48,705 nucleotides of DNA from Rariglobus sp. (GTDB taxonomy: Bacteria > Verrucomicrobiota > Verrucomicrobiia > Opitutales > Opitutaceae), in the NCBI GenBank assembly GCA_029266495.1, contig JAQSWS010000019.1:1-48705 (forward strand). Direction: 5' to 3'. The notes under the pieces are model-generated. The model searched no databases. It saw only the letters and a list, made by a program, of their open reading frames with translations, and was not told the origin of the DNA. Position 1 is the stretch's first letter. Every line of letters starts with the position of its first letter. A program made the translations under genes and the position numbers. Positions 1 to 48,705 of the stretch are shown here, piece by piece.

Positions 1-3000
1 GAGGCGGAGAGGGCGCGGCGATAGATGCGGAGATCGTCGAGCTGGCCGTTCCAGCCGTTGAAGCCGTTGCTGGTGTCGCCGACGCGGAGGAGGCGGCTGA
101 CGCGGCCTCCGGTGCCGGTGTTCCATTGGGTGTAGGTCGTGCCGCCGTCGAGGTAGAGACGCGCGCGCCAGGTGGCACCATCGAGGTAGTTGACGAGCGT
201 GACGAGGTGCCACTGGCCGTTGTTGAGCGCGGGAGAGTTGAGCTGGCCGCTCCAGTTGTTGCCGGCGATGCCCTGGAGGTTGGTGGGCGAGTCGTTGGCG
301 GTCCAGAGGCGGTATTGAACGTTCCAGTTTTCGTCGGCGAAACCGTTTTTGCTGATGATCGTGCGGTAGCTCAGCGATGTCGTGGTGCGGACCCAGACGG
401 AGATCGTGAAGGCTTGGGCACGGGCGTCGAAATCAAGGTCGCTCTGGTTGGCGGGGAAGAAGGACGTGAGGCCGCTGGCGAGGTTGGACGAGCCGTAGGC
501 GCCGCCGAAACGGCCATCGGAGGCCCACGCGGCGCCGGGGACGTCGGTGGTGTGATTGTTGCCCGCCGTAGTGGAATCCCAGATACGCGTGCCCGAACCT
601 TCGTCGAAGGTGTAGTGAAGAAGGAGGTCAGGATCGGTGCCGAAGCCGCCGACGGGACGGATGTCGAGAGTGAGCTGGCGGTCGGCGTAGCCGGAGCTGT
701 CGGCGACGCGGACGGTGAAGGTGGCGTTGTTCACAGGCGCGGCGGGGGTGCCGGCGAGGCGACCGTCGGCGGTGATGGCGAGGCCGGCGGGAAGCGCGCC
801 GGAGGCGAGGACCCAAGTGCGCATGTCGATGCCCCCAAGGGCGGTGAGAGGGAGATCGTAAATGCGTCCGGCGGTCAGCACGGGCAGGGTCGCGGTGGTG
901 ATGGCGAGAGCGGGATTGATCGTGAGCTGGGCGGACGCGGAGGTGACCTGATTGACGGAGTTGGTGACCGTGACGGTGTAGGCACCGGCATCGCTGAGGG
1001 TGACGGCGTCGAGGATGAATTCGGGGGCGTTTGTGCCGACGGGCGTGGTGTCCCGATACCATTGGTAGGTGAAGGGGCCGGTGCCGGCGACGGAGACGAA
1101 GAGATTCAGCGGATTGCCGACGGCGAGGGTTTGAGTGGCGGGCGGAGTGAGAACGCTCGGTGCGGTGGGGGCGGGAGGGACTGGGGCGGCGAGAGGAACG
1201 CCGGAGGCATCGCGGCCGTCGAGTTGACGGAGGTAGGCGAGAAGATCGTCGCGATCACCGGTGGAGAGGGCGAGGACGCGACGGTGGGGTTGGGCGGCGA
1301 GGAGATCGTCGGCGTTGGCGACCACGAGGGCGTTGACCGTGAGGTCGGCGTTGCCGCGCAGGACGTCGATGGTGTTGGTCGCGCCGGGCTGGAGCGCGGC
1401 TTCGACGACGACCCACAGCCAGCCACTGGTCATCCAGCCGTTGTCGGGATACTGGCGGAGGACGGCGAGGGTTTGCTCGACGCCGTTGATGCGAAGGAGG
1501 GCGGTGCCGTTGTTGTATTGGCGGATGTAGCGGAGCGCGATGCGAGCGGTGCCGCCGGTGAGGCCGCCATCGACGGCGGCGAAGCGGATGCCAGGCGGAG
1601 TCGCGGCACCGGCCTCGGCGCCGATGAAGGCGGCGGTTCCGCCGAAGGCGTTGCGAAAGGAACCGCCGCCACCCTCGACGGGATTTTCGGTGAAGGTGGC
1701 GATGGCGGCGGGAACGACAGTGGTGAGGTGCTGGGCATCGGCGCCGAGACGGAGGGCACCGCCGGCGTAGGTGAAGACGTCGGAAAGCGTTTCGGCCTGG
1801 CCGTTGTGAAGGTAGGTGCGGGAGGCGTGGAGTCCGTGAAGCGTGGGCGTGTCGATGCCGGTGAGCGGGCCGCCGAGGCGGAGGCCGGACAGCGAGGAAA
1901 GCGTGCCGGTGTCGTGCAGGTTGGGCGTGGATACGGAGCTGCGAATGCTGTCGGTGCGAGCGGTGCCGGAGTGGCAGTCGGCGCAGGACTGGGCGGTGAA
2001 GACCGTCTGACCGCGGAGGGCGGCGGCGGTGAGAGAGCCGTCGGTGTTACGCGCGGGACTGCGCGGAGTGGAGGCGGGCGAGAGCGACGTGATATAGGCG
2101 GCGAGAGCGTCGAGTTCGGGGCTGAGGCCGGCTTTGCCGGAAGCGGGCGACGGGTGCTGGGCGGCGAATTGTTGAGGCGTGAGCGGGAGGAAGCCGGTGC
2201 CGCCGAAGGGACCGCGGATGTCGTGTTCGAAATCCTGAACCTCGTCGAAGTTGGCGGACCAGTGGAGGTTTCCATGGCCGAGGCCGGAGCGGCCGCGAAG
2301 ATCGGTAGTGCGACGCAGACCCTCGCCGCGGCCGGTGAAATCCCAAATGCGACCATCGGTGCCGCCGTCGACGTGGCAGGTGGCGCAGCTGATGTAGCTG
2401 TCGGCCGACATGCGAGGATCGGCCGCGTTGTAGAAGATTTGTTTGCCGAGGAGGACATCGGCGGCGAGCGGTTCGGTGGCGACAGTAACGGTGGTGGGGA
2501 GGAGCGGAAGGTTGGTGCGGTTTTCGGAGAGGAACGGCGCGGCGTTTCGCACGGTGACAGAGCGGTCCATGAAGTTCTGGGTGAAGAGACGCTGCGTGAC
2601 GGGATCGATGAGCAGGCCTTGGGGCGCGAGGCCAGCGGAGAGTTCGAAGGCGATGACGGCGGGGATGGTTTCGGTGGCGCCCTGAGTTTGCTGATTGGTG
2701 AGCGGGGCGAGGCCGAGGGCATCGATGGCGGAGACCTTGTTGTTGCCTTGGAGCGTGACGAGGAGTGTGTCGCCGAGGGGCGTGTAGGTGAGGGCGCTGG
2801 GGCTGTCGGAGTTGTCGAAATCGCGGCGTGCGTGACGGATTTCGGCTTGGCTGGACGCGAGATCGATGAAGGAGACGACGGAGCGCGCGGTGGTTTCGTG
2901 AGTGAGGTCACCGACGCCGAAGAGAAGGCCACGCTGGGTGTTGTCTTGCTTGGAGGCGATGGCGGCACGGGTGCCGTCGGGCGAGATGGCGATGCTCGTG

Positions 3001-5477
3001 AGGTAGTTGGGCACGCCGGAGCCGCGGTCGCCGCCGTCGAGGGTATTGGCGGCTTCGAGACGAATGGTGCGGGTGAGGGTGAACGCGGGTGACGGCGAGG
3101 TTGTGAACGCGAAGTCGTCGACCTCGGCCTCCAGTTCGGGGGAGATGAAACGGGTGACGAGGACGCGAGTGCCGTTGCCGCTGATGGCGATGGCTCGGGG
3201 AGTGGGGAACGTCGCGATGCCGGCGGGCGTGGCGGAGGGATTGGCAGCGGAGTAACGCTGAAGTTGCGCGGAACCGTAGAGCGTGACGAAGAGCGACTGG
3301 CCGTCGGGGGACGCGGCGATGCCGAAGGGAGCGGAACCGTAAGGTAGGGTGACGGTGGCGTGGGTGGTGCCGTCGGGATTGAGAACGCGGAGTTGGTCGG
3401 AGCCGTGGCAAGTCACCCAGTAGCGGCCGAAGGCGTCGCGCGCGATGTTACGGGGGTTGGAGTTCGCGCCGGTGGAGTGCTCGGCGAGTTTGGCGCCGGT
3501 GGAAGCATTGAGGACGGAGACGGTGTGGGCGTCGGGATTGACGACCCAGAGGCGGCGTCCGTCGGGATCGTCGCCGATGGCGAGGGTGCCGCTTTGCGTG
3601 GGTCGCGGGCCGGCGGGAGGAGTGATGACGAGCAGACGGAGGGAGTCGGCGACGATGGCGCCGTGGCTGTCGCGGATCTGAACGAGGACGCGAGGACGGC
3701 CGGCGGTGGTGTAGGTGTGTTGGGCAGAGGGAGAGTCAGTCCAATCGGACCAGGTGCCGTCGAAATTAAAGCGGTATTCGAGCGGGCCGTCGCCGGTGCC
3801 GGAAGCGGTGACGGTGAGCGGAGTGCCGGGGGCGGGCTGATAGACGTTGGATGAGACGCCGGTGAACACGGGCGGGGGAGTGGAGTTGAGTCCGCCGCCG
3901 GTGGAGAAGCGGAAACTGTAGGGCTCGATATAATTTCCGGCGGTGTCCACGAAGCCGATCTGGTTGGCGGGGTCGGAGAGGAAATCCACCTGGTAGGTGG
4001 TGTCGGCGGTGAGACCGGCGTCGGGCGTGAACGTGAGGTTGCCGGAAAAATCGTGGAGCAACAGGCCGGCGACGGGAGAGCCGAGGGTGTTGCCGGCGAG
4101 GACGGGGCGGACGGTGAAGTCGATGCCGTTGCGCGGGCCGCCGTTGCGAGGATGTTCGTGGAGCAGGAAGCTGAGCGGGGCGTGGCGCGGGTAGTTGGTG
4201 CGGTTGACCTGCGGAATGTGGAAGGCGACGCGCGGCGGCGTGGTGTCGGGCGCCTGCTGGTGGACCCAGACGCCCATGCCCTGGTTGAAGCCCTGGATGG
4301 GGTAGCCGCCGGTGAGCCAGAGATTACCAAGGACAAGGGACATCTGGCTGGTGTTCACTCCGGTGGCGACCTCGTCGAGGGTGAGGACGATGGGGTTGGC
4401 GTCGCCCGCGATGAGGCGGGTCATGTCCACCTTGCGGTTGTGGATGAAGGCGAAGTTGTCCTGATAAACCGGATACGAGGCGTTGGTGAAAGCCGGGACG
4501 GTGAGACTGGCGGCGAGGCGGATGGAGCCGTCGCCGGCGGGATGGGTGGCGGCGGTGATGTCGGCAGCCTCGAGGATGTTGGTGGTGGAGCCGACGACGT
4601 AGAGACCGGTGCCGTCGCTGAAGAGATTGGGCCAGTAGCCGTGGAAGCCGCCCGGCAACGAGCCGACCAGGTGCGGCGTGATGGAGCGGGTGGCGGGGTC
4701 GTCGAAATTGTTATACTGGAGACGATAGACGACGATGCCGTCGGCGCCGGCGTTGCCGCTGCGGGCGAAAATCAGGAGGTCGCCGAAGAACATCGAGTGC
4801 CAGTCGCCGCCACCGTAGGCGCCGACATGGTCGATGGTGGCGAGAGTTTGGAACGACGCGTAACCGTTGGGTGAGAGGGATACTTTGCGGATGTCGATCG
4901 GCAGGTCCTGGATGTCATACCAGAGTTGGGTCGAGTCCCACGGGCCGGCCTGGGCGGACCGATTATAGCCGAACGGGAGCTGGCCGAGGTTGGGGATGCC
5001 GGCGGTGCCACCGAGTTCGACGGGCGCGCCGAAGGAAGCGACGCGGAGGACGCCCGGAAGGAGGAGGTTGTCCATCTGGGCGGTGCCGTGGGCGTTCCAG
5101 CCATAGTTGCCCTGGATCCAGCGGTTGTTCGGGTAGGTGAGATTGAAGTCGGACGGGTGGCGGCGGACGGGGGCGGCGGGGTTGGAAATATCGTAAACGC
5201 GCAGGACGAGGTCTGACTCGGGGCGGGAGCCGGGAGCCTCGCCGCCGACGATGATCCAGCCGTTGACATAATTGATCGAGGTGGTGCGGCCGATGGGTTC
5301 GGAACCATTGGCGACGGGATGGCTGAGGAGCGTGCCGGGCACTTCGGCGCGCGGCTGGTTGAGGAAGCCCTGGGTGGTGACTTGGGCGCGGGCGGCGGAG
5401 AGAAGGAAAAGACAGGGAATGGCCGCAAAGAGGCGCAGAAGACGCAAAAAAACGGAAGCGGATGCGGAGGCGGGCAT
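1..5477 (-). CDS. secreted di-haem cytochrome / beta-propeller / LamG mosaic protein (C-terminus beyond window)
   Basis: One minus-strand frame, checked at several points, starts at ATG 5477 and is still open at base 1 (about 1825 codons). Residues 1-31 form a signal peptide with a cleavable ARA|Q end. Then come a propeller-like N-terminal part, a Big_5-like segment after DTTPPRVAF (about 410-510), a PKD-like segment (about 546-620) and YVTN-type propeller repeats (about 626-1000). Two haem c sites follow: CATCH with His1035 and CADCH with His1169. The later segment reading TPTLHGLHASRTYLHNG is typical of MauG/cytochrome c peroxidase-like di-haem proteins. Next are a carbohydrate-binding-like beta domain (about 1266-1360), an Ig domain (about 1437-1510), a He_PIG-like domain (about 1530-1596) and a LamG jelly roll ending QLDDLRIYRRALSA at the window edge. 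It probably acts outside the inner membrane in redox chemistry coupled to polymer binding; the substrate is unknown. The gene stands alone. Confidence 0.88.
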   Translation of the reverse strand, partial: MPASASASVFLRLLRLFAAIPCLFLLSAARAQVTTQGFLNQPRAEVPGTLLSHPVANGSEPIGRTTSINYVNGWIIVGGEAPGSRPESDLVLRVYDISNPAAPVRRHPSDFNLTYPNNRWIQGNYGWNAHGTAQMDNLLLPGVLRVASFGAPVELGGTAGIPNLGQLPFGYNRSAQAGPWDSTQLWYDIQDLPIDIRKVSLSPNGYASFQTLATIDHVGAYGGGDWHSMFFGDLLIFARSGNAGADGIVVYRLQYNNFDDPATRSITPHLVGSLPGGFHGYWPNLFSDGTGLYVVGSTTNILEAADITAATHPAGDGSIRLAASLTVPAFTNASYPVYQDNFAFIHNRKVDMTRLIAGDANPIVLTLDEVATGVNTSQMSLVLGNLWLTGGYPIQGFNQGMGVWVHQQAPDTTPPRVAFHIPQVNRTNYPRHAPLSFLLHEHPRNGGPRNGIDFTVRPVLAGNTLGSPVAGLLLHDFSGNLTFTPDAGLTADTTYQVDFLSDPANQIGFVDTAGNYIEPYSFRFSTGGGLNSTPPPVFTGVSSNVYQPAPGTPLTVTASGTGDGPLEYRFNFDGTWSDWTDSPSAQHTYTTAGRPRVLVQIRDSHGAIVADSLRLLVITPPAGPRPTQSGTLAIGDDPDGRRLWVVNPDAHTVSVLNASTGAKLAEHSTGANSNPRNIARDAFGRYWVTCHGSDQLRVLNPDGTTHATVTLPYGSAPFGIAASPDGQSLFVTLYGSAQLQRYSAANPSATPAGIATFPTPRAIAISGNGTRVLVTRFISPELEAEVDDFAFTTSPSPAFTLTRTIRLEAANTLDGGDRGSGVPNYLTSIAISPDGTRAAIASKQDNTQRGLLFGVGDLTHETTARSVVSFIDLASSQAEIRHARRDFDNSDSPSALTYTPLGDTLLVTLQGNNKVSAIDALGLAPLTNQQTQGATETIPAVIAFELSAGLAPQGLLIDPVTQRLFTQNFMDRSVTVRNAAPFLSENRTNLPLLPTTVTVATEPLAADVLLGKQIFYNAADPRMSADSYISCATCHVDGGTDGRIWDFTGRGEGLRRTTDLRGRSGLGHGNLHWSANFDEVQDFEHDIRGPFGGTGFLPLTPQQFAAQHPSPASGKAGLSPELDALAAYITSLSPASTPRSPARNTDGSLTAAALRGQTVFTAQSCADCHSGTARTDSIRSSVSTPNLHDTGTLSSLSGLRLGGPLTGIDTPTLHGLHASRTYLHNGQAETLSDVFTYAGGALRLGADAQHLTTVVPAAIATFTENPVEGGGGSFRNAFGGTAAFIGAEAGAATPPGIRFAAVDGGLTGGTARIALRYIRQYNNGTALLRINGVEQTLAVLRQYPDNGWMTSGWLWVVVEAALQPGATNTIDVLRGNADLTVNALVVANADDLLAAQPHRRVLALSTGDRDDLLAYLRQLDGRDASGVPLAAPVPPAPTAPSVLTPPATQTLAVGNPLNLFVSVAGTGPFTYQWYRDTTPVGTNAPEFILDAVTLSDAGAYTVTVTNSVNQVTSASAQLTINPALAITTATLPVLTAGRIYDLPLTALGGIDMRTWVLASGALPAGLAITADGRLAGTPAAPVNNATFTVRVADSSGYADRQLTLDIRPVGGFGTDPDLLLHYTFDEGSGTRIWDSTTAGNNHTTDVPGAAWASDGRFGGAYGSSNLASGLTSFFPANQSDLDFDARAQAFTISVWVRTTTSLSYRTIISKNGFADENWNVQYRLWTANDSPTNLQGIAGNNWSGQLNSPALNNGQWHLVTLVNYLDGATWRARLYLDGGTTYTQWNTGTGGRVSRLLRVGDTSNGFNGWNGQLDDLRIYRRALSA

Positions 5478-5644
5478 CGGGGAGGGGCGACGCAAATTAC
5501 CTAGGAGCGGAGGCTGCCCAGAGCGAGCGCGCAGCATGGGAAAATCCCGTAAAACCGACAGGCGAGGGATGGTGGAGGCTACGGACCAGCGGATAAAAAC
5601 AGTCATGCGTCCTTGCTACGGGGAAAAGGACGCAGCGTTACCGA

Positions 5645-5680
5645 CTTCGACGTTTTAATCGAAGAAGCGGAAAGCGCTTT
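5645..5680 (-). terminator. hairpins between the E1 gene and the mosaic-protein gene
   Basis: The 219-bp gap 5478-5696 holds no gene. Just beyond the E1 stop (read on the minus strand) lie the palindrome AAAGCGCTTT at 5671-5680 and a CTTCGA/TCGAAG stem at 5645-5664. No clear U-tract follows, so this is at best a weak or factor-assisted terminator. The promoter of the mosaic gene must lie in the same gap, but no convincing -35/-10 pair was seen. Confidence 0.3.
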
Positions 5681-5696
5681 AACCGATGGGGCCTGC

Positions 5697-7736
5697 TTAC
5701 CCGATCCAGGCGGCGATTTGTTCGATGAGTTTTTCGCGGGTGGGGCGGTAGGCCAGCTCCAGTTCGGGGGCGAAGGGGACGGGCATGTCGGCGGACGCGA
5801 TGCGAAGGGGGGCGGCTTCGAGGCTGAAGAAATGCTCCTCGGTCAGGCGGGCGACCAGCTCGGCGCCGAAGCCGTGGGTGCGGCGGCCCTCGTGCAACAC
5901 GATCAGGCGGTGGGTGCGTTCGAGAGAGGCTTTGATGGCATCGAGCTGGAGTGGGGCGAGTCCGCGGAGATCGAACAGGTCGAAGCTCTTTTCGTATTCG
6001 TTTTCAAAATACGCGCAGGCCTCGGCGGCGGGGAGGGTCATTTCGCCGTAGGTGACGAAGGTCGCGTAGGTGCCCGGCCGGAGCAGCTTGGGTTGCCAGA
6101 CGTCACGGTAGTTTTTATCCCAGGCGACCGGGTGTTTGCCACGGCGGTAGAGGCCCTTGTGCTCGAAGATGAGGACGGGGTTGTTGTCCTCATAGGCGGC
6201 GAGGATGGCGTTGAACGCATCCTGCGGGGTGCTCGGGTAGATCGCCTTGAGGCCAGGCATGGAGAGGAAGAGCGACTCCAGTTCTTGCGAGTGGAAGGAA
6301 CCCATCGTGAGACCGCCGCCGCAGGGGAGGCGGAAGACCAGCGGCACGGCGGCGCCGGCGCGGAAGTGGTAGGTGGCGGCGTTGAGCGTGATCTGGGTGA
6401 CCGCCTCGGTGGAGAAGTCGGCGAACTGGAATTCCTCGATGGGGCGGTGGCCGTTGAGGGCCATGCCGATGGCCCAGCCGGTGCAGGCGCTTTCGCAGAG
6501 GGGGGTGTTAAAAACCCGCGGACGGCCGAAATCCTTGAGGAGGCCGTCGGTGACTTTGAACGCACCGCCGTAGGTGCCGATATCCTGGCCGAGGATGAGC
6601 GATTCAGGACGCTCGGCGAGGACCTTGCGGAGGGCGGCGTTAATGGCTTGGGCGCTGGTGAGTTGCTCGGAGGCGGCGGGGGTGGGCTGCCACGGGAGGG
6701 CGGGGGCGGGCGGGGCAAAGACCTCGGCGAGGAGGCTGGCATCGGCGACAGGGCGCGCAACGGCGAGCGAGACCTGGATGCAGGCTTCAAGGAAGGCGTG
6801 AAGTTCGGCCTCGATTTTTTCGAGGGCGGCGGCGTGGCCGGCGGCGACGAGCTTGGCGCGGAACTTGGGGAGGGGGTCCTGGGCGAGGATGGCGTCCAGT
6901 TCGCCGGGGGCGAGGTAGTCGCAGGTGTCGTAAGCGGCGTGTCCGCGCATGCGGAGGGTGTGCGCCTCGATGAGAACGGGCCGCGAGGTGCTGCGCACCT
7001 TGTCGATCGCGGCGGCGAGGGTGCGGGTGATCGTTTCGACGTCGCCGGTGGCGTCGAGCGAGTAGCCTTCCATGCCGTAGCCGGCGGCGCGTTGGTAGAG
7101 TTCGGTGCCGGCGGTGAACTGTTCGCTGACGGGGGTGGAGTAGGCGTATTTGTTGTTCTCGATGATGAAGACCACCGGCAGGGAGAGGAGCGAGGCGAGG
7201 TTGAGGGACTCGTGGATGTCCCCGGTGCTGGAGCTGCCGTCGCCAAAGAAGGTGAAGCCGACGGCGGGTTTGCCCTGACGGCGCTGGGAGTCGGTCACGC
7301 CGAGGACGTGCGACAGCATGGAGCCGAGATGGGAGATCATCGGCAGCGAGCGGTTTTTGACGTCGCCGTGGTGAACGTTGCCTTCGCGGGCCTTGGTGGG
7401 GCTGCCGGCGTTGGCGAAATACTGGTTGAGGTGATCGCAGAGGTGGTCGCTCCAGATCAGGTGTCCGCCGAAATCGCGGTGGGTGAACGAAACGGCGTCG
7501 ATCGTTTTATCGGCGAGCAGGATCAGGGGAACGATGAGTGCCTCGTTGCCCTGGCCGCCGGTGACGGTGCCCTTGATGAGGCCCTGGCGAAAGAGATCGA
7601 GGATGCGGTTGTCGCCGGTGCGGGCGAGGTGCATCCACGCATAGAGGCGCAGGAGGGCGGAGGCCGGGTTTTGATCGAACTCGCCGGCACGGAGATCGCG
7701 CTCGGCAAGAATGGCGGGAGGTGTGGGAAAAGCCAT
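5697..7736 (-). CDS. fused alpha/beta E1 of a 2-oxoacid dehydrogenase complex
   Basis: This 679-residue protein joins both E1 subunits of a branched-chain or pyruvate-type 2-oxoacid dehydrogenase, the thiamine-diphosphate enzyme that decarboxylates the oxoacid and acylates lipoyl E2. The alpha half has the ThDP motif GDGSSSTGDIHE...ENNKYAYST and the HTLRMRGHAAYD segment. The beta half has LGQDIGTYGGAFKVTDGL, FNTPLCESACTGWAIGMAL and IYPSTPQDAFNAIL, and ends with the transketolase C-terminal domain. I chose ATG 7736 (MAFPTPPAIL). The frame stays open for 52 more codons, but that part is largely translated heptamer repeat and shows no family similarity. No E2 or E3 gene is in the window. Substrate (branched-chain oxoacids, pyruvate or acetoin) cannot be decided from sequence. 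Confidence 0.88.
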   Translation of the reverse strand: MAFPTPPAILAERDLRAGEFDQNPASALLRLYAWMHLARTGDNRILDLFRQGLIKGTVTGGQGNEALIVPLILLADKTIDAVSFTHRDFGGHLIWSDHLCDHLNQYFANAGSPTKAREGNVHHGDVKNRSLPMISHLGSMLSHVLGVTDSQRRQGKPAVGFTFFGDGSSSTGDIHESLNLASLLSLPVVFIIENNKYAYSTPVSEQFTAGTELYQRAAGYGMEGYSLDATGDVETITRTLAAAIDKVRSTSRPVLIEAHTLRMRGHAAYDTCDYLAPGELDAILAQDPLPKFRAKLVAAGHAAALEKIEAELHAFLEACIQVSLAVARPVADASLLAEVFAPPAPALPWQPTPAASEQLTSAQAINAALRKVLAERPESLILGQDIGTYGGAFKVTDGLLKDFGRPRVFNTPLCESACTGWAIGMALNGHRPIEEFQFADFSTEAVTQITLNAATYHFRAGAAVPLVFRLPCGGGLTMGSFHSQELESLFLSMPGLKAIYPSTPQDAFNAILAAYEDNNPVLIFEHKGLYRRGKHPVAWDKNYRDVWQPKLLRPGTYATFVTYGEMTLPAAEACAYFENEYEKSFDLFDLRGLAPLQLDAIKASLERTHRLIVLHEGRRTHGFGAELVARLTEEHFFSLEAAPLRIASADMPVPFAPELELAYRPTREKLIEQIAAWIG

Positions 7737-7812
7737 GTCCAAGCCGGAGACGGTGAGGAGCGGGTGCGGGGTGGGCAAGCCTGCGCGCAGTCGCCGTAAC
7801 GGCGGCTGCGCG

Positions 7813-7895
7813 CAATGACCAATGACCAATGACCAATGACCAATGACCAATGACCAATGACCAATGACCAATGACCAATGACCAATGACCAATGA
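7813..7895. repeat. heptanucleotide tandem repeat, CAATGAC x 11.9
   Basis: Eleven perfect head-to-tail copies of CAATGAC (7813-7889) are followed by six more matching bases. The array fills much of the 167-bp gap between the GYF-like protein gene and the E1 gene. Read on the minus strand it has no stop in any frame, which is why a spurious N-terminal extension of E1 appears open. A shorter relative of the array lies inside the kinase gene at 36067-36098. Confidence 0.97.
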
Positions 7896-7903
7896 GCGGG
7901 TGG

Positions 7904-8416
7904 TTAATACCGGTCCATTACGCCGAAGAGGACCCAGGCGAGGCTGATATTCCCCATGACGAAGAAGCCGAGCAGGAAGGGATCATACCAGGGGCGGCCT
8001 AGAAACAGATTCACGATCACGAGTCCGTTGATCAGGCTGGCAGCGATGAGGTAGTCGGTTCGCCGCCGGTTTTTGCGCGGACGAAGGGGTGTGAGGAGAT
8101 CGCCCTGAACGGCTTTTTCGCGGGCGAGGTTGGCACTCAGGATTTCCTGGACCGAAGGTGCGGCGTCGGTTGCGGACGTGTTGACCCGCTTGATCGGATG
8201 GGCACCGAGTTTGTATTTGGGGCGCTCGGGTAGGAGTTCACTGCAAAGTGCCTGGAAATCACGCAAGGGTGCCCAGGTGTCGGGCTCGGTTTCCGGCGCA
8301 ACCGGGGTGGTGCTCGTGAGCACGCCGATGTCGGCCTTCTGGCGGAGAACGAGGAGACTGTGCGGACCGGTGCGCAGGCCGTCCTCCATGAGGAAGTATC
8401 GCAAGGCGGCGGGCAT
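7904..8416 (-). CDS. GYF-like domain membrane protein
   Basis: A 170-residue protein of unknown role. The N-terminal ~55 residues (RYFLMEDGLRTGPHSL... to DTWAPL) resemble the GYF_2 domain, a small peptide-binding fold seen in many bacterial membrane proteins. A basic stretch (RPRKNRRR) precedes two hydrophobic segments (about LIAASLINGLVIVNLFL and FLLGFFVMGNISLAWVLFG), so the GYF part should be cytoplasmic. I chose ATG 8416, next to the domain, over ATG 8476, whose extra 20 residues are proline-rich and almost reach the rpiB stop. It lies 66 bp downstream of rpiB, probably in the same transcript. Confidence 0.7.
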   Translation of the reverse strand: MPAALRYFLMEDGLRTGPHSLLVLRQKADIGVLTSTTPVAPETEPDTWAPLRDFQALCSELLPERPKYKLGAHPIKRVNTSATDAAPSVQEILSANLAREKAVQGDLLTPLRPRKNRRRTDYLIAASLINGLVIVNLFLGRPWYDPFLLGFFVMGNISLAWVLFGVMDRY

Positions 8417-8482
8417 GTGCGGAGGAGCGGCTGACAGGGGAGGTGGCGACGGCACGGGGCGGAAAGCGCCCGTCATCCCCCC

Positions 8483-8923
8483 TCAGGCCTGTTCGATTTT
8501 TTGGATGCGGGCGATGTGACGGCCGCCTTCAAACTCGGTGGCGAGCCAGGTCCGGGTGATCTGGAGTGCTTCCGCCTCGGTGACGGTGCGTTGTCCGAGG
8601 GAGAGGACGTTGCCGTCATTGTGCGAACGGTTCCAGATGGCGACCTGTTCGTTCCAGCAAAGCCCGCAGCGGATGCCTTTGACCTTGTTGGCGACGATGG
8701 CTTCGCCGTTTCCGGAACCGCCGAGGACGATGCCGCGCTGGAATTCGCCACGGGCGACCGCTTCGGCGGTGGGTCGGATGAAGTCGGGGTAGTCGCAGGA
8801 GGCGTCCGAGTAGGTGCCAAAATCGCGGACGGTATGGCCATCCGCAAGGAGCGCAGCCTTAATGGCTTCCTTATAAGCGAAGCCGGCATGGTCGGAACCG
8901 ATCGCGATGGTGTAGGTCTTCAT
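8483..8923 (-). CDS. rpiB: ribose-5-phosphate isomerase B
   Basis: At 146 residues this matches the RpiB/LacAB sugar-phosphate isomerases, which interconvert ribose-5-phosphate and ribulose-5-phosphate in the non-oxidative pentose phosphate pathway. Visible signatures are GSDHAGF (9-15), DYPDF (44-48), the phosphate loop GGSGNGE (68-74) and NRSHNDGNVLSLG. Enterobacterial enzymes have a catalytic Cys in the loop; here it reads GGSGNGE with Glu74, as in the mycobacterial type where Glu is the base. The gene heads a probable minus-strand unit with the GYF-like protein and diverges from the lipoprotein gene at 9031 across 107 bp that should hold both promoters. Confidence 0.93.
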   Translation of the reverse strand: MKTYTIAIGSDHAGFAYKEAIKAALLADGHTVRDFGTYSDASCDYPDFIRPTAEAVARGEFQRGIVLGGSGNGEAIVANKVKGIRCGLCWNEQVAIWNRSHNDGNVLSLGQRTVTEAEALQITRTWLATEFEGGRHIARIQKIEQA

Positions 8924-9030
8924 GGAGGAATTAATAAGAGCGGACGAAGTCGGGGAATGTCGTTATTCTGCGAGCGTTCGCGGGCAGCAAATCAAAACGT
9001 GCCGACCTCTTGTTTCCCATTTTTCGAACC

Positions 9031-9453
9031 ATGAAAACATTGTTTCCCGTCTGTCTTGCCCTGGCATTGATCATCTTGAGCGGAGGGTGTGCATCATCAC
9101 CGCAGGCCCGCATCGCCAAAAACCAGGAGGCCTTCAATGGCTACCCGGCGGAGGTGCGCACGGCGATCCAGCGAGGCGAGGTTGCCGTGGGCTTCACTCC
9201 CGAGCAGGCAAAGCTTGCATTGGGCGAACCGGATCGCGTGCTCACCCGCACCAGTGGAGAGGGGAACACGGAGATATGGATTTATCGCGAGCCCAGCCCC
9301 CGCTTTGGCCTCGGCATGGGCGTTGGCATGAGCAACGGTTCCATGGGGACGGGCGTGGGCGTCAGCACCGGGGGACGGGAATTTTCCGACGAACGGATGC
9401 GAGTGATTTTCACAGCTGGACGCGTGACCGCGGTGGAGCAAGTTTCGCGGTAA
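9031..9453 (+). CDS. small lipoprotein with BamE-like repeat
   Basis: A 140-residue lipoprotein: the signal peptide ends in the lipobox LSGGC, so Cys20 should be lipidated. The mature part has a region (GFTPEQAKLALGEPDRV..., ...WIYREP..., MRVIFTAGRVTAVEQ) that follows the small alpha-beta pattern of SmpA/BamE-type proteins: helix with xLGEPD, strand with WxY, and a final strand ending in a VxxVE turn. A Gly/Met-rich stretch (GLGMGVGMSNGSMGTGVGV) sits in the middle. ATG 9031 is chosen because it begins the signal peptide. It lies 18 bp upstream of a paralogue. The role is unknown; an envelope function is inferred only from lipidation. Confidence 0.8.
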   Translation: MKTLFPVCLALALIILSGGCASSPQARIAKNQEAFNGYPAEVRTAIQRGEVAVGFTPEQAKLALGEPDRVLTRTSGEGNTEIWIYREPSPRFGLGMGVGMSNGSMGTGVGVSTGGREFSDERMRVIFTAGRVTAVEQVSR

Positions 9454-9471
9454 CCGCTGTTTTGAAACTTC

Positions 9472-9894
9472 ATGAAAACCTCGTTTATTCTTTCCGCGTT
9501 GCTGGTGCTGACGGTGTGGGGGGCGGGTTGCGCGTCGCCCGATGCACGCATCAAGCGTTCGCCGGAAATCTTTGCGCGGCTGACGCCCGAGCAACAGGCG
9601 CTGGTGAAAGAAGGAAAGGTGGCGATCGGGTTTGATGCCGATGCGGTGAGGCTTGCAGTGGGAGCGCCGGATCGCACCTGGACGCGCACGGATGCAGCGG
9701 GTGTGAGTGAAGTATGGAGTTATACGACGTGGACCAACGACCGGGGCTATCCGCTCTACCGCGGCTGGTATCATGTCGGCTCGGGCCTGTATCCCTATTA
9801 TTTGAACGAGCCGGCCCGCAAGGAGCAGGAGTATTTTAAAGTGGTGTTCGGCCCCGACGGTAAAGTGACGGCGATCGAGCAGGACTCGCGCTGA
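9472..9894 (+). CDS. small lipoprotein, paralogue of its neighbour
   Basis: Also 140 residues, with signal peptide and lipobox GAGC, then the same SxDARI...GKVAIGFDADAVRLAVGAPDRTWTRT...VWSY...FKVVFGPDGKVTAIEQDSR order as the preceding protein. The two clearly arose by tandem duplication. The copies differ mainly in the central insert: Gly-rich in the first, aromatic-rich here (YPLYRGWYHVGSGLYPYYLN). Probably co-transcribed with the upstream copy. BamE-like fold is an inference from pattern, not from a confirmed hit. Confidence 0.8.
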   Translation: MKTSFILSALLVLTVWGAGCASPDARIKRSPEIFARLTPEQQALVKEGKVAIGFDADAVRLAVGAPDRTWTRTDAAGVSEVWSYTTWTNDRGYPLYRGWYHVGSGLYPYYLNEPARKEQEYFKVVFGPDGKVTAIEQDSR

Positions 9895-9965
9895 AATACA
9901 GTGGCGTAAGGTGGGAATGGAGCCGTGCTTGCGTTGATGCAAACCGGTGGCCAGCCTCCCCGTCC

Positions 9966-12686
9966 ATGTCCGGCTGGATGGCGGCAAACCGCGATTACCT
10001 CATTTTTATTTTGGCCTGTGTGGCGATCTTCGGATCGCTCGAGCTGTGGTTGCGCCGGCGGAGTCCCCATGGGCATCTGCCGAGGATCGCCTGGCCGACG
10101 CTGGGTGGATTGTTGATCACGGGCTGGTTTCTGGTGGAGGCCGGCGGACGTTCGGAAAGCGACCGCATCCAGGGTTTCCTGCAAGGCGTCGCGCCCACGT
10201 ATGCGCAGGAGCTGGCGCGTATGGGACACGCAAAGCTGACCTTGGATACGCCGCCTGACGAAGCGGCCTACCAGCGGATGATTGCCGCCACGAAACGGTG
10301 GAAAGCGGTCAACCCGGTGATAAGCGACGTATATACCTTCCGTCTGGTGGACGACGTCGTGCGGCTCATGGTGGTGAGCGAGACCGATTACGATCGGAAC
10401 GGAAAAATTGAGGGGCCGCGCGAGCAACGTGTTCCCTTGGGCAGGGAATACCCGCAAGCGGATGAGAACATGCTGCGTGCGCTGGAGGGAGCACATACCT
10501 TTTCCGAGAAGCCGATTCGTGATGAATGGGGCGTGTGGGTGAGCGCCCAAGTGCCGCTGCGCGATGAACAAGGACGCATCGAAGGCGCGCTCGGGGTGGA
10601 TTATCCGGCGGAGAGCTGGATCGAGGCCATCGCTTCAGGACGGGAGCGCATGATCTGGTTGCTGGCGGTGCCGGTGCTGCTCCTGGGTTTCGCGACGACA
10701 ACGACCGGGGCCTTGCGCGCCGAGATCGGGGTGCGCCGGCGCATCGAGGCGCAATTGCGCGAGAGCGAGGCGCACTTGCGCACGGCGATCGACAGCATTC
10801 CCTTTGATTTTTGGGTGATGGACGCGGAGGGCCGCTACCTTCTGGCCAACGCGGTTTCGCGCCGGCAATGGGGCGACAGCACCGGAAAAGCCCCGGCGGA
10901 TCTGGCGGTTCCTGCGGAGACCCGTGCGCTCTGGGAGCGAAACAACCGGCGGGCCTTTGCCGGCGAGACGGTGAGCGGTGACGTATACATGGAGGTCGCC
11001 GGACAGCGGCGCTTTTTCCACAACGTCGTTGCGCCGGTGCAGGTGGGGGACCGGGTCGTCGGCATTCTCGGCCTCAATGTGGATATCACCGAGCGGTTGA
11101 ACGCCGAGGAGGCGCTGCGCAAGTCCGAGCGCCGGTTTGCCCAGCATGTGCGGCAGACGCCGCTCGCAGTGATCGAATGGGACGTTGAGTTTCGCGTGAC
11201 GGCCTGGAATCCCGCGGCCGAACGAATCTTTGGTTACACGGCGGAGGAGGTTCTGGGAAAAGACACCGCGGCGTTGATTCTGGTGGATCGTTCCCGCCCC
11301 CACGTCGATCAGGTCTGGCGCGATATTCTTGCTCAACGGGGCGGCTGGCGCAGCACCAATGAAAACCGCACGAAGGATGGACGCGTGATCCTGTGCGACT
11401 GGTATAACACGGCGCTGGTCGATGAGGACGGCCGGGTCATCGGAGTGGCGTCGCATTGCGAAGATATCACCCAGCGCGATGTTCTAGAAAAGCACCTGCG
11501 TCAGACGCAAAAAATCGAATCTCTCGGACAGCTTGCCGCCGGCGTGGCGCACGAGTTCAACAACCTGCTCACCCCGATGCTGCTGCGCCTGGAGATGCTT
11601 CGGGGCGATCGTGCGGGCGATCCCGATCTCCTCGCGGCGTTGCGCTCGATCGAGGATGCGATCGACCAGGCGGGGCAGCTCAATCAGCGGATCCTCGCGG
11701 TCGGGCGTCGCTCGGTGGAGAAGCGCGAACTGCTGGCGCTTAATCCCATCGTGGACGACACGCTTGGCTTGCTGCGACACACGGTGGACCGGCGGATCGT
11801 GCTCGAGGTGCGACTCGCGCCGGGGATGGGGCCGCTCCTTCTGGACCGCGCGCAGGTGGCGCAGATCGTGGTCAACCTTACGCTCAATGCGCGTGATGCC
11901 GTGCTGGAGAAATCCAGGTCATTTGACGGCGGTGATTGGACTCCGCGCATTGAGGTTTCGACTGCCGCAGTCCAGGCGGCGCGCCCGACGGAGAATTCAT
12001 CATCCGCCACCCGGGTGCGGTCCTGCCAGCGCCTCACCGTCACCGATAACGGCGCGGGCATGACCGCTGAGGTGCGCGGACATGTGTTCGAACCGTTTTA
12101 TACCACCAAATCACCCGGGGAGGGCACGGGGTTGGGGCTCGCCGTGGTCTGGAACGTGGTGAAAAACCTGGACGGCTGGATCGAGATCGTGAGCCAGCCG
12201 GGGGCGGGGGCGACGTTCCACGTTTATTTTCCGGTTCCCGAGACGCCGGCCTCGGTGCCGGCAGCGACTTCGGCCCACGTTCGCTCGGACATGACCGGCG
12301 GCCAGGGGGCGGCGGGGCTGCGCATCCTGCTGGTGGACGACAACGTGTTTGTCGCCGACACGATCAACCACTTGCTGACCCGCACGGGGCACTCGGTGAC
12401 GTATGCGCAAAACGGCGAGGAGGCGTGGGCACTCTGCTCCAAAAACGCCGGTGCGTTCGACCTCGTGATGACCGATCAAAACATGCCGGGGATGACCGGA
12501 CTGGAGCTGGTCCGCCGCCTCCGCAAGGAGGGGGTTCCTCTTCCCGTGGTGGTGGTGAGCGGACACCTCGCGCCCGAGCTGATCGAGGATCTGGAGGCCT
12601 TGGGAGTAGCCGGCGTGCTGGGGAAGCCGTTCACCCAAAAGGAGCTCACGGCGCTGGTCGCCGGGGCATTTGTATCTAGAAATTGA
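9966..12686 (+). CDS. membrane-bound hybrid sensor histidine kinase (PAS-PAS-HisKA-HATPase-REC)
   Basis: A 906-residue sensor. Hydrophobic segments near residues 10-28, 43-60 and 228-246 bracket an extracytoplasmic sensing region of about 160 residues ending in VWVSAQVPLRDEQGRIEGALGVDY, similar to the end of a Cache/PAS-like fold. Two cytoplasmic PAS domains follow (about 270-385 and 390-510; LGLNVDITERL and CEDITQRD ends). The dimerisation helix holds His529 in AAGVAHEFNNLLTP, typical of NtrB-like kinases. ATPase boxes are seen at LTLNARDAV, VTDNGAGM and GTGLGLAVVWNVV. A C-terminal receiver has ILLVDDN and phospho-acceptor Asp837 in MTDQNMPGMTG. There is no separate response regulator nearby, so phosphate flow may end at the internal receiver or pass to a distant phosphotransfer protein. 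Ligand unknown. Confidence 0.9.
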   Translation: MSGWMAANRDYLIFILACVAIFGSLELWLRRRSPHGHLPRIAWPTLGGLLITGWFLVEAGGRSESDRIQGFLQGVAPTYAQELARMGHAKLTLDTPPDEAAYQRMIAATKRWKAVNPVISDVYTFRLVDDVVRLMVVSETDYDRNGKIEGPREQRVPLGREYPQADENMLRALEGAHTFSEKPIRDEWGVWVSAQVPLRDEQGRIEGALGVDYPAESWIEAIASGRERMIWLLAVPVLLLGFATTTTGALRAEIGVRRRIEAQLRESEAHLRTAIDSIPFDFWVMDAEGRYLLANAVSRRQWGDSTGKAPADLAVPAETRALWERNNRRAFAGETVSGDVYMEVAGQRRFFHNVVAPVQVGDRVVGILGLNVDITERLNAEEALRKSERRFAQHVRQTPLAVIEWDVEFRVTAWNPAAERIFGYTAEEVLGKDTAALILVDRSRPHVDQVWRDILAQRGGWRSTNENRTKDGRVILCDWYNTALVDEDGRVIGVASHCEDITQRDVLEKHLRQTQKIESLGQLAAGVAHEFNNLLTPMLLRLEMLRGDRAGDPDLLAALRSIEDAIDQAGQLNQRILAVGRRSVEKRELLALNPIVDDTLGLLRHTVDRRIVLEVRLAPGMGPLLLDRAQVAQIVVNLTLNARDAVLEKSRSFDGGDWTPRIEVSTAAVQAARPTENSSSATRVRSCQRLTVTDNGAGMTAEVRGHVFEPFYTTKSPGEGTGLGLAVVWNVVKNLDGWIEIVSQPGAGATFHVYFPVPETPASVPAATSAHVRSDMTGGQGAAGLRILLVDDNVFVADTINHLLTRTGHSVTYAQNGEEAWALCSKNAGAFDLVMTDQNMPGMTGLELVRRLRKEGVPLPVVVVSGHLAPELIEDLEALGVAGVLGKPFTQKELTALVAGAFVSRN

Positions 12687-12775
12687 TACGCGCGGGGGGA
12701 GAGTGTGTGCAGTGCACGGACGGCGCCTGAAGCCTTCGCCGGACGAGGCATGGCGCGAGTGCCCGCCCTCCACTC

Positions 12776-12820
12776 GGAGCCAGGCCGGGGACGACGCGTG
12801 GCGTCCGTCCGCCTGGCTCC
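12776..12820. terminator. long hairpin between convergent genes
   Basis: A perfect 10-bp inverted repeat, GGAGCCAGGC / GCCTGGCTCC, with a further GGACG/CGTCC stem inside its loop, lies between the ends of the histidine kinase gene and the phosphofructokinase gene. Its position and strength suit a bidirectional terminator, although neither side has a long T-run. Confidence 0.55.
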
Positions 12821-12828
12821 GGAGTTGA

Positions 12829-14076
12829 TCAGTGCTTTACGTGCACGGTCGCCCCTTTGGGCTGGCCGATTTGCTGGAGCAGGTCGCCGAACCACGGGGC
12901 GCTCGTGTCGAACGGTTTGCCGCCTTTGATGCGGGGGAACTCGATCGCGCGGAGCACGCCCTTCTGGTCTTCGTCATGACCGATCACGCCGCTTTCACGA
13001 CGGAGTGCACATTCCACCGCGAGGTCGGTGCAGCTCTTGATGAGCCGGAGGTCATCGGCATTGGCGGCGGCGGCGCGGGCGAAGTAGCCGGATTTTTGGA
13101 CGAGGACTTTTTCCGCGCCGAGCATTTTGGCGAACTGTTCGCCGAACCATTTGCCGGGGTTGATGGCGTCGAGCTTGACGTGGCCGAACGCATCACGGGG
13201 GACCTCCTGGCCTTTGGCCTGCATCTCGGCGATGATCGATTCCACGCCGGCTCCCTCGCTGATAAAGATGTTCACGTTGTCGACGCGGTCCATGATGGCT
13301 TTCAGGCGCGTGGCCTCGGCGGCGAGATCGACCGCCATTTCCGGAATAAACACGGCGTGGATGTCGAGATTGTCACGCGAGAGGCCGAGGCCGGGAACGA
13401 AGGTTTCGCGGTCGAGGAGCTTGCGATAGTCGGCGGCGGTGGTGGCGGTCAGCCAGCCGCAGTTGCGTCCCATCACCTCGTGAATGATGAGCATCCGCGG
13501 GTTGGCGTTGTGCTCGGACACGACATTGCGGAAATAACGGGCGCCGTGCTCGGCGGCGGTCCAGGCTCCGAGGGACTGGCGGATCGGGTAGACGTCGTTG
13601 TCGATGGTCTTGGGCAGGCCGATGACCGTGAGGCCGTAGTTGTTCTTCGCGAGGAAGGCGGCGAGGTCCGCGGCGGCGGTGTTGGTGTCGTCGCCGCCGA
13701 TCGTGTGAAGGATGTCGACTCCGTCTTTGATGAGCTGGTCGGCGGCGACCTTTTGGGGATCCTGGCCCTCTTTCACGAGGCCGCGTTTCACGCAGTCCTT
13801 CACGTTGGTGAGCTTCACGCGGCTGTTGCCGATGGGGCTGCCGCCGTGTTTATGGAGAACGGCGGCGGCCGCGCGTTCGGCAGGGCCGATCTTGTAGCTG
13901 TCGCCGAGGAGGAGACCTTTGTAGCCGCCATGGTAGGCGATGATTTCGATCTCGGGCGCGATCTCGGTGTAGCGCTCAATGAGCCCGCCGACGGCGGAGC
14001 TGAGGCAGGGCGCGAGGCCACCGGCGGTGAGGAGGGCGACTTTTTTGGGACGATCTGGGCGGGCGGGAGTGCTCAT
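12829..14076 (-). CDS. pfp: pyrophosphate-dependent 6-phosphofructokinase
   Basis: A 415-residue phosphofructokinase of the PPi-using clade: it phosphorylates fructose-6-phosphate reversibly with pyrophosphate and so works in both glycolysis and gluconeogenesis. The donor-site motif is GGDDT (Asp129-Asp130) where ATP-dependent enzymes have GGDG, and the substrate loop is PKTIDND with Lys where ATP enzymes have Gly; both residues are markers of PPi specificity. MGRNCGWL and ISEGAG are also present. ATG 14076 (MSTPARPDRPKKVALLTAGG) puts the GG nucleotide loop at the usual distance; the 55 open codons before it are not protein-like. Single gene, transcribed toward the hybrid kinase. Confidence 0.92.
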   Translation of the reverse strand: MSTPARPDRPKKVALLTAGGLAPCLSSAVGGLIERYTEIAPEIEIIAYHGGYKGLLLGDSYKIGPAERAAAAVLHKHGGSPIGNSRVKLTNVKDCVKRGLVKEGQDPQKVAADQLIKDGVDILHTIGGDDTNTAAADLAAFLAKNNYGLTVIGLPKTIDNDVYPIRQSLGAWTAAEHGARYFRNVVSEHNANPRMLIIHEVMGRNCGWLTATTAADYRKLLDRETFVPGLGLSRDNLDIHAVFIPEMAVDLAAEATRLKAIMDRVDNVNIFISEGAGVESIIAEMQAKGQEVPRDAFGHVKLDAINPGKWFGEQFAKMLGAEKVLVQKSGYFARAAAANADDLRLIKSCTDLAVECALRRESGVIGHDEDQKGVLRAIEFPRIKGGKPFDTSAPWFGDLLQQIGQPKGATVHVKH

Positions 14077-14250
14077 GGCGTGGTGGAAAGAGATCAGCGT
14101 GGAAAGCGGTTCGCGTGCCGTCGAGCCGGGAGGATGGGCGGGGGTTGGCAAAAAGGGCGCAGGTTTTGCAGGTGGAGCGGGGTTTCGGAAGGCAACGAAT
14201 GACATGGAAATAGCGTGGAACCGGCCTTGGGTTTTCCACACTATCGAAGG

Positions 14251-15297
14251 ATGAAAGCACCTAGCCTGTTAGCATTGGCGATGATGGGAGTTCTTCCTTT
14301 GGCGGATGTGCGGGCGGATGGGGATCGGGAGATCCCGGTCGAGCGGGCGCGCAACGCCCCCGTGTTCACCCTGTATTTCGAGAACGACTATTTCGGGGGC
14401 GAAGATCAGCATTACACGAACGGTCTCAAACTGTCCTGGGTCACCGGCGATCTTTCAGAGTGGGGGCAGGAAGGCTGGCGCAAGACCTTCGTGGAGTCGC
14501 TGCCTTTCGTGAATCAACCGGACCGGCAGAAGAATTTTGGCATTTCGCTGGGCCAGAATATTTATACGCCGCAGGACACGAATCTGGTGATTCCGGATCC
14601 GGATGACCGGCCGTATGCCGGCTGGTCGTATCTGGAGTTTAGCTTCATCAGCAAAACCGAACGCGTGATGGATACGGTGGCGATCCAGCTCGGCATCGTG
14701 GGGCCGCATTCCTACGCGGAGGATTTCCAGAAGGTTTTTCATAAGTGGATCAACGACGACGAACCGCGTGGCTGGGATTCGCAGCTCGAGGATGAATTTG
14801 GCATCAATCTGATTTTTGAACGCAAGTGGCGTCTGTATGCCCGCACGCTCGGCGATACACTGGGCATTGATTTTGTCCCGCACGTCGGCGCGAGCCTGGG
14901 CAACGTCCAGACCTATGCCAACGCCGGTGGGGTGGTTCGCGCGGGTTTTAATCTGCCGAGCGATTTTGGTGTGGATTTGATTCGCGGGGGAGGTGCGGTG
15001 AGCACGCCGGTCAATGACCGTGATCCTCGCGTTGCGGCGGACCGCAGCTGGAGCTTTTTTGTCTTTGGCGGTGTGGATGGACGCGCGGTGGGCCGGGATA
15101 TTTTCCTCGACGGAAACACGTTTCGCGACAGCCCCAGCGTGGACAAAAAACCATTCGTCGGGGACGCCTATTATGGCGTCGGCCTGATCTTGGGAACCTG
15201 GCAGCTCACCTACACCGAGGTGGTGCGCACCCGTGAGTTCGACGGCCAGGATGACATGAGTTACTTCGGATCGGTAACGCTTTCGAAGGCGTTTTGA
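14251..15297 (+). CDS. lpxR: LpxR-family outer-membrane lipid A 3-O-deacylase
   Basis: A 348-residue protein with an N-terminal signal peptide (MKAPSLLALAMMGVLPLADVRA). It matches the LpxR (DUF2219) outer-membrane barrels that remove the 3'-acyloxyacyl chain of lipid A. The diagnostic ENDYFGGEDQHYTNGLKLSW motif holds the Asn-Asp and Thr-Asn catalytic/calcium residues, and DRPYAGWSYLEF follows. The protein ends in Phe (TLSKAF), as many outer-membrane barrels do. Presence implies a lipid A-containing outer membrane. The symbol reflects family membership; enzymatic activity is not proven. It converges with the next gene across 43 bp. Confidence 0.85.
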   Translation: MKAPSLLALAMMGVLPLADVRADGDREIPVERARNAPVFTLYFENDYFGGEDQHYTNGLKLSWVTGDLSEWGQEGWRKTFVESLPFVNQPDRQKNFGISLGQNIYTPQDTNLVIPDPDDRPYAGWSYLEFSFISKTERVMDTVAIQLGIVGPHSYAEDFQKVFHKWINDDEPRGWDSQLEDEFGINLIFERKWRLYARTLGDTLGIDFVPHVGASLGNVQTYANAGGVVRAGFNLPSDFGVDLIRGGGAVSTPVNDRDPRVAADRSWSFFVFGGVDGRAVGRDIFLDGNTFRDSPSVDKKPFVGDAYYGVGLILGTWQLTYTEVVRTREFDGQDDMSYFGSVTLSKAF

Positions 15298-15340
15298 ACG
15301 GGTGGACGGGCAGGTTGCGAAGCCGGCGGCGGGCCGGTTA

Positions 15341-16762
15341 TTATATCGGAGCGAGGACGGTGCGAATCACATCGGCCGCGGTGTAGGACGGGCGATCCTT
15401 TGTGAAAAAACGTGGAAGGTGGGCCACATCATGACCGGCGGTGATCAGCGGCGGTTCATCATGCGAGGTGGAGTGCTGTCCCAGTCCGATGGTCGCGAGC
15501 AGGGTGTTGCATAGGCATTTGCGACCGACGGTATCGGCGGCGTTGCCGCCCTTGCGGACGTAATCGACGACGCTCTCACTGGGGCAGCGGTAGCCGAGGG
15601 AGCCATCGGGTCTGACGTAGGTTTCGCGCAAGTAGCCGAGATCGCAGATACGCGGGCGTTCGGCGTAACGAACGGGATTGGAGAGCGTGTCGGGGTGCTG
15701 GAGAACCTTGAAGGGGAATCCGGTGGGCGAGGCGTGCGGGTCGGTGTGAATATGGGTGCAACCGGCGAGGGCGAGGGCGCAGACATCGCGCTTGAGATCG
15801 GAGTCCAGTCCGGATTCTTCGCAGAAGGCAAATGCGGTGCCAATCTGCACGCCGGTCGCTCCGAGACGGTGGGCATCGGCGAGTCTGGCGGCATCGGCGT
15901 GGGAGCCGGCGATCCAGAAGGGAAGGCCGAGGGCCCGGATCTTGTCGAGATCGGGACGGTCGCGTTCGCCATAGAGGGGTTCACCGGAGGCGGTGAGTTG
16001 CAAGGGGCCGCGCGGCGGGGCGTTGTGGCCGCCGGCGGCTTCGGTTTCGACTACGAACCCGTCCACGCGGCCTGAAGCCTTGCGGGCAAGGGTGGTCGCC
16101 AGAGTGGCGGAGCTTACGATTGCAAGAAAACGCGGGCGGTTTAACGCGGGCGCGGTGCCTCCAAAAAATCCCGACGGATCGAATGTGGCAAAAACATCAA
16201 CCGGTGGGGTCGCTGCGTCGGCGACATCGATTTTGAGCCGGGTGGTTTCGCCCCGGGCGAGTTGATCGAGCACTCCGGGAATGGCCCGGGGGATGCCTGC
16301 GCCCATGAGAACGTAGTCCACTCCGGCGAGCATCGCGCCGTAGAGTGAGGGGAGGGTGGGAATCTGGATTTTTTCGAGGAGATTGATGCCCACCAGTCCC
16401 GTGTGATTTTCCTTGGCGAGGAAGACCTCCACGAAATTGGCCGCGACGGTGAGTTCGGTCAGGGCCGGGCTGCCGGGCAGGTTCGGCATCGGGGTGAGTT
16501 TGAACGGTGCGCGGGGCGGCAGGCCGCCCGCTACGAAGTAGGTTGCCAGAATCCGATCGGCGACACCGGGCACAGGAAAGCGGGCGAGCGCCCGTCTCAA
16601 GTCTCCCGCGGAATCACCCTGCTGCAGGCGCCGGGCAAGCACGATGGGAAGGAGCGTGCCGGATACGACGCCGAGCTGGCCTTGCTGGGAAACCGCTCGG
16701 GCGAGCGGCCAGTTGGAGACTCCAACGCCCATTCCTCCCTGAATGATAATCGGCAGTGACAT
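15341..16762 (-). CDS. nitronate monooxygenase-like flavoprotein
   Basis: A 473-residue FMN-binding TIM barrel of the nitronate monooxygenase/2-nitropropane dioxygenase family. Visible are IIIQGGMGVGVSN at the N-terminus, VETEAAGGHNAP, FWIAGSHADAARL and the phosphate-binding GATGVQIGTAFAFCEES. It is longer than the usual ~320-350 residues, having a C-terminal part with several cysteines (GYRCPSES, GRKCLCN) that resembles the longer NMO-like proteins found beside polyketide/fatty acid genes. ATG 16762 (MSLPIIIQGG) fits the family start better than ATG 16795. Substrate unknown. It lies 172 bp downstream of tadA on the same strand. Confidence 0.82.
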   Translation of the reverse strand: MSLPIIIQGGMGVGVSNWPLARAVSQQGQLGVVSGTLLPIVLARRLQQGDSAGDLRRALARFPVPGVADRILATYFVAGGLPPRAPFKLTPMPNLPGSPALTELTVAANFVEVFLAKENHTGLVGINLLEKIQIPTLPSLYGAMLAGVDYVLMGAGIPRAIPGVLDQLARGETTRLKIDVADAATPPVDVFATFDPSGFFGGTAPALNRPRFLAIVSSATLATTLARKASGRVDGFVVETEAAGGHNAPPRGPLQLTASGEPLYGERDRPDLDKIRALGLPFWIAGSHADAARLADAHRLGATGVQIGTAFAFCEESGLDSDLKRDVCALALAGCTHIHTDPHASPTGFPFKVLQHPDTLSNPVRYAERPRICDLGYLRETYVRPDGSLGYRCPSESVVDYVRKGGNAADTVGRKCLCNTLLATIGLGQHSTSHDEPPLITAGHDVAHLPRFFTKDRPSYTAADVIRTVLAPI

Positions 16763-16934
16763 AGCCGGCAACTCAACCGGCAGGCGCTTGCGCATGAAAG
16801 GGGCATTTGCCCGATGTGCGCAGTGTGATGAGTTGTGATTGGATCCTAATCGAAACGCTTATGCGGGCTGATGATCGACAGCGCGGATTTGGCGATGACG
16901 CGGATCCGACGGGGTCGCCGGGGCTTCACGGTTA

Positions 16935-17453
16935 TTATTCAGCCGCCCGCTTCAGCTTGAAGAATCCCTGGATCAGGGTGCGGCACTCCTCCTCCATCAC
17001 GCCGCCGGCGGTGATTTCGAGGTGATGGTTGACGCGGGGTAACGCGTTCAGGTCGGTGGCGCCGCCGAGGCAGCCCATTTTGGGGTCGGGAACGGCGTAG
17101 CAGACCCGTTTGAGACGCGACATCAGCGTGGCGCCGGAGCACATCGGGCAGGGCTCCTTGGTGACATAGAGCGTGCAGCCCTCAAGGCGCCAGTTGCCCA
17201 GTGTGGTGGCGGCTTGGGTGATCGCGAGCATCTCGGCATGCGCGGTGGGATCCTGGGCGCTTTCGACGGTGTTGTGGGCAAAGGCGATTACCTCGCCGCC
17301 ATGTTCGATCACGAAGCCGCTGGGCACCTCGTCGCGGCGCCACGCGTCGATCGCCTGGTTGTAGGCCAGGCTCATGAAAAACACATCGTCTCGCGCGAGT
17401 TGCGACGGGAACCGTTTTTCGAACGGACAATCGTTGGGGGTGGACGGTGGCAT
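16935..17453 (-). CDS. tadA: tRNA-specific adenosine deaminase-like protein
   Basis: A 172-residue zinc deaminase of the TadA/CMP-dCMP deaminase family; TadA converts wobble A34 of tRNA-Arg to inosine. The zinc/catalytic set is HAE (His72, Glu74) and PCPMC (Cys102, Cys105), followed by LMSRLKRVCYAVPDPKMG. The start at ATG 17453 gives a short N-terminal extension before FMSLAYNQAIDAW; a start about 30 residues later is also possible. A guanine-deaminase-like specificity cannot be excluded without structure-based comparison. It is divergent from infA. Confidence 0.8.
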   Translation of the reverse strand: MPPSTPNDCPFEKRFPSQLARDDVFFMSLAYNQAIDAWRRDEVPSGFVIEHGGEVIAFAHNTVESAQDPTAHAEMLAITQAATTLGNWRLEGCTLYVTKEPCPMCSGATLMSRLKRVCYAVPDPKMGCLGGATDLNALPRVNHHLEITAGGVMEEECRTLIQGFFKLKRAAE

Positions 17454-17604
17454 GAAGGAGGCGCGGGCGGAGAGTGGGGCGCGACCGGCGCACCGAGGAA
17501 AGCCTTGACTTACGAGGGGGAAAGATGGCTTACAAGTAGCTTTTATATACCCGAACCTGAACGCATGATCATCCTTGTCCCTGGCCTCGTCGCCGCTGTT
17601 ACCC

Positions 17605-17874
17605 ATGTCTGAATCCTCTGACGGCAAGTCCATTGAAGTTGAAGGCAAGGTCGTGACCGTCCTCCCCGGCACGATGTTCAAGGTGCAGCTGTCCAACGGC
17701 CATATCGTGCTCGCGCACATCTCGGGAAAGCTCCGCAAGAATTTCATCAAGATCGCCGCAGGCGATGGCGTGAAGATGGAGATGAGCCCCTACGACCTCG
17801 AAAAGGCCCGCATCACCTACCGCATGAAGGACGTGAACGCCCAGCCGTTCGTGCCTCGCAAGCGCCGTTACTGA
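17605..17874 (+). CDS. infA: translation initiation factor IF-1
   Basis: An 89-residue S1/OB-fold protein that binds the ribosomal A site during initiation. The core reads [41 protein letters not shown], then [21 protein letters not shown]. It is longer than the standard ~72 residues because of a short N-terminal tail and a basic C-terminal tail ending RKRRY. ATG 17605 (MSESSDGK) is chosen over the in-frame ATG 30 bp upstream. A TTGACT box at 17505-17510 could be part of its promoter, but no good -10 was found at proper spacing. It ends in a textbook terminator. Confidence 0.95.
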
Positions 17875-17904
17875 GCCGTCGCGCCTTGTCCTTTGTTTTC
17901 CATC

Positions 17905-17933
17905 GACGCCGTCACCCTGACGGCGTCTTTTTT
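17905..17933 (+). terminator. intrinsic terminator of infA
   Basis: A perfect 10-bp stem GACGCCGTCA / TGACGGCGTC with a CCC loop, directly followed by six T. It begins 31 bp after the infA stop and ends only 8 bp before the chosen GTG start of the recombinase gene. Confidence 0.93.
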
Positions 17934-17940
17934 ATGTCCG

Positions 17941-18948
17941 GTGGCCGACGCTTCTGAACAACCCGCTTCTCCTGTGCCCGCTTCCAGCCTGCCTGACGGA
18001 CTGGACGATCCCATCCGTGATTTCGGGAACTCGCTTACGCTGGAGCGGGGGCGTTCCGACCGCACGCTGGAAGCCTATGAAAGCGACCTGCGCCAATGTG
18101 CGACCCATCTCGCCCGCGCCGGCGTGAAGGATTGGAAGTCCGCGACCGGCGACCACGTCATGGCGTGGTTGTATTCGCTCAAGCTGGAGCCTTCCGCCAC
18201 CGCGCCCGCCGGCGGGGACTACACGGTGGCCAGCCTTGCGCGAAAACTGTCCGCGCTGCGCATGTTTGCCCGCCATCTCGTGCGCGAGCGTGTGCGGCCG
18301 GACGATTTCACCGAGTTGCTCCAAGGTCCCAAGCTCCACCGCAAGATGCCCGGCACGCTCAACACCGAGGAGATCGACTCCCTGCTGGCCGCACCGGTGG
18401 GTGGAGACGCGCATGCGTTGCGCGACCGGGCGATCCTTGAGCTGTTTTATTCGAGCGGACTGCGCGTCTCCGAACTCGCCAGCCTGACCCTGCAGCAAGT
18501 GGACCTGGAGGCCGGCTTTTTGCGGGTCTTTGGCAAGGGCTCCAAAGAACGTGTGGTGCCGGTGGGCGGCAAGGCATCGGATGCGCTTGCGGCTTACCTG
18601 ACGGCGGGGCGGACGCATTTCGTGAAGCCGAAAACCGGCAGCCAGCTTTTTTTGAGCGAACGCGGCGCGGCGATCTCCCGACAGATGCTCTGGGTGCTTG
18701 TCAAAAAATACGCCAAGCGAGCTGGCATCACCAAGACGGTAAAACCCCACTTGCTGCGCCACTCGTTTGCGACGCATCTGCTCGGGGGCGGCGCGGACCT
18801 GCGCGCAATCCAGGAGATGCTGGGACATGCTAACATCGCCACGACACAGATTTATACGGCGGTGGAGGAGAAGCGGCTGCTCGACCAGCATGCGAAGTTT
18901 CACCCGCGCAACCAAACGACATCCCCGGCGGGGCCAAAAACCCCTTGA
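17941..18948 (+). CDS. xerD: XerC/XerD-type tyrosine recombinase
   Basis: A 335-residue integrase-fold recombinase, the right length for the Xer enzymes that resolve chromosome dimers at dif. The N-terminal SAM-like DNA-binding domain (LTLERGRSDRTLEAYESDL) is followed by the catalytic set Arg175 (GLRVSELASL), His270 and Arg273 (HLLRH), His296 (LGHANI) and Tyr305 (TTQIYTAV). GTG 17941 is chosen because the more upstream TTG at 17893 would place the start of the coding region across the infA terminator. It could be XerC or XerD; the symbol is a best guess, since no second Xer gene is in the window. No dif site was recognised. Confidence 0.85.
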   Translation: MADASEQPASPVPASSLPDGLDDPIRDFGNSLTLERGRSDRTLEAYESDLRQCATHLARAGVKDWKSATGDHVMAWLYSLKLEPSATAPAGGDYTVASLARKLSALRMFARHLVRERVRPDDFTELLQGPKLHRKMPGTLNTEEIDSLLAAPVGGDAHALRDRAILELFYSSGLRVSELASLTLQQVDLEAGFLRVFGKGSKERVVPVGGKASDALAAYLTAGRTHFVKPKTGSQLFLSERGAAISRQMLWVLVKKYAKRAGITKTVKPHLLRHSFATHLLGGGADLRAIQEMLGHANIATTQIYTAVEEKRLLDQHAKFHPRNQTTSPAGPKTP

Positions 18949-19101
18949 CCGGTGGTTGATTCAAGGCGTCATCGTCTGCTTTTAACGGCCGTGACCATTA
19001 CGCATTCGTCCACTCCCGCCACTCGCGTTGTCCGCGAAGTTTCGACGCGGGACCATGACGGGGCAAACGAAGCCGGCCTGCGCGCAGCGGGTTTTCATGC
19101 C

Positions 19102-19280
19102 AGGGTGTGTCTGAGAAAGAAATCAGACCATCGCTGGAGCTCTGCGAGCGAATCGAGCAAGAGCGCTGGGCCGGCGTTGTCCTCGGCGGCACGGCCCGCT
19201 GGGCCGCCTCCGCCTCGGTCGTCTTGGCCGAGCACCCTTTCTCGCTCACGCTGGCCCGGTTTCTTTCCCAGACACACCCT
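19102..19280. repeat. 179-bp inverted-repeat element upstream of purF
   Basis: The 398-bp gap 18949-19346 has no convincing gene. It contains terminal inverted repeats of 23 bp (19102-19124 and 19258-19280, 21 of 23 positions complementary) beginning AGGGTGTGTCTG. The interior has a strong nested hairpin (GGCGG..CGGCCC gct GGGCCG..CCGCC, about 19190-19220). A short open frame across it (19107-19298) is probably incidental. No clear target-site duplication was seen. It could be a MITE-like element or a structured purF leader. Confidence 0.7.
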
Positions 19281-19346
19281 AAGGTGTGCGATGTTTAATT
19301 TTTCCCAACGGCACACGGTTGTGACCATGGATTTCTGTTCCCACTC

Positions 19347-21254
19347 ATGAGCGACAAGATCACCCACGAATGCGGTATTGCGATGGTGCGGCTCCTCAAG
19401 CCGCTTTCCTATTACCAGGAAAAATACGGCACGCCGCTTTGGGGCTTCACCAAGCTTTTCCTCCTGATGGAAAAGCAGCACAACCGTGGCCAGGACGGCG
19501 CCGGCGTCGCCTGCGTGAAGACCGACATCGCCGCGGGCGAGCCGTTCATGTTCCGGGAGCGTTGCGTCAAAACCAACCCGCTGGACAAGATCTTCAAGAC
19601 GCTCCTCGCGCAGTATAACGAGAAGGTCCAGGACGGCACCATTCACCCCGAGTTTCCGGACACGGTGAAGAAGCATTTCGATTTCGGCGGCGAACTGCTG
19701 ATGGGACATCTGCGTTACGGCACCAGCGGCGGCTACAACATCTCGTCCTGCCACCCGTATTTCCGCCGTTCGCCCTGGCCGACGCGCAATCTGGCGCTTT
19801 GCGGCAATTTCAACATGACGAACACCGAGGAGCTGAACCAGTCGCTGATCGCGATGGGCCAGCACCCGATCTTCGCCACCGACACGCAGGCGATGTTGGA
19901 AAAAATCGGTTTCTTCCTCGACGAAGAGCACGAGGAGCTTTTCCGCCAGCGCCGCGGCGAGGGCCTCACGCCCGAGGAGACCTCCCGCCGCATCAGCGAC
20001 GAACTCGACCTCACCCGCGTCATCACCCGCTCGGCCACGAAATGGGACGGCGGTTACACGCTCTGCGGCCTGATCGGCAACGGCGACGCCTTTGTCGCCC
20101 GCGACCCGTCGGGCATCCGTCCCTGCTGGTATTTCCAGAACGACGAAGTGATCGCCTTCGCGTCCGAGCGTGCGCCGCTCATGACGGTATTCGATCTCTC
20201 GCTTGACCAGCCGAAGGAGGTTCCCCCCGGCCATGTCATCGTGATGAAGAAAAGCGGGCAGGTGAGCACCTCCCGTTTTACCACGCCGCTTCCGCGCACC
20301 TCCTGTTCATTCGAGCGCATCTATTTTTCCCGCGGAAACGACATCGAGATCTACAAGGAGCGCAAACTCCTCGGCGGACGCCTCGCCGACCAGGTGCTCA
20401 AAGCGGTCAACCACGATTGGGAGCATACGGTGTTCAGTTTCGTTCCCAACACCGCCGAGGTTGCCTATTACGGTCTCATGCATGCGTTGCGTGAGAAGCG
20501 CCGCGACGAGGTCAAGAAAGCCATCCTGCAAGCCTCGCAAGAAGGGAAGTTGGACGATGCCCTCCTCGACGATCTCATCCTGCGCAACTGGCCGCGTGGC
20601 GAGAAGGTCGTTTCGAAGGACATCAAGATCCGCACCTTCATCGGCCAGGAAGGCATGCGAAACCAGCTGGCGAGCCACGTCTACGACATCACCTACGGTT
20701 CGATCAAGCCGGGTGACCACCTCGTGTGCGTGGACGACTCCATCGTGCGCGGAACCACGCTGCGCAGCTCCATCCTGCGCATTCTCTCACGGCTCAATCC
20801 GAAGAAAATCGTCATCGTTTCCACCGCGCCGCAAATCCGTTTCCCCGATTGCTACGGCATCGACATGTCGGAGCTCGGGAAATTCGTGGCGTTCGAGGCG
20901 ACGGTCACGTTGCTGAAAGAGCGGGGCCAGGGGCACATTCTCCAGGAGGTCTACGAACTCTGCCGCGAAGCCGTCGCGAAGGGCGAATGCATCAATCACG
21001 TTCGCAAGATCTACGAACCGTTCACGCCCGAGGAGATTTCCGCGAAGATCACGGAGCTGGTCCGCCCGAAGAACATCGAATGGAAAGGGGAGTTTCAGAT
21101 CATCTTCCAGACGATTGAAGACCTTCACGCCGCCGTGCCCAACCACACGGGCGACTGGTATTTTACGGGCAAATATCCGACGCCGGGCGGCTTCCGCGTA
21201 GTGAATCAGGCTTATCTGAATTATTTCGAAAAAGGCGAAGGTCGCAGCTACTGA
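19347..21254 (+). CDS. purF: amidophosphoribosyltransferase
   Basis: A 635-residue enzyme for the first committed step of purine synthesis: glutamine plus PRPP to phosphoribosylamine. The N-terminal Ntn glutaminase should use Cys9 (KITHECGI) after removal of the leading peptide; conserved pieces include NRGQDGAG, GHLRYGTSG and NFNMTN. The phosphoribosyltransferase domain has the PRPP loop VCVDDSIVRGTTLRSS (about 460-475) and MSELGKF. It is longer than E. coli PurF (~505 residues), with extra segments in both halves, as in some Bacteroidota-type enzymes. purM follows after a frameshifted ORF6N gene. Confidence 0.92.
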   Translation: MSDKITHECGIAMVRLLKPLSYYQEKYGTPLWGFTKLFLLMEKQHNRGQDGAGVACVKTDIAAGEPFMFRERCVKTNPLDKIFKTLLAQYNEKVQDGTIHPEFPDTVKKHFDFGGELLMGHLRYGTSGGYNISSCHPYFRRSPWPTRNLALCGNFNMTNTEELNQSLIAMGQHPIFATDTQAMLEKIGFFLDEEHEELFRQRRGEGLTPEETSRRISDELDLTRVITRSATKWDGGYTLCGLIGNGDAFVARDPSGIRPCWYFQNDEVIAFASERAPLMTVFDLSLDQPKEVPPGHVIVMKKSGQVSTSRFTTPLPRTSCSFERIYFSRGNDIEIYKERKLLGGRLADQVLKAVNHDWEHTVFSFVPNTAEVAYYGLMHALREKRRDEVKKAILQASQEGKLDDALLDDLILRNWPRGEKVVSKDIKIRTFIGQEGMRNQLASHVYDITYGSIKPGDHLVCVDDSIVRGTTLRSSILRILSRLNPKKIVIVSTAPQIRFPDCYGIDMSELGKFVAFEATVTLLKERGQGHILQEVYELCREAVAKGECINHVRKIYEPFTPEEISAKITELVRPKNIEWKGEFQIIFQTIEDLHAAVPNHTGDWYFTGKYPTPGGFRVVNQAYLNYFEKGEGRSY

Positions 21255-21258
21255 GAGC

Positions 21259-21781
21259 ATGGCGAAGGCGGCATCAGACATCGATCCGGCTCTGCCGCGC
21301 ATTTATACCATCCGCAAACAGCGGGTGGTGCTCAGTTTTGATTTGGCTTTGTTGTATGGGGTTGAGCCGCGACAACTTGTTCAGGCGGTTAATCGAAACC
21401 GGGATAAATTCCCGGATGATTTCTGTTTTGTCCTTACTCGGGATGAAGTTGTGAACTTGAAGTCACAAATTGTGATTTCAAGTTTGGGGCATGGCGGCGC
21501 CCGCAAGCCCCCCACGGCATTCACCGAGCACGGGTGCCTTATGGCCGCCACCGTGCTGCGTAGCGAAAAAGATGAGCCTATATCTTGTTCGCGCATTTGT
21601 TCAGATGCGCGAGCAACTCACCGCCAACCTCGGCGTTCTTCGTCGCCTCTCCGAAATCGACAAGAAACTTATCGAGCACGATGTCGTGTTGCGCGAAGTC
21701 CTCGAGCGCCTTCAGCCACTCCTCAATCCGCCGCCGGAAAAGCCCAAACGCAAAATCGGTTTCCATCCGGGCAATCGCTGA
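21259..21781 (+). pseudogene. ORF6N/KilA-N-like DNA-binding protein, frameshifted
   Basis: From ATG 21259 the first ~105 residues match the ORF6N domain common in phage-like and mobile-element proteins: IYTIRKQRVVLSFDLALLYGV, NRNRDKFPDDFCFVLTRDE, TAFTEHGCLMAATVLRS. After about 21565 the frame loses sense, while the next frame continues with the expected MSLYLVRAFVQMREQL and a coiled-coil tail ending PPPEKPKRKIGFHPGNR, with a stop at 21779-21781. A small deletion near the run GCGAAAAAGATG probably removed a few bases. It starts 4 bp after the purF stop and sits between two purine genes, which suggests insertion of a foreign cassette that then decayed. A sequencing error or recoding is possible but less likely. 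Confidence 0.75.
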
Positions 21782-21790
21782 GATCGAAAA

Positions 21791-21820
21791 TTTAGCGTTT
21801 ATTAGCGTCCATTAGCGGTT
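21791..21820. repeat. three 10-bp direct repeats ATTAGCGTYY
   Basis: Three adjoining 10-bp units, tttagcgttt, attagcgtcc and attagcggtt, occupy the 57-bp gap between the ORF6N pseudogene and purM, ending 18 bp before the purM ATG. The period matches one DNA helical turn, which would suit a repeat-binding regulator, but a dispersed extragenic repeat is equally possible. Confidence 0.6.
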
Positions 21821-21838
21821 TCACTCCGTCCTTCCAGC

Positions 21839-22945
21839 ATGTCGCTCTCCTACGAATCCTCCGGCGTTAACTACGACCAACTCGACGCGTTCAAGCGCGC
21901 CTGCCAGAAGGCCGCCAAGACCACCGCGCCGCTCCTTGAGTTGCACGGTTACGCCGAGCCCGCCAACACGCGTGGCGAGAGTTGCTACCTCATGGAGGCC
22001 GCCGACCACTTCCTCGCCCATGTCGAGGAAGGCCTTGGCACCAAGAACCTCGTGGCCGACGCCGTCTATGCGCAGACCGGCAAAAATTTTTATCGCGAGA
22101 TCTCCATCGATACCGTCGCGACGATCGTCAACGACCTCGTGACTTGCGGCGCGTTGCCCATCTCCGTCGCGATGCACGCCGCCGTCGGCGAATCCGCCTG
22201 GTTCACCGACGCCAAGCGCATGGAGGCGCTCGTCGAGGGCTGGGCCGAGGGCTGCCGCCAGGCCGGCGCCGTCTGGGGCGGCGGCGAGACGCCCACCCTC
22301 CGCGGCATTGTCAACGCCGACGCCATCGTGCTCGCGGGTTCCGCGATCGGCAAGGTCGAGCCCAAGTCCCAGCGCATCACCGGTGACGTCAAGGACGGCG
22401 ACGCCATTGTGTTTCTTGCCTCGTCCGGAGTGCAGACCAACGGCCTGTCGCTTTGCCGGCTCATCGCCGGGAAACTCCCCCAAGGCTACCAAACGCCCAT
22501 CGGTCACGGCGATTCCCGCACCTACGGCGAGGCGTTGCTCGCGCCTTCGGTCATCTACGTGAAGTTCGTCGCCGAGTGCCAGCAGGCCGGCATCAAGCTC
22601 AACTACGTGTCGCACGTCACCGGGCACGGCTGGCGCAAACTCATGCGACTCGACGAACCTTTCGTTTACGAGATCACCAACCCGGGCGAGGAACCCGCGT
22701 TGTTCAAGTTCCTGCGCGAGGCCGGTCCGATCTCACTGCGTGAGGCGTATGCGACCTTTAACCAAGGCATCGGTTTCGCTGCGTATGTTTCGCCTGACGC
22801 GCTCGACGCGACGCTCGCCGCCGCCAAGTCCTCCGGTTACAAAGCCTGGCATGCGGGCACGGTGAAAAAGCAGGGAGATCGCAAGGCAGTCGTGATTCCG
22901 TCGCTCGGCCTGGACTACGACGGCAGCACGTTGCAGGTGCGGTGA
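21839..22945 (+). CDS. purM: phosphoribosylformylglycinamidine cyclo-ligase (AIR synthetase)
   Basis: A 368-residue PurM, which closes the imidazole ring (FGAM to AIR, using ATP) in purine synthesis. Signatures are the N-terminal SGVNYDQLDAFKRACQKAA, VADAVYAQTGKNFYREISIDTVATIVNDLVTCGA, WGGGETPTLRGIV, GVQTNGLSLCRLI and the C-terminal HVTGHGWRKLMR and FNQGIGF. It is near the usual length and appears intact. Pairing with purF 0.6 kb upstream on the same strand suggests a purine unit interrupted by the ORF6N pseudogene. Confidence 0.92.
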   Translation: MSLSYESSGVNYDQLDAFKRACQKAAKTTAPLLELHGYAEPANTRGESCYLMEAADHFLAHVEEGLGTKNLVADAVYAQTGKNFYREISIDTVATIVNDLVTCGALPISVAMHAAVGESAWFTDAKRMEALVEGWAEGCRQAGAVWGGGETPTLRGIVNADAIVLAGSAIGKVEPKSQRITGDVKDGDAIVFLASSGVQTNGLSLCRLIAGKLPQGYQTPIGHGDSRTYGEALLAPSVIYVKFVAECQQAGIKLNYVSHVTGHGWRKLMRLDEPFVYEITNPGEEPALFKFLREAGPISLREAYATFNQGIGFAAYVSPDALDATLAAAKSSGYKAWHAGTVKKQGDRKAVVIPSLGLDYDGSTLQVR

Positions 22946-22986
22946 CCTGCAGGCCCGGCCTCGGGGCGGACTCTCCACAGTTTTCA

Positions 22987-23009
22987 AAGCCCGACCGCCG
23001 GTCGGGCTT
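22987..23009. terminator. perfect hairpin after purM
   Basis: AAGCCCGACC gcc GGTCGGGCTT is a perfect 10-bp stem with a 3-base loop in the 84-bp gap between purM and the STAS gene. There is no T-run on the plus strand, so it may be a weak terminator, an RNA stabiliser or a short palindromic repeat. Confidence 0.5.
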
Positions 23010-23029
23010 ACAACAATCGATATCAGCCC

Positions 23030-24388
23030 ATGTCTTCATCGCCTGCCTATCCCCGCCCTGATGTTCTCGTGCTTACCCCCGATGTTCGTCTCGACGGACG
23101 CGGCGCCGAGGCATTGCACCAGGCGTTAACCGATGGGTTGAATCCTGCCGTTGCGCATGTGGTGCTCGACATGACCCGGGTGAGCTATCTGAGCAGCGCG
23201 GCCTTGCGCGTATTCGTCGCCACCTACAAAGCCCGCAAGGCCGCGGGTGGTTCACTGGTGCTGGCGGCGGTGCCCGACTATGCGCGCAGTGTGCTGGAGA
23301 TCGCGGGATTTGTGAACGTGCTGCCGATGGCCGCATCGGTTTCGGAGGCATTGGACGGACTTGCTTCGACATCGGTGCGGGTGGACGCACCGATGATGAA
23401 GGCCGTTTCGACGCATGCACCGGCGGCCGACCAGCGGGTTGAAACGCTTATCACGGAAAAGGGCGCCTTGTTCATCCAACGCGGGTATGACGGTCCTGCT
23501 TTCATCGAAGTGGCGGGTGATATCAACGACGTGCTGGCTTCACGCGTGACCCCGGCGCATGTGTTCTCAAAGCAGTTTTCCCACAAGGCGTATTCAATCG
23601 GTCTCGGCGGTCTCGGCGCGCAACTCGACGACTATTTCACGTTGATGGGGGAGATGATCACCATCGGCGGCACGATGGTGTGGCTGCCCTGCGACGGGCA
23701 CGGCCAGCCGGATTTCCTTATCCCGAAAAACGATGCCGGCCAGGTGCTGATGCGCACGGGCTTCAACGCTTCGTTGTCGGGCGAGTTTCACGATTACATC
23801 GCATTCACCAGCGCAAAGCCCGAGGGAGTGACGATGGCGGAGCTTTACCGCATGCTCTTTGAGCAGGCGAAAAAGCGCCGGCCCGACTTCAAGGGTGCGC
23901 TCGGCCTGGCGATGCGCGCGGAAATGCCGGCGGTGTTCGGGGCGGGCGTCGTGAAGGCGCCGGTCGAGCCGAACAAGCCGGTCAACGGCAAGTTCATCAC
24001 GGATCCGAGCAATTTCGCCGAGTGGTTCGAATTCGACAAGGAGCCGCGCCATCGCGGGGTAACCGGGTTGGTGGCCGGGTGTGGCATCGACCTCACGTGC
24101 GACCTGTCGGGCTTCACGCAGGAATATCTGCAGAAGACCTTTTATTATAATCCGGCCAACAAGGGCGCGTCGGACCTGACGCTGCACAACCACGTGGTCG
24201 CATTCAATCCGCAGCCGCTGGCGGAGGGGTTTGATCTGGAGGCGGGGATTGCCGCGGTGGTGGACAAAGGCGAGTTCCTTGACATGCGCCACATGCTCGA
24301 CGCAAGCACGGTGTCGCGTGCGATCATTGGACTGATCTACGTGAGCGACTTCCGCCCGGACGCGGAGTGCGTGCGTGTGCTGAAGTAG
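23030..24388 (+). CDS. STAS-domain protein with uncharacterised C-terminal domain
   Basis: A 452-residue soluble protein. The first ~110 residues look like a STAS/anti-anti-sigma domain: VLVLTPDVRLDGRGAEALHQAL, HVVLDMTRVSYLSSAALRVFVATYKARKAAGGSLVLA, then VLEIAGFVNVLPMAASVSEAL. The Ser pair in YLSSAALR is at the place phosphorylated in SpoIIAA/RsbV proteins. The remaining ~330 residues (LGGLGAQLDDYFTLMGEMI, MVWLPCDGHGQPDFL, HRGVTGLVAGCGIDL) belong to no family I recognise. Candidates are a partner-switching regulator or a degenerate phosphatase-like domain; neither is supported by clear catalytic motifs. No anti-sigma kinase adjoins it. Confidence 0.65.
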   Translation: MSSSPAYPRPDVLVLTPDVRLDGRGAEALHQALTDGLNPAVAHVVLDMTRVSYLSSAALRVFVATYKARKAAGGSLVLAAVPDYARSVLEIAGFVNVLPMAASVSEALDGLASTSVRVDAPMMKAVSTHAPAADQRVETLITEKGALFIQRGYDGPAFIEVAGDINDVLASRVTPAHVFSKQFSHKAYSIGLGGLGAQLDDYFTLMGEMITIGGTMVWLPCDGHGQPDFLIPKNDAGQVLMRTGFNASLSGEFHDYIAFTSAKPEGVTMAELYRMLFEQAKKRRPDFKGALGLAMRAEMPAVFGAGVVKAPVEPNKPVNGKFITDPSNFAEWFEFDKEPRHRGVTGLVAGCGIDLTCDLSGFTQEYLQKTFYYNPANKGASDLTLHNHVVAFNPQPLAEGFDLEAGIAAVVDKGEFLDMRHMLDASTVSRAIIGLIYVSDFRPDAECVRVLK

Positions 24389-24412
24389 GCGGCATGCCGG
24401 GGATCCGATCGT

Positions 24413-26092
24413 TCACGGGCCTGCCAGTGGCGCGGTGCGATCCTGGTAGGCTTTGATTTTGGCCTGAGCGCGCTCTTTGCCTGGTTGAAAGAGGTATAAG
24501 TCGGAGCTCAGCACTTGAGCCAGCTCAGCCAGCAAATCGGCCGGAGGCTTGCGCATCGTAAGAAGGCGGTCGATCAGCGCAGGCGCCTCTTCGAGTTGAT
24601 TTTCGGCCAGCAGCTTCCGCAGCAGCAGAGTCGTTGCCGGCTGATAAAGTGGGTCGATCTCCACGGCATGCCGCAGCACCCGGTGCGCTTCTGCCTTCTG
24701 TCCGACCTTGTCCAATTGTCCGGCCAGAACGGTGAGCGTCTGCGCCGGCAGCGACCGGGTTTCGTAGAGACGCCGGACGAAGGGTTGGGCCTCGACCTCG
24801 TCCCCTTGACCATAGAGGGCAATTCCCCGCAAGCCGCCCACGATCAATTGCTGCCGCTCCGGCCAGGCCGGGATGGAGGGTTGCAGTTGTGCCCAGAGGC
24901 TTCCGATTTCGCGGTAGGCTTTTCGCTCCAACAGCGCAGTAAACAGCAGGGACGTGGCGTCCGGCTCTTTGCGACCGAGTTCCCGACAGCGAGTCGCCAC
25001 GCGCCGGGTCGTGTCCACCCGGCCGGATCGTGCTGCATCCTCACTCAGCTTGAGCAACGCTTCGGGATTATTGGCAAAGCGCTCGAAATAGCTCTCCTCG
25101 GCCTGGGTGCGTGCCGTTTCGTCACCTTGATCTGAGCACGCGGCAATAAAATCCACATAGGCCTCGGCCCGGTCTGGCAGGGCCAGCTGACGGGCGACAG
25201 TTGTCCGTCTGAGTTCGGGCCAGCGCCTGTTCTCTCTGAGATAAAAAACCAAGGTGCGATAGATCTCGGGATCCTCCGGGACTCTGGCGGTGAGTTCACC
25301 CAGCTGCGCCATCGCCTGCTCTCGTTGATTTTTTTCCCATGCGATGCGGGCCATGACAAACCGGCCTTCGGGCGTCCCGAGCAGGCGTGACGAACGCAAA
25401 AGCTCCTCGGCCTCGGCATACCGGCCGCGATTAAAATGAGCATAGGCTTGAGCGGTGGTCGCCATGCGATGCGCTGGATTTTCAGGCGCGAGCCGCGTCC
25501 GCAAGTCACCGGTCAAGGAAACGACGGTATCATCGGCTTGAAGACCAAAGAAGAAGCCCAACACCTGCCGCAGATAGTCAAGCTGGTCGCCATGATGAGG
25601 CAGCCCTTCGATTAAAATGGTGCGCACCATGTCGGGTCGCCCGGCCATCAGATAGAGGCGGGCGACCATCAAGCGAGCCTCACGATGCTCGGGGACGGTC
25701 ACGAGGCCGGTGCGTAATAAACTAAACGCCGCCCGCCACTCCTGTTTTTCGGCCAGATCCATACCTTGCTTGATCAGGAATTCGCCTTTGGATTTTCGAT
25801 AATCATCAAGCTTCCACGGCAGCAGCAGCATGTGGGTATAGCGCACATCGGTGAATCCGCGCCGATATTTGACGAATGTATAGGCTCCCGAAGCCAGGCT
25901 CACCCAGCCGATCGAGGTCAGCGCGATCAGCCAGAGAAGAATCCGTCCCCAAAACAAGCGGATGACGGTTTTATCCGCAGAGCGTTCCCACGCAAAAGGA
26001 GCCAATCGCCCCAAGCCGAGCACCGGCGTGATCTGGGCATCATCGCTCATCTTGCGTGTGTCAGGCGGCGCAGGGAGGTTGGTGTTGTCCAT
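24413..26092 (-). CDS. membrane-anchored TPR-repeat protein
   Basis: A 559-residue protein with a cytoplasmic N-terminal ~45 residues, one transmembrane segment (about ILLWLIALTSIGWVSLASGAYTFV) and a long helical region with TPR-like repeats, for example EWRAAFSLLRTGLVTVPEHREARLMVARLYLMAG, RYAEAEELLRSSRLLG and AEAHRVLRHAVEIDPLYQPATTLLLRKLL. The repeats should lie on the outer face of the inner membrane and act as a protein-binding scaffold. ATG 26092 is used; Met15 is an alternative. It starts just past the terminator of the PEP-CTERM gene. A role in exporting or assembling the neighbouring secreted proteins is possible but only suggested by position. Confidence 0.75.
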   Translation of the reverse strand: MDNTNLPAPPDTRKMSDDAQITPVLGLGRLAPFAWERSADKTVIRLFWGRILLWLIALTSIGWVSLASGAYTFVKYRRGFTDVRYTHMLLLPWKLDDYRKSKGEFLIKQGMDLAEKQEWRAAFSLLRTGLVTVPEHREARLMVARLYLMAGRPDMVRTILIEGLPHHGDQLDYLRQVLGFFFGLQADDTVVSLTGDLRTRLAPENPAHRMATTAQAYAHFNRGRYAEAEELLRSSRLLGTPEGRFVMARIAWEKNQREQAMAQLGELTARVPEDPEIYRTLVFYLRENRRWPELRRTTVARQLALPDRAEAYVDFIAACSDQGDETARTQAEESYFERFANNPEALLKLSEDAARSGRVDTTRRVATRCRELGRKEPDATSLLFTALLERKAYREIGSLWAQLQPSIPAWPERQQLIVGGLRGIALYGQGDEVEAQPFVRRLYETRSLPAQTLTVLAGQLDKVGQKAEAHRVLRHAVEIDPLYQPATTLLLRKLLAENQLEEAPALIDRLLTMRKPPADLLAELAQVLSSDLYLFQPGKERAQAKIKAYQDRTAPLAGP

Positions 26093-26101
26093 CAGGATTG
26101 C

Positions 26102-26130
26102 AAAAAAAAGCCCGCCCTGGCTGGGCGGGC
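26102..26130 (-). terminator. intrinsic terminator of the PEP-CTERM gene
   Basis: On the minus strand, GCCCGCCC AGCCA GGGCGGGC is followed by eight T. It lies 28 bp beyond the stop of the PEP-CTERM gene and just before the TPR gene start, separating the two transcripts. Confidence 0.92.
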
Positions 26131-26157
26131 AATGAATAGCTCAGTAAAGGCCGAGCC

Positions 26158-26739
26158 TCACGCTGCGCGGCGTTTACGCCAGACACAGAACCCAATGGCA
26201 GCCGCACCGAACAGGCCCGCGTAGGCGGCGGGTTCGGGGACGGCTGAGGTTGAAATGCTGTCGAATGATATTCTGAACGTGGTCGTGGATGAGGGTGATC
26301 CTCCGGAAATACCAAAAGCAATGACGCTGGAAGGGTCGAAGAGGCCTTCTGTAATATACTCGACGGATAAGGTGCTAAAGCTTGTGGACATCAGTGAGGA
26401 GCTGAAGTTGGCGTAGGCGTAGTTACTGAAATCATTATACAGTATTACGGAGAAACCTGTGGCGGTATTGCCCGCATCAAGTCTGGCAATCACGCTGATC
26501 ATCGTGTCGCTGCCCATGCTGATTGGCTCCGATAATACATAGATCAGACTTCCGAAGTCGGTAGCGCTTGCTCCAATGGTTCCGAAGGTCGTGTTATCAA
26601 CATAAGCGCCGCTCCATGTATCATTGAAAATAGCTGAGTCGATATTCTCATCAGATGAGAAATCTGTGAATGTTGTGGCACTCAGCGAAAGGGTTAGTGA
26701 CGCGGCAATTGCCGCAAGAATAAGTTTGGTGATTTTCAT
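26158..26739 (-). CDS. PEP-CTERM sorting-domain protein
   Basis: A 193-residue exported protein: signal peptide MKITKLILAAIAASLTLSLSA, a Ser/Thr/Asn-rich beta-type body, and the C-terminal sorting signal VPEPAAY, a hydrophobic stretch (AGLFGAAAIGFCVW) and the basic end RKRRAA. Such tails are recognised by exosortase, which is not encoded in this window. It lies 12 bp after the TIGR02597-like gene on the same strand and shares its terminator at 26102. Base composition is visibly less GC-rich than the flanking genes. Confidence 0.88.
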   Translation of the reverse strand: MKITKLILAAIAASLTLSLSATTFTDFSSDENIDSAIFNDTWSGAYVDNTTFGTIGASATDFGSLIYVLSEPISMGSDTMISVIARLDAGNTATGFSVILYNDFSNYAYANFSSSLMSTSFSTLSVEYITEGLFDPSSVIAFGISGGSPSSTTTFRISFDSISTSAVPEPAAYAGLFGAAAIGFCVWRKRRAA

Positions 26740-26751
26740 GAGGTTTGGAAC

Positions 26752-27792
26752 TCAGAGGGTATAGGGGGCTTCAATCGACATGAGCGAGTTACTGGAGCCG
26801 GTCGCACTTGCTCTTTTAATGAAAAAAGCGGTGCCTGAAGGAATGCTTACGCTATTGGAATTGGTATTGAAAACGACTTCCTGCCATCTGCTGTTATTGG
26901 AATTATAATAGTATTTTGCGTATTGCCCGCTGCCGGCTTGCCAAACCCAGACTTGATCAGTGGCAGATGCTGAGGTGCCTTTAATCCATTCCACGTTGGT
27001 GTGTAAGCCCATGTTTAGGAGCGTCTGATTAACTGGAAAGCCTCCTGATGCTAACGTGTAACCGGATGCTCTAACATGCGGTCTAACTTGGGTGGCCGGG
27101 ACGACCCCGGTCATTGTAATATCAAGACTTTGAGTTGCTCTACGCATATACACGATTCCGGAGTCAGGGCGGAGCACTGTGTTATTTGAAGGCGTTTGGA
27201 AGGTGATTTCCTGCCATCTTGAATTGAGGGTATTGTAATAATATTTTGCATACTGACCTGTAGCAGGTAGCCATACCCACACCTGATCTGCTGCTGAAGC
27301 TGAGCTTCCTCCTAGAACCAAATTCCCAAAAAAACTGTTTAATGTGTCTGCCGGGATAATCGATACAGCTGGGCCCTCAGAGCCAGTTATCGGTATAACT
27401 TGCGACAAATCCATTCCAGAATTCACAACGGTTAATTGGGAGCCTGAATTCGAGGAGATCGTGAAATAGGTTCCTTTATTGGAGCCGGTATCAATTCTGA
27501 GTAGATGAGGGTTGGTCGAATTATATGTCCCTGATACACCCACGCTTAATGTGATTGTGTTGCTGGATACCGCACTTACTTTTGATGTGTAAGTAGCGTC
27601 ATTTAGCAGCGGTAAATTTAGATACGTGTATTTCGGTGAACTCGCACTACTTGCTGCACCAATCGTCAATGTAATCGCGCCTACTGGCACGGTTGCTACC
27701 GATTGGGCGGAGGCACTGAGGGCGAGGCTCATGCCCAGCAGCGTGCTCAGGGCGGCGATCAGACCGGATCGGATGGATTGGGATGCGCTCAT
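26752..27792 (-). CDS. secreted TIGR02597-like protein
   Basis: A 346-residue protein with a signal peptide ending ALSASAQ. The body resembles the TIGR02597 family described from Verrucomicrobium paralogues. Two copies of a segment reading DQVWVWLPATGQYAKYYYN...RWQE and DQVWVWQAGSGQYAKYYYN...RWQE are visible, each followed by a turn and a strand such as GIVYMRRA or GTAFFIKRA. Function is unknown; a surface or matrix role is plausible. It is the first gene of a two-gene unit with the PEP-CTERM protein. Codon use is less GC-biased than in neighbours. Confidence 0.72.
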   Translation of the reverse strand: MSASQSIRSGLIAALSTLLGMSLALSASAQSVATVPVGAITLTIGAASSASSPKYTYLNLPLLNDATYTSKVSAVSSNTITLSVGVSGTYNSTNPHLLRIDTGSNKGTYFTISSNSGSQLTVVNSGMDLSQVIPITGSEGPAVSIIPADTLNSFFGNLVLGGSSASAADQVWVWLPATGQYAKYYYNTLNSRWQEITFQTPSNNTVLRPDSGIVYMRRATQSLDITMTGVVPATQVRPHVRASGYTLASGGFPVNQTLLNMGLHTNVEWIKGTSASATDQVWVWQAGSGQYAKYYYNSNNSRWQEVVFNTNSNSVSIPSGTAFFIKRASATGSSNSLMSIEAPYTL

Positions 27793-28104
27793 GAAGAGGG
27801 GTAATGACGGCGGGCTAAATCTAAAATAGATCAGGCGGAAACTGACCTTTGCTAGAGGAGGGGTAAAGAAGATTCCGGGGCGGTGGGGTCGTTGCCGCCC
27901 GAGACAAAACGGGCTGGTTTTCCTTATAAGCCGAGCTTCAGTAGATGTTTAAGGGATCCGCGAATCCATTTGGTAACAAGGACTTTATGTCCTGCTTCGG
28001 ACGTTTCCTGCTTTTACCGTAAACTTGGATACGCCAGGACCTCAGTCGGGATGCTGCCGGAGGCCAAAAAGGGGAAACAGTTGCGCATTCTTTGCCGATT
28101 TCCG
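27793..28104 (-). other. 312-bp leader region upstream of the TIGR02597-like gene
   Basis: No gene is seen here. It separates the DEAD-box gene end from the TIGR02597-like start and must hold that unit's promoter. On the minus strand it shows several small stems: GGAC/GTCC pairs around 27980-28000, a GCCCG/CGGGC stem and an overlapping GGGCGG/CCGCCC stem near 27885-27915. None matches a riboswitch class I know. Confidence 0.4.
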
Positions 28105-29445
28105 TCAGCGTCCTTTGCGGTCGCGCCAGTGGGCGCCGGGTTTGCCTTTTGAGTGCCACGTCGGATTTCCCCCGCCGAAGGCTTTGCCTTTGAAGGTGCG
28201 GTCCTGGTTTTTGCCCGCATCGCCTTTTTGTTGTCCGCCCTTGCCGAGCGATTGCTGATGCCCGGAACGTTTGGGGGAGTTGGCCAACGGATTGGCCGGA
28301 TCGATGCGCGGGGGCTCGCCGCTTTCATAGGCAAACCCGTCCACGGGGATGACCGGGATTTTTTGGGCGATGAGTTTTTCAATCGCGACGACCTCGTTGG
28401 CTTCCTGCGGCGTGACCAGCGTGACTGCGTCGCCGGTGGCGGCGGCGCGGCCGGTGCGGCCGATGCGGTGCACGTAATCCTCCGCATGGAGCGGCACGTC
28501 GAAATTGATGACGTGAGAGATGCCGGCCACATCGATGCCGCGGGCGGCGATGTCCGTGGCAACGAGCACGCCGACGCGGCCGGTTTTGAATTTATCGAGG
28601 GCGTCGACGCGCTGGCCTTGCGTGCGTTCGGCGTGGATGACGACGCAGGCGTGGTTTTCGAGGCGGAGTTGGTGGGCGACGCGGTCGGCGCCTTTGCGCG
28701 TGCGGGTGAAGACAATCACACTCTTGAAGTCGTCGCGCTGGAGGAGGGTGTAGAGCAGGTCGAGCTTTTGGTTCTCGGTGACCGGGTGGATGACGTGATT
28801 GACCGACTCGGTGACGGGTCTGGCGCGGGCGATCTCGATGCGTTGCGGGTTGTTGAGGGCGAACTTGGCGACCTCTTCCAGCTTGGGCGGAATCGTGGCG
28901 GAGAAGAGGAGCGTCTGCCGTTTCGCCGGGCAGCGTTTTACGATGGCTTTGACGTCCTCGATGAACCCCATGTCGAGCATGCGGTCGACTTCGTCGAGGA
29001 CGAGGACCTCGATGGATGAGAGGTTGATCAGTGTGCCGTCGAGGAACTCGCGGAGGCGTCCGGTGGTGGCGACGATGACATCGACGCCGGCGCGGAGGGC
29101 GTTGCGTTGGGGACCGAGGGTGACGCCGCCGTGGAGGACGACGGATTTGAAATCGGTGAACTGGCCGAGGGCGTGAAACGACTCATCGACCTGCGCGGCG
29201 AGTTCGCGGGTGGGTTCCAGGACGAGGACGCGAGGACCGGAATCACGATGCGGTCCAAGACGGTTCAAAATGGGCAGGGCGAAGGCGGCGGTCTTGCCGG
29301 TGCCGGTTTGCGCGGAGGCGATCAAGTCGCGGCCGGAGAGGACGGCGGGGATGGCCTGAAGCTGGATCGGCGTGGGCTCGGTGTAGCCCAAGGCCTGCGC
29401 GCCGCGCACGAGACTGGAGTAGAGGCCGAGTTTGGAAAAAGGCAT
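28105..29445 (-). CDS. DEAD-box (DEVD) RNA helicase
   Basis: A 446-residue ATP-dependent RNA helicase of the RhlE-like group. Motifs in order: Q motif GYTEPTPIQLQAIP, Walker A ASAQTGTGKT, PTRELAAQ, TTGRL, DEVD (motif II with Val in place of Ala), SATIPP, VFTRTRKGAD, DIAARGIDV and HRIGRTGR. The C-terminal ~70 residues are Gly/Lys-rich and basic (GKGGQQKGDAGKNQDRTFKGKAFGGG), a usual RNA-binding tail. ATG 29445 (MPFSKLGLYSSL) is used; the 32 open codons before it run into a repeat element. Single gene, downstream of vapC and that element. Confidence 0.9.
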   Translation of the reverse strand: MPFSKLGLYSSLVRGAQALGYTEPTPIQLQAIPAVLSGRDLIASAQTGTGKTAAFALPILNRLGPHRDSGPRVLVLEPTRELAAQVDESFHALGQFTDFKSVVLHGGVTLGPQRNALRAGVDVIVATTGRLREFLDGTLINLSSIEVLVLDEVDRMLDMGFIEDVKAIVKRCPAKRQTLLFSATIPPKLEEVAKFALNNPQRIEIARARPVTESVNHVIHPVTENQKLDLLYTLLQRDDFKSVIVFTRTRKGADRVAHQLRLENHACVVIHAERTQGQRVDALDKFKTGRVGVLVATDIAARGIDVAGISHVINFDVPLHAEDYVHRIGRTGRAAATGDAVTLVTPQEANEVVAIEKLIAQKIPVIPVDGFAYESGEPPRIDPANPLANSPKRSGHQQSLGKGGQQKGDAGKNQDRTFKGKAFGGGNPTWHSKGKPGAHWRDRKGR

Positions 29446-29490
29446 GGCGGGATTGGCGACGGGAAGACCGGGGAAGGCGAGCGGTTTAGT

Positions 29491-29590
29491 TTTTAACGCA
29501 AAGGCGCGAAAAGGCGGACGCAAAGATCGCAAAGAAATCAAGGAGGTGAACTTTGCATTCTTTGCGGCCCTTTGCGTCTTTGCGTTAAAA
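29491..29590. repeat. 100-bp inverted-repeat element, copy A
   Basis: Starts TTTTAACGCAAAG and ends CTTTGCGTTAAAA, a perfect 13-bp terminal inverted repeat. The interior repeats the motif GCAAAG / CTTTGC several times on both sides of a centre containing aaggaggtgaa. Copy B at 42034-42133 has the same length and ends. It fills most of the gap between vapC and the helicase gene and could fold into one long hairpin. Confidence 0.85.
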
Positions 29591-29601
29591 AGGATCGGGT
29601 T

Positions 29602-30027
29602 TCAGTCCTTCGCGCGTTGCCAGTTTTCACAGGCGAGACCCGGGACGCGGGCGAACTTCTGGGCATTGTGCGTCACAAACACGGCGCCAGTGGCCAAAGC
29701 CTGGCCGGCCAGCAAGGCATCGTAGGGACCGATGGGCTGGGCGTTGGGTTTTAGATTCGCGAGATGAGCCCGGACAAAACCGGCGTGGTAGGCGGCGGCC
29801 GCGCCGAACGGAATAACCTCGGGGAAGAGTGACTGGAGTTGAAGGATGCGGTCGCGAAACGCGGGGATGTCGGGGCGCTTGGCGGCGCCGTATTCGAGTT
29901 CCATGAGGGCGATGGCGGCGAGGCGGCATTCGGGGAGGCGGGCCTCCACGCGGTCGCACAGGGCGGCGTCTTCGCGTCGGTCGCGCAGGTAACGCGACCA
30001 GACGTTGGTGTCCGGCAGGTAGATCAC
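29602..30027 (-). CDS. vapC: VapC-family PIN-domain toxin
   Basis: A 141-residue PIN ribonuclease, the toxin of a VapBC pair. The acidic metal-binding residues are in place: Asp6 (LPDTNVWSR), Glu43 (ALMELEYG), Asp103 (IGPYDALLAGQA), plus VTHNAQKF near the end. It starts with GTG that overlaps the vapB stop by four bases (GTGA), so translation is probably coupled. VapC toxins usually cleave tRNA or rRNA; the target here is unknown. Confidence 0.92.
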   Translation of the reverse strand: MIYLPDTNVWSRYLRDRREDAALCDRVEARLPECRLAAIALMELEYGAAKRPDIPAFRDRILQLQSLFPEVIPFGAAAAYHAGFVRAHLANLKPNAQPIGPYDALLAGQALATGAVFVTHNAQKFARVPGLACENWQRAKD

Positions 30028-30245
30028 GTGGTGTGGTCGGGGAAATCGGGGGCGGAGCCGCGCAAGGCGCGGAGGGACTTGAGGCGTTTGGCTTCGACGG
30101 CGGGATCGATGAGCCGGTAGCCCCCATTGAGCGGCTCAATGATGTAGGCCTTGGCCTTGGGCTTCATGGAGCGGGGCAGGCGGATGGCCGTGGAATTGCC
30201 CGACTTGAAGACCTTGGCGATGACGGGCTGCTGGGTGGTGCTCAT
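30024..30245 (-). CDS. vapB: VapB-family AbrB-type antitoxin
   Basis: A 73-residue antitoxin. The N-terminal AKVFKSGNSTAIRLPRSM is the swapped-hairpin DNA-binding motif of AbrB/MazE-type VapB proteins, and the acidic/basic C-terminal tail should wrap VapC. ATG 30245 (MSTTQQPV) is chosen; in-frame ATGs at 30251 and 30266 would run into the palindromic operator candidate. The pair lies 31 bp downstream of the sigma factor gene on the same strand. Confidence 0.87.
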   Translation of the reverse strand: MSTTQQPVIAKVFKSGNSTAIRLPRSMKPKAKAYIIEPLNGGYRLIDPAVEAKRLKSLRALRGSAPDFPDHTT

Positions 30246-30255
30246 GTGCATACGG

Positions 30256-30265
30256 TGTATATACA
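30256..30265. promoter_or_regulatory. palindromic operator candidate for vapBC
   Basis: The 10-bp palindrome TGTATATACA lies directly upstream of vapB, in an AT-rich pocket within GC-rich surroundings, with a similar half-site GTGCATAC beside it. VapB-VapC complexes typically repress their own promoter by binding such palindromes. Confidence 0.45.
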
Positions 30266-30276
30266 TTGCCGTCGGG

Positions 30277-30987
30277 TCAAGGAGTGAGGGCGGCGAGGAG
30301 GTGGCGGAGTTCGGCGTCGACGTCCTCGGGGCGGGCGACGGTTTGGGCGACCTCCTCGCGGAGGAAGTGACGGTATCGCTGTCGAAGGCGGTGCAAGGCG
30401 ACGCGCACGGCGGGTTCGGTGAGGCCGAGTTTGGCGGCGAGATCAGCGTGCGGGGAGCCGGCGGTGCGGCCGGCCAGGCAGGGAAGCAAAGCGTCGAAGT
30501 GTTCCGGGTTGGCGTGTTCGGTGCGGAGACGGGCAGTGACGGTGTTAAGGAGCGCCAAGGCCCACGTGCGGTCGAAGGCGCGGTCAGGGGCGAGGTTGGC
30601 GCACGCAGCGGAGGCGAGGGCGGCCTCGGTGGCGGCGGTGTCGAGCGCCGGCAGCAGGTGCGCGCCGCGTTTTTCGGCGCGGGCGTGGTCGTGGAGGTCG
30701 GCGAGGTAGTGGTTGAAGGAGCCGAGGAGAAAGGCGCGAAAGCGTCCGCGTTCGCGTTTGGCATCGGCCAGCGATTCGAGGCGGAGGAGTCGGGCGAAGA
30801 AGCCTTGGACGGCGTCCTCGGCGTCGGCGGGCGCGAGGCCGCGGCGGCGAGCGTGGGCGTAGAGCGGCGGCCAGTAAGTCTGGCAAAGTGTGGAGAGCGC
30901 GCGTCCGGCGGAAGTTGTATCCGTTTCTCCGTGACGGGCTGCGTCAAGGACGACCGTCCAGCGTGTGGTGGCGAAGGAGGAGCTCAT
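30277..30987 (-). CDS. ECF-like RNA polymerase sigma factor
   Basis: A 236-residue sigma-70-family factor. Region 2 covers ALSTLCQTYWPPLYAHARRRGLAPADAEDAVQGFFARLL and the following RFRAFLLGSFNHYLADLHDH; region 4 ends with the helix-turn-helix AAKLGLTEPAVRVALHRLRQRYRHFLREEV. This form, with a long linker, is common in Planctomycetes and Verrucomicrobia near Ser/Thr kinase genes. Its start overlaps the stop of the ASCH gene by four bases (ATGA). No anti-sigma factor is encoded beside it, so control by the upstream kinase is a reasonable hypothesis. Confidence 0.85.
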   Translation of the reverse strand: MSSSFATTRWTVVLDAARHGETDTTSAGRALSTLCQTYWPPLYAHARRRGLAPADAEDAVQGFFARLLRLESLADAKRERGRFRAFLLGSFNHYLADLHDHARAEKRGAHLLPALDTAATEAALASAACANLAPDRAFDRTWALALLNTVTARLRTEHANPEHFDALLPCLAGRTAGSPHADLAAKLGLTEPAVRVALHRLRQRYRHFLREEVAQTVARPEDVDAELRHLLAALTP

Positions 30988-31403
30988 AGGCCCGACTGGC
31001 TGTGGAGGGCGGCGGCCGGAGAAGGCTCAATCAGTTCAAAGTGGGTCGCCATCAGTTCGAAATCGTCGTGCAGTCCGTAGTCCGGCCAGCATTTCCGATG
31101 CTCCTCCTGGAAGTGCCCGGCACTGGTGCAGCATTCACCTTTCCACAGTTTTTCGGGAATATCACCGAACCTTACGGGATATCGTTCGGTGACACGGATG
31201 AGGCATCTTAGCCGCTGACGAAGGTCGTATACCTCCACGATATCGCCGGGCTCCATGCCGCCGTCGTCGAACTCGCCCATGGGGAGATAATAATCATCCG
31301 CTCTGCATGCGGTGGCGGTTTTGCGGCCGGCGAGGACGTCCAGGAGGAGTTCCTCGTCGTCTTCATTCTTTCCCCAAAACTGAGTGCGTTTGCGACGGTT
31401 CAT
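30984..31403 (-). CDS. ASCH-domain protein
   Basis: A 139-residue protein with ASCH hallmarks: FWGKNEDDEELLLDVLAGRKTATA near the start, PMGEFDDGGMEPGDIVEVYD, and IRVTERYPVRFGDIPEKLW, followed by CWPDYG and a final strand. ASCH proteins have a PUA-like RNA-binding barrel and some are nucleases or amidohydrolases acting on modified nucleosides; which applies here is unknown. Translationally coupled with the sigma factor gene (ATGA overlap). Confidence 0.78.
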   Translation of the reverse strand: MNRRKRTQFWGKNEDDEELLLDVLAGRKTATACRADDYYLPMGEFDDGGMEPGDIVEVYDLRQRLRCLIRVTERYPVRFGDIPEKLWKGECCTSAGHFQEEHRKCWPDYGLHDDFELMATHFELIEPSPAAALHSQSGL

Positions 31404-31467
31404 GAAGGCTGGGTTGACGTTGGTGACGGGTGGCGAAAGGCGGCGGTAAAGCCGGGCCGGCGGGGAG

Positions 31468-31956
31468 TCATGACGTTCGCTGGTCGAGCAGGCGGTCGAT
31501 AAGATCGGCGAGCGGAATGAATCGGCGGATCAATACAGCGACATCGGCTTCGGTTTTTTCGGCGTCGAGGTCGATCCAGCCTTCCATCAACGTCTGCGGT
31601 CCGTAGTCGGTCGAGACGTGGGACCAGTCGCCCGATGAACTCGCGAAGGCGGCGCGGAAGGCGGCGGCGAATTCACGGCTTTGGATCGAGAAGCCGGCGA
31701 GCGAACGAAGTTTGAGGGCGTGAATGTTGTAGCACACGCGTTGTTGCCGGAGGCTTTTTTCGTTGATCCAGACGGAAAAGAAAAGGCCCGCCTCGCTTGG
31801 CGCGGGAGCGGGGCCAACGGAGGTCCATCGGCGTTTTTGGAGTTTAAGGACGGCCGATTCGTGCCAGCGGCCGACGTGGGCCTCGATTTGTTGAGCGGCG
31901 AGGGCGGGGCGGGAGTGAGTCGCAGCGCGGGTAAAGGAGTCGAGGTAAGTGTCCAT
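31468..31956 (-). CDS. hypothetical soluble protein in the kinase cluster
   Basis: A 162-residue protein with no signal peptide or membrane segment and no family I recognise. It has mixed alpha/beta character, with segments such as HESAVLKLQKRRWTSVG, GLFFSVWINEKSLRQQRVCYNIHALKLRSL and TLMEGWIDLDAEKTEADV. It starts 15 bp after the SLBB-protein gene and lies 64 bp before the ASCH gene, so it is probably part of the same operon. Confidence 0.62.
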   Translation of the reverse strand: MDTYLDSFTRAATHSRPALAAQQIEAHVGRWHESAVLKLQKRRWTSVGPAPAPSEAGLFFSVWINEKSLRQQRVCYNIHALKLRSLAGFSIQSREFAAAFRAAFASSSGDWSHVSTDYGPQTLMEGWIDLDAEKTEADVAVLIRRFIPLADLIDRLLDQRTS

Positions 31957-31971
31957 GGAGGAGCGGGGAAC

Positions 31972-32640
31972 TCAGAAAATCGTTTCAGGCACAAAGATCG
32001 TATCGTGATCCAGGAGCAGCGGATTTGTGGTCTGGCCGCGCAGAATGGCGGTGGCGTCGTGCGAGGTGACAGTGGGCTTTTCGCCGGCAGGACCGCGCAC
32101 GATGGAGATTTTCCGAACGTCGGCGGCGGGTCCGCCCCCGCCGGCGGCCGCGAGGGCGTCGAGAAGCGTGGCACCCACCTGAAGAGAATAGGCGCCGGGT
32201 TTTTTCACGGCACCCAGGACGTTGATGGTGGGGGCGGGGAGAGAGGTTGAAGTGCGGGGGCCCGGGGTATCCCGTCGATAGGTGATTGTGTAGGTGAGCG
32301 GTTCGGGATCCACGCCTTTTACACGCATGATGAAGCCGGACGGGGTTTTCTCCAGAGTGGTGGTGTTGTCGAGGAAAACTCGTTCTTCGGATGCCCAGTT
32401 GGCCTTAAGTGCATTTTGGACATACTCGTAGACGTTTGTGGTTTTTGACGTGGAGTTCTCCTCCCGGGCGAGCTGGCTTTCAACCGCCGTGAACTTGACC
32501 GGACCGGAAGACCAGAAGGCTTCGCCGCGCGTTAATTCCATGGAGAGATTTGGTCCGGAAATAACCACGTGGGTGGCGTCGAACGGCGCGAAGAAGATCG
32601 CGATATAGAGGAGGATTTCAGTCAGGGGAAAGAAGGTCAT
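31972..32640 (-). CDS. membrane-anchored SLBB-domain protein
   Basis: A 222-residue protein with one N-terminal hydrophobic segment (LTEILLYIAIFFAPF), a middle part of unknown fold, and a C-terminal SLBB domain reading INVLGAVKKPGAY, TLLDALAAAGG, VRKISIVRGPAG, ATAILRGQTTNPLLLDHDTIFVPETIF. SLBB domains occur in polysaccharide export proteins (Wza-like) and bind ligands or oligomerise. The same domain ends the kinase encoded 7 bp upstream, and the two tails align along their length, indicating duplication. It may co-assemble with the kinase's outer part. Confidence 0.8.
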   Translation of the reverse strand: MTFFPLTEILLYIAIFFAPFDATHVVISGPNLSMELTRGEAFWSSGPVKFTAVESQLAREENSTSKTTNVYEYVQNALKANWASEERVFLDNTTTLEKTPSGFIMRVKGVDPEPLTYTITYRRDTPGPRTSTSLPAPTINVLGAVKKPGAYSLQVGATLLDALAAAGGGGPAADVRKISIVRGPAGEKPTVTSHDATAILRGQTTNPLLLDHDTIFVPETIF

Positions 32641-32647
32641 GTGATGT

Positions 32648-35600
32648 TCAGTCTAGGAAGCGTTCAGGAATGGAGATGCTTGCCTGGGTGGGAAGCAGGG
32701 GATTGGAGGCCTCACCTTTGAGAATAGCCAAGGCATCATGATTGCGGGGCTGGACCGGTGAACCGTCGCTGGAGCGCGGCAGGATCGAGACTTTTTTGAG
32801 GTTGGCGGTGGCGGTCCAACCACCGGCGGCGGCGAGGGCGTCGAGGAGGGTGGATTCGGCGGGGAGCGGGTAGGATCCGGGGCGGTTGACCGCGCCGATG
32901 ACGTTGACCCGGGTGGCGGGACCACTGTCGGTGACGGAGGGGCCGGGGGCCTGGGTCGTAGTCTGGAGAGTGGGCGGAGCGGACAAGGCGAGCGCTGGAT
33001 TGATGAAGTAGCCGGCGGCCCGCCATATGCCGTCGGATTCGTGAACGAAGGTCACTGTTTCCACTGCAGCAGGTGCGGAGTCGAATTTGGTGTCGAACTG
33101 CATGAGGAGGTAGCGCCCTCCCGGCAACTGGGTCAACGGTGTGGCCGAACGCAGCCGGCGGACGTGGGCTTTGCCGAGGGGAGCGCGTGTGCCGAGCATT
33201 GCTGCGGAGAATTTCTCCATGGTGATTTCCGAGCGGAGGAGCGGTGACGCGTCGCGCCAGGCAGTGGAGTAACCCTCGCGGTCAATGCCCGTCAGCCAGG
33301 CTTGCGTGGTGTTGATGACCGGGAGGATGTCGTCGGCTGGCGAGGGGGCGACCGAGAGCATTCGGGATTTCTGGTAACCGGCCAGCTCCCAGACGGAGCC
33401 GGGGCGGGCGCTCTCGGTTAATTTGCAGAGAGCTTCGATGGCCGGGGTGGCTTTGAAGTCCAGTTCCGGGGACTGCACCGAGAGCCACGGGGTCGGATCG
33501 ACGCCGGGGGCGACGGGCATCGCGAATACCATGCCAGTCGCGATGGGACGGTTGCCGGGGGATTGTTTGGTGATGGCGTCGATCGCTTCGCTCACGGTCA
33601 TCCCGGCGGTTTTTAAGGTGACGGGAAACGCCAGTCTCGAATCGGCACGGGGTTGGATGAGCCAGGTCGCACCGATCTTTCGCGCAAGGTAAGGAGTGTC
33701 GGCGGTGAGACGGGTGAGAAAGTCCGGGACAGAGTCGCCGTTGATCGTTCCTTGATAGCGTGTGCCGAGATCGAGGAGCGTGTTGGGATCCTTGGATTCA
33801 CGGGCAAGTTTGAGCAGCGCTTCCTCGAGCTTGGAGTATGGCGCGTTACGGTCGGCCTCGGCGATGATCTGGGCGGCGGTCTTGGCGTCGGCGATCGTGA
33901 AATCGAGGTTTTCGAACGAGAGTCGAAGGCCGTGGTCGAGGCGGAGACGTTGCACGATGTTTTGCATGGTGTCGCCGGCACGATCGAAGTGGATGGAGCG
34001 TTGGTCTTCGGTCGAGTCGGAGGCGTCGGCGGAGTGGATGGTTTTGTAGCGGAGAATGACGTCCGCGGCATCGGTCGCGCCGAGGAGTTGAACTAACACG
34101 AGGGTTTTTTGTGGTGTGCGATAAACGCGCGTGGCGGGGGCTTGATTTGAGGCGGGCGCGGGAATGAACGTCATCAGGCCCTGGCTGGGTTTACCGGCAT
34201 GGCGCGCCGCTTCGTCGGCAGGGGCATCCCAAATCTCGGGCGCGACTTCGGCGAGCTCGGTTCCGAGGAAGAGAACCCCGGGTCGATACGAGTCAGGATC
34301 GGCGAAGATGTCGGTGCCGTGCTCGGCATGCCAGTCGGACGAGGCTTGAATCCCGTGCGGATGTTTCCGGGTGGACTTGTAGTCGACGAAGCGTCCGTGG
34401 TCGAAGTCGTAGGCAGTGGGGCGGGTTCGTGGAAGCGTGATTTCGCGGACGGGGCCGAAGCGAAAGGAGGGAGGCTTGGGAGCCGGCAGATCCTGATTGC
34501 GCGCGGTGCTGGCGGCGGTTGCCTTATGGGTGCGTAGAATATCGAGCGCGGTGCTGACGGGTAGGATGATACCCATGAAGGTGAGCAAAATAAGCAGCCA
34601 AGGTGCGAGAGGCCGCAGGGCGCCAGCCACTTTTGATGGCGGAGGCAGATGAGCGGCGCGTTCGGGATGCTTGAACACACGGAACAGGCGGACGACCCGC
34701 AAGGTGAGCGCCGCGAGGACGAATCCGGTGAGGACCCATAGGCCAGCCATCGGAAAATGAGGGGGCGACTTGAGGTGCGCCCAATGCCACAGGATTTGTA
34801 GTCCCCAGAAAAACGCGGCGATGAACGCGGCGACCCAGAAGCCTTCACGGAGCAGCCGGGCGTGGGTGGCGGGGGCGCGCTGCGGAGAGAGCCAGAAATC
34901 TTGATGGGGGAGATCGATGAACAGCGCGGGTAAAAAACGCGGCAGTGCGAAGAGGCAGGGGATGAAGAACGACACGCCGACGCCGATGAGCAGCAGGACA
35001 AGCAGGGCGACGCCGCGTTCCGCCCAGCCGTCGGGTTGTCCCGCGATCGTGAAATGCACCGCGACCTGCGCGGGAAAATTTTTGGCGGCGAACTGAAGGG
35101 AGCCGCAGAGGCAGAACAAGAAAAACACGAGGATGCTTGCCGGCAGGAGAGGTAGCGGAGGACGCGGCGGATCGTCGGTGGCAGGGGCTGTCGGTGCCGC
35201 TTTATGGGAGGAGGCGTGTCGGCGCGCGATTTCGATCGCTGAAAACATAACGGCGAAACCCAGCGCCATGATAGGGAAAGAAGCGAAGCCGGCGATCTGG
35301 GTGAATTCGCGGGCCCACGGCGAAAAGAACTCGATGGCGGCGGGATCGTGATGGGCGGGCGAGCTGGCATGGACGCCCCATGCGGATCCGCCGAAGGCAT
35401 ACCAGCCAAGGGCCAGTCCGCCCAGAGCGACCGGCGCAAGGGCGAGTCCGGCGAAGGCGGCGAGTGCGCCGATGCCCAAGCCACCGTAGGCGAAGAGCGC
35501 GAGGACAAGGCCGCCGTAACTGAAGGCACCGATGCTGATGCCTCCGAAGGTGAAGCCGCCCATCGCTATTCCACCGAACGCGATGAAGCCTTGTGATACT

Positions 35601-36718
35601 TCACCGATGGCGATGATGCCGCGCGCAATTCGCCTCTTGCCGGTTGAGGGATCGGCGCCCACGGCGATGTGGAGAAGAGGGAGGCCGAAGAGAGTGCGGT
35701 GGCTGCGGTAGGAGAAACCGTAATTTCCCTGGGCGGGCGCGGCCGCGAGCGGCGTCACAGGTGGCGACGCGGGAGCGTGCGTGGTGGCGAAGGTTTCGAT
35801 CTGGGTTTTGAACTCGCTGGCGGCGGCGTAGCGGCGGGCGGGGTCTTTTTCGAGGGCGCGGAGGACGATTTCATCGAGACGGACATCAAGGTGGACGCGC
35901 GTCGAAGGGGGTTGAAGTTGGCCGGCGGCGGGGAGTTCGCCCGTGAGCATTTGATAGAACACGACACCGAGGGCGTAGAGATCGGCGCGGTGGTCGACCT
36001 CGGCGGGACGATCGCGTTGCTCGGGTGCCATGTAGGCGGGGGTGCCCATCAAGCCGCCTTCGGCGGAATGACCAATGACCAATGACGAATGACCAATGGC
36101 TTCGGCGGACGGCGTGGTGGTGGTGAGCTTGGCGATGCCGAAGTCGGCGATCTTTACCCGGCCGAGGCGGTCGACGAGGATGTTTTCCGGTTTGATGTCG
36201 CGGTGGATGAGACCGCGGTCGTGCGCGTATTGGAGGGCGTCGCACAAGGGCGGGACAATCGCGAGGGCTTCGCGCGGTGCGAGCCGGCCGGCGGCGAGGA
36301 GCTGGCGGAGGTTTACGCCGTCGACGAACTCCATCAGGATAAAGTAACGGCCGGCGGCGGTGCGTCCGAATTCGTAGAGGGTGACGATGCCCGAATGATT
36401 GAGCTGGGCGAGGGCGCGGGCCTCGCGAGTAAAGCGTTCGGCGAAACCGGGGTCGGCGTCCAGGCCGGGACGGAGGATTTTTAGCGCGACAAAGCGGTCG
36501 AGGTCGCGCTGCCGGGCCTTGTAGACGGCGCCCATGCCGCCGCGTCCGAGGAGTTCGATGATTTCAAGTCCGGGAAATTCGGCGGCGAGTTCCTCCGGGG
36601 TGGGCGGCGGCGCGGAGTTGGTGGCGGCGTGGGCGTCCGGCGCTTGCGTGGAGAGGCCAAGAGCCAGCAGGGCGGCGGGATCGGGTTCGCCGGAAAGAGG
36701 TGTGGTGGGTGAGGTCAT
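32648..36718 (-). CDS. transmembrane Ser/Thr protein kinase with Gly-rich membrane repeats, DUF1648-like segment and C-terminal SLBB domain
   Basis: A 1356-residue receptor-type kinase. The N-terminal PknB-like domain has GRGGMGAVYKA, ALKIL, HRDIKPEN with catalytic Asp174, DFG at Asp192, and GTPAYMAPEQ. The activation loop has an extra 14-residue stretch (about 204-217) coded by heptamer repeats. Residues ~359-453 are a striking Gly-rich periodic region (IAFGGIAMGGFTFGGISIGAF...). Then come several membrane segments, including a DUF1648-like motif (VAVHFTIAGQPDGW, near 550). The last ~600 residues should be outside the membrane and include an STN-like stretch (AGMTVSEAIDAI) and an SLBB domain (RVNVIGAVNRPGSY, TLLDALAAAGG). 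ATG 36718 is chosen over ATG 36769. It heads an operon with the SLBB protein, an unknown protein, the ASCH protein and the sigma factor. Likely role: envelope sensing; ligand unknown. Confidence 0.88.
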   Translation of the reverse strand: MTSPTTPLSGEPDPAALLALGLSTQAPDAHAATNSAPPPTPEELAAEFPGLEIIELLGRGGMGAVYKARQRDLDRFVALKILRPGLDADPGFAERFTREARALAQLNHSGIVTLYEFGRTAAGRYFILMEFVDGVNLRQLLAAGRLAPREALAIVPPLCDALQYAHDRGLIHRDIKPENILVDRLGRVKIADFGIAKLTTTTPSAEAIGHSSLVIGHSAEGGLMGTPAYMAPEQRDRPAEVDHRADLYALGVVFYQMLTGELPAAGQLQPPSTRVHLDVRLDEIVLRALEKDPARRYAAASEFKTQIETFATTHAPASPPVTPLAAAPAQGNYGFSYRSHRTLFGLPLLHIAVGADPSTGKRRIARGIIAIGEVSQGFIAFGGIAMGGFTFGGISIGAFSYGGLVLALFAYGGLGIGALAAFAGLALAPVALGGLALGWYAFGGSAWGVHASSPAHHDPAAIEFFSPWAREFTQIAGFASFPIMALGFAVMFSAIEIARRHASSHKAAPTAPATDDPPRPPLPLLPASILVFFLFCLCGSLQFAAKNFPAQVAVHFTIAGQPDGWAERGVALLVLLLIGVGVSFFIPCLFALPRFLPALFIDLPHQDFWLSPQRAPATHARLLREGFWVAAFIAAFFWGLQILWHWAHLKSPPHFPMAGLWVLTGFVLAALTLRVVRLFRVFKHPERAAHLPPPSKVAGALRPLAPWLLILLTFMGIILPVSTALDILRTHKATAASTARNQDLPAPKPPSFRFGPVREITLPRTRPTAYDFDHGRFVDYKSTRKHPHGIQASSDWHAEHGTDIFADPDSYRPGVLFLGTELAEVAPEIWDAPADEAARHAGKPSQGLMTFIPAPASNQAPATRVYRTPQKTLVLVQLLGATDAADVILRYKTIHSADASDSTEDQRSIHFDRAGDTMQNIVQRLRLDHGLRLSFENLDFTIADAKTAAQIIAEADRNAPYSKLEEALLKLARESKDPNTLLDLGTRYQGTINGDSVPDFLTRLTADTPYLARKIGATWLIQPRADSRLAFPVTLKTAGMTVSEAIDAITKQSPGNRPIATGMVFAMPVAPGVDPTPWLSVQSPELDFKATPAIEALCKLTESARPGSVWELAGYQKSRMLSVAPSPADDILPVINTTQAWLTGIDREGYSTAWRDASPLLRSEITMEKFSAAMLGTRAPLGKAHVRRLRSATPLTQLPGGRYLLMQFDTKFDSAPAAVETVTFVHESDGIWRAAGYFINPALALSAPPTLQTTTQAPGPSVTDSGPATRVNVIGAVNRPGSYPLPAESTLLDALAAAGGWTATANLKKVSILPRSSDGSPVQPRNHDALAILKGEASNPLLPTQASISIPERFLD
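36059..36108. repeat. heptamer-repeat insertion with 8-bp direct repeats inside the kinase gene
   Basis: About 4.5 units of the AATGACC heptamer (36067-36098, one unit with a C-to-G change) lie between two copies of TTCGGCGG (36059-36066 and 36101-36108). Insert plus one flank is 42 bp, so the reading frame is kept. The unit is identical to the array at 7813-7895. Confidence 0.9.
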
Positions 36719-36799
36719 GGTGGCGGGAGAACGAAGGCTCCTGTCACTTACTGAGGAAGCGGCGGGCAAACGTTACAGCCGGCTTTTCGACGCTCACAA

Positions 36800-36842
36800 G
36801 CCTCTCTCGCCAGAGGCCGGAGGGCGGCTTGCGACCCTCCGG
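36800..36842 (-). terminator. tandem hairpins between kimA and the kinase gene
   Basis: Two adjacent stems follow the kimA stop on the minus strand: CCGGAGGG / CCCTCCGG (36817-36842, 10-base loop) and GCCTCT / AGAGGC (36800-36817). No T-run follows, so termination would be weak or factor-dependent. The kinase promoter should lie in the same 140-bp gap. Confidence 0.45.
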
Positions 36843-36858
36843 CTATTATGGGAGGCGG

Positions 36859-38817
36859 TCAGCCAGTCATCTTCACGGGCAGGATGATGAACGGCAGGTT
36901 TTCCAGGAAGAAACGCCGTTGGAGGATGAAGACCGTGTGGTTGTGCAACCAGCGGGTGAGGCGCGTTTCGCGTTCGAACAGGAGCTGCCCGGAGAAAAAC
37001 ACGGCGTTGGCGTAACGTTCCCGCAGCGCGGTGGAGAGCCGCAGGATTTCCTCCACGGTATCGGTCCCGACGGAGGCGACTGCCTCGGCGCCGTAGCCGC
37101 GCGCATGGGCAAAGCTGACGTAACGCCGGCCGCTTCCGGCGACGTGCGTGCGCAAGGCTTCGAGGTCATCGGCACCTTTGAAATTACCCGCGTCGACCAC
37201 GCCGACTTGCACGAACACGTAGTTGCGGAAGGTGTCGCCGAAAACACGCGGGACATTGAGCAGGGTGTGAAGACCGAGGCCGTTGTAGCCATTGACGAGG
37301 ATAACCGCGGTGCGTGCTCCCGGGTCGAGCGGCGGGGTGGGGACGGCGGTGATCGTTTCCGTTTCGGTTCCGAACTGCGTCAAGTGGTCCAGCCGATGGA
37401 GCTGCCGGCTGACCTTGTGATAGTGGCTTTTGATGGCAAAGGCCGCGGCGACGAGCACACCGGTGACGAGCAACGTGGCCCAGCCGCCGTCAAAGAATTT
37501 AACCACTGTCAGCGAGACGAGGATAAACGTGGTGAGGAGCAGGCCGAAGCCATTAATGGCGAGTTTACGCCGCCAGTCCTGCGCGGTGAGACGTTCTTTC
37601 CACCAGTGGCGCACCATGCCGAGCTGCGAGAGTGAGAACGTGATGAAGACGTTGATACTGTAAAGCACCACGAGAAGGCCGACGGAGCCGCGCGTCACCA
37701 CGAGCATCACAAGGGCCGCGCTGCCCATGAGCAGCACGCCGTTTTGCGCGACGAAGCGGTCGCTTAGGTTCGCAAAGCGTGTCGGGAACCAGCGGTCGAG
37801 CGCCATGTTGGCGAGCACGCGGGGGCCATCGAGAAATCCGGCTTGTGCGGCGATCAGCAGCAGGGCGGCCTCGGAGGCGAGGGTCGTGAAGACAAAGCCG
37901 GTCGAAAGTCCGGAGGGCCAGCCGGCGGTCATGCGCTCGAAGAGCACCGCGTTGAGCGTCTTGCCCTCCTGGGGGCTGACGCCGAACACGAGATACGCCA
38001 GGAGCAGGCCGGCGGCGGTGATCGCAAGGGAGGCCCCCATGTAGATCATCGTCCGACGGCCGGTTTGCACGCGCGGCTCGCGGAGAATGGGCAGACCATT
38101 GCTCACCGCCTCGATCCCGGTGTAGGTGCCGGCACCCATGCTGTAGGCCTTGAGCAGCAGCGCGAGCAGACCGAACCAGCCGAGTTCCTGGCTCACGGAA
38201 TGGACTTCGCGCATGGTATCCATCGGCATGGCTTGAATGCCGGAAAAATGGGTGCTGAGCGCATATACGATGACGAATACGTGCGTCCCGATGAACAGGA
38301 AGAAGACCGGAACGAACAACATGACGGATTCACGCACGCCGCGCAGGTTGAGCAACGTGAGCCCCGCGACCGCGGCGAAGGCGAGGGGAAGTTTCCATGC
38401 GAGCCAGTGCGCGGGCAGCAGGCTGAAAAGCGCATCCGCGCCGCCGGCAACCGAGATCGTGATGGTGAGCACGTAGTCGATGAGCAACGCGCTGCCCGAG
38501 ACCACGCCGGCGGCGGGCGAGAGCAGTTTACTCGCGACGAGGTAGCCGCCGCCGCCCGAGGGAAACAACGCGATGATCTGCGAATAGCTCGCGCAGATCG
38601 CCACGATGGTGATGACCGAGGCGAGTGCCACGAAGAGGCTGAGGTGGTGATTCGAGCCGAGCGCCTTGAAGGTTTCCTCGGGGCCGTAGCAGGAGGACGA
38701 GAGCCCATCGGCACCGAGGCCCACCCAGGCGAAAACCGCGACCAGCGAGACCTTGTGGAAAAGATCGCGGTCGGCGAGCGAGCGCGCCTTGCCGAAAAAA
38801 ATGGTCTTAAGCGACAT
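36859..38817 (-). CDS. kimA: KimA-like APC-family potassium importer
   Basis: A 652-residue transporter with about 12 membrane segments followed by a soluble C-terminal domain, the layout of Bacillus KimA (YdaO), a high-affinity proton-coupled K+ importer. Matching pieces are GADGLSSSCYGPEE, SQIIALFPSGGGGYLVASKLL, GSALLIDYVLTITISVAGGADAL, LNLRGVRES, GIEAVSNGLPILREP, FSLSQLGM and the C-terminal FSGQLLFE...WLHNHTVFIL. The soluble end (TAVILVNGYNGLGLHTLL) resembles the USP-like dimer domain of KimA. ATG 38817 (MSLKTIFFGKARSL) aligns with the family start. An upstream GTG at 38913 would add a Pro-rich, repeat-coded stretch. A c-di-AMP riboswitch lies in its leader, as for Bacillus kimA. K+ as substrate is therefore well supported but untested. 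Confidence 0.87.
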   Translation of the reverse strand: MSLKTIFFGKARSLADRDLFHKVSLVAVFAWVGLGADGLSSSCYGPEETFKALGSNHHLSLFVALASVITIVAICASYSQIIALFPSGGGGYLVASKLLSPAAGVVSGSALLIDYVLTITISVAGGADALFSLLPAHWLAWKLPLAFAAVAGLTLLNLRGVRESVMLFVPVFFLFIGTHVFVIVYALSTHFSGIQAMPMDTMREVHSVSQELGWFGLLALLLKAYSMGAGTYTGIEAVSNGLPILREPRVQTGRRTMIYMGASLAITAAGLLLAYLVFGVSPQEGKTLNAVLFERMTAGWPSGLSTGFVFTTLASEAALLLIAAQAGFLDGPRVLANMALDRWFPTRFANLSDRFVAQNGVLLMGSAALVMLVVTRGSVGLLVVLYSINVFITFSLSQLGMVRHWWKERLTAQDWRRKLAINGFGLLLTTFILVSLTVVKFFDGGWATLLVTGVLVAAAFAIKSHYHKVSRQLHRLDHLTQFGTETETITAVPTPPLDPGARTAVILVNGYNGLGLHTLLNVPRVFGDTFRNYVFVQVGVVDAGNFKGADDLEALRTHVAGSGRRYVSFAHARGYGAEAVASVGTDTVEEILRLSTALRERYANAVFFSGQLLFERETRLTRWLHNHTVFILQRRFFLENLPFIILPVKMTG

Positions 38818-38848
38818 GGCGGGCGGCGGTGTTGAGGTTGCGACGCGT

Positions 38849-38884
38849 GGTGATGGCGCAGGCGGTGGTGATGGCGCAGGCGGT
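38849..38884. repeat. 18-bp tandem duplication in the kimA leader
   Basis: GGTGATGGCGCAGGCGGT occurs twice in perfect tandem (38849-38866 and 38867-38884), just upstream of the chosen kimA start and downstream of the riboswitch. Read on the minus strand in the kimA frame it would code a PPPAPSPPPAPS stretch if the upstream GTG were used. Confidence 0.9.
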
Positions 38885-39019
38885 GGCGAGGTGCGGGCGC
38901 GAGTGCGCCCCACCGAAGGTCGTGAGGACCGGTGTATTCATTGAGTTTTGTCTCCAACAGGCGCCCGGGGGCGCGTTTAAGCCGGGGAGACCATGGAACG
39001 CGCACCTGCGCGCCCCAGC

Positions 39020-39190
39020 GGATCACCCTTCCATTTGCCGACGAGGTTAGCTGACGGGCTGGGTGCTGGAAGGTCACCCTGGCCGGCGGTTGCCCGCGGC
39101 CATACGCCCCGTCCGCAGCCGTGAGGCTGCGGAATTTGGGTCCCCCGTGCCGACACCGAGGAAGCGGTGCGGCTTAGGCTTGAGATACCG
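39020..39190 (-). promoter_or_regulatory. ydaO/yuaA-type c-di-AMP riboswitch
   Basis: Read on the minus strand, the region carries the class hallmarks in the right order. GGGGGACCCAAAT comes first, then a perfect TCCGCAGCC/GGCTGCGGA stem with loop, then GGGGCG and a second variable stem. CCCGTCAGCTAACCTCGT follows, and then GGC and AAGGG. In Bacillus ydaO the same blocks read GGGGGACCCAA, GGGGUGAAUC and CCGUCAGCUAACCUCGUAAGC. Binding of c-di-AMP normally turns the downstream gene off. A GC-rich stem (38961-38974, GCGCCC/GGGCGC) between aptamer and gene might belong to the expression platform. Exact ends are approximate. Confidence 0.88.
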
Positions 39191-39324
39191 ATAAAGAACT
39201 CCGTGACGCTTCCCTTAACGACAGGGCGAAGCAACTGCGGCGTTTGTAACGGATATCGGCGCACCCCGCTTGCCAGGCATTTTTTTAAGCTCTGCTTTTG
39301 CCAATGGAGCCTGCACTCTGCGCC

Positions 39325-41217
39325 ATGGAAAAACGTAAATTCGCCGAGCTCGGGCTGTCCGCCGAGGTATTGAAGGCCGTGGACAAGATGGGTTTTGAAG
39401 AGGCTTCGCCCATTCAAACTGCCGTCATTCCCTTGCTGCTCTCCGGCCGCGATGTTGTCGGCCAGTCGGCCACCGGTTCGGGCAAAACCGCCGCGTTCGG
39501 CATCCCCGCAGTCGAGAAGGTCGATCCCAAGAAGAAGGCTGTGCAGGTCCTGATCCTTTGCCCCACGCGCGAACTCGCCGTGCAGGTTGCCGAGGAAATC
39601 GCCAAGCTCGCCACCTTCAAATCAGGCGTGCGCGAGGTGCCGATTTTCGGTGGCCAGCCGTATGACCGTCAGATTCGCGCCCTCGAGGCCGGTGCGCAGA
39701 TCGTGATCGGCACGCCCGGTCGCGTGATGGACCACATGGAGCGTGGCACGCTGCGTCTCGACAATCTGAAGATGATCATTCTCGACGAGTGTGATCGCAT
39801 GTTGGACATGGGTTTCCGCGACGACATCGAGAAAATCCTTTCCGAGACGCCGGACACCCGCCAGTCGCTGTTCTTCTCGGCCACGATGCCTCCGGCGATT
39901 CAGGCGATGATCAATCGCTTCCTCCCGAATCCCGAGTGGGTCAAGATCGCCGCCCAAGCGCAGAACGCCCCGCAGGTGGACCAGGTTTATTTCGAGGTCG
40001 ATCGCCGCTACAAGATCGACGTGCTGACGCGCCTGATCGATCTCTACGATTTCCGCTACGGCATCATTTTCTGCTCCACCAAAGTCATGGTGGACGAACT
40101 CGACGAGCATCTCCACGCCCGCGGCTATGCGACCGATCGCCTCCATGGCGACATCACGCAGTCAACCCGCACGCGCGTGATGGAGAAGTTCAAGCGCCGC
40201 GGATTTGAGTTCCTGGTCGCCACCGACGTGGCGGCGCGTGGTCTCGACGTGGACGATCTCGAAGTGGTCTTTAATTTCGACCTGCCGAACGATGCCGAAG
40301 ATTACACGCATCGCGTGGGTCGCACGGGGCGCGCAGGCAAGACCGGCCGCGCATTTACGTTTGTCGCCGGCCGCGAGCTCTACGGTCTGCAAAACATGAT
40401 CCGCTACGGAAAGCTCAAGATCCGCCGCGAAAACGTGCCGTCACTCGACCAGGTCGAGGAGGCGCGCGAGAATGTGTTTTTTGAGAAGGTGCGCGCGGTC
40501 CTTGAGGCCGGAAAGTATATCAAGCAGGACCGTTTCATCGACCGTTTGATGGAGCAGGGCTATCCGAGCACCGACGTGGTGTCGGCGTTGTTGCACATGA
40601 TGCATGGCGGCGGGGACAAGCCCGAGGCGGCGGCGGCTCCGGCGGCGAAGGCGTTGCCCAAGCCGATGCCGAAGCCCGCCGCGCATACGCCGGCTCCGGC
40701 TTACGTGCCCGAGGTTGCGCCGCCCAAGAGCGCAGTGCCGGCGGCGTTCGCCAAGGTCGCCAATAAACCGAAGGTGCCGGCGCCCGCGCCGCAAGCGGAG
40801 CGCCCGGCGTTCCAAGGCAATGCGCCAAAGGTGGCCGAAGACGCCCCGGTGTCCGTCGAGCCGTCGGCGCAGGAGCGTGCATTGTTTGAAAATGAAGCAC
40901 CCGCACCAGTGCGTCCCAGCAAACAGAAATTCCAACGCGCGGCCCGCACGGGTCGTGAACCAGGGATGACGACGTTGTTTTTCAATGTGGGTCGCAAGCA
41001 GCTGATCACACCGGCCGATCTCGTCGGCAAGGTCGCGGGCGTCACCCGTCTGCCGGCCAACGTGGTCGGCGCGATGGACATTCATCAAAGCCATACGCTG
41101 GTGGACGTGACGACCGAGCATGTGCCGTTGATCCTTCAAAAGCTGAAGGGCATCCGTGTGAAAAACGTCGCTCTGGAGCCGGCGGTGGCGACGGACGAAG
41201 ATCGCGCGGCAGAGTAA
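39325..41217 (+). CDS. deaD: DeaD/CsdA-like DEAD-box (DECD) RNA helicase
   Basis: A 630-residue ATP-dependent RNA helicase. Motifs: GFEEASPIQTAVIP, SATGSGKT, PTRELAVQ, GTPGR, DECD (Cys in place of Ala), SATMPP, IFCSTKVMVDEL, DVAARGLDV, HRVGRTGR. An Ala/Pro/Lys-rich linker (about residues 440-540) leads to a C-terminal DbpA-type RNA-binding domain (MTTLFFNVGRKQLITPADLVGKVAGVT). This layout matches DeaD/CsdA, which helps ribosome assembly and RNA decay, often in the cold. ATG 39325 (MEKRKFAEL) is preferred to ATG 39298. It is divergent from kimA, with both promoters and the riboswitch in between. Confidence 0.9.
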   Translation: MEKRKFAELGLSAEVLKAVDKMGFEEASPIQTAVIPLLLSGRDVVGQSATGSGKTAAFGIPAVEKVDPKKKAVQVLILCPTRELAVQVAEEIAKLATFKSGVREVPIFGGQPYDRQIRALEAGAQIVIGTPGRVMDHMERGTLRLDNLKMIILDECDRMLDMGFRDDIEKILSETPDTRQSLFFSATMPPAIQAMINRFLPNPEWVKIAAQAQNAPQVDQVYFEVDRRYKIDVLTRLIDLYDFRYGIIFCSTKVMVDELDEHLHARGYATDRLHGDITQSTRTRVMEKFKRRGFEFLVATDVAARGLDVDDLEVVFNFDLPNDAEDYTHRVGRTGRAGKTGRAFTFVAGRELYGLQNMIRYGKLKIRRENVPSLDQVEEARENVFFEKVRAVLEAGKYIKQDRFIDRLMEQGYPSTDVVSALLHMMHGGGDKPEAAAAPAAKALPKPMPKPAAHTPAPAYVPEVAPPKSAVPAAFAKVANKPKVPAPAPQAERPAFQGNAPKVAEDAPVSVEPSAQERALFENEAPAPVRPSKQKFQRAARTGREPGMTTLFFNVGRKQLITPADLVGKVAGVTRLPANVVGAMDIHQSHTLVDVTTEHVPLILQKLKGIRVKNVALEPAVATDEDRAAE

Positions 41218-41222
41218 GGGAA

Positions 41223-41305
41223 GAAGTCCAGAGTCTAGAGCTGCGAGTCCAGAGCAGAGTCCAACCGTTTTCGGACCGCACTCCTGGCTCTAGACTCCGG
41301 GCTTC
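41223..41305. repeat. 83-bp inverted repeat after deaD
   Basis: Left arm GAAGTCCAGAGTCTAGAGC (41223-41241) pairs with right arm GGCTCTAGACTCCGGGCTTC (41286-41305) with few mismatches. The interior repeats the words GAGTCCAGAG and AGAGTCC. It starts 6 bp after the deaD stop and could act as a terminator or be a small palindromic extragenic element. Confidence 0.75.
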
Positions 41306-41387
41306 TGGCTGGCTTGAGCCCGTCACCGGAAGTTTACGGGGCGGCCCTTGACACGTCTCCACACGGCAACTACTCGTCAGAGCCCAT

Positions 41388-42005
41388 ATGGAGGCTGTGC
41401 TCGATCAACCTGTGTTGGTCCTAAATCGCCTGTGGCAGGCGGTGAATGTCATCGGCGCGAAACGCGCCTTCGGTTTGTTGTCGAGAGGTCACGCGAGCGT
41501 CGTTCATCACCACGCTGACGACTTTCGTGTTTTTAACCTCATGGATTGGGTGGATTTCTCGCAGAGCAATCCGCCGCTGGACGCCATGGACCAGGTGCAC
41601 ACGCCGCGCACGACGATCCGTCTGCCGCGGGTCATCCTGCTCGCGTATTTCGACCGGCTGCCGTCGAAGGAACTGAAGCTCACGCGTAACAACGTCTTCG
41701 AGCGCGACAAGGAGACCTGCCAGTATTGCGGGCGTATTTTCGAGCGCGAGGACTTGAATCTCGACCACGTGATTCCGCGCGACCACGGCGGCAAGACGAC
41801 TTGGGAAAACATCGTGTGCTCGTGCATCAAGTGTAACTCGAAAAAGGCCAACCGTCTTCCGCACCAGGCGAGCATGCGGCTCATTCGCAAGCCGGTGAAA
41901 CCCAAGTGGCGTCCGGTGATCTCGCTGGTGCTCGGCAACAAGGAGCGCGAGCGTTGGAAGGATTTCCTCGATCTCGCCTACTGGAACGTCGAGCTGGAGG
42001 ACTGA
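41388..42005 (+). CDS. HNH-family endonuclease
   Basis: A 205-residue protein. The N-terminal VLVLNRLWQAVNVIGAKRAFGLLSRG is typical of a widespread single-gene HNH family. The nuclease core reads CQYCG, DLNLDHVIPRDHGGKTTWENIV, CIKCNSKKANRLP, giving two CxxC zinc pairs around the His-Asn-His site. The family is often found outside restriction or phage context, and its cellular role is not settled. No methylase or phage gene adjoins it. Confidence 0.85.
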   Translation: MEAVLDQPVLVLNRLWQAVNVIGAKRAFGLLSRGHASVVHHHADDFRVFNLMDWVDFSQSNPPLDAMDQVHTPRTTIRLPRVILLAYFDRLPSKELKLTRNNVFERDKETCQYCGRIFEREDLNLDHVIPRDHGGKTTWENIVCSCIKCNSKKANRLPHQASMRLIRKPVKPKWRPVISLVLGNKERERWKDFLDLAYWNVELED

Positions 42006-42033
42006 GGCGCCGGACGGCTGCGTGGAGACGAAG

Positions 42034-42133
42034 TTTTAACGCAAGGCCGCAGAGACTGTCATGGCTGCAAAGGAGAGCGGCTTTCTCGGGGGATACTTTG
42101 CGCTCCTCGCCTCCTTGCGTCTTTGCGTTAAAA
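42034..42133. repeat. 100-bp inverted-repeat element, copy B
   Basis: Starts TTTTAACGCAAGG and ends CTTTGCGTTAAAA; exactly 100 bp, as copy A at 29491-29590. The interior again contains GCAAAG/CTTTGC words but is otherwise different. It lies between the HNH gene and the stop of the TonB-dependent receptor, at the meeting point of convergent genes. Confidence 0.8.
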
Positions 42134-42140
42134 AGTTCGT

Positions 42141-44357
42141 TCAGAATCGCACGGTGCCTTGGATGCCGCAGGTGCGGGGGGCGCCGCGGATAGAGGTGGC
42201 GAGGTTAAAATCCTGGCCGATGTTGCCGGCGTCGATGAGGTATTCCTTGTCGAGCACGTTGTTGACGTAGCCGGTGATCTCCCAGCGTCCGTTGAGCGGG
42301 CGATAACCGAGGCGGAGGTTCAGCAGGGCATAGCCGCCCTGGCGCAACCGGCCGCCGAAGGCATTGTTATCGTCTTCGAAGAATTGCTCCGAGCGGTATT
42401 GGATCACGGGGGTGACGAAGACGACGCCGCGGTCGCCTGCCGGCACGGTAAGGGTGCCGCCGAGGGAAAAGGTGTGGCGGGACGTGAGCCGGAAACGGCT
42501 GCCGGCGTAGGCCTGGGGTTGTCCGTCATCGTTGCGCGAGTCGAACTCCGCATCGGTGAACCCGTAGGTCGCGAAAAGGCCGAGGTGGGCGTTGACGGCC
42601 CCCTGGACGGTGAGTTCCAGCCCCTGGCCGGTGGCCCGGCCGCCATCAATGGGGACGGTGGAAAGGCCGACGGTGCCCTCCGTCTGGAAGTTGTCATAGT
42701 AGTATTGAAAGACGGATACCCCATACTGGACGCGGCGCGTGGCGGTGGTGCCTTTGAATCCGGCTTCGTAGTTCACGACCCGCTCCTCGTCGAGTTCCTG
42801 CCGGGCGAAGGTCGTCTGGTCGAATGTAAGCACGGGAGGCCGGCGACCGCGTCCCACGTTGACGTAGGCGTGGTGGCGGGGGGTGAAGGCATAACGGGCG
42901 TCAAGGCGTCCGCTCCAGGAGGTGTAGTCGCCGTCGGTCTCGAGCATGCCGGGGGTGGGGCGGAAGGCGTCATTACCGCCGCCGGCGGAGGGCACGATAA
43001 AACCAAAAACAGGATGGCCGGTGGCGGGGGCGGCGAAGGATTGGTAGCCGGACGTGATGTGTTCCTGGGTCACCCGCAGGCTGGCGCCGACGGTGAGTTT
43101 CTCGGTGAGCTTGTAGTCGGCGCGGCCGAACACGTCGGCGGCGAGGAGCTCGGAACGATTGGTGTAGGTTTCCTCGTAGTAAGACAGGAGTCCGGGAGGC
43201 GGGGGAGCCCCGCCGGTGAGGACGGCGAAGAGCACGTTTTCGTCGGTGCGCAGGGTGACATCCTCGCGTCCTTTTTCCCAGAGGACGCCGGCGCCGACCA
43301 TGCCGGTGAGTCGTCCGCCCGCGTCGTAATCGAGGCGGAATTCCTGGCTGAGCTGACGGTCGTAGCTCTGCTCGGCGAACTCGAAGAGGAAGAGGCTGGA
43401 GCCGTCGGCATCGAATTCATCGAGGGAGTCGACGTCGCGGAAGGCGCTGGTGGAAGTGACCTCCCACGACTCGCTCAGGCGATGCTTGATGATGCCGGTG
43501 ATGCCCCAGAGATCGCGATCGATGCCGAGCTCATTGCCGCGGTTGAGCGCCGCGGCGCTGTAAGGATCGGTGTCGCCGGCGGTCGGGATGACCATGCTTT
43601 TGAACGCAATGCCGGGCGGGGTGTCGTGTTGAAAGTTGACGATCAGGTCGGCGGTGGTGCCGGGGGCGGGTTGCCAGCGGAGGCTGGTGCGGAGGGCGAG
43701 GGTCTCCTCGCCTTGGAGCGATTCGGCGCCGGGGATGAGATTGTCCACGTAGCCGTCGCTTTTTTCCAACGTGAAGGCGGCGCGGACGAAGAGTTTCCCG
43801 GGGATGACGGGCGCGTTGTAATAACCGCGGGCGAGCCGGGCGTCATTGTCACCGAAGCCGGCGGTGAATTCGCCGGAGGTTTCGTTGAGGGCGGGATTGC
43901 CCGTGATGGCGAGGGCGCCGTTTTGCACGCCACGGCCGAAGGCGGAGGGTTGCGGGCCTTTGAGGACCTCGACGCTTTGAAGATCAAAAAGGGCGGTGCC
44001 GCCGCCGCGCGGGCTGGAGATGATGACGCCGTCCTGAAAAACGGGCACGCGTGAGGGGATGCGAGGGTCGGCGGCGTCGGTGGTGAGGCCGCGGAGGTTG
44101 AGGCTGATGTTGTCGACCGACTGCGGAGAGGCGAAGAAACCGGGGACGAGCGGCGCGAGTTCGTCGTAGGTGGTGATGCCCGCGGAGGTGAGAAGATCGC
44201 CGCTGTAGGCGGTGACGGGAGTGGGCTGGGTGAGCAGGGCGTCGGAGGGGAGCGGGGTGGTGACCTCGACGGGGTCGAGCACCACGGGTTCGTCGGCGTG
44301 CATCGCCGGGAGGGCGAGCATCGAGGCGAGGACGAGGCGGGGGCGGCGGACGTTCAC
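42141..44357 (-). CDS. TonB-dependent outer-membrane receptor
   Basis: A 738-residue receptor, starting with GTG 44357. A short signal-like N-terminus (LVLASMLALPAMHA) is followed by a TonB-box-like region (LDPVEVTT), a plug domain (GDLLTSAGITTYDELAPLVPGFFAS, NISLNLRGLTTD, VFQDGVII, SVEVLKGPQPSAFGRG) and a barrel ending in aromatic Phe (IQGTVRF). The end segment WEITGYVNNVLDKEYLIDAGNIGQ is typical of siderophore or vitamin receptors. The substrate cannot be inferred; no siderophore or B12 genes are nearby. A small membrane protein gene lies 3 bp upstream. Confidence 0.9.
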   Translation of the reverse strand: MNVRRPRLVLASMLALPAMHADEPVVLDPVEVTTPLPSDALLTQPTPVTAYSGDLLTSAGITTYDELAPLVPGFFASPQSVDNISLNLRGLTTDAADPRIPSRVPVFQDGVIISSPRGGGTALFDLQSVEVLKGPQPSAFGRGVQNGALAITGNPALNETSGEFTAGFGDNDARLARGYYNAPVIPGKLFVRAAFTLEKSDGYVDNLIPGAESLQGEETLALRTSLRWQPAPGTTADLIVNFQHDTPPGIAFKSMVIPTAGDTDPYSAAALNRGNELGIDRDLWGITGIIKHRLSESWEVTSTSAFRDVDSLDEFDADGSSLFLFEFAEQSYDRQLSQEFRLDYDAGGRLTGMVGAGVLWEKGREDVTLRTDENVLFAVLTGGAPPPPGLLSYYEETYTNRSELLAADVFGRADYKLTEKLTVGASLRVTQEHITSGYQSFAAPATGHPVFGFIVPSAGGGNDAFRPTPGMLETDGDYTSWSGRLDARYAFTPRHHAYVNVGRGRRPPVLTFDQTTFARQELDEERVVNYEAGFKGTTATRRVQYGVSVFQYYYDNFQTEGTVGLSTVPIDGGRATGQGLELTVQGAVNAHLGLFATYGFTDAEFDSRNDDGQPQAYAGSRFRLTSRHTFSLGGTLTVPAGDRGVVFVTPVIQYRSEQFFEDDNNAFGGRLRQGGYALLNLRLGYRPLNGRWEITGYVNNVLDKEYLIDAGNIGQDFNLATSIRGAPRTCGIQGTVRF

Positions 44358-44360
44358 AGA

Positions 44361-44546
44361 TCAGGAGGCGCGGTCACTGCGGCTGACAATGAAGATGATG
44401 GCGGCGGCGATCAGATCGGCGCCGGCCACGGCGAGTCGCAAGTGAAGGGGGAGCCGGACGAGACAGAGCACCACGGTGGCCGCTATCAGCAGGGCGACGA
44501 CGGCGATGATCATTGCGGGGCGTTTGGCAGGGGCGGGAGACGGCAT
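44361..44546 (-). CDS. small two-helix membrane protein
   Basis: A 61-residue protein with a short basic N-terminus (MPSPAPAKRPA) and two hydrophobic segments (MIIAVVALLIAATVVLCLV and LAVAGADLIAAAIIFIV) joined by a short basic loop. It ends 3 bp before the GTG start of the TonB-dependent receptor, so the two are probably co-transcribed. The role is unknown; the codon pattern and tight spacing support a real gene. Confidence 0.6.
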   Translation of the reverse strand: MPSPAPAKRPAMIIAVVALLIAATVVLCLVRLPLHLRLAVAGADLIAAAIIFIVSRSDRAS

Positions 44547-44627
44547 GGAGGTTGGCGAGAAAAGGGGCTTCCTGAGCTCACGTTCGGGGCCACGAGGCGC
44601 GGGGCGAGGGTGTGTTGGCGGGCTTGG

Positions 44628-46334
44628 TCAGCTGACGATCGGAAGCGCGATGCGCATGGTGGTGCCGGCCGGGCTGGAGTCTAGCAAGGTGATATCGCCA
44701 TGGTGTGACAATAAAATGCGCTTGGCGATGGCGAGGCCCAGGCCGGTGCCGTCGGACCGGCCGGAGAGAAACGAATCAAAGATATGGGCGCGCAACTCTT
44801 CCGGGATGCCGCGTCCGGTGTCGCTGATATCGATGAGGGCGAAGTCGGTGTCGGCGCGTTTTTCAGCCGAGCAGCGGATCGTGATGGTGCCGCCATCGTT
44901 CATGGCTTGCGTGGAGTTGATCAGGAGGTTGAGGAGGACCTGCTGGATCTGGCCTTTGTGAACGTCGACGACGAAGGGGCGGACGGGTGGCTCGAAGCGA
45001 AGGTGGATCTTGCTCTGGGCGAGCTTGAGCCGGATGAGGACGATGGTGTCGCCGATCATGTCGGCGAGGACCCAGCGCGAGTGGAGGCTGGACGGAGCTT
45101 TGGCGAAGTTGAGCACGCGCGAGACGATGGCTTCGAGCTGGTCGAGTTTTTCGCTGATGACGCGCACGTCGGTGCGGCGGGGATCGTCGGCGGGGAACTC
45201 GAGATCGAGGTAGCCGAAGAGAAGTTTGATCACCGTGAGGGGGTTGCGGATCTCGTGGGCGATTTCGGCGGCGAGGAGACCGAGGGTGGTGAGCTGTTCG
45301 TTTTTTCGGAGGGATTCCTCGCTTTGGAAAACGCGCGAGTAGAGGCGGGAGTTTTGCAGGGCGACGGCGCCGAGGGAGGCAAGGGCGGCCAGGAGGCGTT
45401 TCTCGTCGTTGTTGAAGCGGTGAATATGATCCGTGAACACGGCGAGAACGCCGATGACCTCGTTTTCGTAGAGGACGGGGGCGGCGAGCAACGAGCGCAG
45501 CGAGGGGTCGCGGGGCAGGTCGACAACATCGAGAAATTCGGGGGACTGGATGTTGATATATTCGATCTGCTTGCGGGTATGGATGGCGGAGGAAACCAGG
45601 CAGGAAGCGACGGGCAGGTTGGGTTCGGGAAGCGGGAGAATCGAGGTGTTGGTGAGCGAGATGAGACGCAGGGTCTGGCGAGGGGAGTCGTAGAGGTAGA
45701 AGGCGCAGGCGCGGGTGTTGGTGATGATCCGGGCGTCGCGCGTGATGGTGTCGAAGAGCTCTTGTTGTTCGAGTTTCCCGACGAGGGACTGGCCGATGGT
45801 GATAAGCGATTCGAGCTGACGGGCCTTGCCACTCAGATGGCGCAACTGCCAGAGGCGTTGCATGACCGCGGTGGCCTCTTCACAAATGCGAAGAAGGAGG
45901 GCAAGGTCGGTTTCGCTGAAACCGCCAAACCGGTCGCTATCCAGATTGATGACGCCCAGGATTTGTCCGCCGGCCTCGACCATCGGGGCGGCCATTTCAC
46001 TGCGGACCTCTTTGCGGATGGAGATATAGCGGGAGTCGGCGGTGACGTCGGTGACGAGTTGAGGGCGGCCATGAAAGGCGACCCAGCCGGTGATGCCCTG
46101 GCCAAGGCGCAGGCTGACTTCGTCGGCGGTGCTGAAAAGGCCTTGGTGGACGTCGATCTCTAGCTTGCCGGTGTCCGGGTTGAGGAGGGAGACGGAGCCC
46201 GAGGAGGCACCGAGGGTTTCGATGGAAATGGCGAGGATCGCCTGCAGGGCCTCGTGAGGATCGTCAATGCGGCCGGCGAGGCTGCTGATGCGATAAAGCG
46301 CACGATCGGCGCGAGGATCAGATTCGACGTCCAT
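44628..46334 (-). CDS. soluble GAF-GAF sensor histidine kinase
   Basis: A 568-residue cytoplasmic kinase with no membrane segment. Two GAF domains (about residues 20-165 and 185-325) precede a dimerisation helix with His360 in LLAAEIAHEIRNPLTVIKLL, then ATPase boxes LLINSTQAM, DISDTGRGIP and GTGLGLAIAKRIL. The NtrB/ZraS-like phosphorylation motif suggests an NtrC-type partner, which is not in the window. It follows glnD by 41 bp on the same strand and may share its transcript, a possible tie to nitrogen status. Confidence 0.9.
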   Translation of the reverse strand: MDVESDPRADRALYRISSLAGRIDDPHEALQAILAISIETLGASSGSVSLLNPDTGKLEIDVHQGLFSTADEVSLRLGQGITGWVAFHGRPQLVTDVTADSRYISIRKEVRSEMAAPMVEAGGQILGVINLDSDRFGGFSETDLALLLRICEEATAVMQRLWQLRHLSGKARQLESLITIGQSLVGKLEQQELFDTITRDARIITNTRACAFYLYDSPRQTLRLISLTNTSILPLPEPNLPVASCLVSSAIHTRKQIEYINIQSPEFLDVVDLPRDPSLRSLLAAPVLYENEVIGVLAVFTDHIHRFNNDEKRLLAALASLGAVALQNSRLYSRVFQSEESLRKNEQLTTLGLLAAEIAHEIRNPLTVIKLLFGYLDLEFPADDPRRTDVRVISEKLDQLEAIVSRVLNFAKAPSSLHSRWVLADMIGDTIVLIRLKLAQSKIHLRFEPPVRPFVVDVHKGQIQQVLLNLLINSTQAMNDGGTITIRCSAEKRADTDFALIDISDTGRGIPEELRAHIFDSFLSGRSDGTGLGLAIAKRILLSHHGDITLLDSSPAGTTMRIALPIVS

Positions 46335-46375
46335 GATTTCCCGTCACTATCGCGCGAGCCGCGCGGCGGGCAAAC

Positions 46376-48705
46376 TTAGATCGCAGCGACGGCGGCGGTA
46401 TCGGCAGGCGTGATGATCGTCGAGAGGGCGTCGCGAAGGGCGTGCAAACGGGTGTTGTCCTCGGCGGTTTCGGGCGACGCGTTTTCGATATAGAAGGTAT
46501 CGATGGCGATGCCGCGTTCGGTGCCGATGCGGGCGAACGTGATGTCAAAGCCGTGGTCGCTGATCGTCTTGGCGAGGCGGAAGAGCAGGCCGATCTCGTC
46601 GCGGGCCTGCACCTCGACGATGGTGCGTTGCATGGAGAGCTCGTGGTAAACGTCGACTGTCGGCGGGAAGGAGGCGTGGATCATTTCGCCTCCGGTCGGC
46701 AGGGAGTAGCGGGCGGGGGCGAGCTTGCGGGCTTGGGCGACGATGTCGGGATAAAGGTCCTTGTTGGAAACAAGGGCTTCCTCGACCGTGCGGGCGAAGG
46801 ACTCCTGGGCCTTGATGTTCTGGACGATGCCGCGGCCCGGTTCGACGACGTAGAAAGTGTCGATGGCGATGTGATCGGAGCGGGAGATGGCCTTGGCGCC
46901 GAGGATGGAGAGGCCGGCGACGCTGAAGGCGCCGGCGAGTTTGTAGAAAAGGCCGGCGCGGTCCCACGTGACAATGTTGACCACCGTAAGCGAGCGGTTG
47001 AGGTCATCTTTCCATTCGATGATGGGCCGCAGGGCGCCGAGGGAATCCGCCTGGGTGATGGATTTCAGCAGGCGGTTGACCATGCTGATGTGAAGGGAAA
47101 TCTCCGCCGAATCGGTGTGGATGAAATACCGTTCGGGAAGCAAATTGAAGTGCGCGGTGATCTCGTCCTGGCTGATGCCGGGAATGGTTCGCGAGACAAG
47201 GTCCTGGTAGGTCATTTGCAGGCGTTGCGAATTGCGGGTAACGATGGCGGCGCCGTGGATCAGTTGATCAAGGGTAGTGCGGTAGAGGCTGGTGTGGAGC
47301 GCATCCTTGTAGCCGTTCCAGAGGCCTGAAGCCGTGCCGCGCGCATCGCAGAACGTATGGACGTAAAGGTGCCGGAGCTGGTCGGCATCCGGAACGATTT
47401 CGGCGAAAGCAGCGGCGGTGTTGGGATCATCTACATCCCGCTTCTGCCAAAATCGTGCCATGATCAGATGATTTTTTATGACAAAGATCACGATCTCGCT
47501 GTTTTCCGGGCTGACCCCGAGTCGCTTGAGGATCGGGCGGGCGATTTCGACACCGCTTTCGGCGTGGCCCTGAATGCCGCGCGCCTTGCCGATGTCGTGG
47601 AGCAGCAAGATCAAATAAAGGAGGGTGGGGGTGGGCGTTTCATGGAGGGCCGCGCGGTATTTCAGGGTGATGGGTTCGGCCTCGGTAAAAACCTGGTCAA
47701 GTTCCCTGATGGCATTGAGCGTATGAATATCGGCCGTGTAGCGGTGGTAATATTCGTGCTGAACGAGGCAGGTGAGTCCGTCGAATTCGGGGATGAACCG
47801 GCCGAGCACGCCGAGTTCATGCATCAGCGCGAGGGTCGGGTAAACGTTACCCGCTTCGTCGAGGATGGCCTTGAAGCTGATGTTGGCGTCGGTGGATTCG
47901 GAGACTTTCCGGGTGATGAGGGGGATGGATTCGCGGATGAGGGTTTGCAGCGCGAAATCCATCTGTGCATCGAGACTCTGGCAGTGGCGGAAGACGCGGA
48001 TGAGACGCGCGGGGTCTTCGCGGAAAATGCCGGGGGACTCGGCACTGAGTTCACGATTGCGCAGGACAAAGCCGTCGATGCGTTTCACGCGTTCGTGGCG
48101 GCGGGCGCGCACGACATCGCGAAACGAGATGAACAGGCCCGGTTTTTCCAGCGTGAGCGCGAGGCGGTTTTCGACGAGTTTGGAGATGCGGTAAACGGTC
48201 TGCGCGGAACGGTAGTAATCACGCATGAACTGCTCCACCCGGCCGAGCATGTCGCGGTGGGTGTAGCCAAGGCCGAGGGCGATGCGCGGCTGGGCCTCCA
48301 GGTCGATCACGTCGGTGGGACGCTTCTTTTGAAAATGCAGCTCATTGCGGACGCGGTGCAGGAATTCGTAGGCACGCTGGAAGTCGCGGAGTTCGTTTCG
48401 ACGGAGGAAGTTTTGCTCACCCAGTTCCTTGAGGTCGGCGATGCCGAGCTTCACGCGGGCCATCCAGAGGGCGTTCTGATAATCGCGCATGCCGCCGACG
48501 CCGCTCTTGATATCGGGCTCCTGAAGGAAGACGGAATCGCCATATTTGGCGCGGCGGGTGCGCTGGTCTTCAAGGCGCGCGGCGATGTAGCCTTTCGGAT
48601 CTTCGACGGTGTAATAGGCCTTGTAGGTCTGGGCGAATCCCTCGAACAGCGTGTTCGAGCCTGCGACCAGGCGGGATTCGAGGAGCGCGGTCTTGCTTTG
48701 GATGT
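46376..48705 (-). CDS. glnD: [protein-PII] uridylyltransferase/uridylyl-removing enzyme, N-terminus beyond window
   Basis: The minus-strand frame is open to the window edge, so about 776 C-terminal residues are present. EPDIKSGVGGMRDYQNAL follows the missing nucleotidyltransferase core. Then come an RVRNELHF region, the HD domain (LLLHDIGKARGIQGHAESG) that removes UMP, and two ACT domains (LTVVNIVTWDRAGLFYKLAGAFS and TIVEVQARDEIGLLFRLAKTISD). GlnD senses glutamine through its ACT domains and modifies PII proteins. The catalytic GSxxDxD motif lies outside the window and could not be checked. Confidence 0.92.
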   Translation of the reverse strand, partial: IQSKTALLESRLVAGSNTLFEGFAQTYKAYYTVEDPKGYIAARLEDQRTRRAKYGDSVFLQEPDIKSGVGGMRDYQNALWMARVKLGIADLKELGEQNFLRRNELRDFQRAYEFLHRVRNELHFQKKRPTDVIDLEAQPRIALGLGYTHRDMLGRVEQFMRDYYRSAQTVYRISKLVENRLALTLEKPGLFISFRDVVRARRHERVKRIDGFVLRNRELSAESPGIFREDPARLIRVFRHCQSLDAQMDFALQTLIRESIPLITRKVSESTDANISFKAILDEAGNVYPTLALMHELGVLGRFIPEFDGLTCLVQHEYYHRYTADIHTLNAIRELDQVFTEAEPITLKYRAALHETPTPTLLYLILLLHDIGKARGIQGHAESGVEIARPILKRLGVSPENSEIVIFVIKNHLIMARFWQKRDVDDPNTAAAFAEIVPDADQLRHLYVHTFCDARGTASGLWNGYKDALHTSLYRTTLDQLIHGAAIVTRNSQRLQMTYQDLVSRTIPGISQDEITAHFNLLPERYFIHTDSAEISLHISMVNRLLKSITQADSLGALRPIIEWKDDLNRSLTVVNIVTWDRAGLFYKLAGAFSVAGLSILGAKAISRSDHIAIDTFYVVEPGRGIVQNIKAQESFARTVEEALVSNKDLYPDIVAQARKLAPARYSLPTGGEMIHASFPPTVDVYHELSMQRTIVEVQARDEIGLLFRLAKTISDHGFDITFARIGTERGIAIDTFYIENASPETAEDNTRLHALRDALSTIITPADTAAVAAI

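Follow-up and report, generated by a model that had tools for sequence, protein, structure and literature searches.

The five genes at positions 30277–36718 of the window (the whole analysed stretch of 48,705 nucleotides from Rariglobus sp.) all lie on the minus strand. Analysis of the sequence and of its Pfam matches confirmed both the gene spacing and the duplicated SLBB domain; the coordinates, the gaps and the terminal overlap agree with the original prediction. In the order of the operon, the features are the following.

36753..36777, minus strand: promoter-like motif TGTAAC-N13-TTCCTC, ending 34 nt before the kinase ATG
32648–36718, minus strand: Hanks-type Ser/Thr kinase gene, 1356 aa, ATG start
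35885..36565, minus strand: kinase catalytic domain (residues 52–278), PF00069 Pkinase, E 3e-44
34985..35098, minus strand: DUF1648 (residues 541–578), membrane region of the kinase, Pfam E 2.4e-8
33008..33307, minus strand: DUF4019 in the kinase tail (residues 1138–1237), Pfam E 2.5e-24
32756..32908, minus strand: SLBB at the kinase C-terminus (residues 1271–1321), Pfam E 1.7e-12
31972–32640, minus strand: SLBB (twin) protein gene, 222 aa, 7 bp gap after the kinase gene
32071..32226, minus strand: SLBB domain of the twin protein, PF10531, E 3.9e-13 to 5e-13
31468–31956, minus strand: gene of a 162-aa protein, 15 bp gap after the SLBB gene
30984–31403, minus strand: ASCH protein gene, 139 aa, 64 bp gap after the 162-aa gene
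30277–30987, minus strand: ECF-type sigma factor gene, 236 aa, 4-bp ATGA overlap with the ASCH gene

The kinase gene has a longer TTG start at 36769, which falls within the promoter-like motif. The region shows no standard promoter and no terminator excess; on an ECF promoter, this carries no information. The search for a defence system with PADLOC matched the kinase domain only.

The core of the operon, where an ECF-type sigma factor has a Hanks-type Ser/Thr kinase as its neighbour, is of a known kind. Besides hydrophobic segments, the kinase has a long C-terminal tail and the motifs GRGGMGAV, VALK, HRDIKPEN, DFG and GTPAYMAPEQ. A search of 288 genomes at E 1e-8 revealed no relative of the tail outside DUF4019; related stretches are present in G097, a genome of the same genus, and in L160, where the relative has a weak STN-like match (E 0.2). 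The Sigma70_r2 and r4_2 matches of the sigma factor are below the Pfam cut-offs, its score with the NCBIfam sigma70-ECF model is 33.8 bits at the cut-off of 42.9, and TIGR02989, the Rhodopirellula/Verrucomicrobium sigma family, yields 20.2 bits against the curated cut-off of 124.55. Nineteen homologues align to it over the full length.

Of 198 distinct sigma units, 154 have a same-strand kinase gene within 3 kb of the sigma gene, the kinase being first in 32 and the sigma factor in 122. Units with identical first 200 sigma residues were merged into one, and three places (G178:C42, G224:C4 and G318:C21) were left out of the sample. The sigma factor of the window belongs to a clade of seven, all kinase-first (FastTree support 97). 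The eighth kinase-first member is G097, which is not part of this tree, with a sigma factor 79% identical to that of the window. Conservation of gene order in relatives, which had been suggested as a check, therefore holds for the kinase and sigma genes (8/8 clade genomes), but not for the placement of the 162-aa and ASCH genes, found between them in the window only.

The motif TGTAAC-N13-TTCCTC precedes the operon exactly in five of the eight clade genomes and with at most one mismatch in all eight. The exact motif occurs at six places in these genomes, five of them being the kinase-sigma operon, compared with none for the reversed control, and TGTAAC is the top enriched hexamer before the other operons (33/185 against 6.2 expected). 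Together with the 154 units and the ECF43 literature considered below, this promoter-like motif supports the original prediction of a kinase-to-sigma signalling pair. No wider regulon was found with the exact motif; the other exact site in the genome of the window overlies an ORF on the opposite strand. With one mismatch, there are 68 occurrences in the eight genomes and 29 for the reversed control, and therefore other targets are possible. All 15 further one-mismatch sites in G000 and G097 overlap called ORFs, some of them short. Out of four such sites viewed in G005 and G053, one is intergenic, 21 nt before a gene which we take to be xylulokinase-like.

The protein encoded directly after the kinase is, in part, a copy of the kinase's last domain. 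The two SLBB domains have 47.9% identity across 94 aa (E 2e-10), in line with the duplication noticed originally. This small protein, the twin, consists of a hydrophobic N-terminus without the basic stretch typical of signal peptides, a beta-rich N-terminal domain and the C-terminal SLBB. The SLBB half matches WzaB with Z 14.7 over 85 residues and Wza with Z up to 13.1, while the beta domain that makes up the N-terminal half is of another kind, similar only weakly to LolA (Z up to 5.9). The original idea of an envelope sensor is supported in part: the SLBB domain is of the Wza/WzaB type, and by hydropathy the kinase tail may lie on either side of the membrane. The twin is not an OPX protein, because the Poly_export domain that defines this family is absent (no Pfam match up to E 1); the score with TIGR03027 is 28.5 bits, under the cut-off of 180. 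The SLBB fold is common to the twin and WzaB of OPX class 3, but the N-terminal half differs and the twin gene is situated inside a kinase-sigma operon.

Twins recur in other operons. A non-kinase copy of the kinase tail was observed at the same locus in 11 of 145 units (10 kinases), compared with 93 of 20,880 mismatched pairs; the 145 units are the 154 minus nine with kinase tails shorter than 80 aa, and G097 is outside this set since its kinase lies in two pieces on separate contigs. Copies of the C-terminal domain are seen in 8/70 pairs of a kinase and the next gene and in 1/293 other adjacent pairs (Fisher p 1e-5), although most twins come from one Big_5 lineage and hence the twin tests are not independent. 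In this adjacent-pair control, the greedy gene calls missed L078, L113 and L258 and added the second kinase of L143. The twin domains are SLBB, DUF4019, Big_5 and two unnamed domains. Each twin starts −4 to +82 nt from the kinase stop, and its match stops at most five residues from the kinase C-terminus. By their N-termini, the twins outside the window are small proteins for export. Only a minority of units, about 7%, have a twin, and in the window's clade three of the eight operons do. Geminisphaera colitermitum TAV2, a cultivable relative in the Opitutaceae, has the kinase and sigma genes but no twin. The twin of the window has an end-to-end homologue in G097, the SLBB pair of kinase tail and separate protein being common to both. 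The kinase copies of Big_5 are 74–86% alike, with the exception of that in L113, the stand-alone exported copies mostly 66–90%, and the kinase-borne and stand-alone copies mostly 55–71% when compared with each other. By these comparisons, the duplication of Big_5 and SLBB is old and co-retained.

We lean towards a mechanism in which an envelope-sensing kinase activates the sigma factor, the operon is transcribed with this same factor, and the twin, produced along with them, adjusts the kinase. It draws on the gene order, the kinase motifs, the domain copy, the recurrence of twins, the insert described below and the conserved motif, all of them features of the sequences. The tail, on whichever side of the membrane it lies, would sense a polymer or another envelope state, and the kinase, once active, would phosphorylate the sigma factor. 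The latter would drive its operon from the TGTAAC-N13-TTCCTC promoter, more twin being produced with every round of transcription. By like-with-like SLBB contacts the twin would then tune the kinase, with the sign of its effect set by its role, either a competitor damping the self-association of the kinase or a co-receptor.

A less probable reading is that the twin is an envelope product of the regulon, involved in polysaccharide handling, and that the kinase detects the twin's substrate by means of the shared domain. SLBB is typical of polysaccharide export proteins, as described in PMC9603273, and the small exported twins of other operons are consistent with this; moreover, if the operon is the main sigma target, its products are natural outputs. 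At that, the twin of the window lacks Poly_export, and since other twins are formed by DUF4019, Big_5 and the two unnamed domains, they are not explained by a single substrate such as polysaccharide, although a rule of "same domain, same ligand" would cover the varied domains. It is improbable that twins have no common role and simply persist after tandem duplication or domain shuffling next to kinase tails that evolve fast. Such tails are indeed highly divergent even inside the clade of the window, and the majority of kinases have no twin, but the copies comprise complete C-terminal domains and come after the kinase, in an excess over other neighbours (see the adjacent pairs above), the kinase-borne and stand-alone copies of Big_5 form two separate lineages, and the SLBB pair is found in two species.

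The 162-aa and ASCH genes seem to have been inserted later between the twin and sigma genes, as suggested by the operon in G097. This genome has the kinase tail, the SLBB protein and the sigma factor, together with the VapBC pair seen in the window, and its SLBB and sigma genes overlap by 4 bp with nothing between them. The GC content (ASCH 57.6%, SLBB 58.7%, 162-aa 61.1%, sigma factor 70.0%, kinase 64.2%) does not clearly mark an insert among the five genes. Pfam and NCBIfam offer no credible family for the 162-aa protein, and its predicted structure is poor (mean pLDDT 56.9). Its relatives are found in two of 150 genomes of the family, its own genome counted, and in one of 387 genomes of the phylum, its own; the relative in G132 has another gene setting, with no ASCH gene in the 3.5 kb covered. 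A relative with 42% identity is situated at the end of one IMG/VR contig, beside genes that we take to encode a Mu-like transposase and an ATPase. The ASCH protein (PF04266, E 3.5e-6) has close relatives in two of 288 genomes of the phylum, again with its own genome counted. Plasmid collections gave no match to either protein, and phage collections none to the ASCH protein. The ASCH domain is shared with the YqfB-type amidohydrolases and the ASCH RNase; the former are described as having a Lys-Thr-Glu triad with Arg (Lys21, Thr24, Arg26, Glu74), and by unaligned residue numbers GRKTATACR of the window's protein may supply Lys and Thr at the YqfB spacing, with Arg one residue later.

Being rare and missing from G097 and the other clade operons, the 162-aa and ASCH genes are rejected as conserved parts of the operon, and ASCH, originally proposed as another output, is not supported as a constant component. 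Despite the close spacing, the 4-bp ASCH-sigma overlap and the transcript that these genes would share, it is very improbable that all five genes form one integrated system with the two proteins as dedicated RNA-directed outputs, given the direct SLBB-sigma overlap in G097, the clade operons without either gene, the differently placed relative in G132 and the rarity of near relatives. If the operon is a single transcript, both genes would still be co-expressed, and a strain-specific output role for them is possible.

Returning to the tuning of the kinase by its twin, we tentatively suggest a general device, which is more doubtful than the mechanism at this locus. In it, a receptor kinase gene would be followed immediately by the gene of a separate, in most cases exported, copy of the kinase's C-terminal sensor domain. 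Both would be under the kinase-controlled sigma factor, closing a feedback loop in which the copy would be a titratable partner of the sensor, either a competitor or a co-receptor. One domain could be exchanged for an unrelated one (SLBB, DUF4019, Big_5 or others) with the pairing preserved. ECF sigma factors under kinase control belong to the least studied ones, and sensing by their kinases is little understood. A domain-matched twin provides an experimental handle, as the small protein may be removed or overproduced with the sigma factor as the readout, and the promoter motif supplies a reporter. The pairing with unrelated domains in related bacteria suggests an unrecognised way to tune sensor kinases. 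If the twin is a competitor controlled by its own receptor, the arrangement would be a simple equivalent, in bacteria and in several domain versions, of soluble decoy receptors.

As for known systems, the original statement that no system with this gene set was described stands for the five genes in the literature searched, but the core pair is of a kind already described. Among the matches listed, no paper has SLBB, a kinase and a sigma factor together in bacteria, and the listed open-access matches of the searches, the last of them loosely worded, include no description of kinase-domain twins. Phosphorylation of a sigma factor by the partner kinase is described for the ECF43 pairs EcfP/PknT of Vibrio and EcfK/PknS of Xanthomonas in passages of PMC8999054 and PMC13147305. 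As in the ECF43 pairs described there, a Ser/Thr kinase gene in the window lies beside an ECF sigma gene with no anti-sigma factor seen, and the kinase has a membrane region plus an extra domain. According to the same passages, which mention no kinase-domain twin such as that of the window, in ECF43 sigma factors uncharged residues, together with the target Thr, stand in place of DAED in region 2.2, and phosphorylation in this motif activates these factors. The window's sigma factor retains DAED at residues 55–58; it is thus not a member of ECF43, and the charge-restoring mechanism of EcfP is not transferable to it. The passages of PMC8999054 on groups ECF59, ECF61, ECF62 and ECF217 mention neither the twin nor the inserted genes; these STPK-associated groups, listed mainly from the Planctomycetes, share the kinase neighbourhood seen in the window and are described there as retaining DAED or comparable charges.

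The five minus-strand genes of the original prediction are present, as gene coordinates and domain searches indicate, in an assembly of 4.9 Mb (172 contigs, 99.75% complete). The kinase is followed by an SLBB protein, a 162-aa protein of no known family, an ASCH protein and the sigma factor, the last two genes overlapping by 4 bp.

32648-36718, minus strand: kinase comprising a Pkinase domain, a hydrophobic middle region that contains DUF1648, then DUF4019 and, at the C-terminus, SLBB
31972-32640, minus strand: SLBB protein, encoded directly after the kinase, with its SLBB domain at the C-terminus
36777-36753, minus strand: TGTAAC-N13-TTCCTC, upstream of the kinase

The SLBB domains of the two proteins are 47.9% identical over 94 residues. 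The hydropathy plot of the kinase features about six clear segments and one glycine-rich stretch, hence the side of the membrane assigned to the tail rests on its likeness to exported proteins carrying copies of such tails. Elsewhere in the window, at 26158-26739 (minus strand), a protein with a PEP-CTERM-like end (VPEP, a hydrophobic stretch and a basic end) was spotted by eye.

The kinase-then-sigma order is conserved in Opitutaceae relatives, but the five-gene set is not. In G097, a genome of the same genus, the block consists of a kinase tail with SLBB, an SLBB protein, a sigma gene overlapping the latter by 4 bp, and a VapBC pair, found 3' of sigma in the window as well; this block lacks both the 162-aa gene and the ASCH gene. 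The G097 kinase gene is split across two contigs, and its adjacency to the SLBB gene is taken from the start of the second. Six more Opitutaceae-family operons have the kinase followed by sigma with neither the 162-aa nor the ASCH gene, and together with the window they form a single clade of seven (support 97) in the tree of sigmas. These arrangements are most simply explained if the two genes were inserted in the lineage of the window. Proteins closely related to the 162-aa protein occur in two of 150 family genomes, its own counted, and in one of 387 phylum genomes, its own; a 42% relative lies at the edge of an IMG/VR contig (L196:1-5495), which we take to be a Mu-like prophage. Close relatives of the ASCH protein occur in two of 288 genomes, its own and one with 36% identity. 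Once inserted, the 162-aa and ASCH genes would fall under the operon's control, and in that sense the proposed role of ASCH as an output may still hold. Apart from the window, an end-to-end homologue of the SLBB protein is seen only in G097, both in the set of 150 family genomes and in a set of 13 from the genus.

Several features of these loci were observed in passing. The VapBC-like toxin-antitoxin pair of the window (29602-30257, minus strand), directly 3' of sigma, scores under the NCBIfam curated cut-offs; an inverted sequence of the type GTATATACAC precedes its VapB, and the G097 pair, likewise after sigma, is 80 and 83% identical to it. The reading frame of the G097 kinase (L094:4434-8155) shifts within the tail, due to a sequencing error or a real break; this tail has a repeated tail domain and a different stretch in place of the DUF4019 region. 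In a Chthoniobacteraceae MAG (L160:2-1483), a tail with DUF4019, 48% identical to that of the window kinase, lies just before a sigma gene; its short contig has no kinase, and the segment before the tail is presumably an efflux adaptor.

The 197 loci gave 198 distinct sigma units; in 154 of these a same-strand kinase lies at most 3 kb from sigma, 32 being kinase-first and 122 sigma-first, and some of the other 44 are on short contigs. The FastTree tree implies 12 or more switches of this order. In kinase-first operons, the gene between the kinase and sigma is often a copy of the last domain of the kinase. Of 145 units, 11 (representing 10 kinases) carry such non-kinase copies at the kinase's own locus (twins), compared to 93 of 20,880 mismatched pairs; by order, they occur in 6/32 kinase-first and 5/113 sigma-first units. 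The twin domains are as follows.

SLBB: the window
DUF4019: L078
Big_5: L113, L114, L126, L135, L143, L161
Two domains without a family: L114, L258

A parsimony count yields nine twin changes on the tree. Every twin kinase has a copy that starts at -4 to +82 nt relative to the kinase stop, and the match runs to within five residues of the kinase's end; a copy before the kinase is seen only at L143, where the same kinase has a twin. Most twins, judged by eye, have a clear signal-peptide-like N-terminus, that of the window being a hydrophobic stretch without basic residues. Out of ten kinase-first units with a between-gene of at least 90 aa, six have twins; L119, L128 and L228 have none, and in L149 an exported Big_5 protein lies between the genes, its kinase lacking Big_5. 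In a second control, C-terminal-domain copies were observed in 8/70 pairs of a kinase and its next gene, compared to 1/293 other adjacent pairs (Fisher p 1e-5). The counts of both comparisons are not independent, as Big_5 twins from one lineage form the majority.

In the Big_5 operons, the resemblance among the kinase copies is 74–86% (L113 excepted) and among the stand-alone copies mostly 66–90%; between the two forms it is mostly 55–71%. So the kinase-borne and stand-alone copies have been retained in parallel, rather than freshly duplicated, as has the SLBB pair common to the window and G097. In the structure model of the window twin (15 aligned sequences, mean pLDDT 77.4, pTM 0.46), the N-terminal half finds nothing better than moderate hits to LolA-like structures (Z 5.9 at most). 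The SLBB half resembles outer membrane polysaccharide export proteins, namely class-3 WzaB (Z 14.7, 1.5 Å over 85 residues) and Wza (Z up to 13.1), but, unlike these, the twin yields no Poly_export domain in the domain search.

The promoter-like motif TGTAAC-N13-TTCCTC is exact at the operon in five of the eight genomes formed by the sigma clade and G097, and has at most one mismatch in the other three. Across these genomes there are six exact matches, five of them at these operons, and none of the reversed pattern; with one mismatch, there are 68 matches against 29 for the reversed control, an excess among which there may be other targets. In the window's genome and G097, each of the 15 further sites with one mismatch that were examined overlaps a called ORF. 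Upstream of operons outside the clade (L106–L265), TGTAAC is the most enriched hexamer (33/185 compared to 6.2 in shuffles preserving in-phase dinucleotides), and exact GTAAC-N13-TTCC precedes 3/185 (0.15 expected). Downstream, the aligned sites share a loose consensus that contains T/C-rich and GTAA/CTGA-like parts. The motif is most naturally read as an autoregulated promoter, though this is not proven.

The architecture, the recurrence of twins, the insert and the motif are seen directly in the sequences. By analogy with studied kinase–sigma pairs, the kinase would activate sigma; we infer that sigma would use the TGTAAC-N13-TTCCTC motif, and that the twin would contact the kinase tail, thereby tuning signalling. 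The twin could be a competitor or a co-receptor of the kinase, as the sequence fits either.

What stands out is the domain twin, which recurs, and the promoter element, which extends across the family. With TGTAAC ahead of 33 operons beyond the clade, a promoter model for the whole family could be built. The core kinase–sigma pair is of a kind already described: passages of PMC8999054 present kinase-regulated ECF sigma factors, with ECF43 as the studied case, and several further predicted kinase-linked groups, mainly planctomycete. Unlike ECF43, the window sigma keeps DAED (residues 55-58), and hence the site and the way of its activation would differ.
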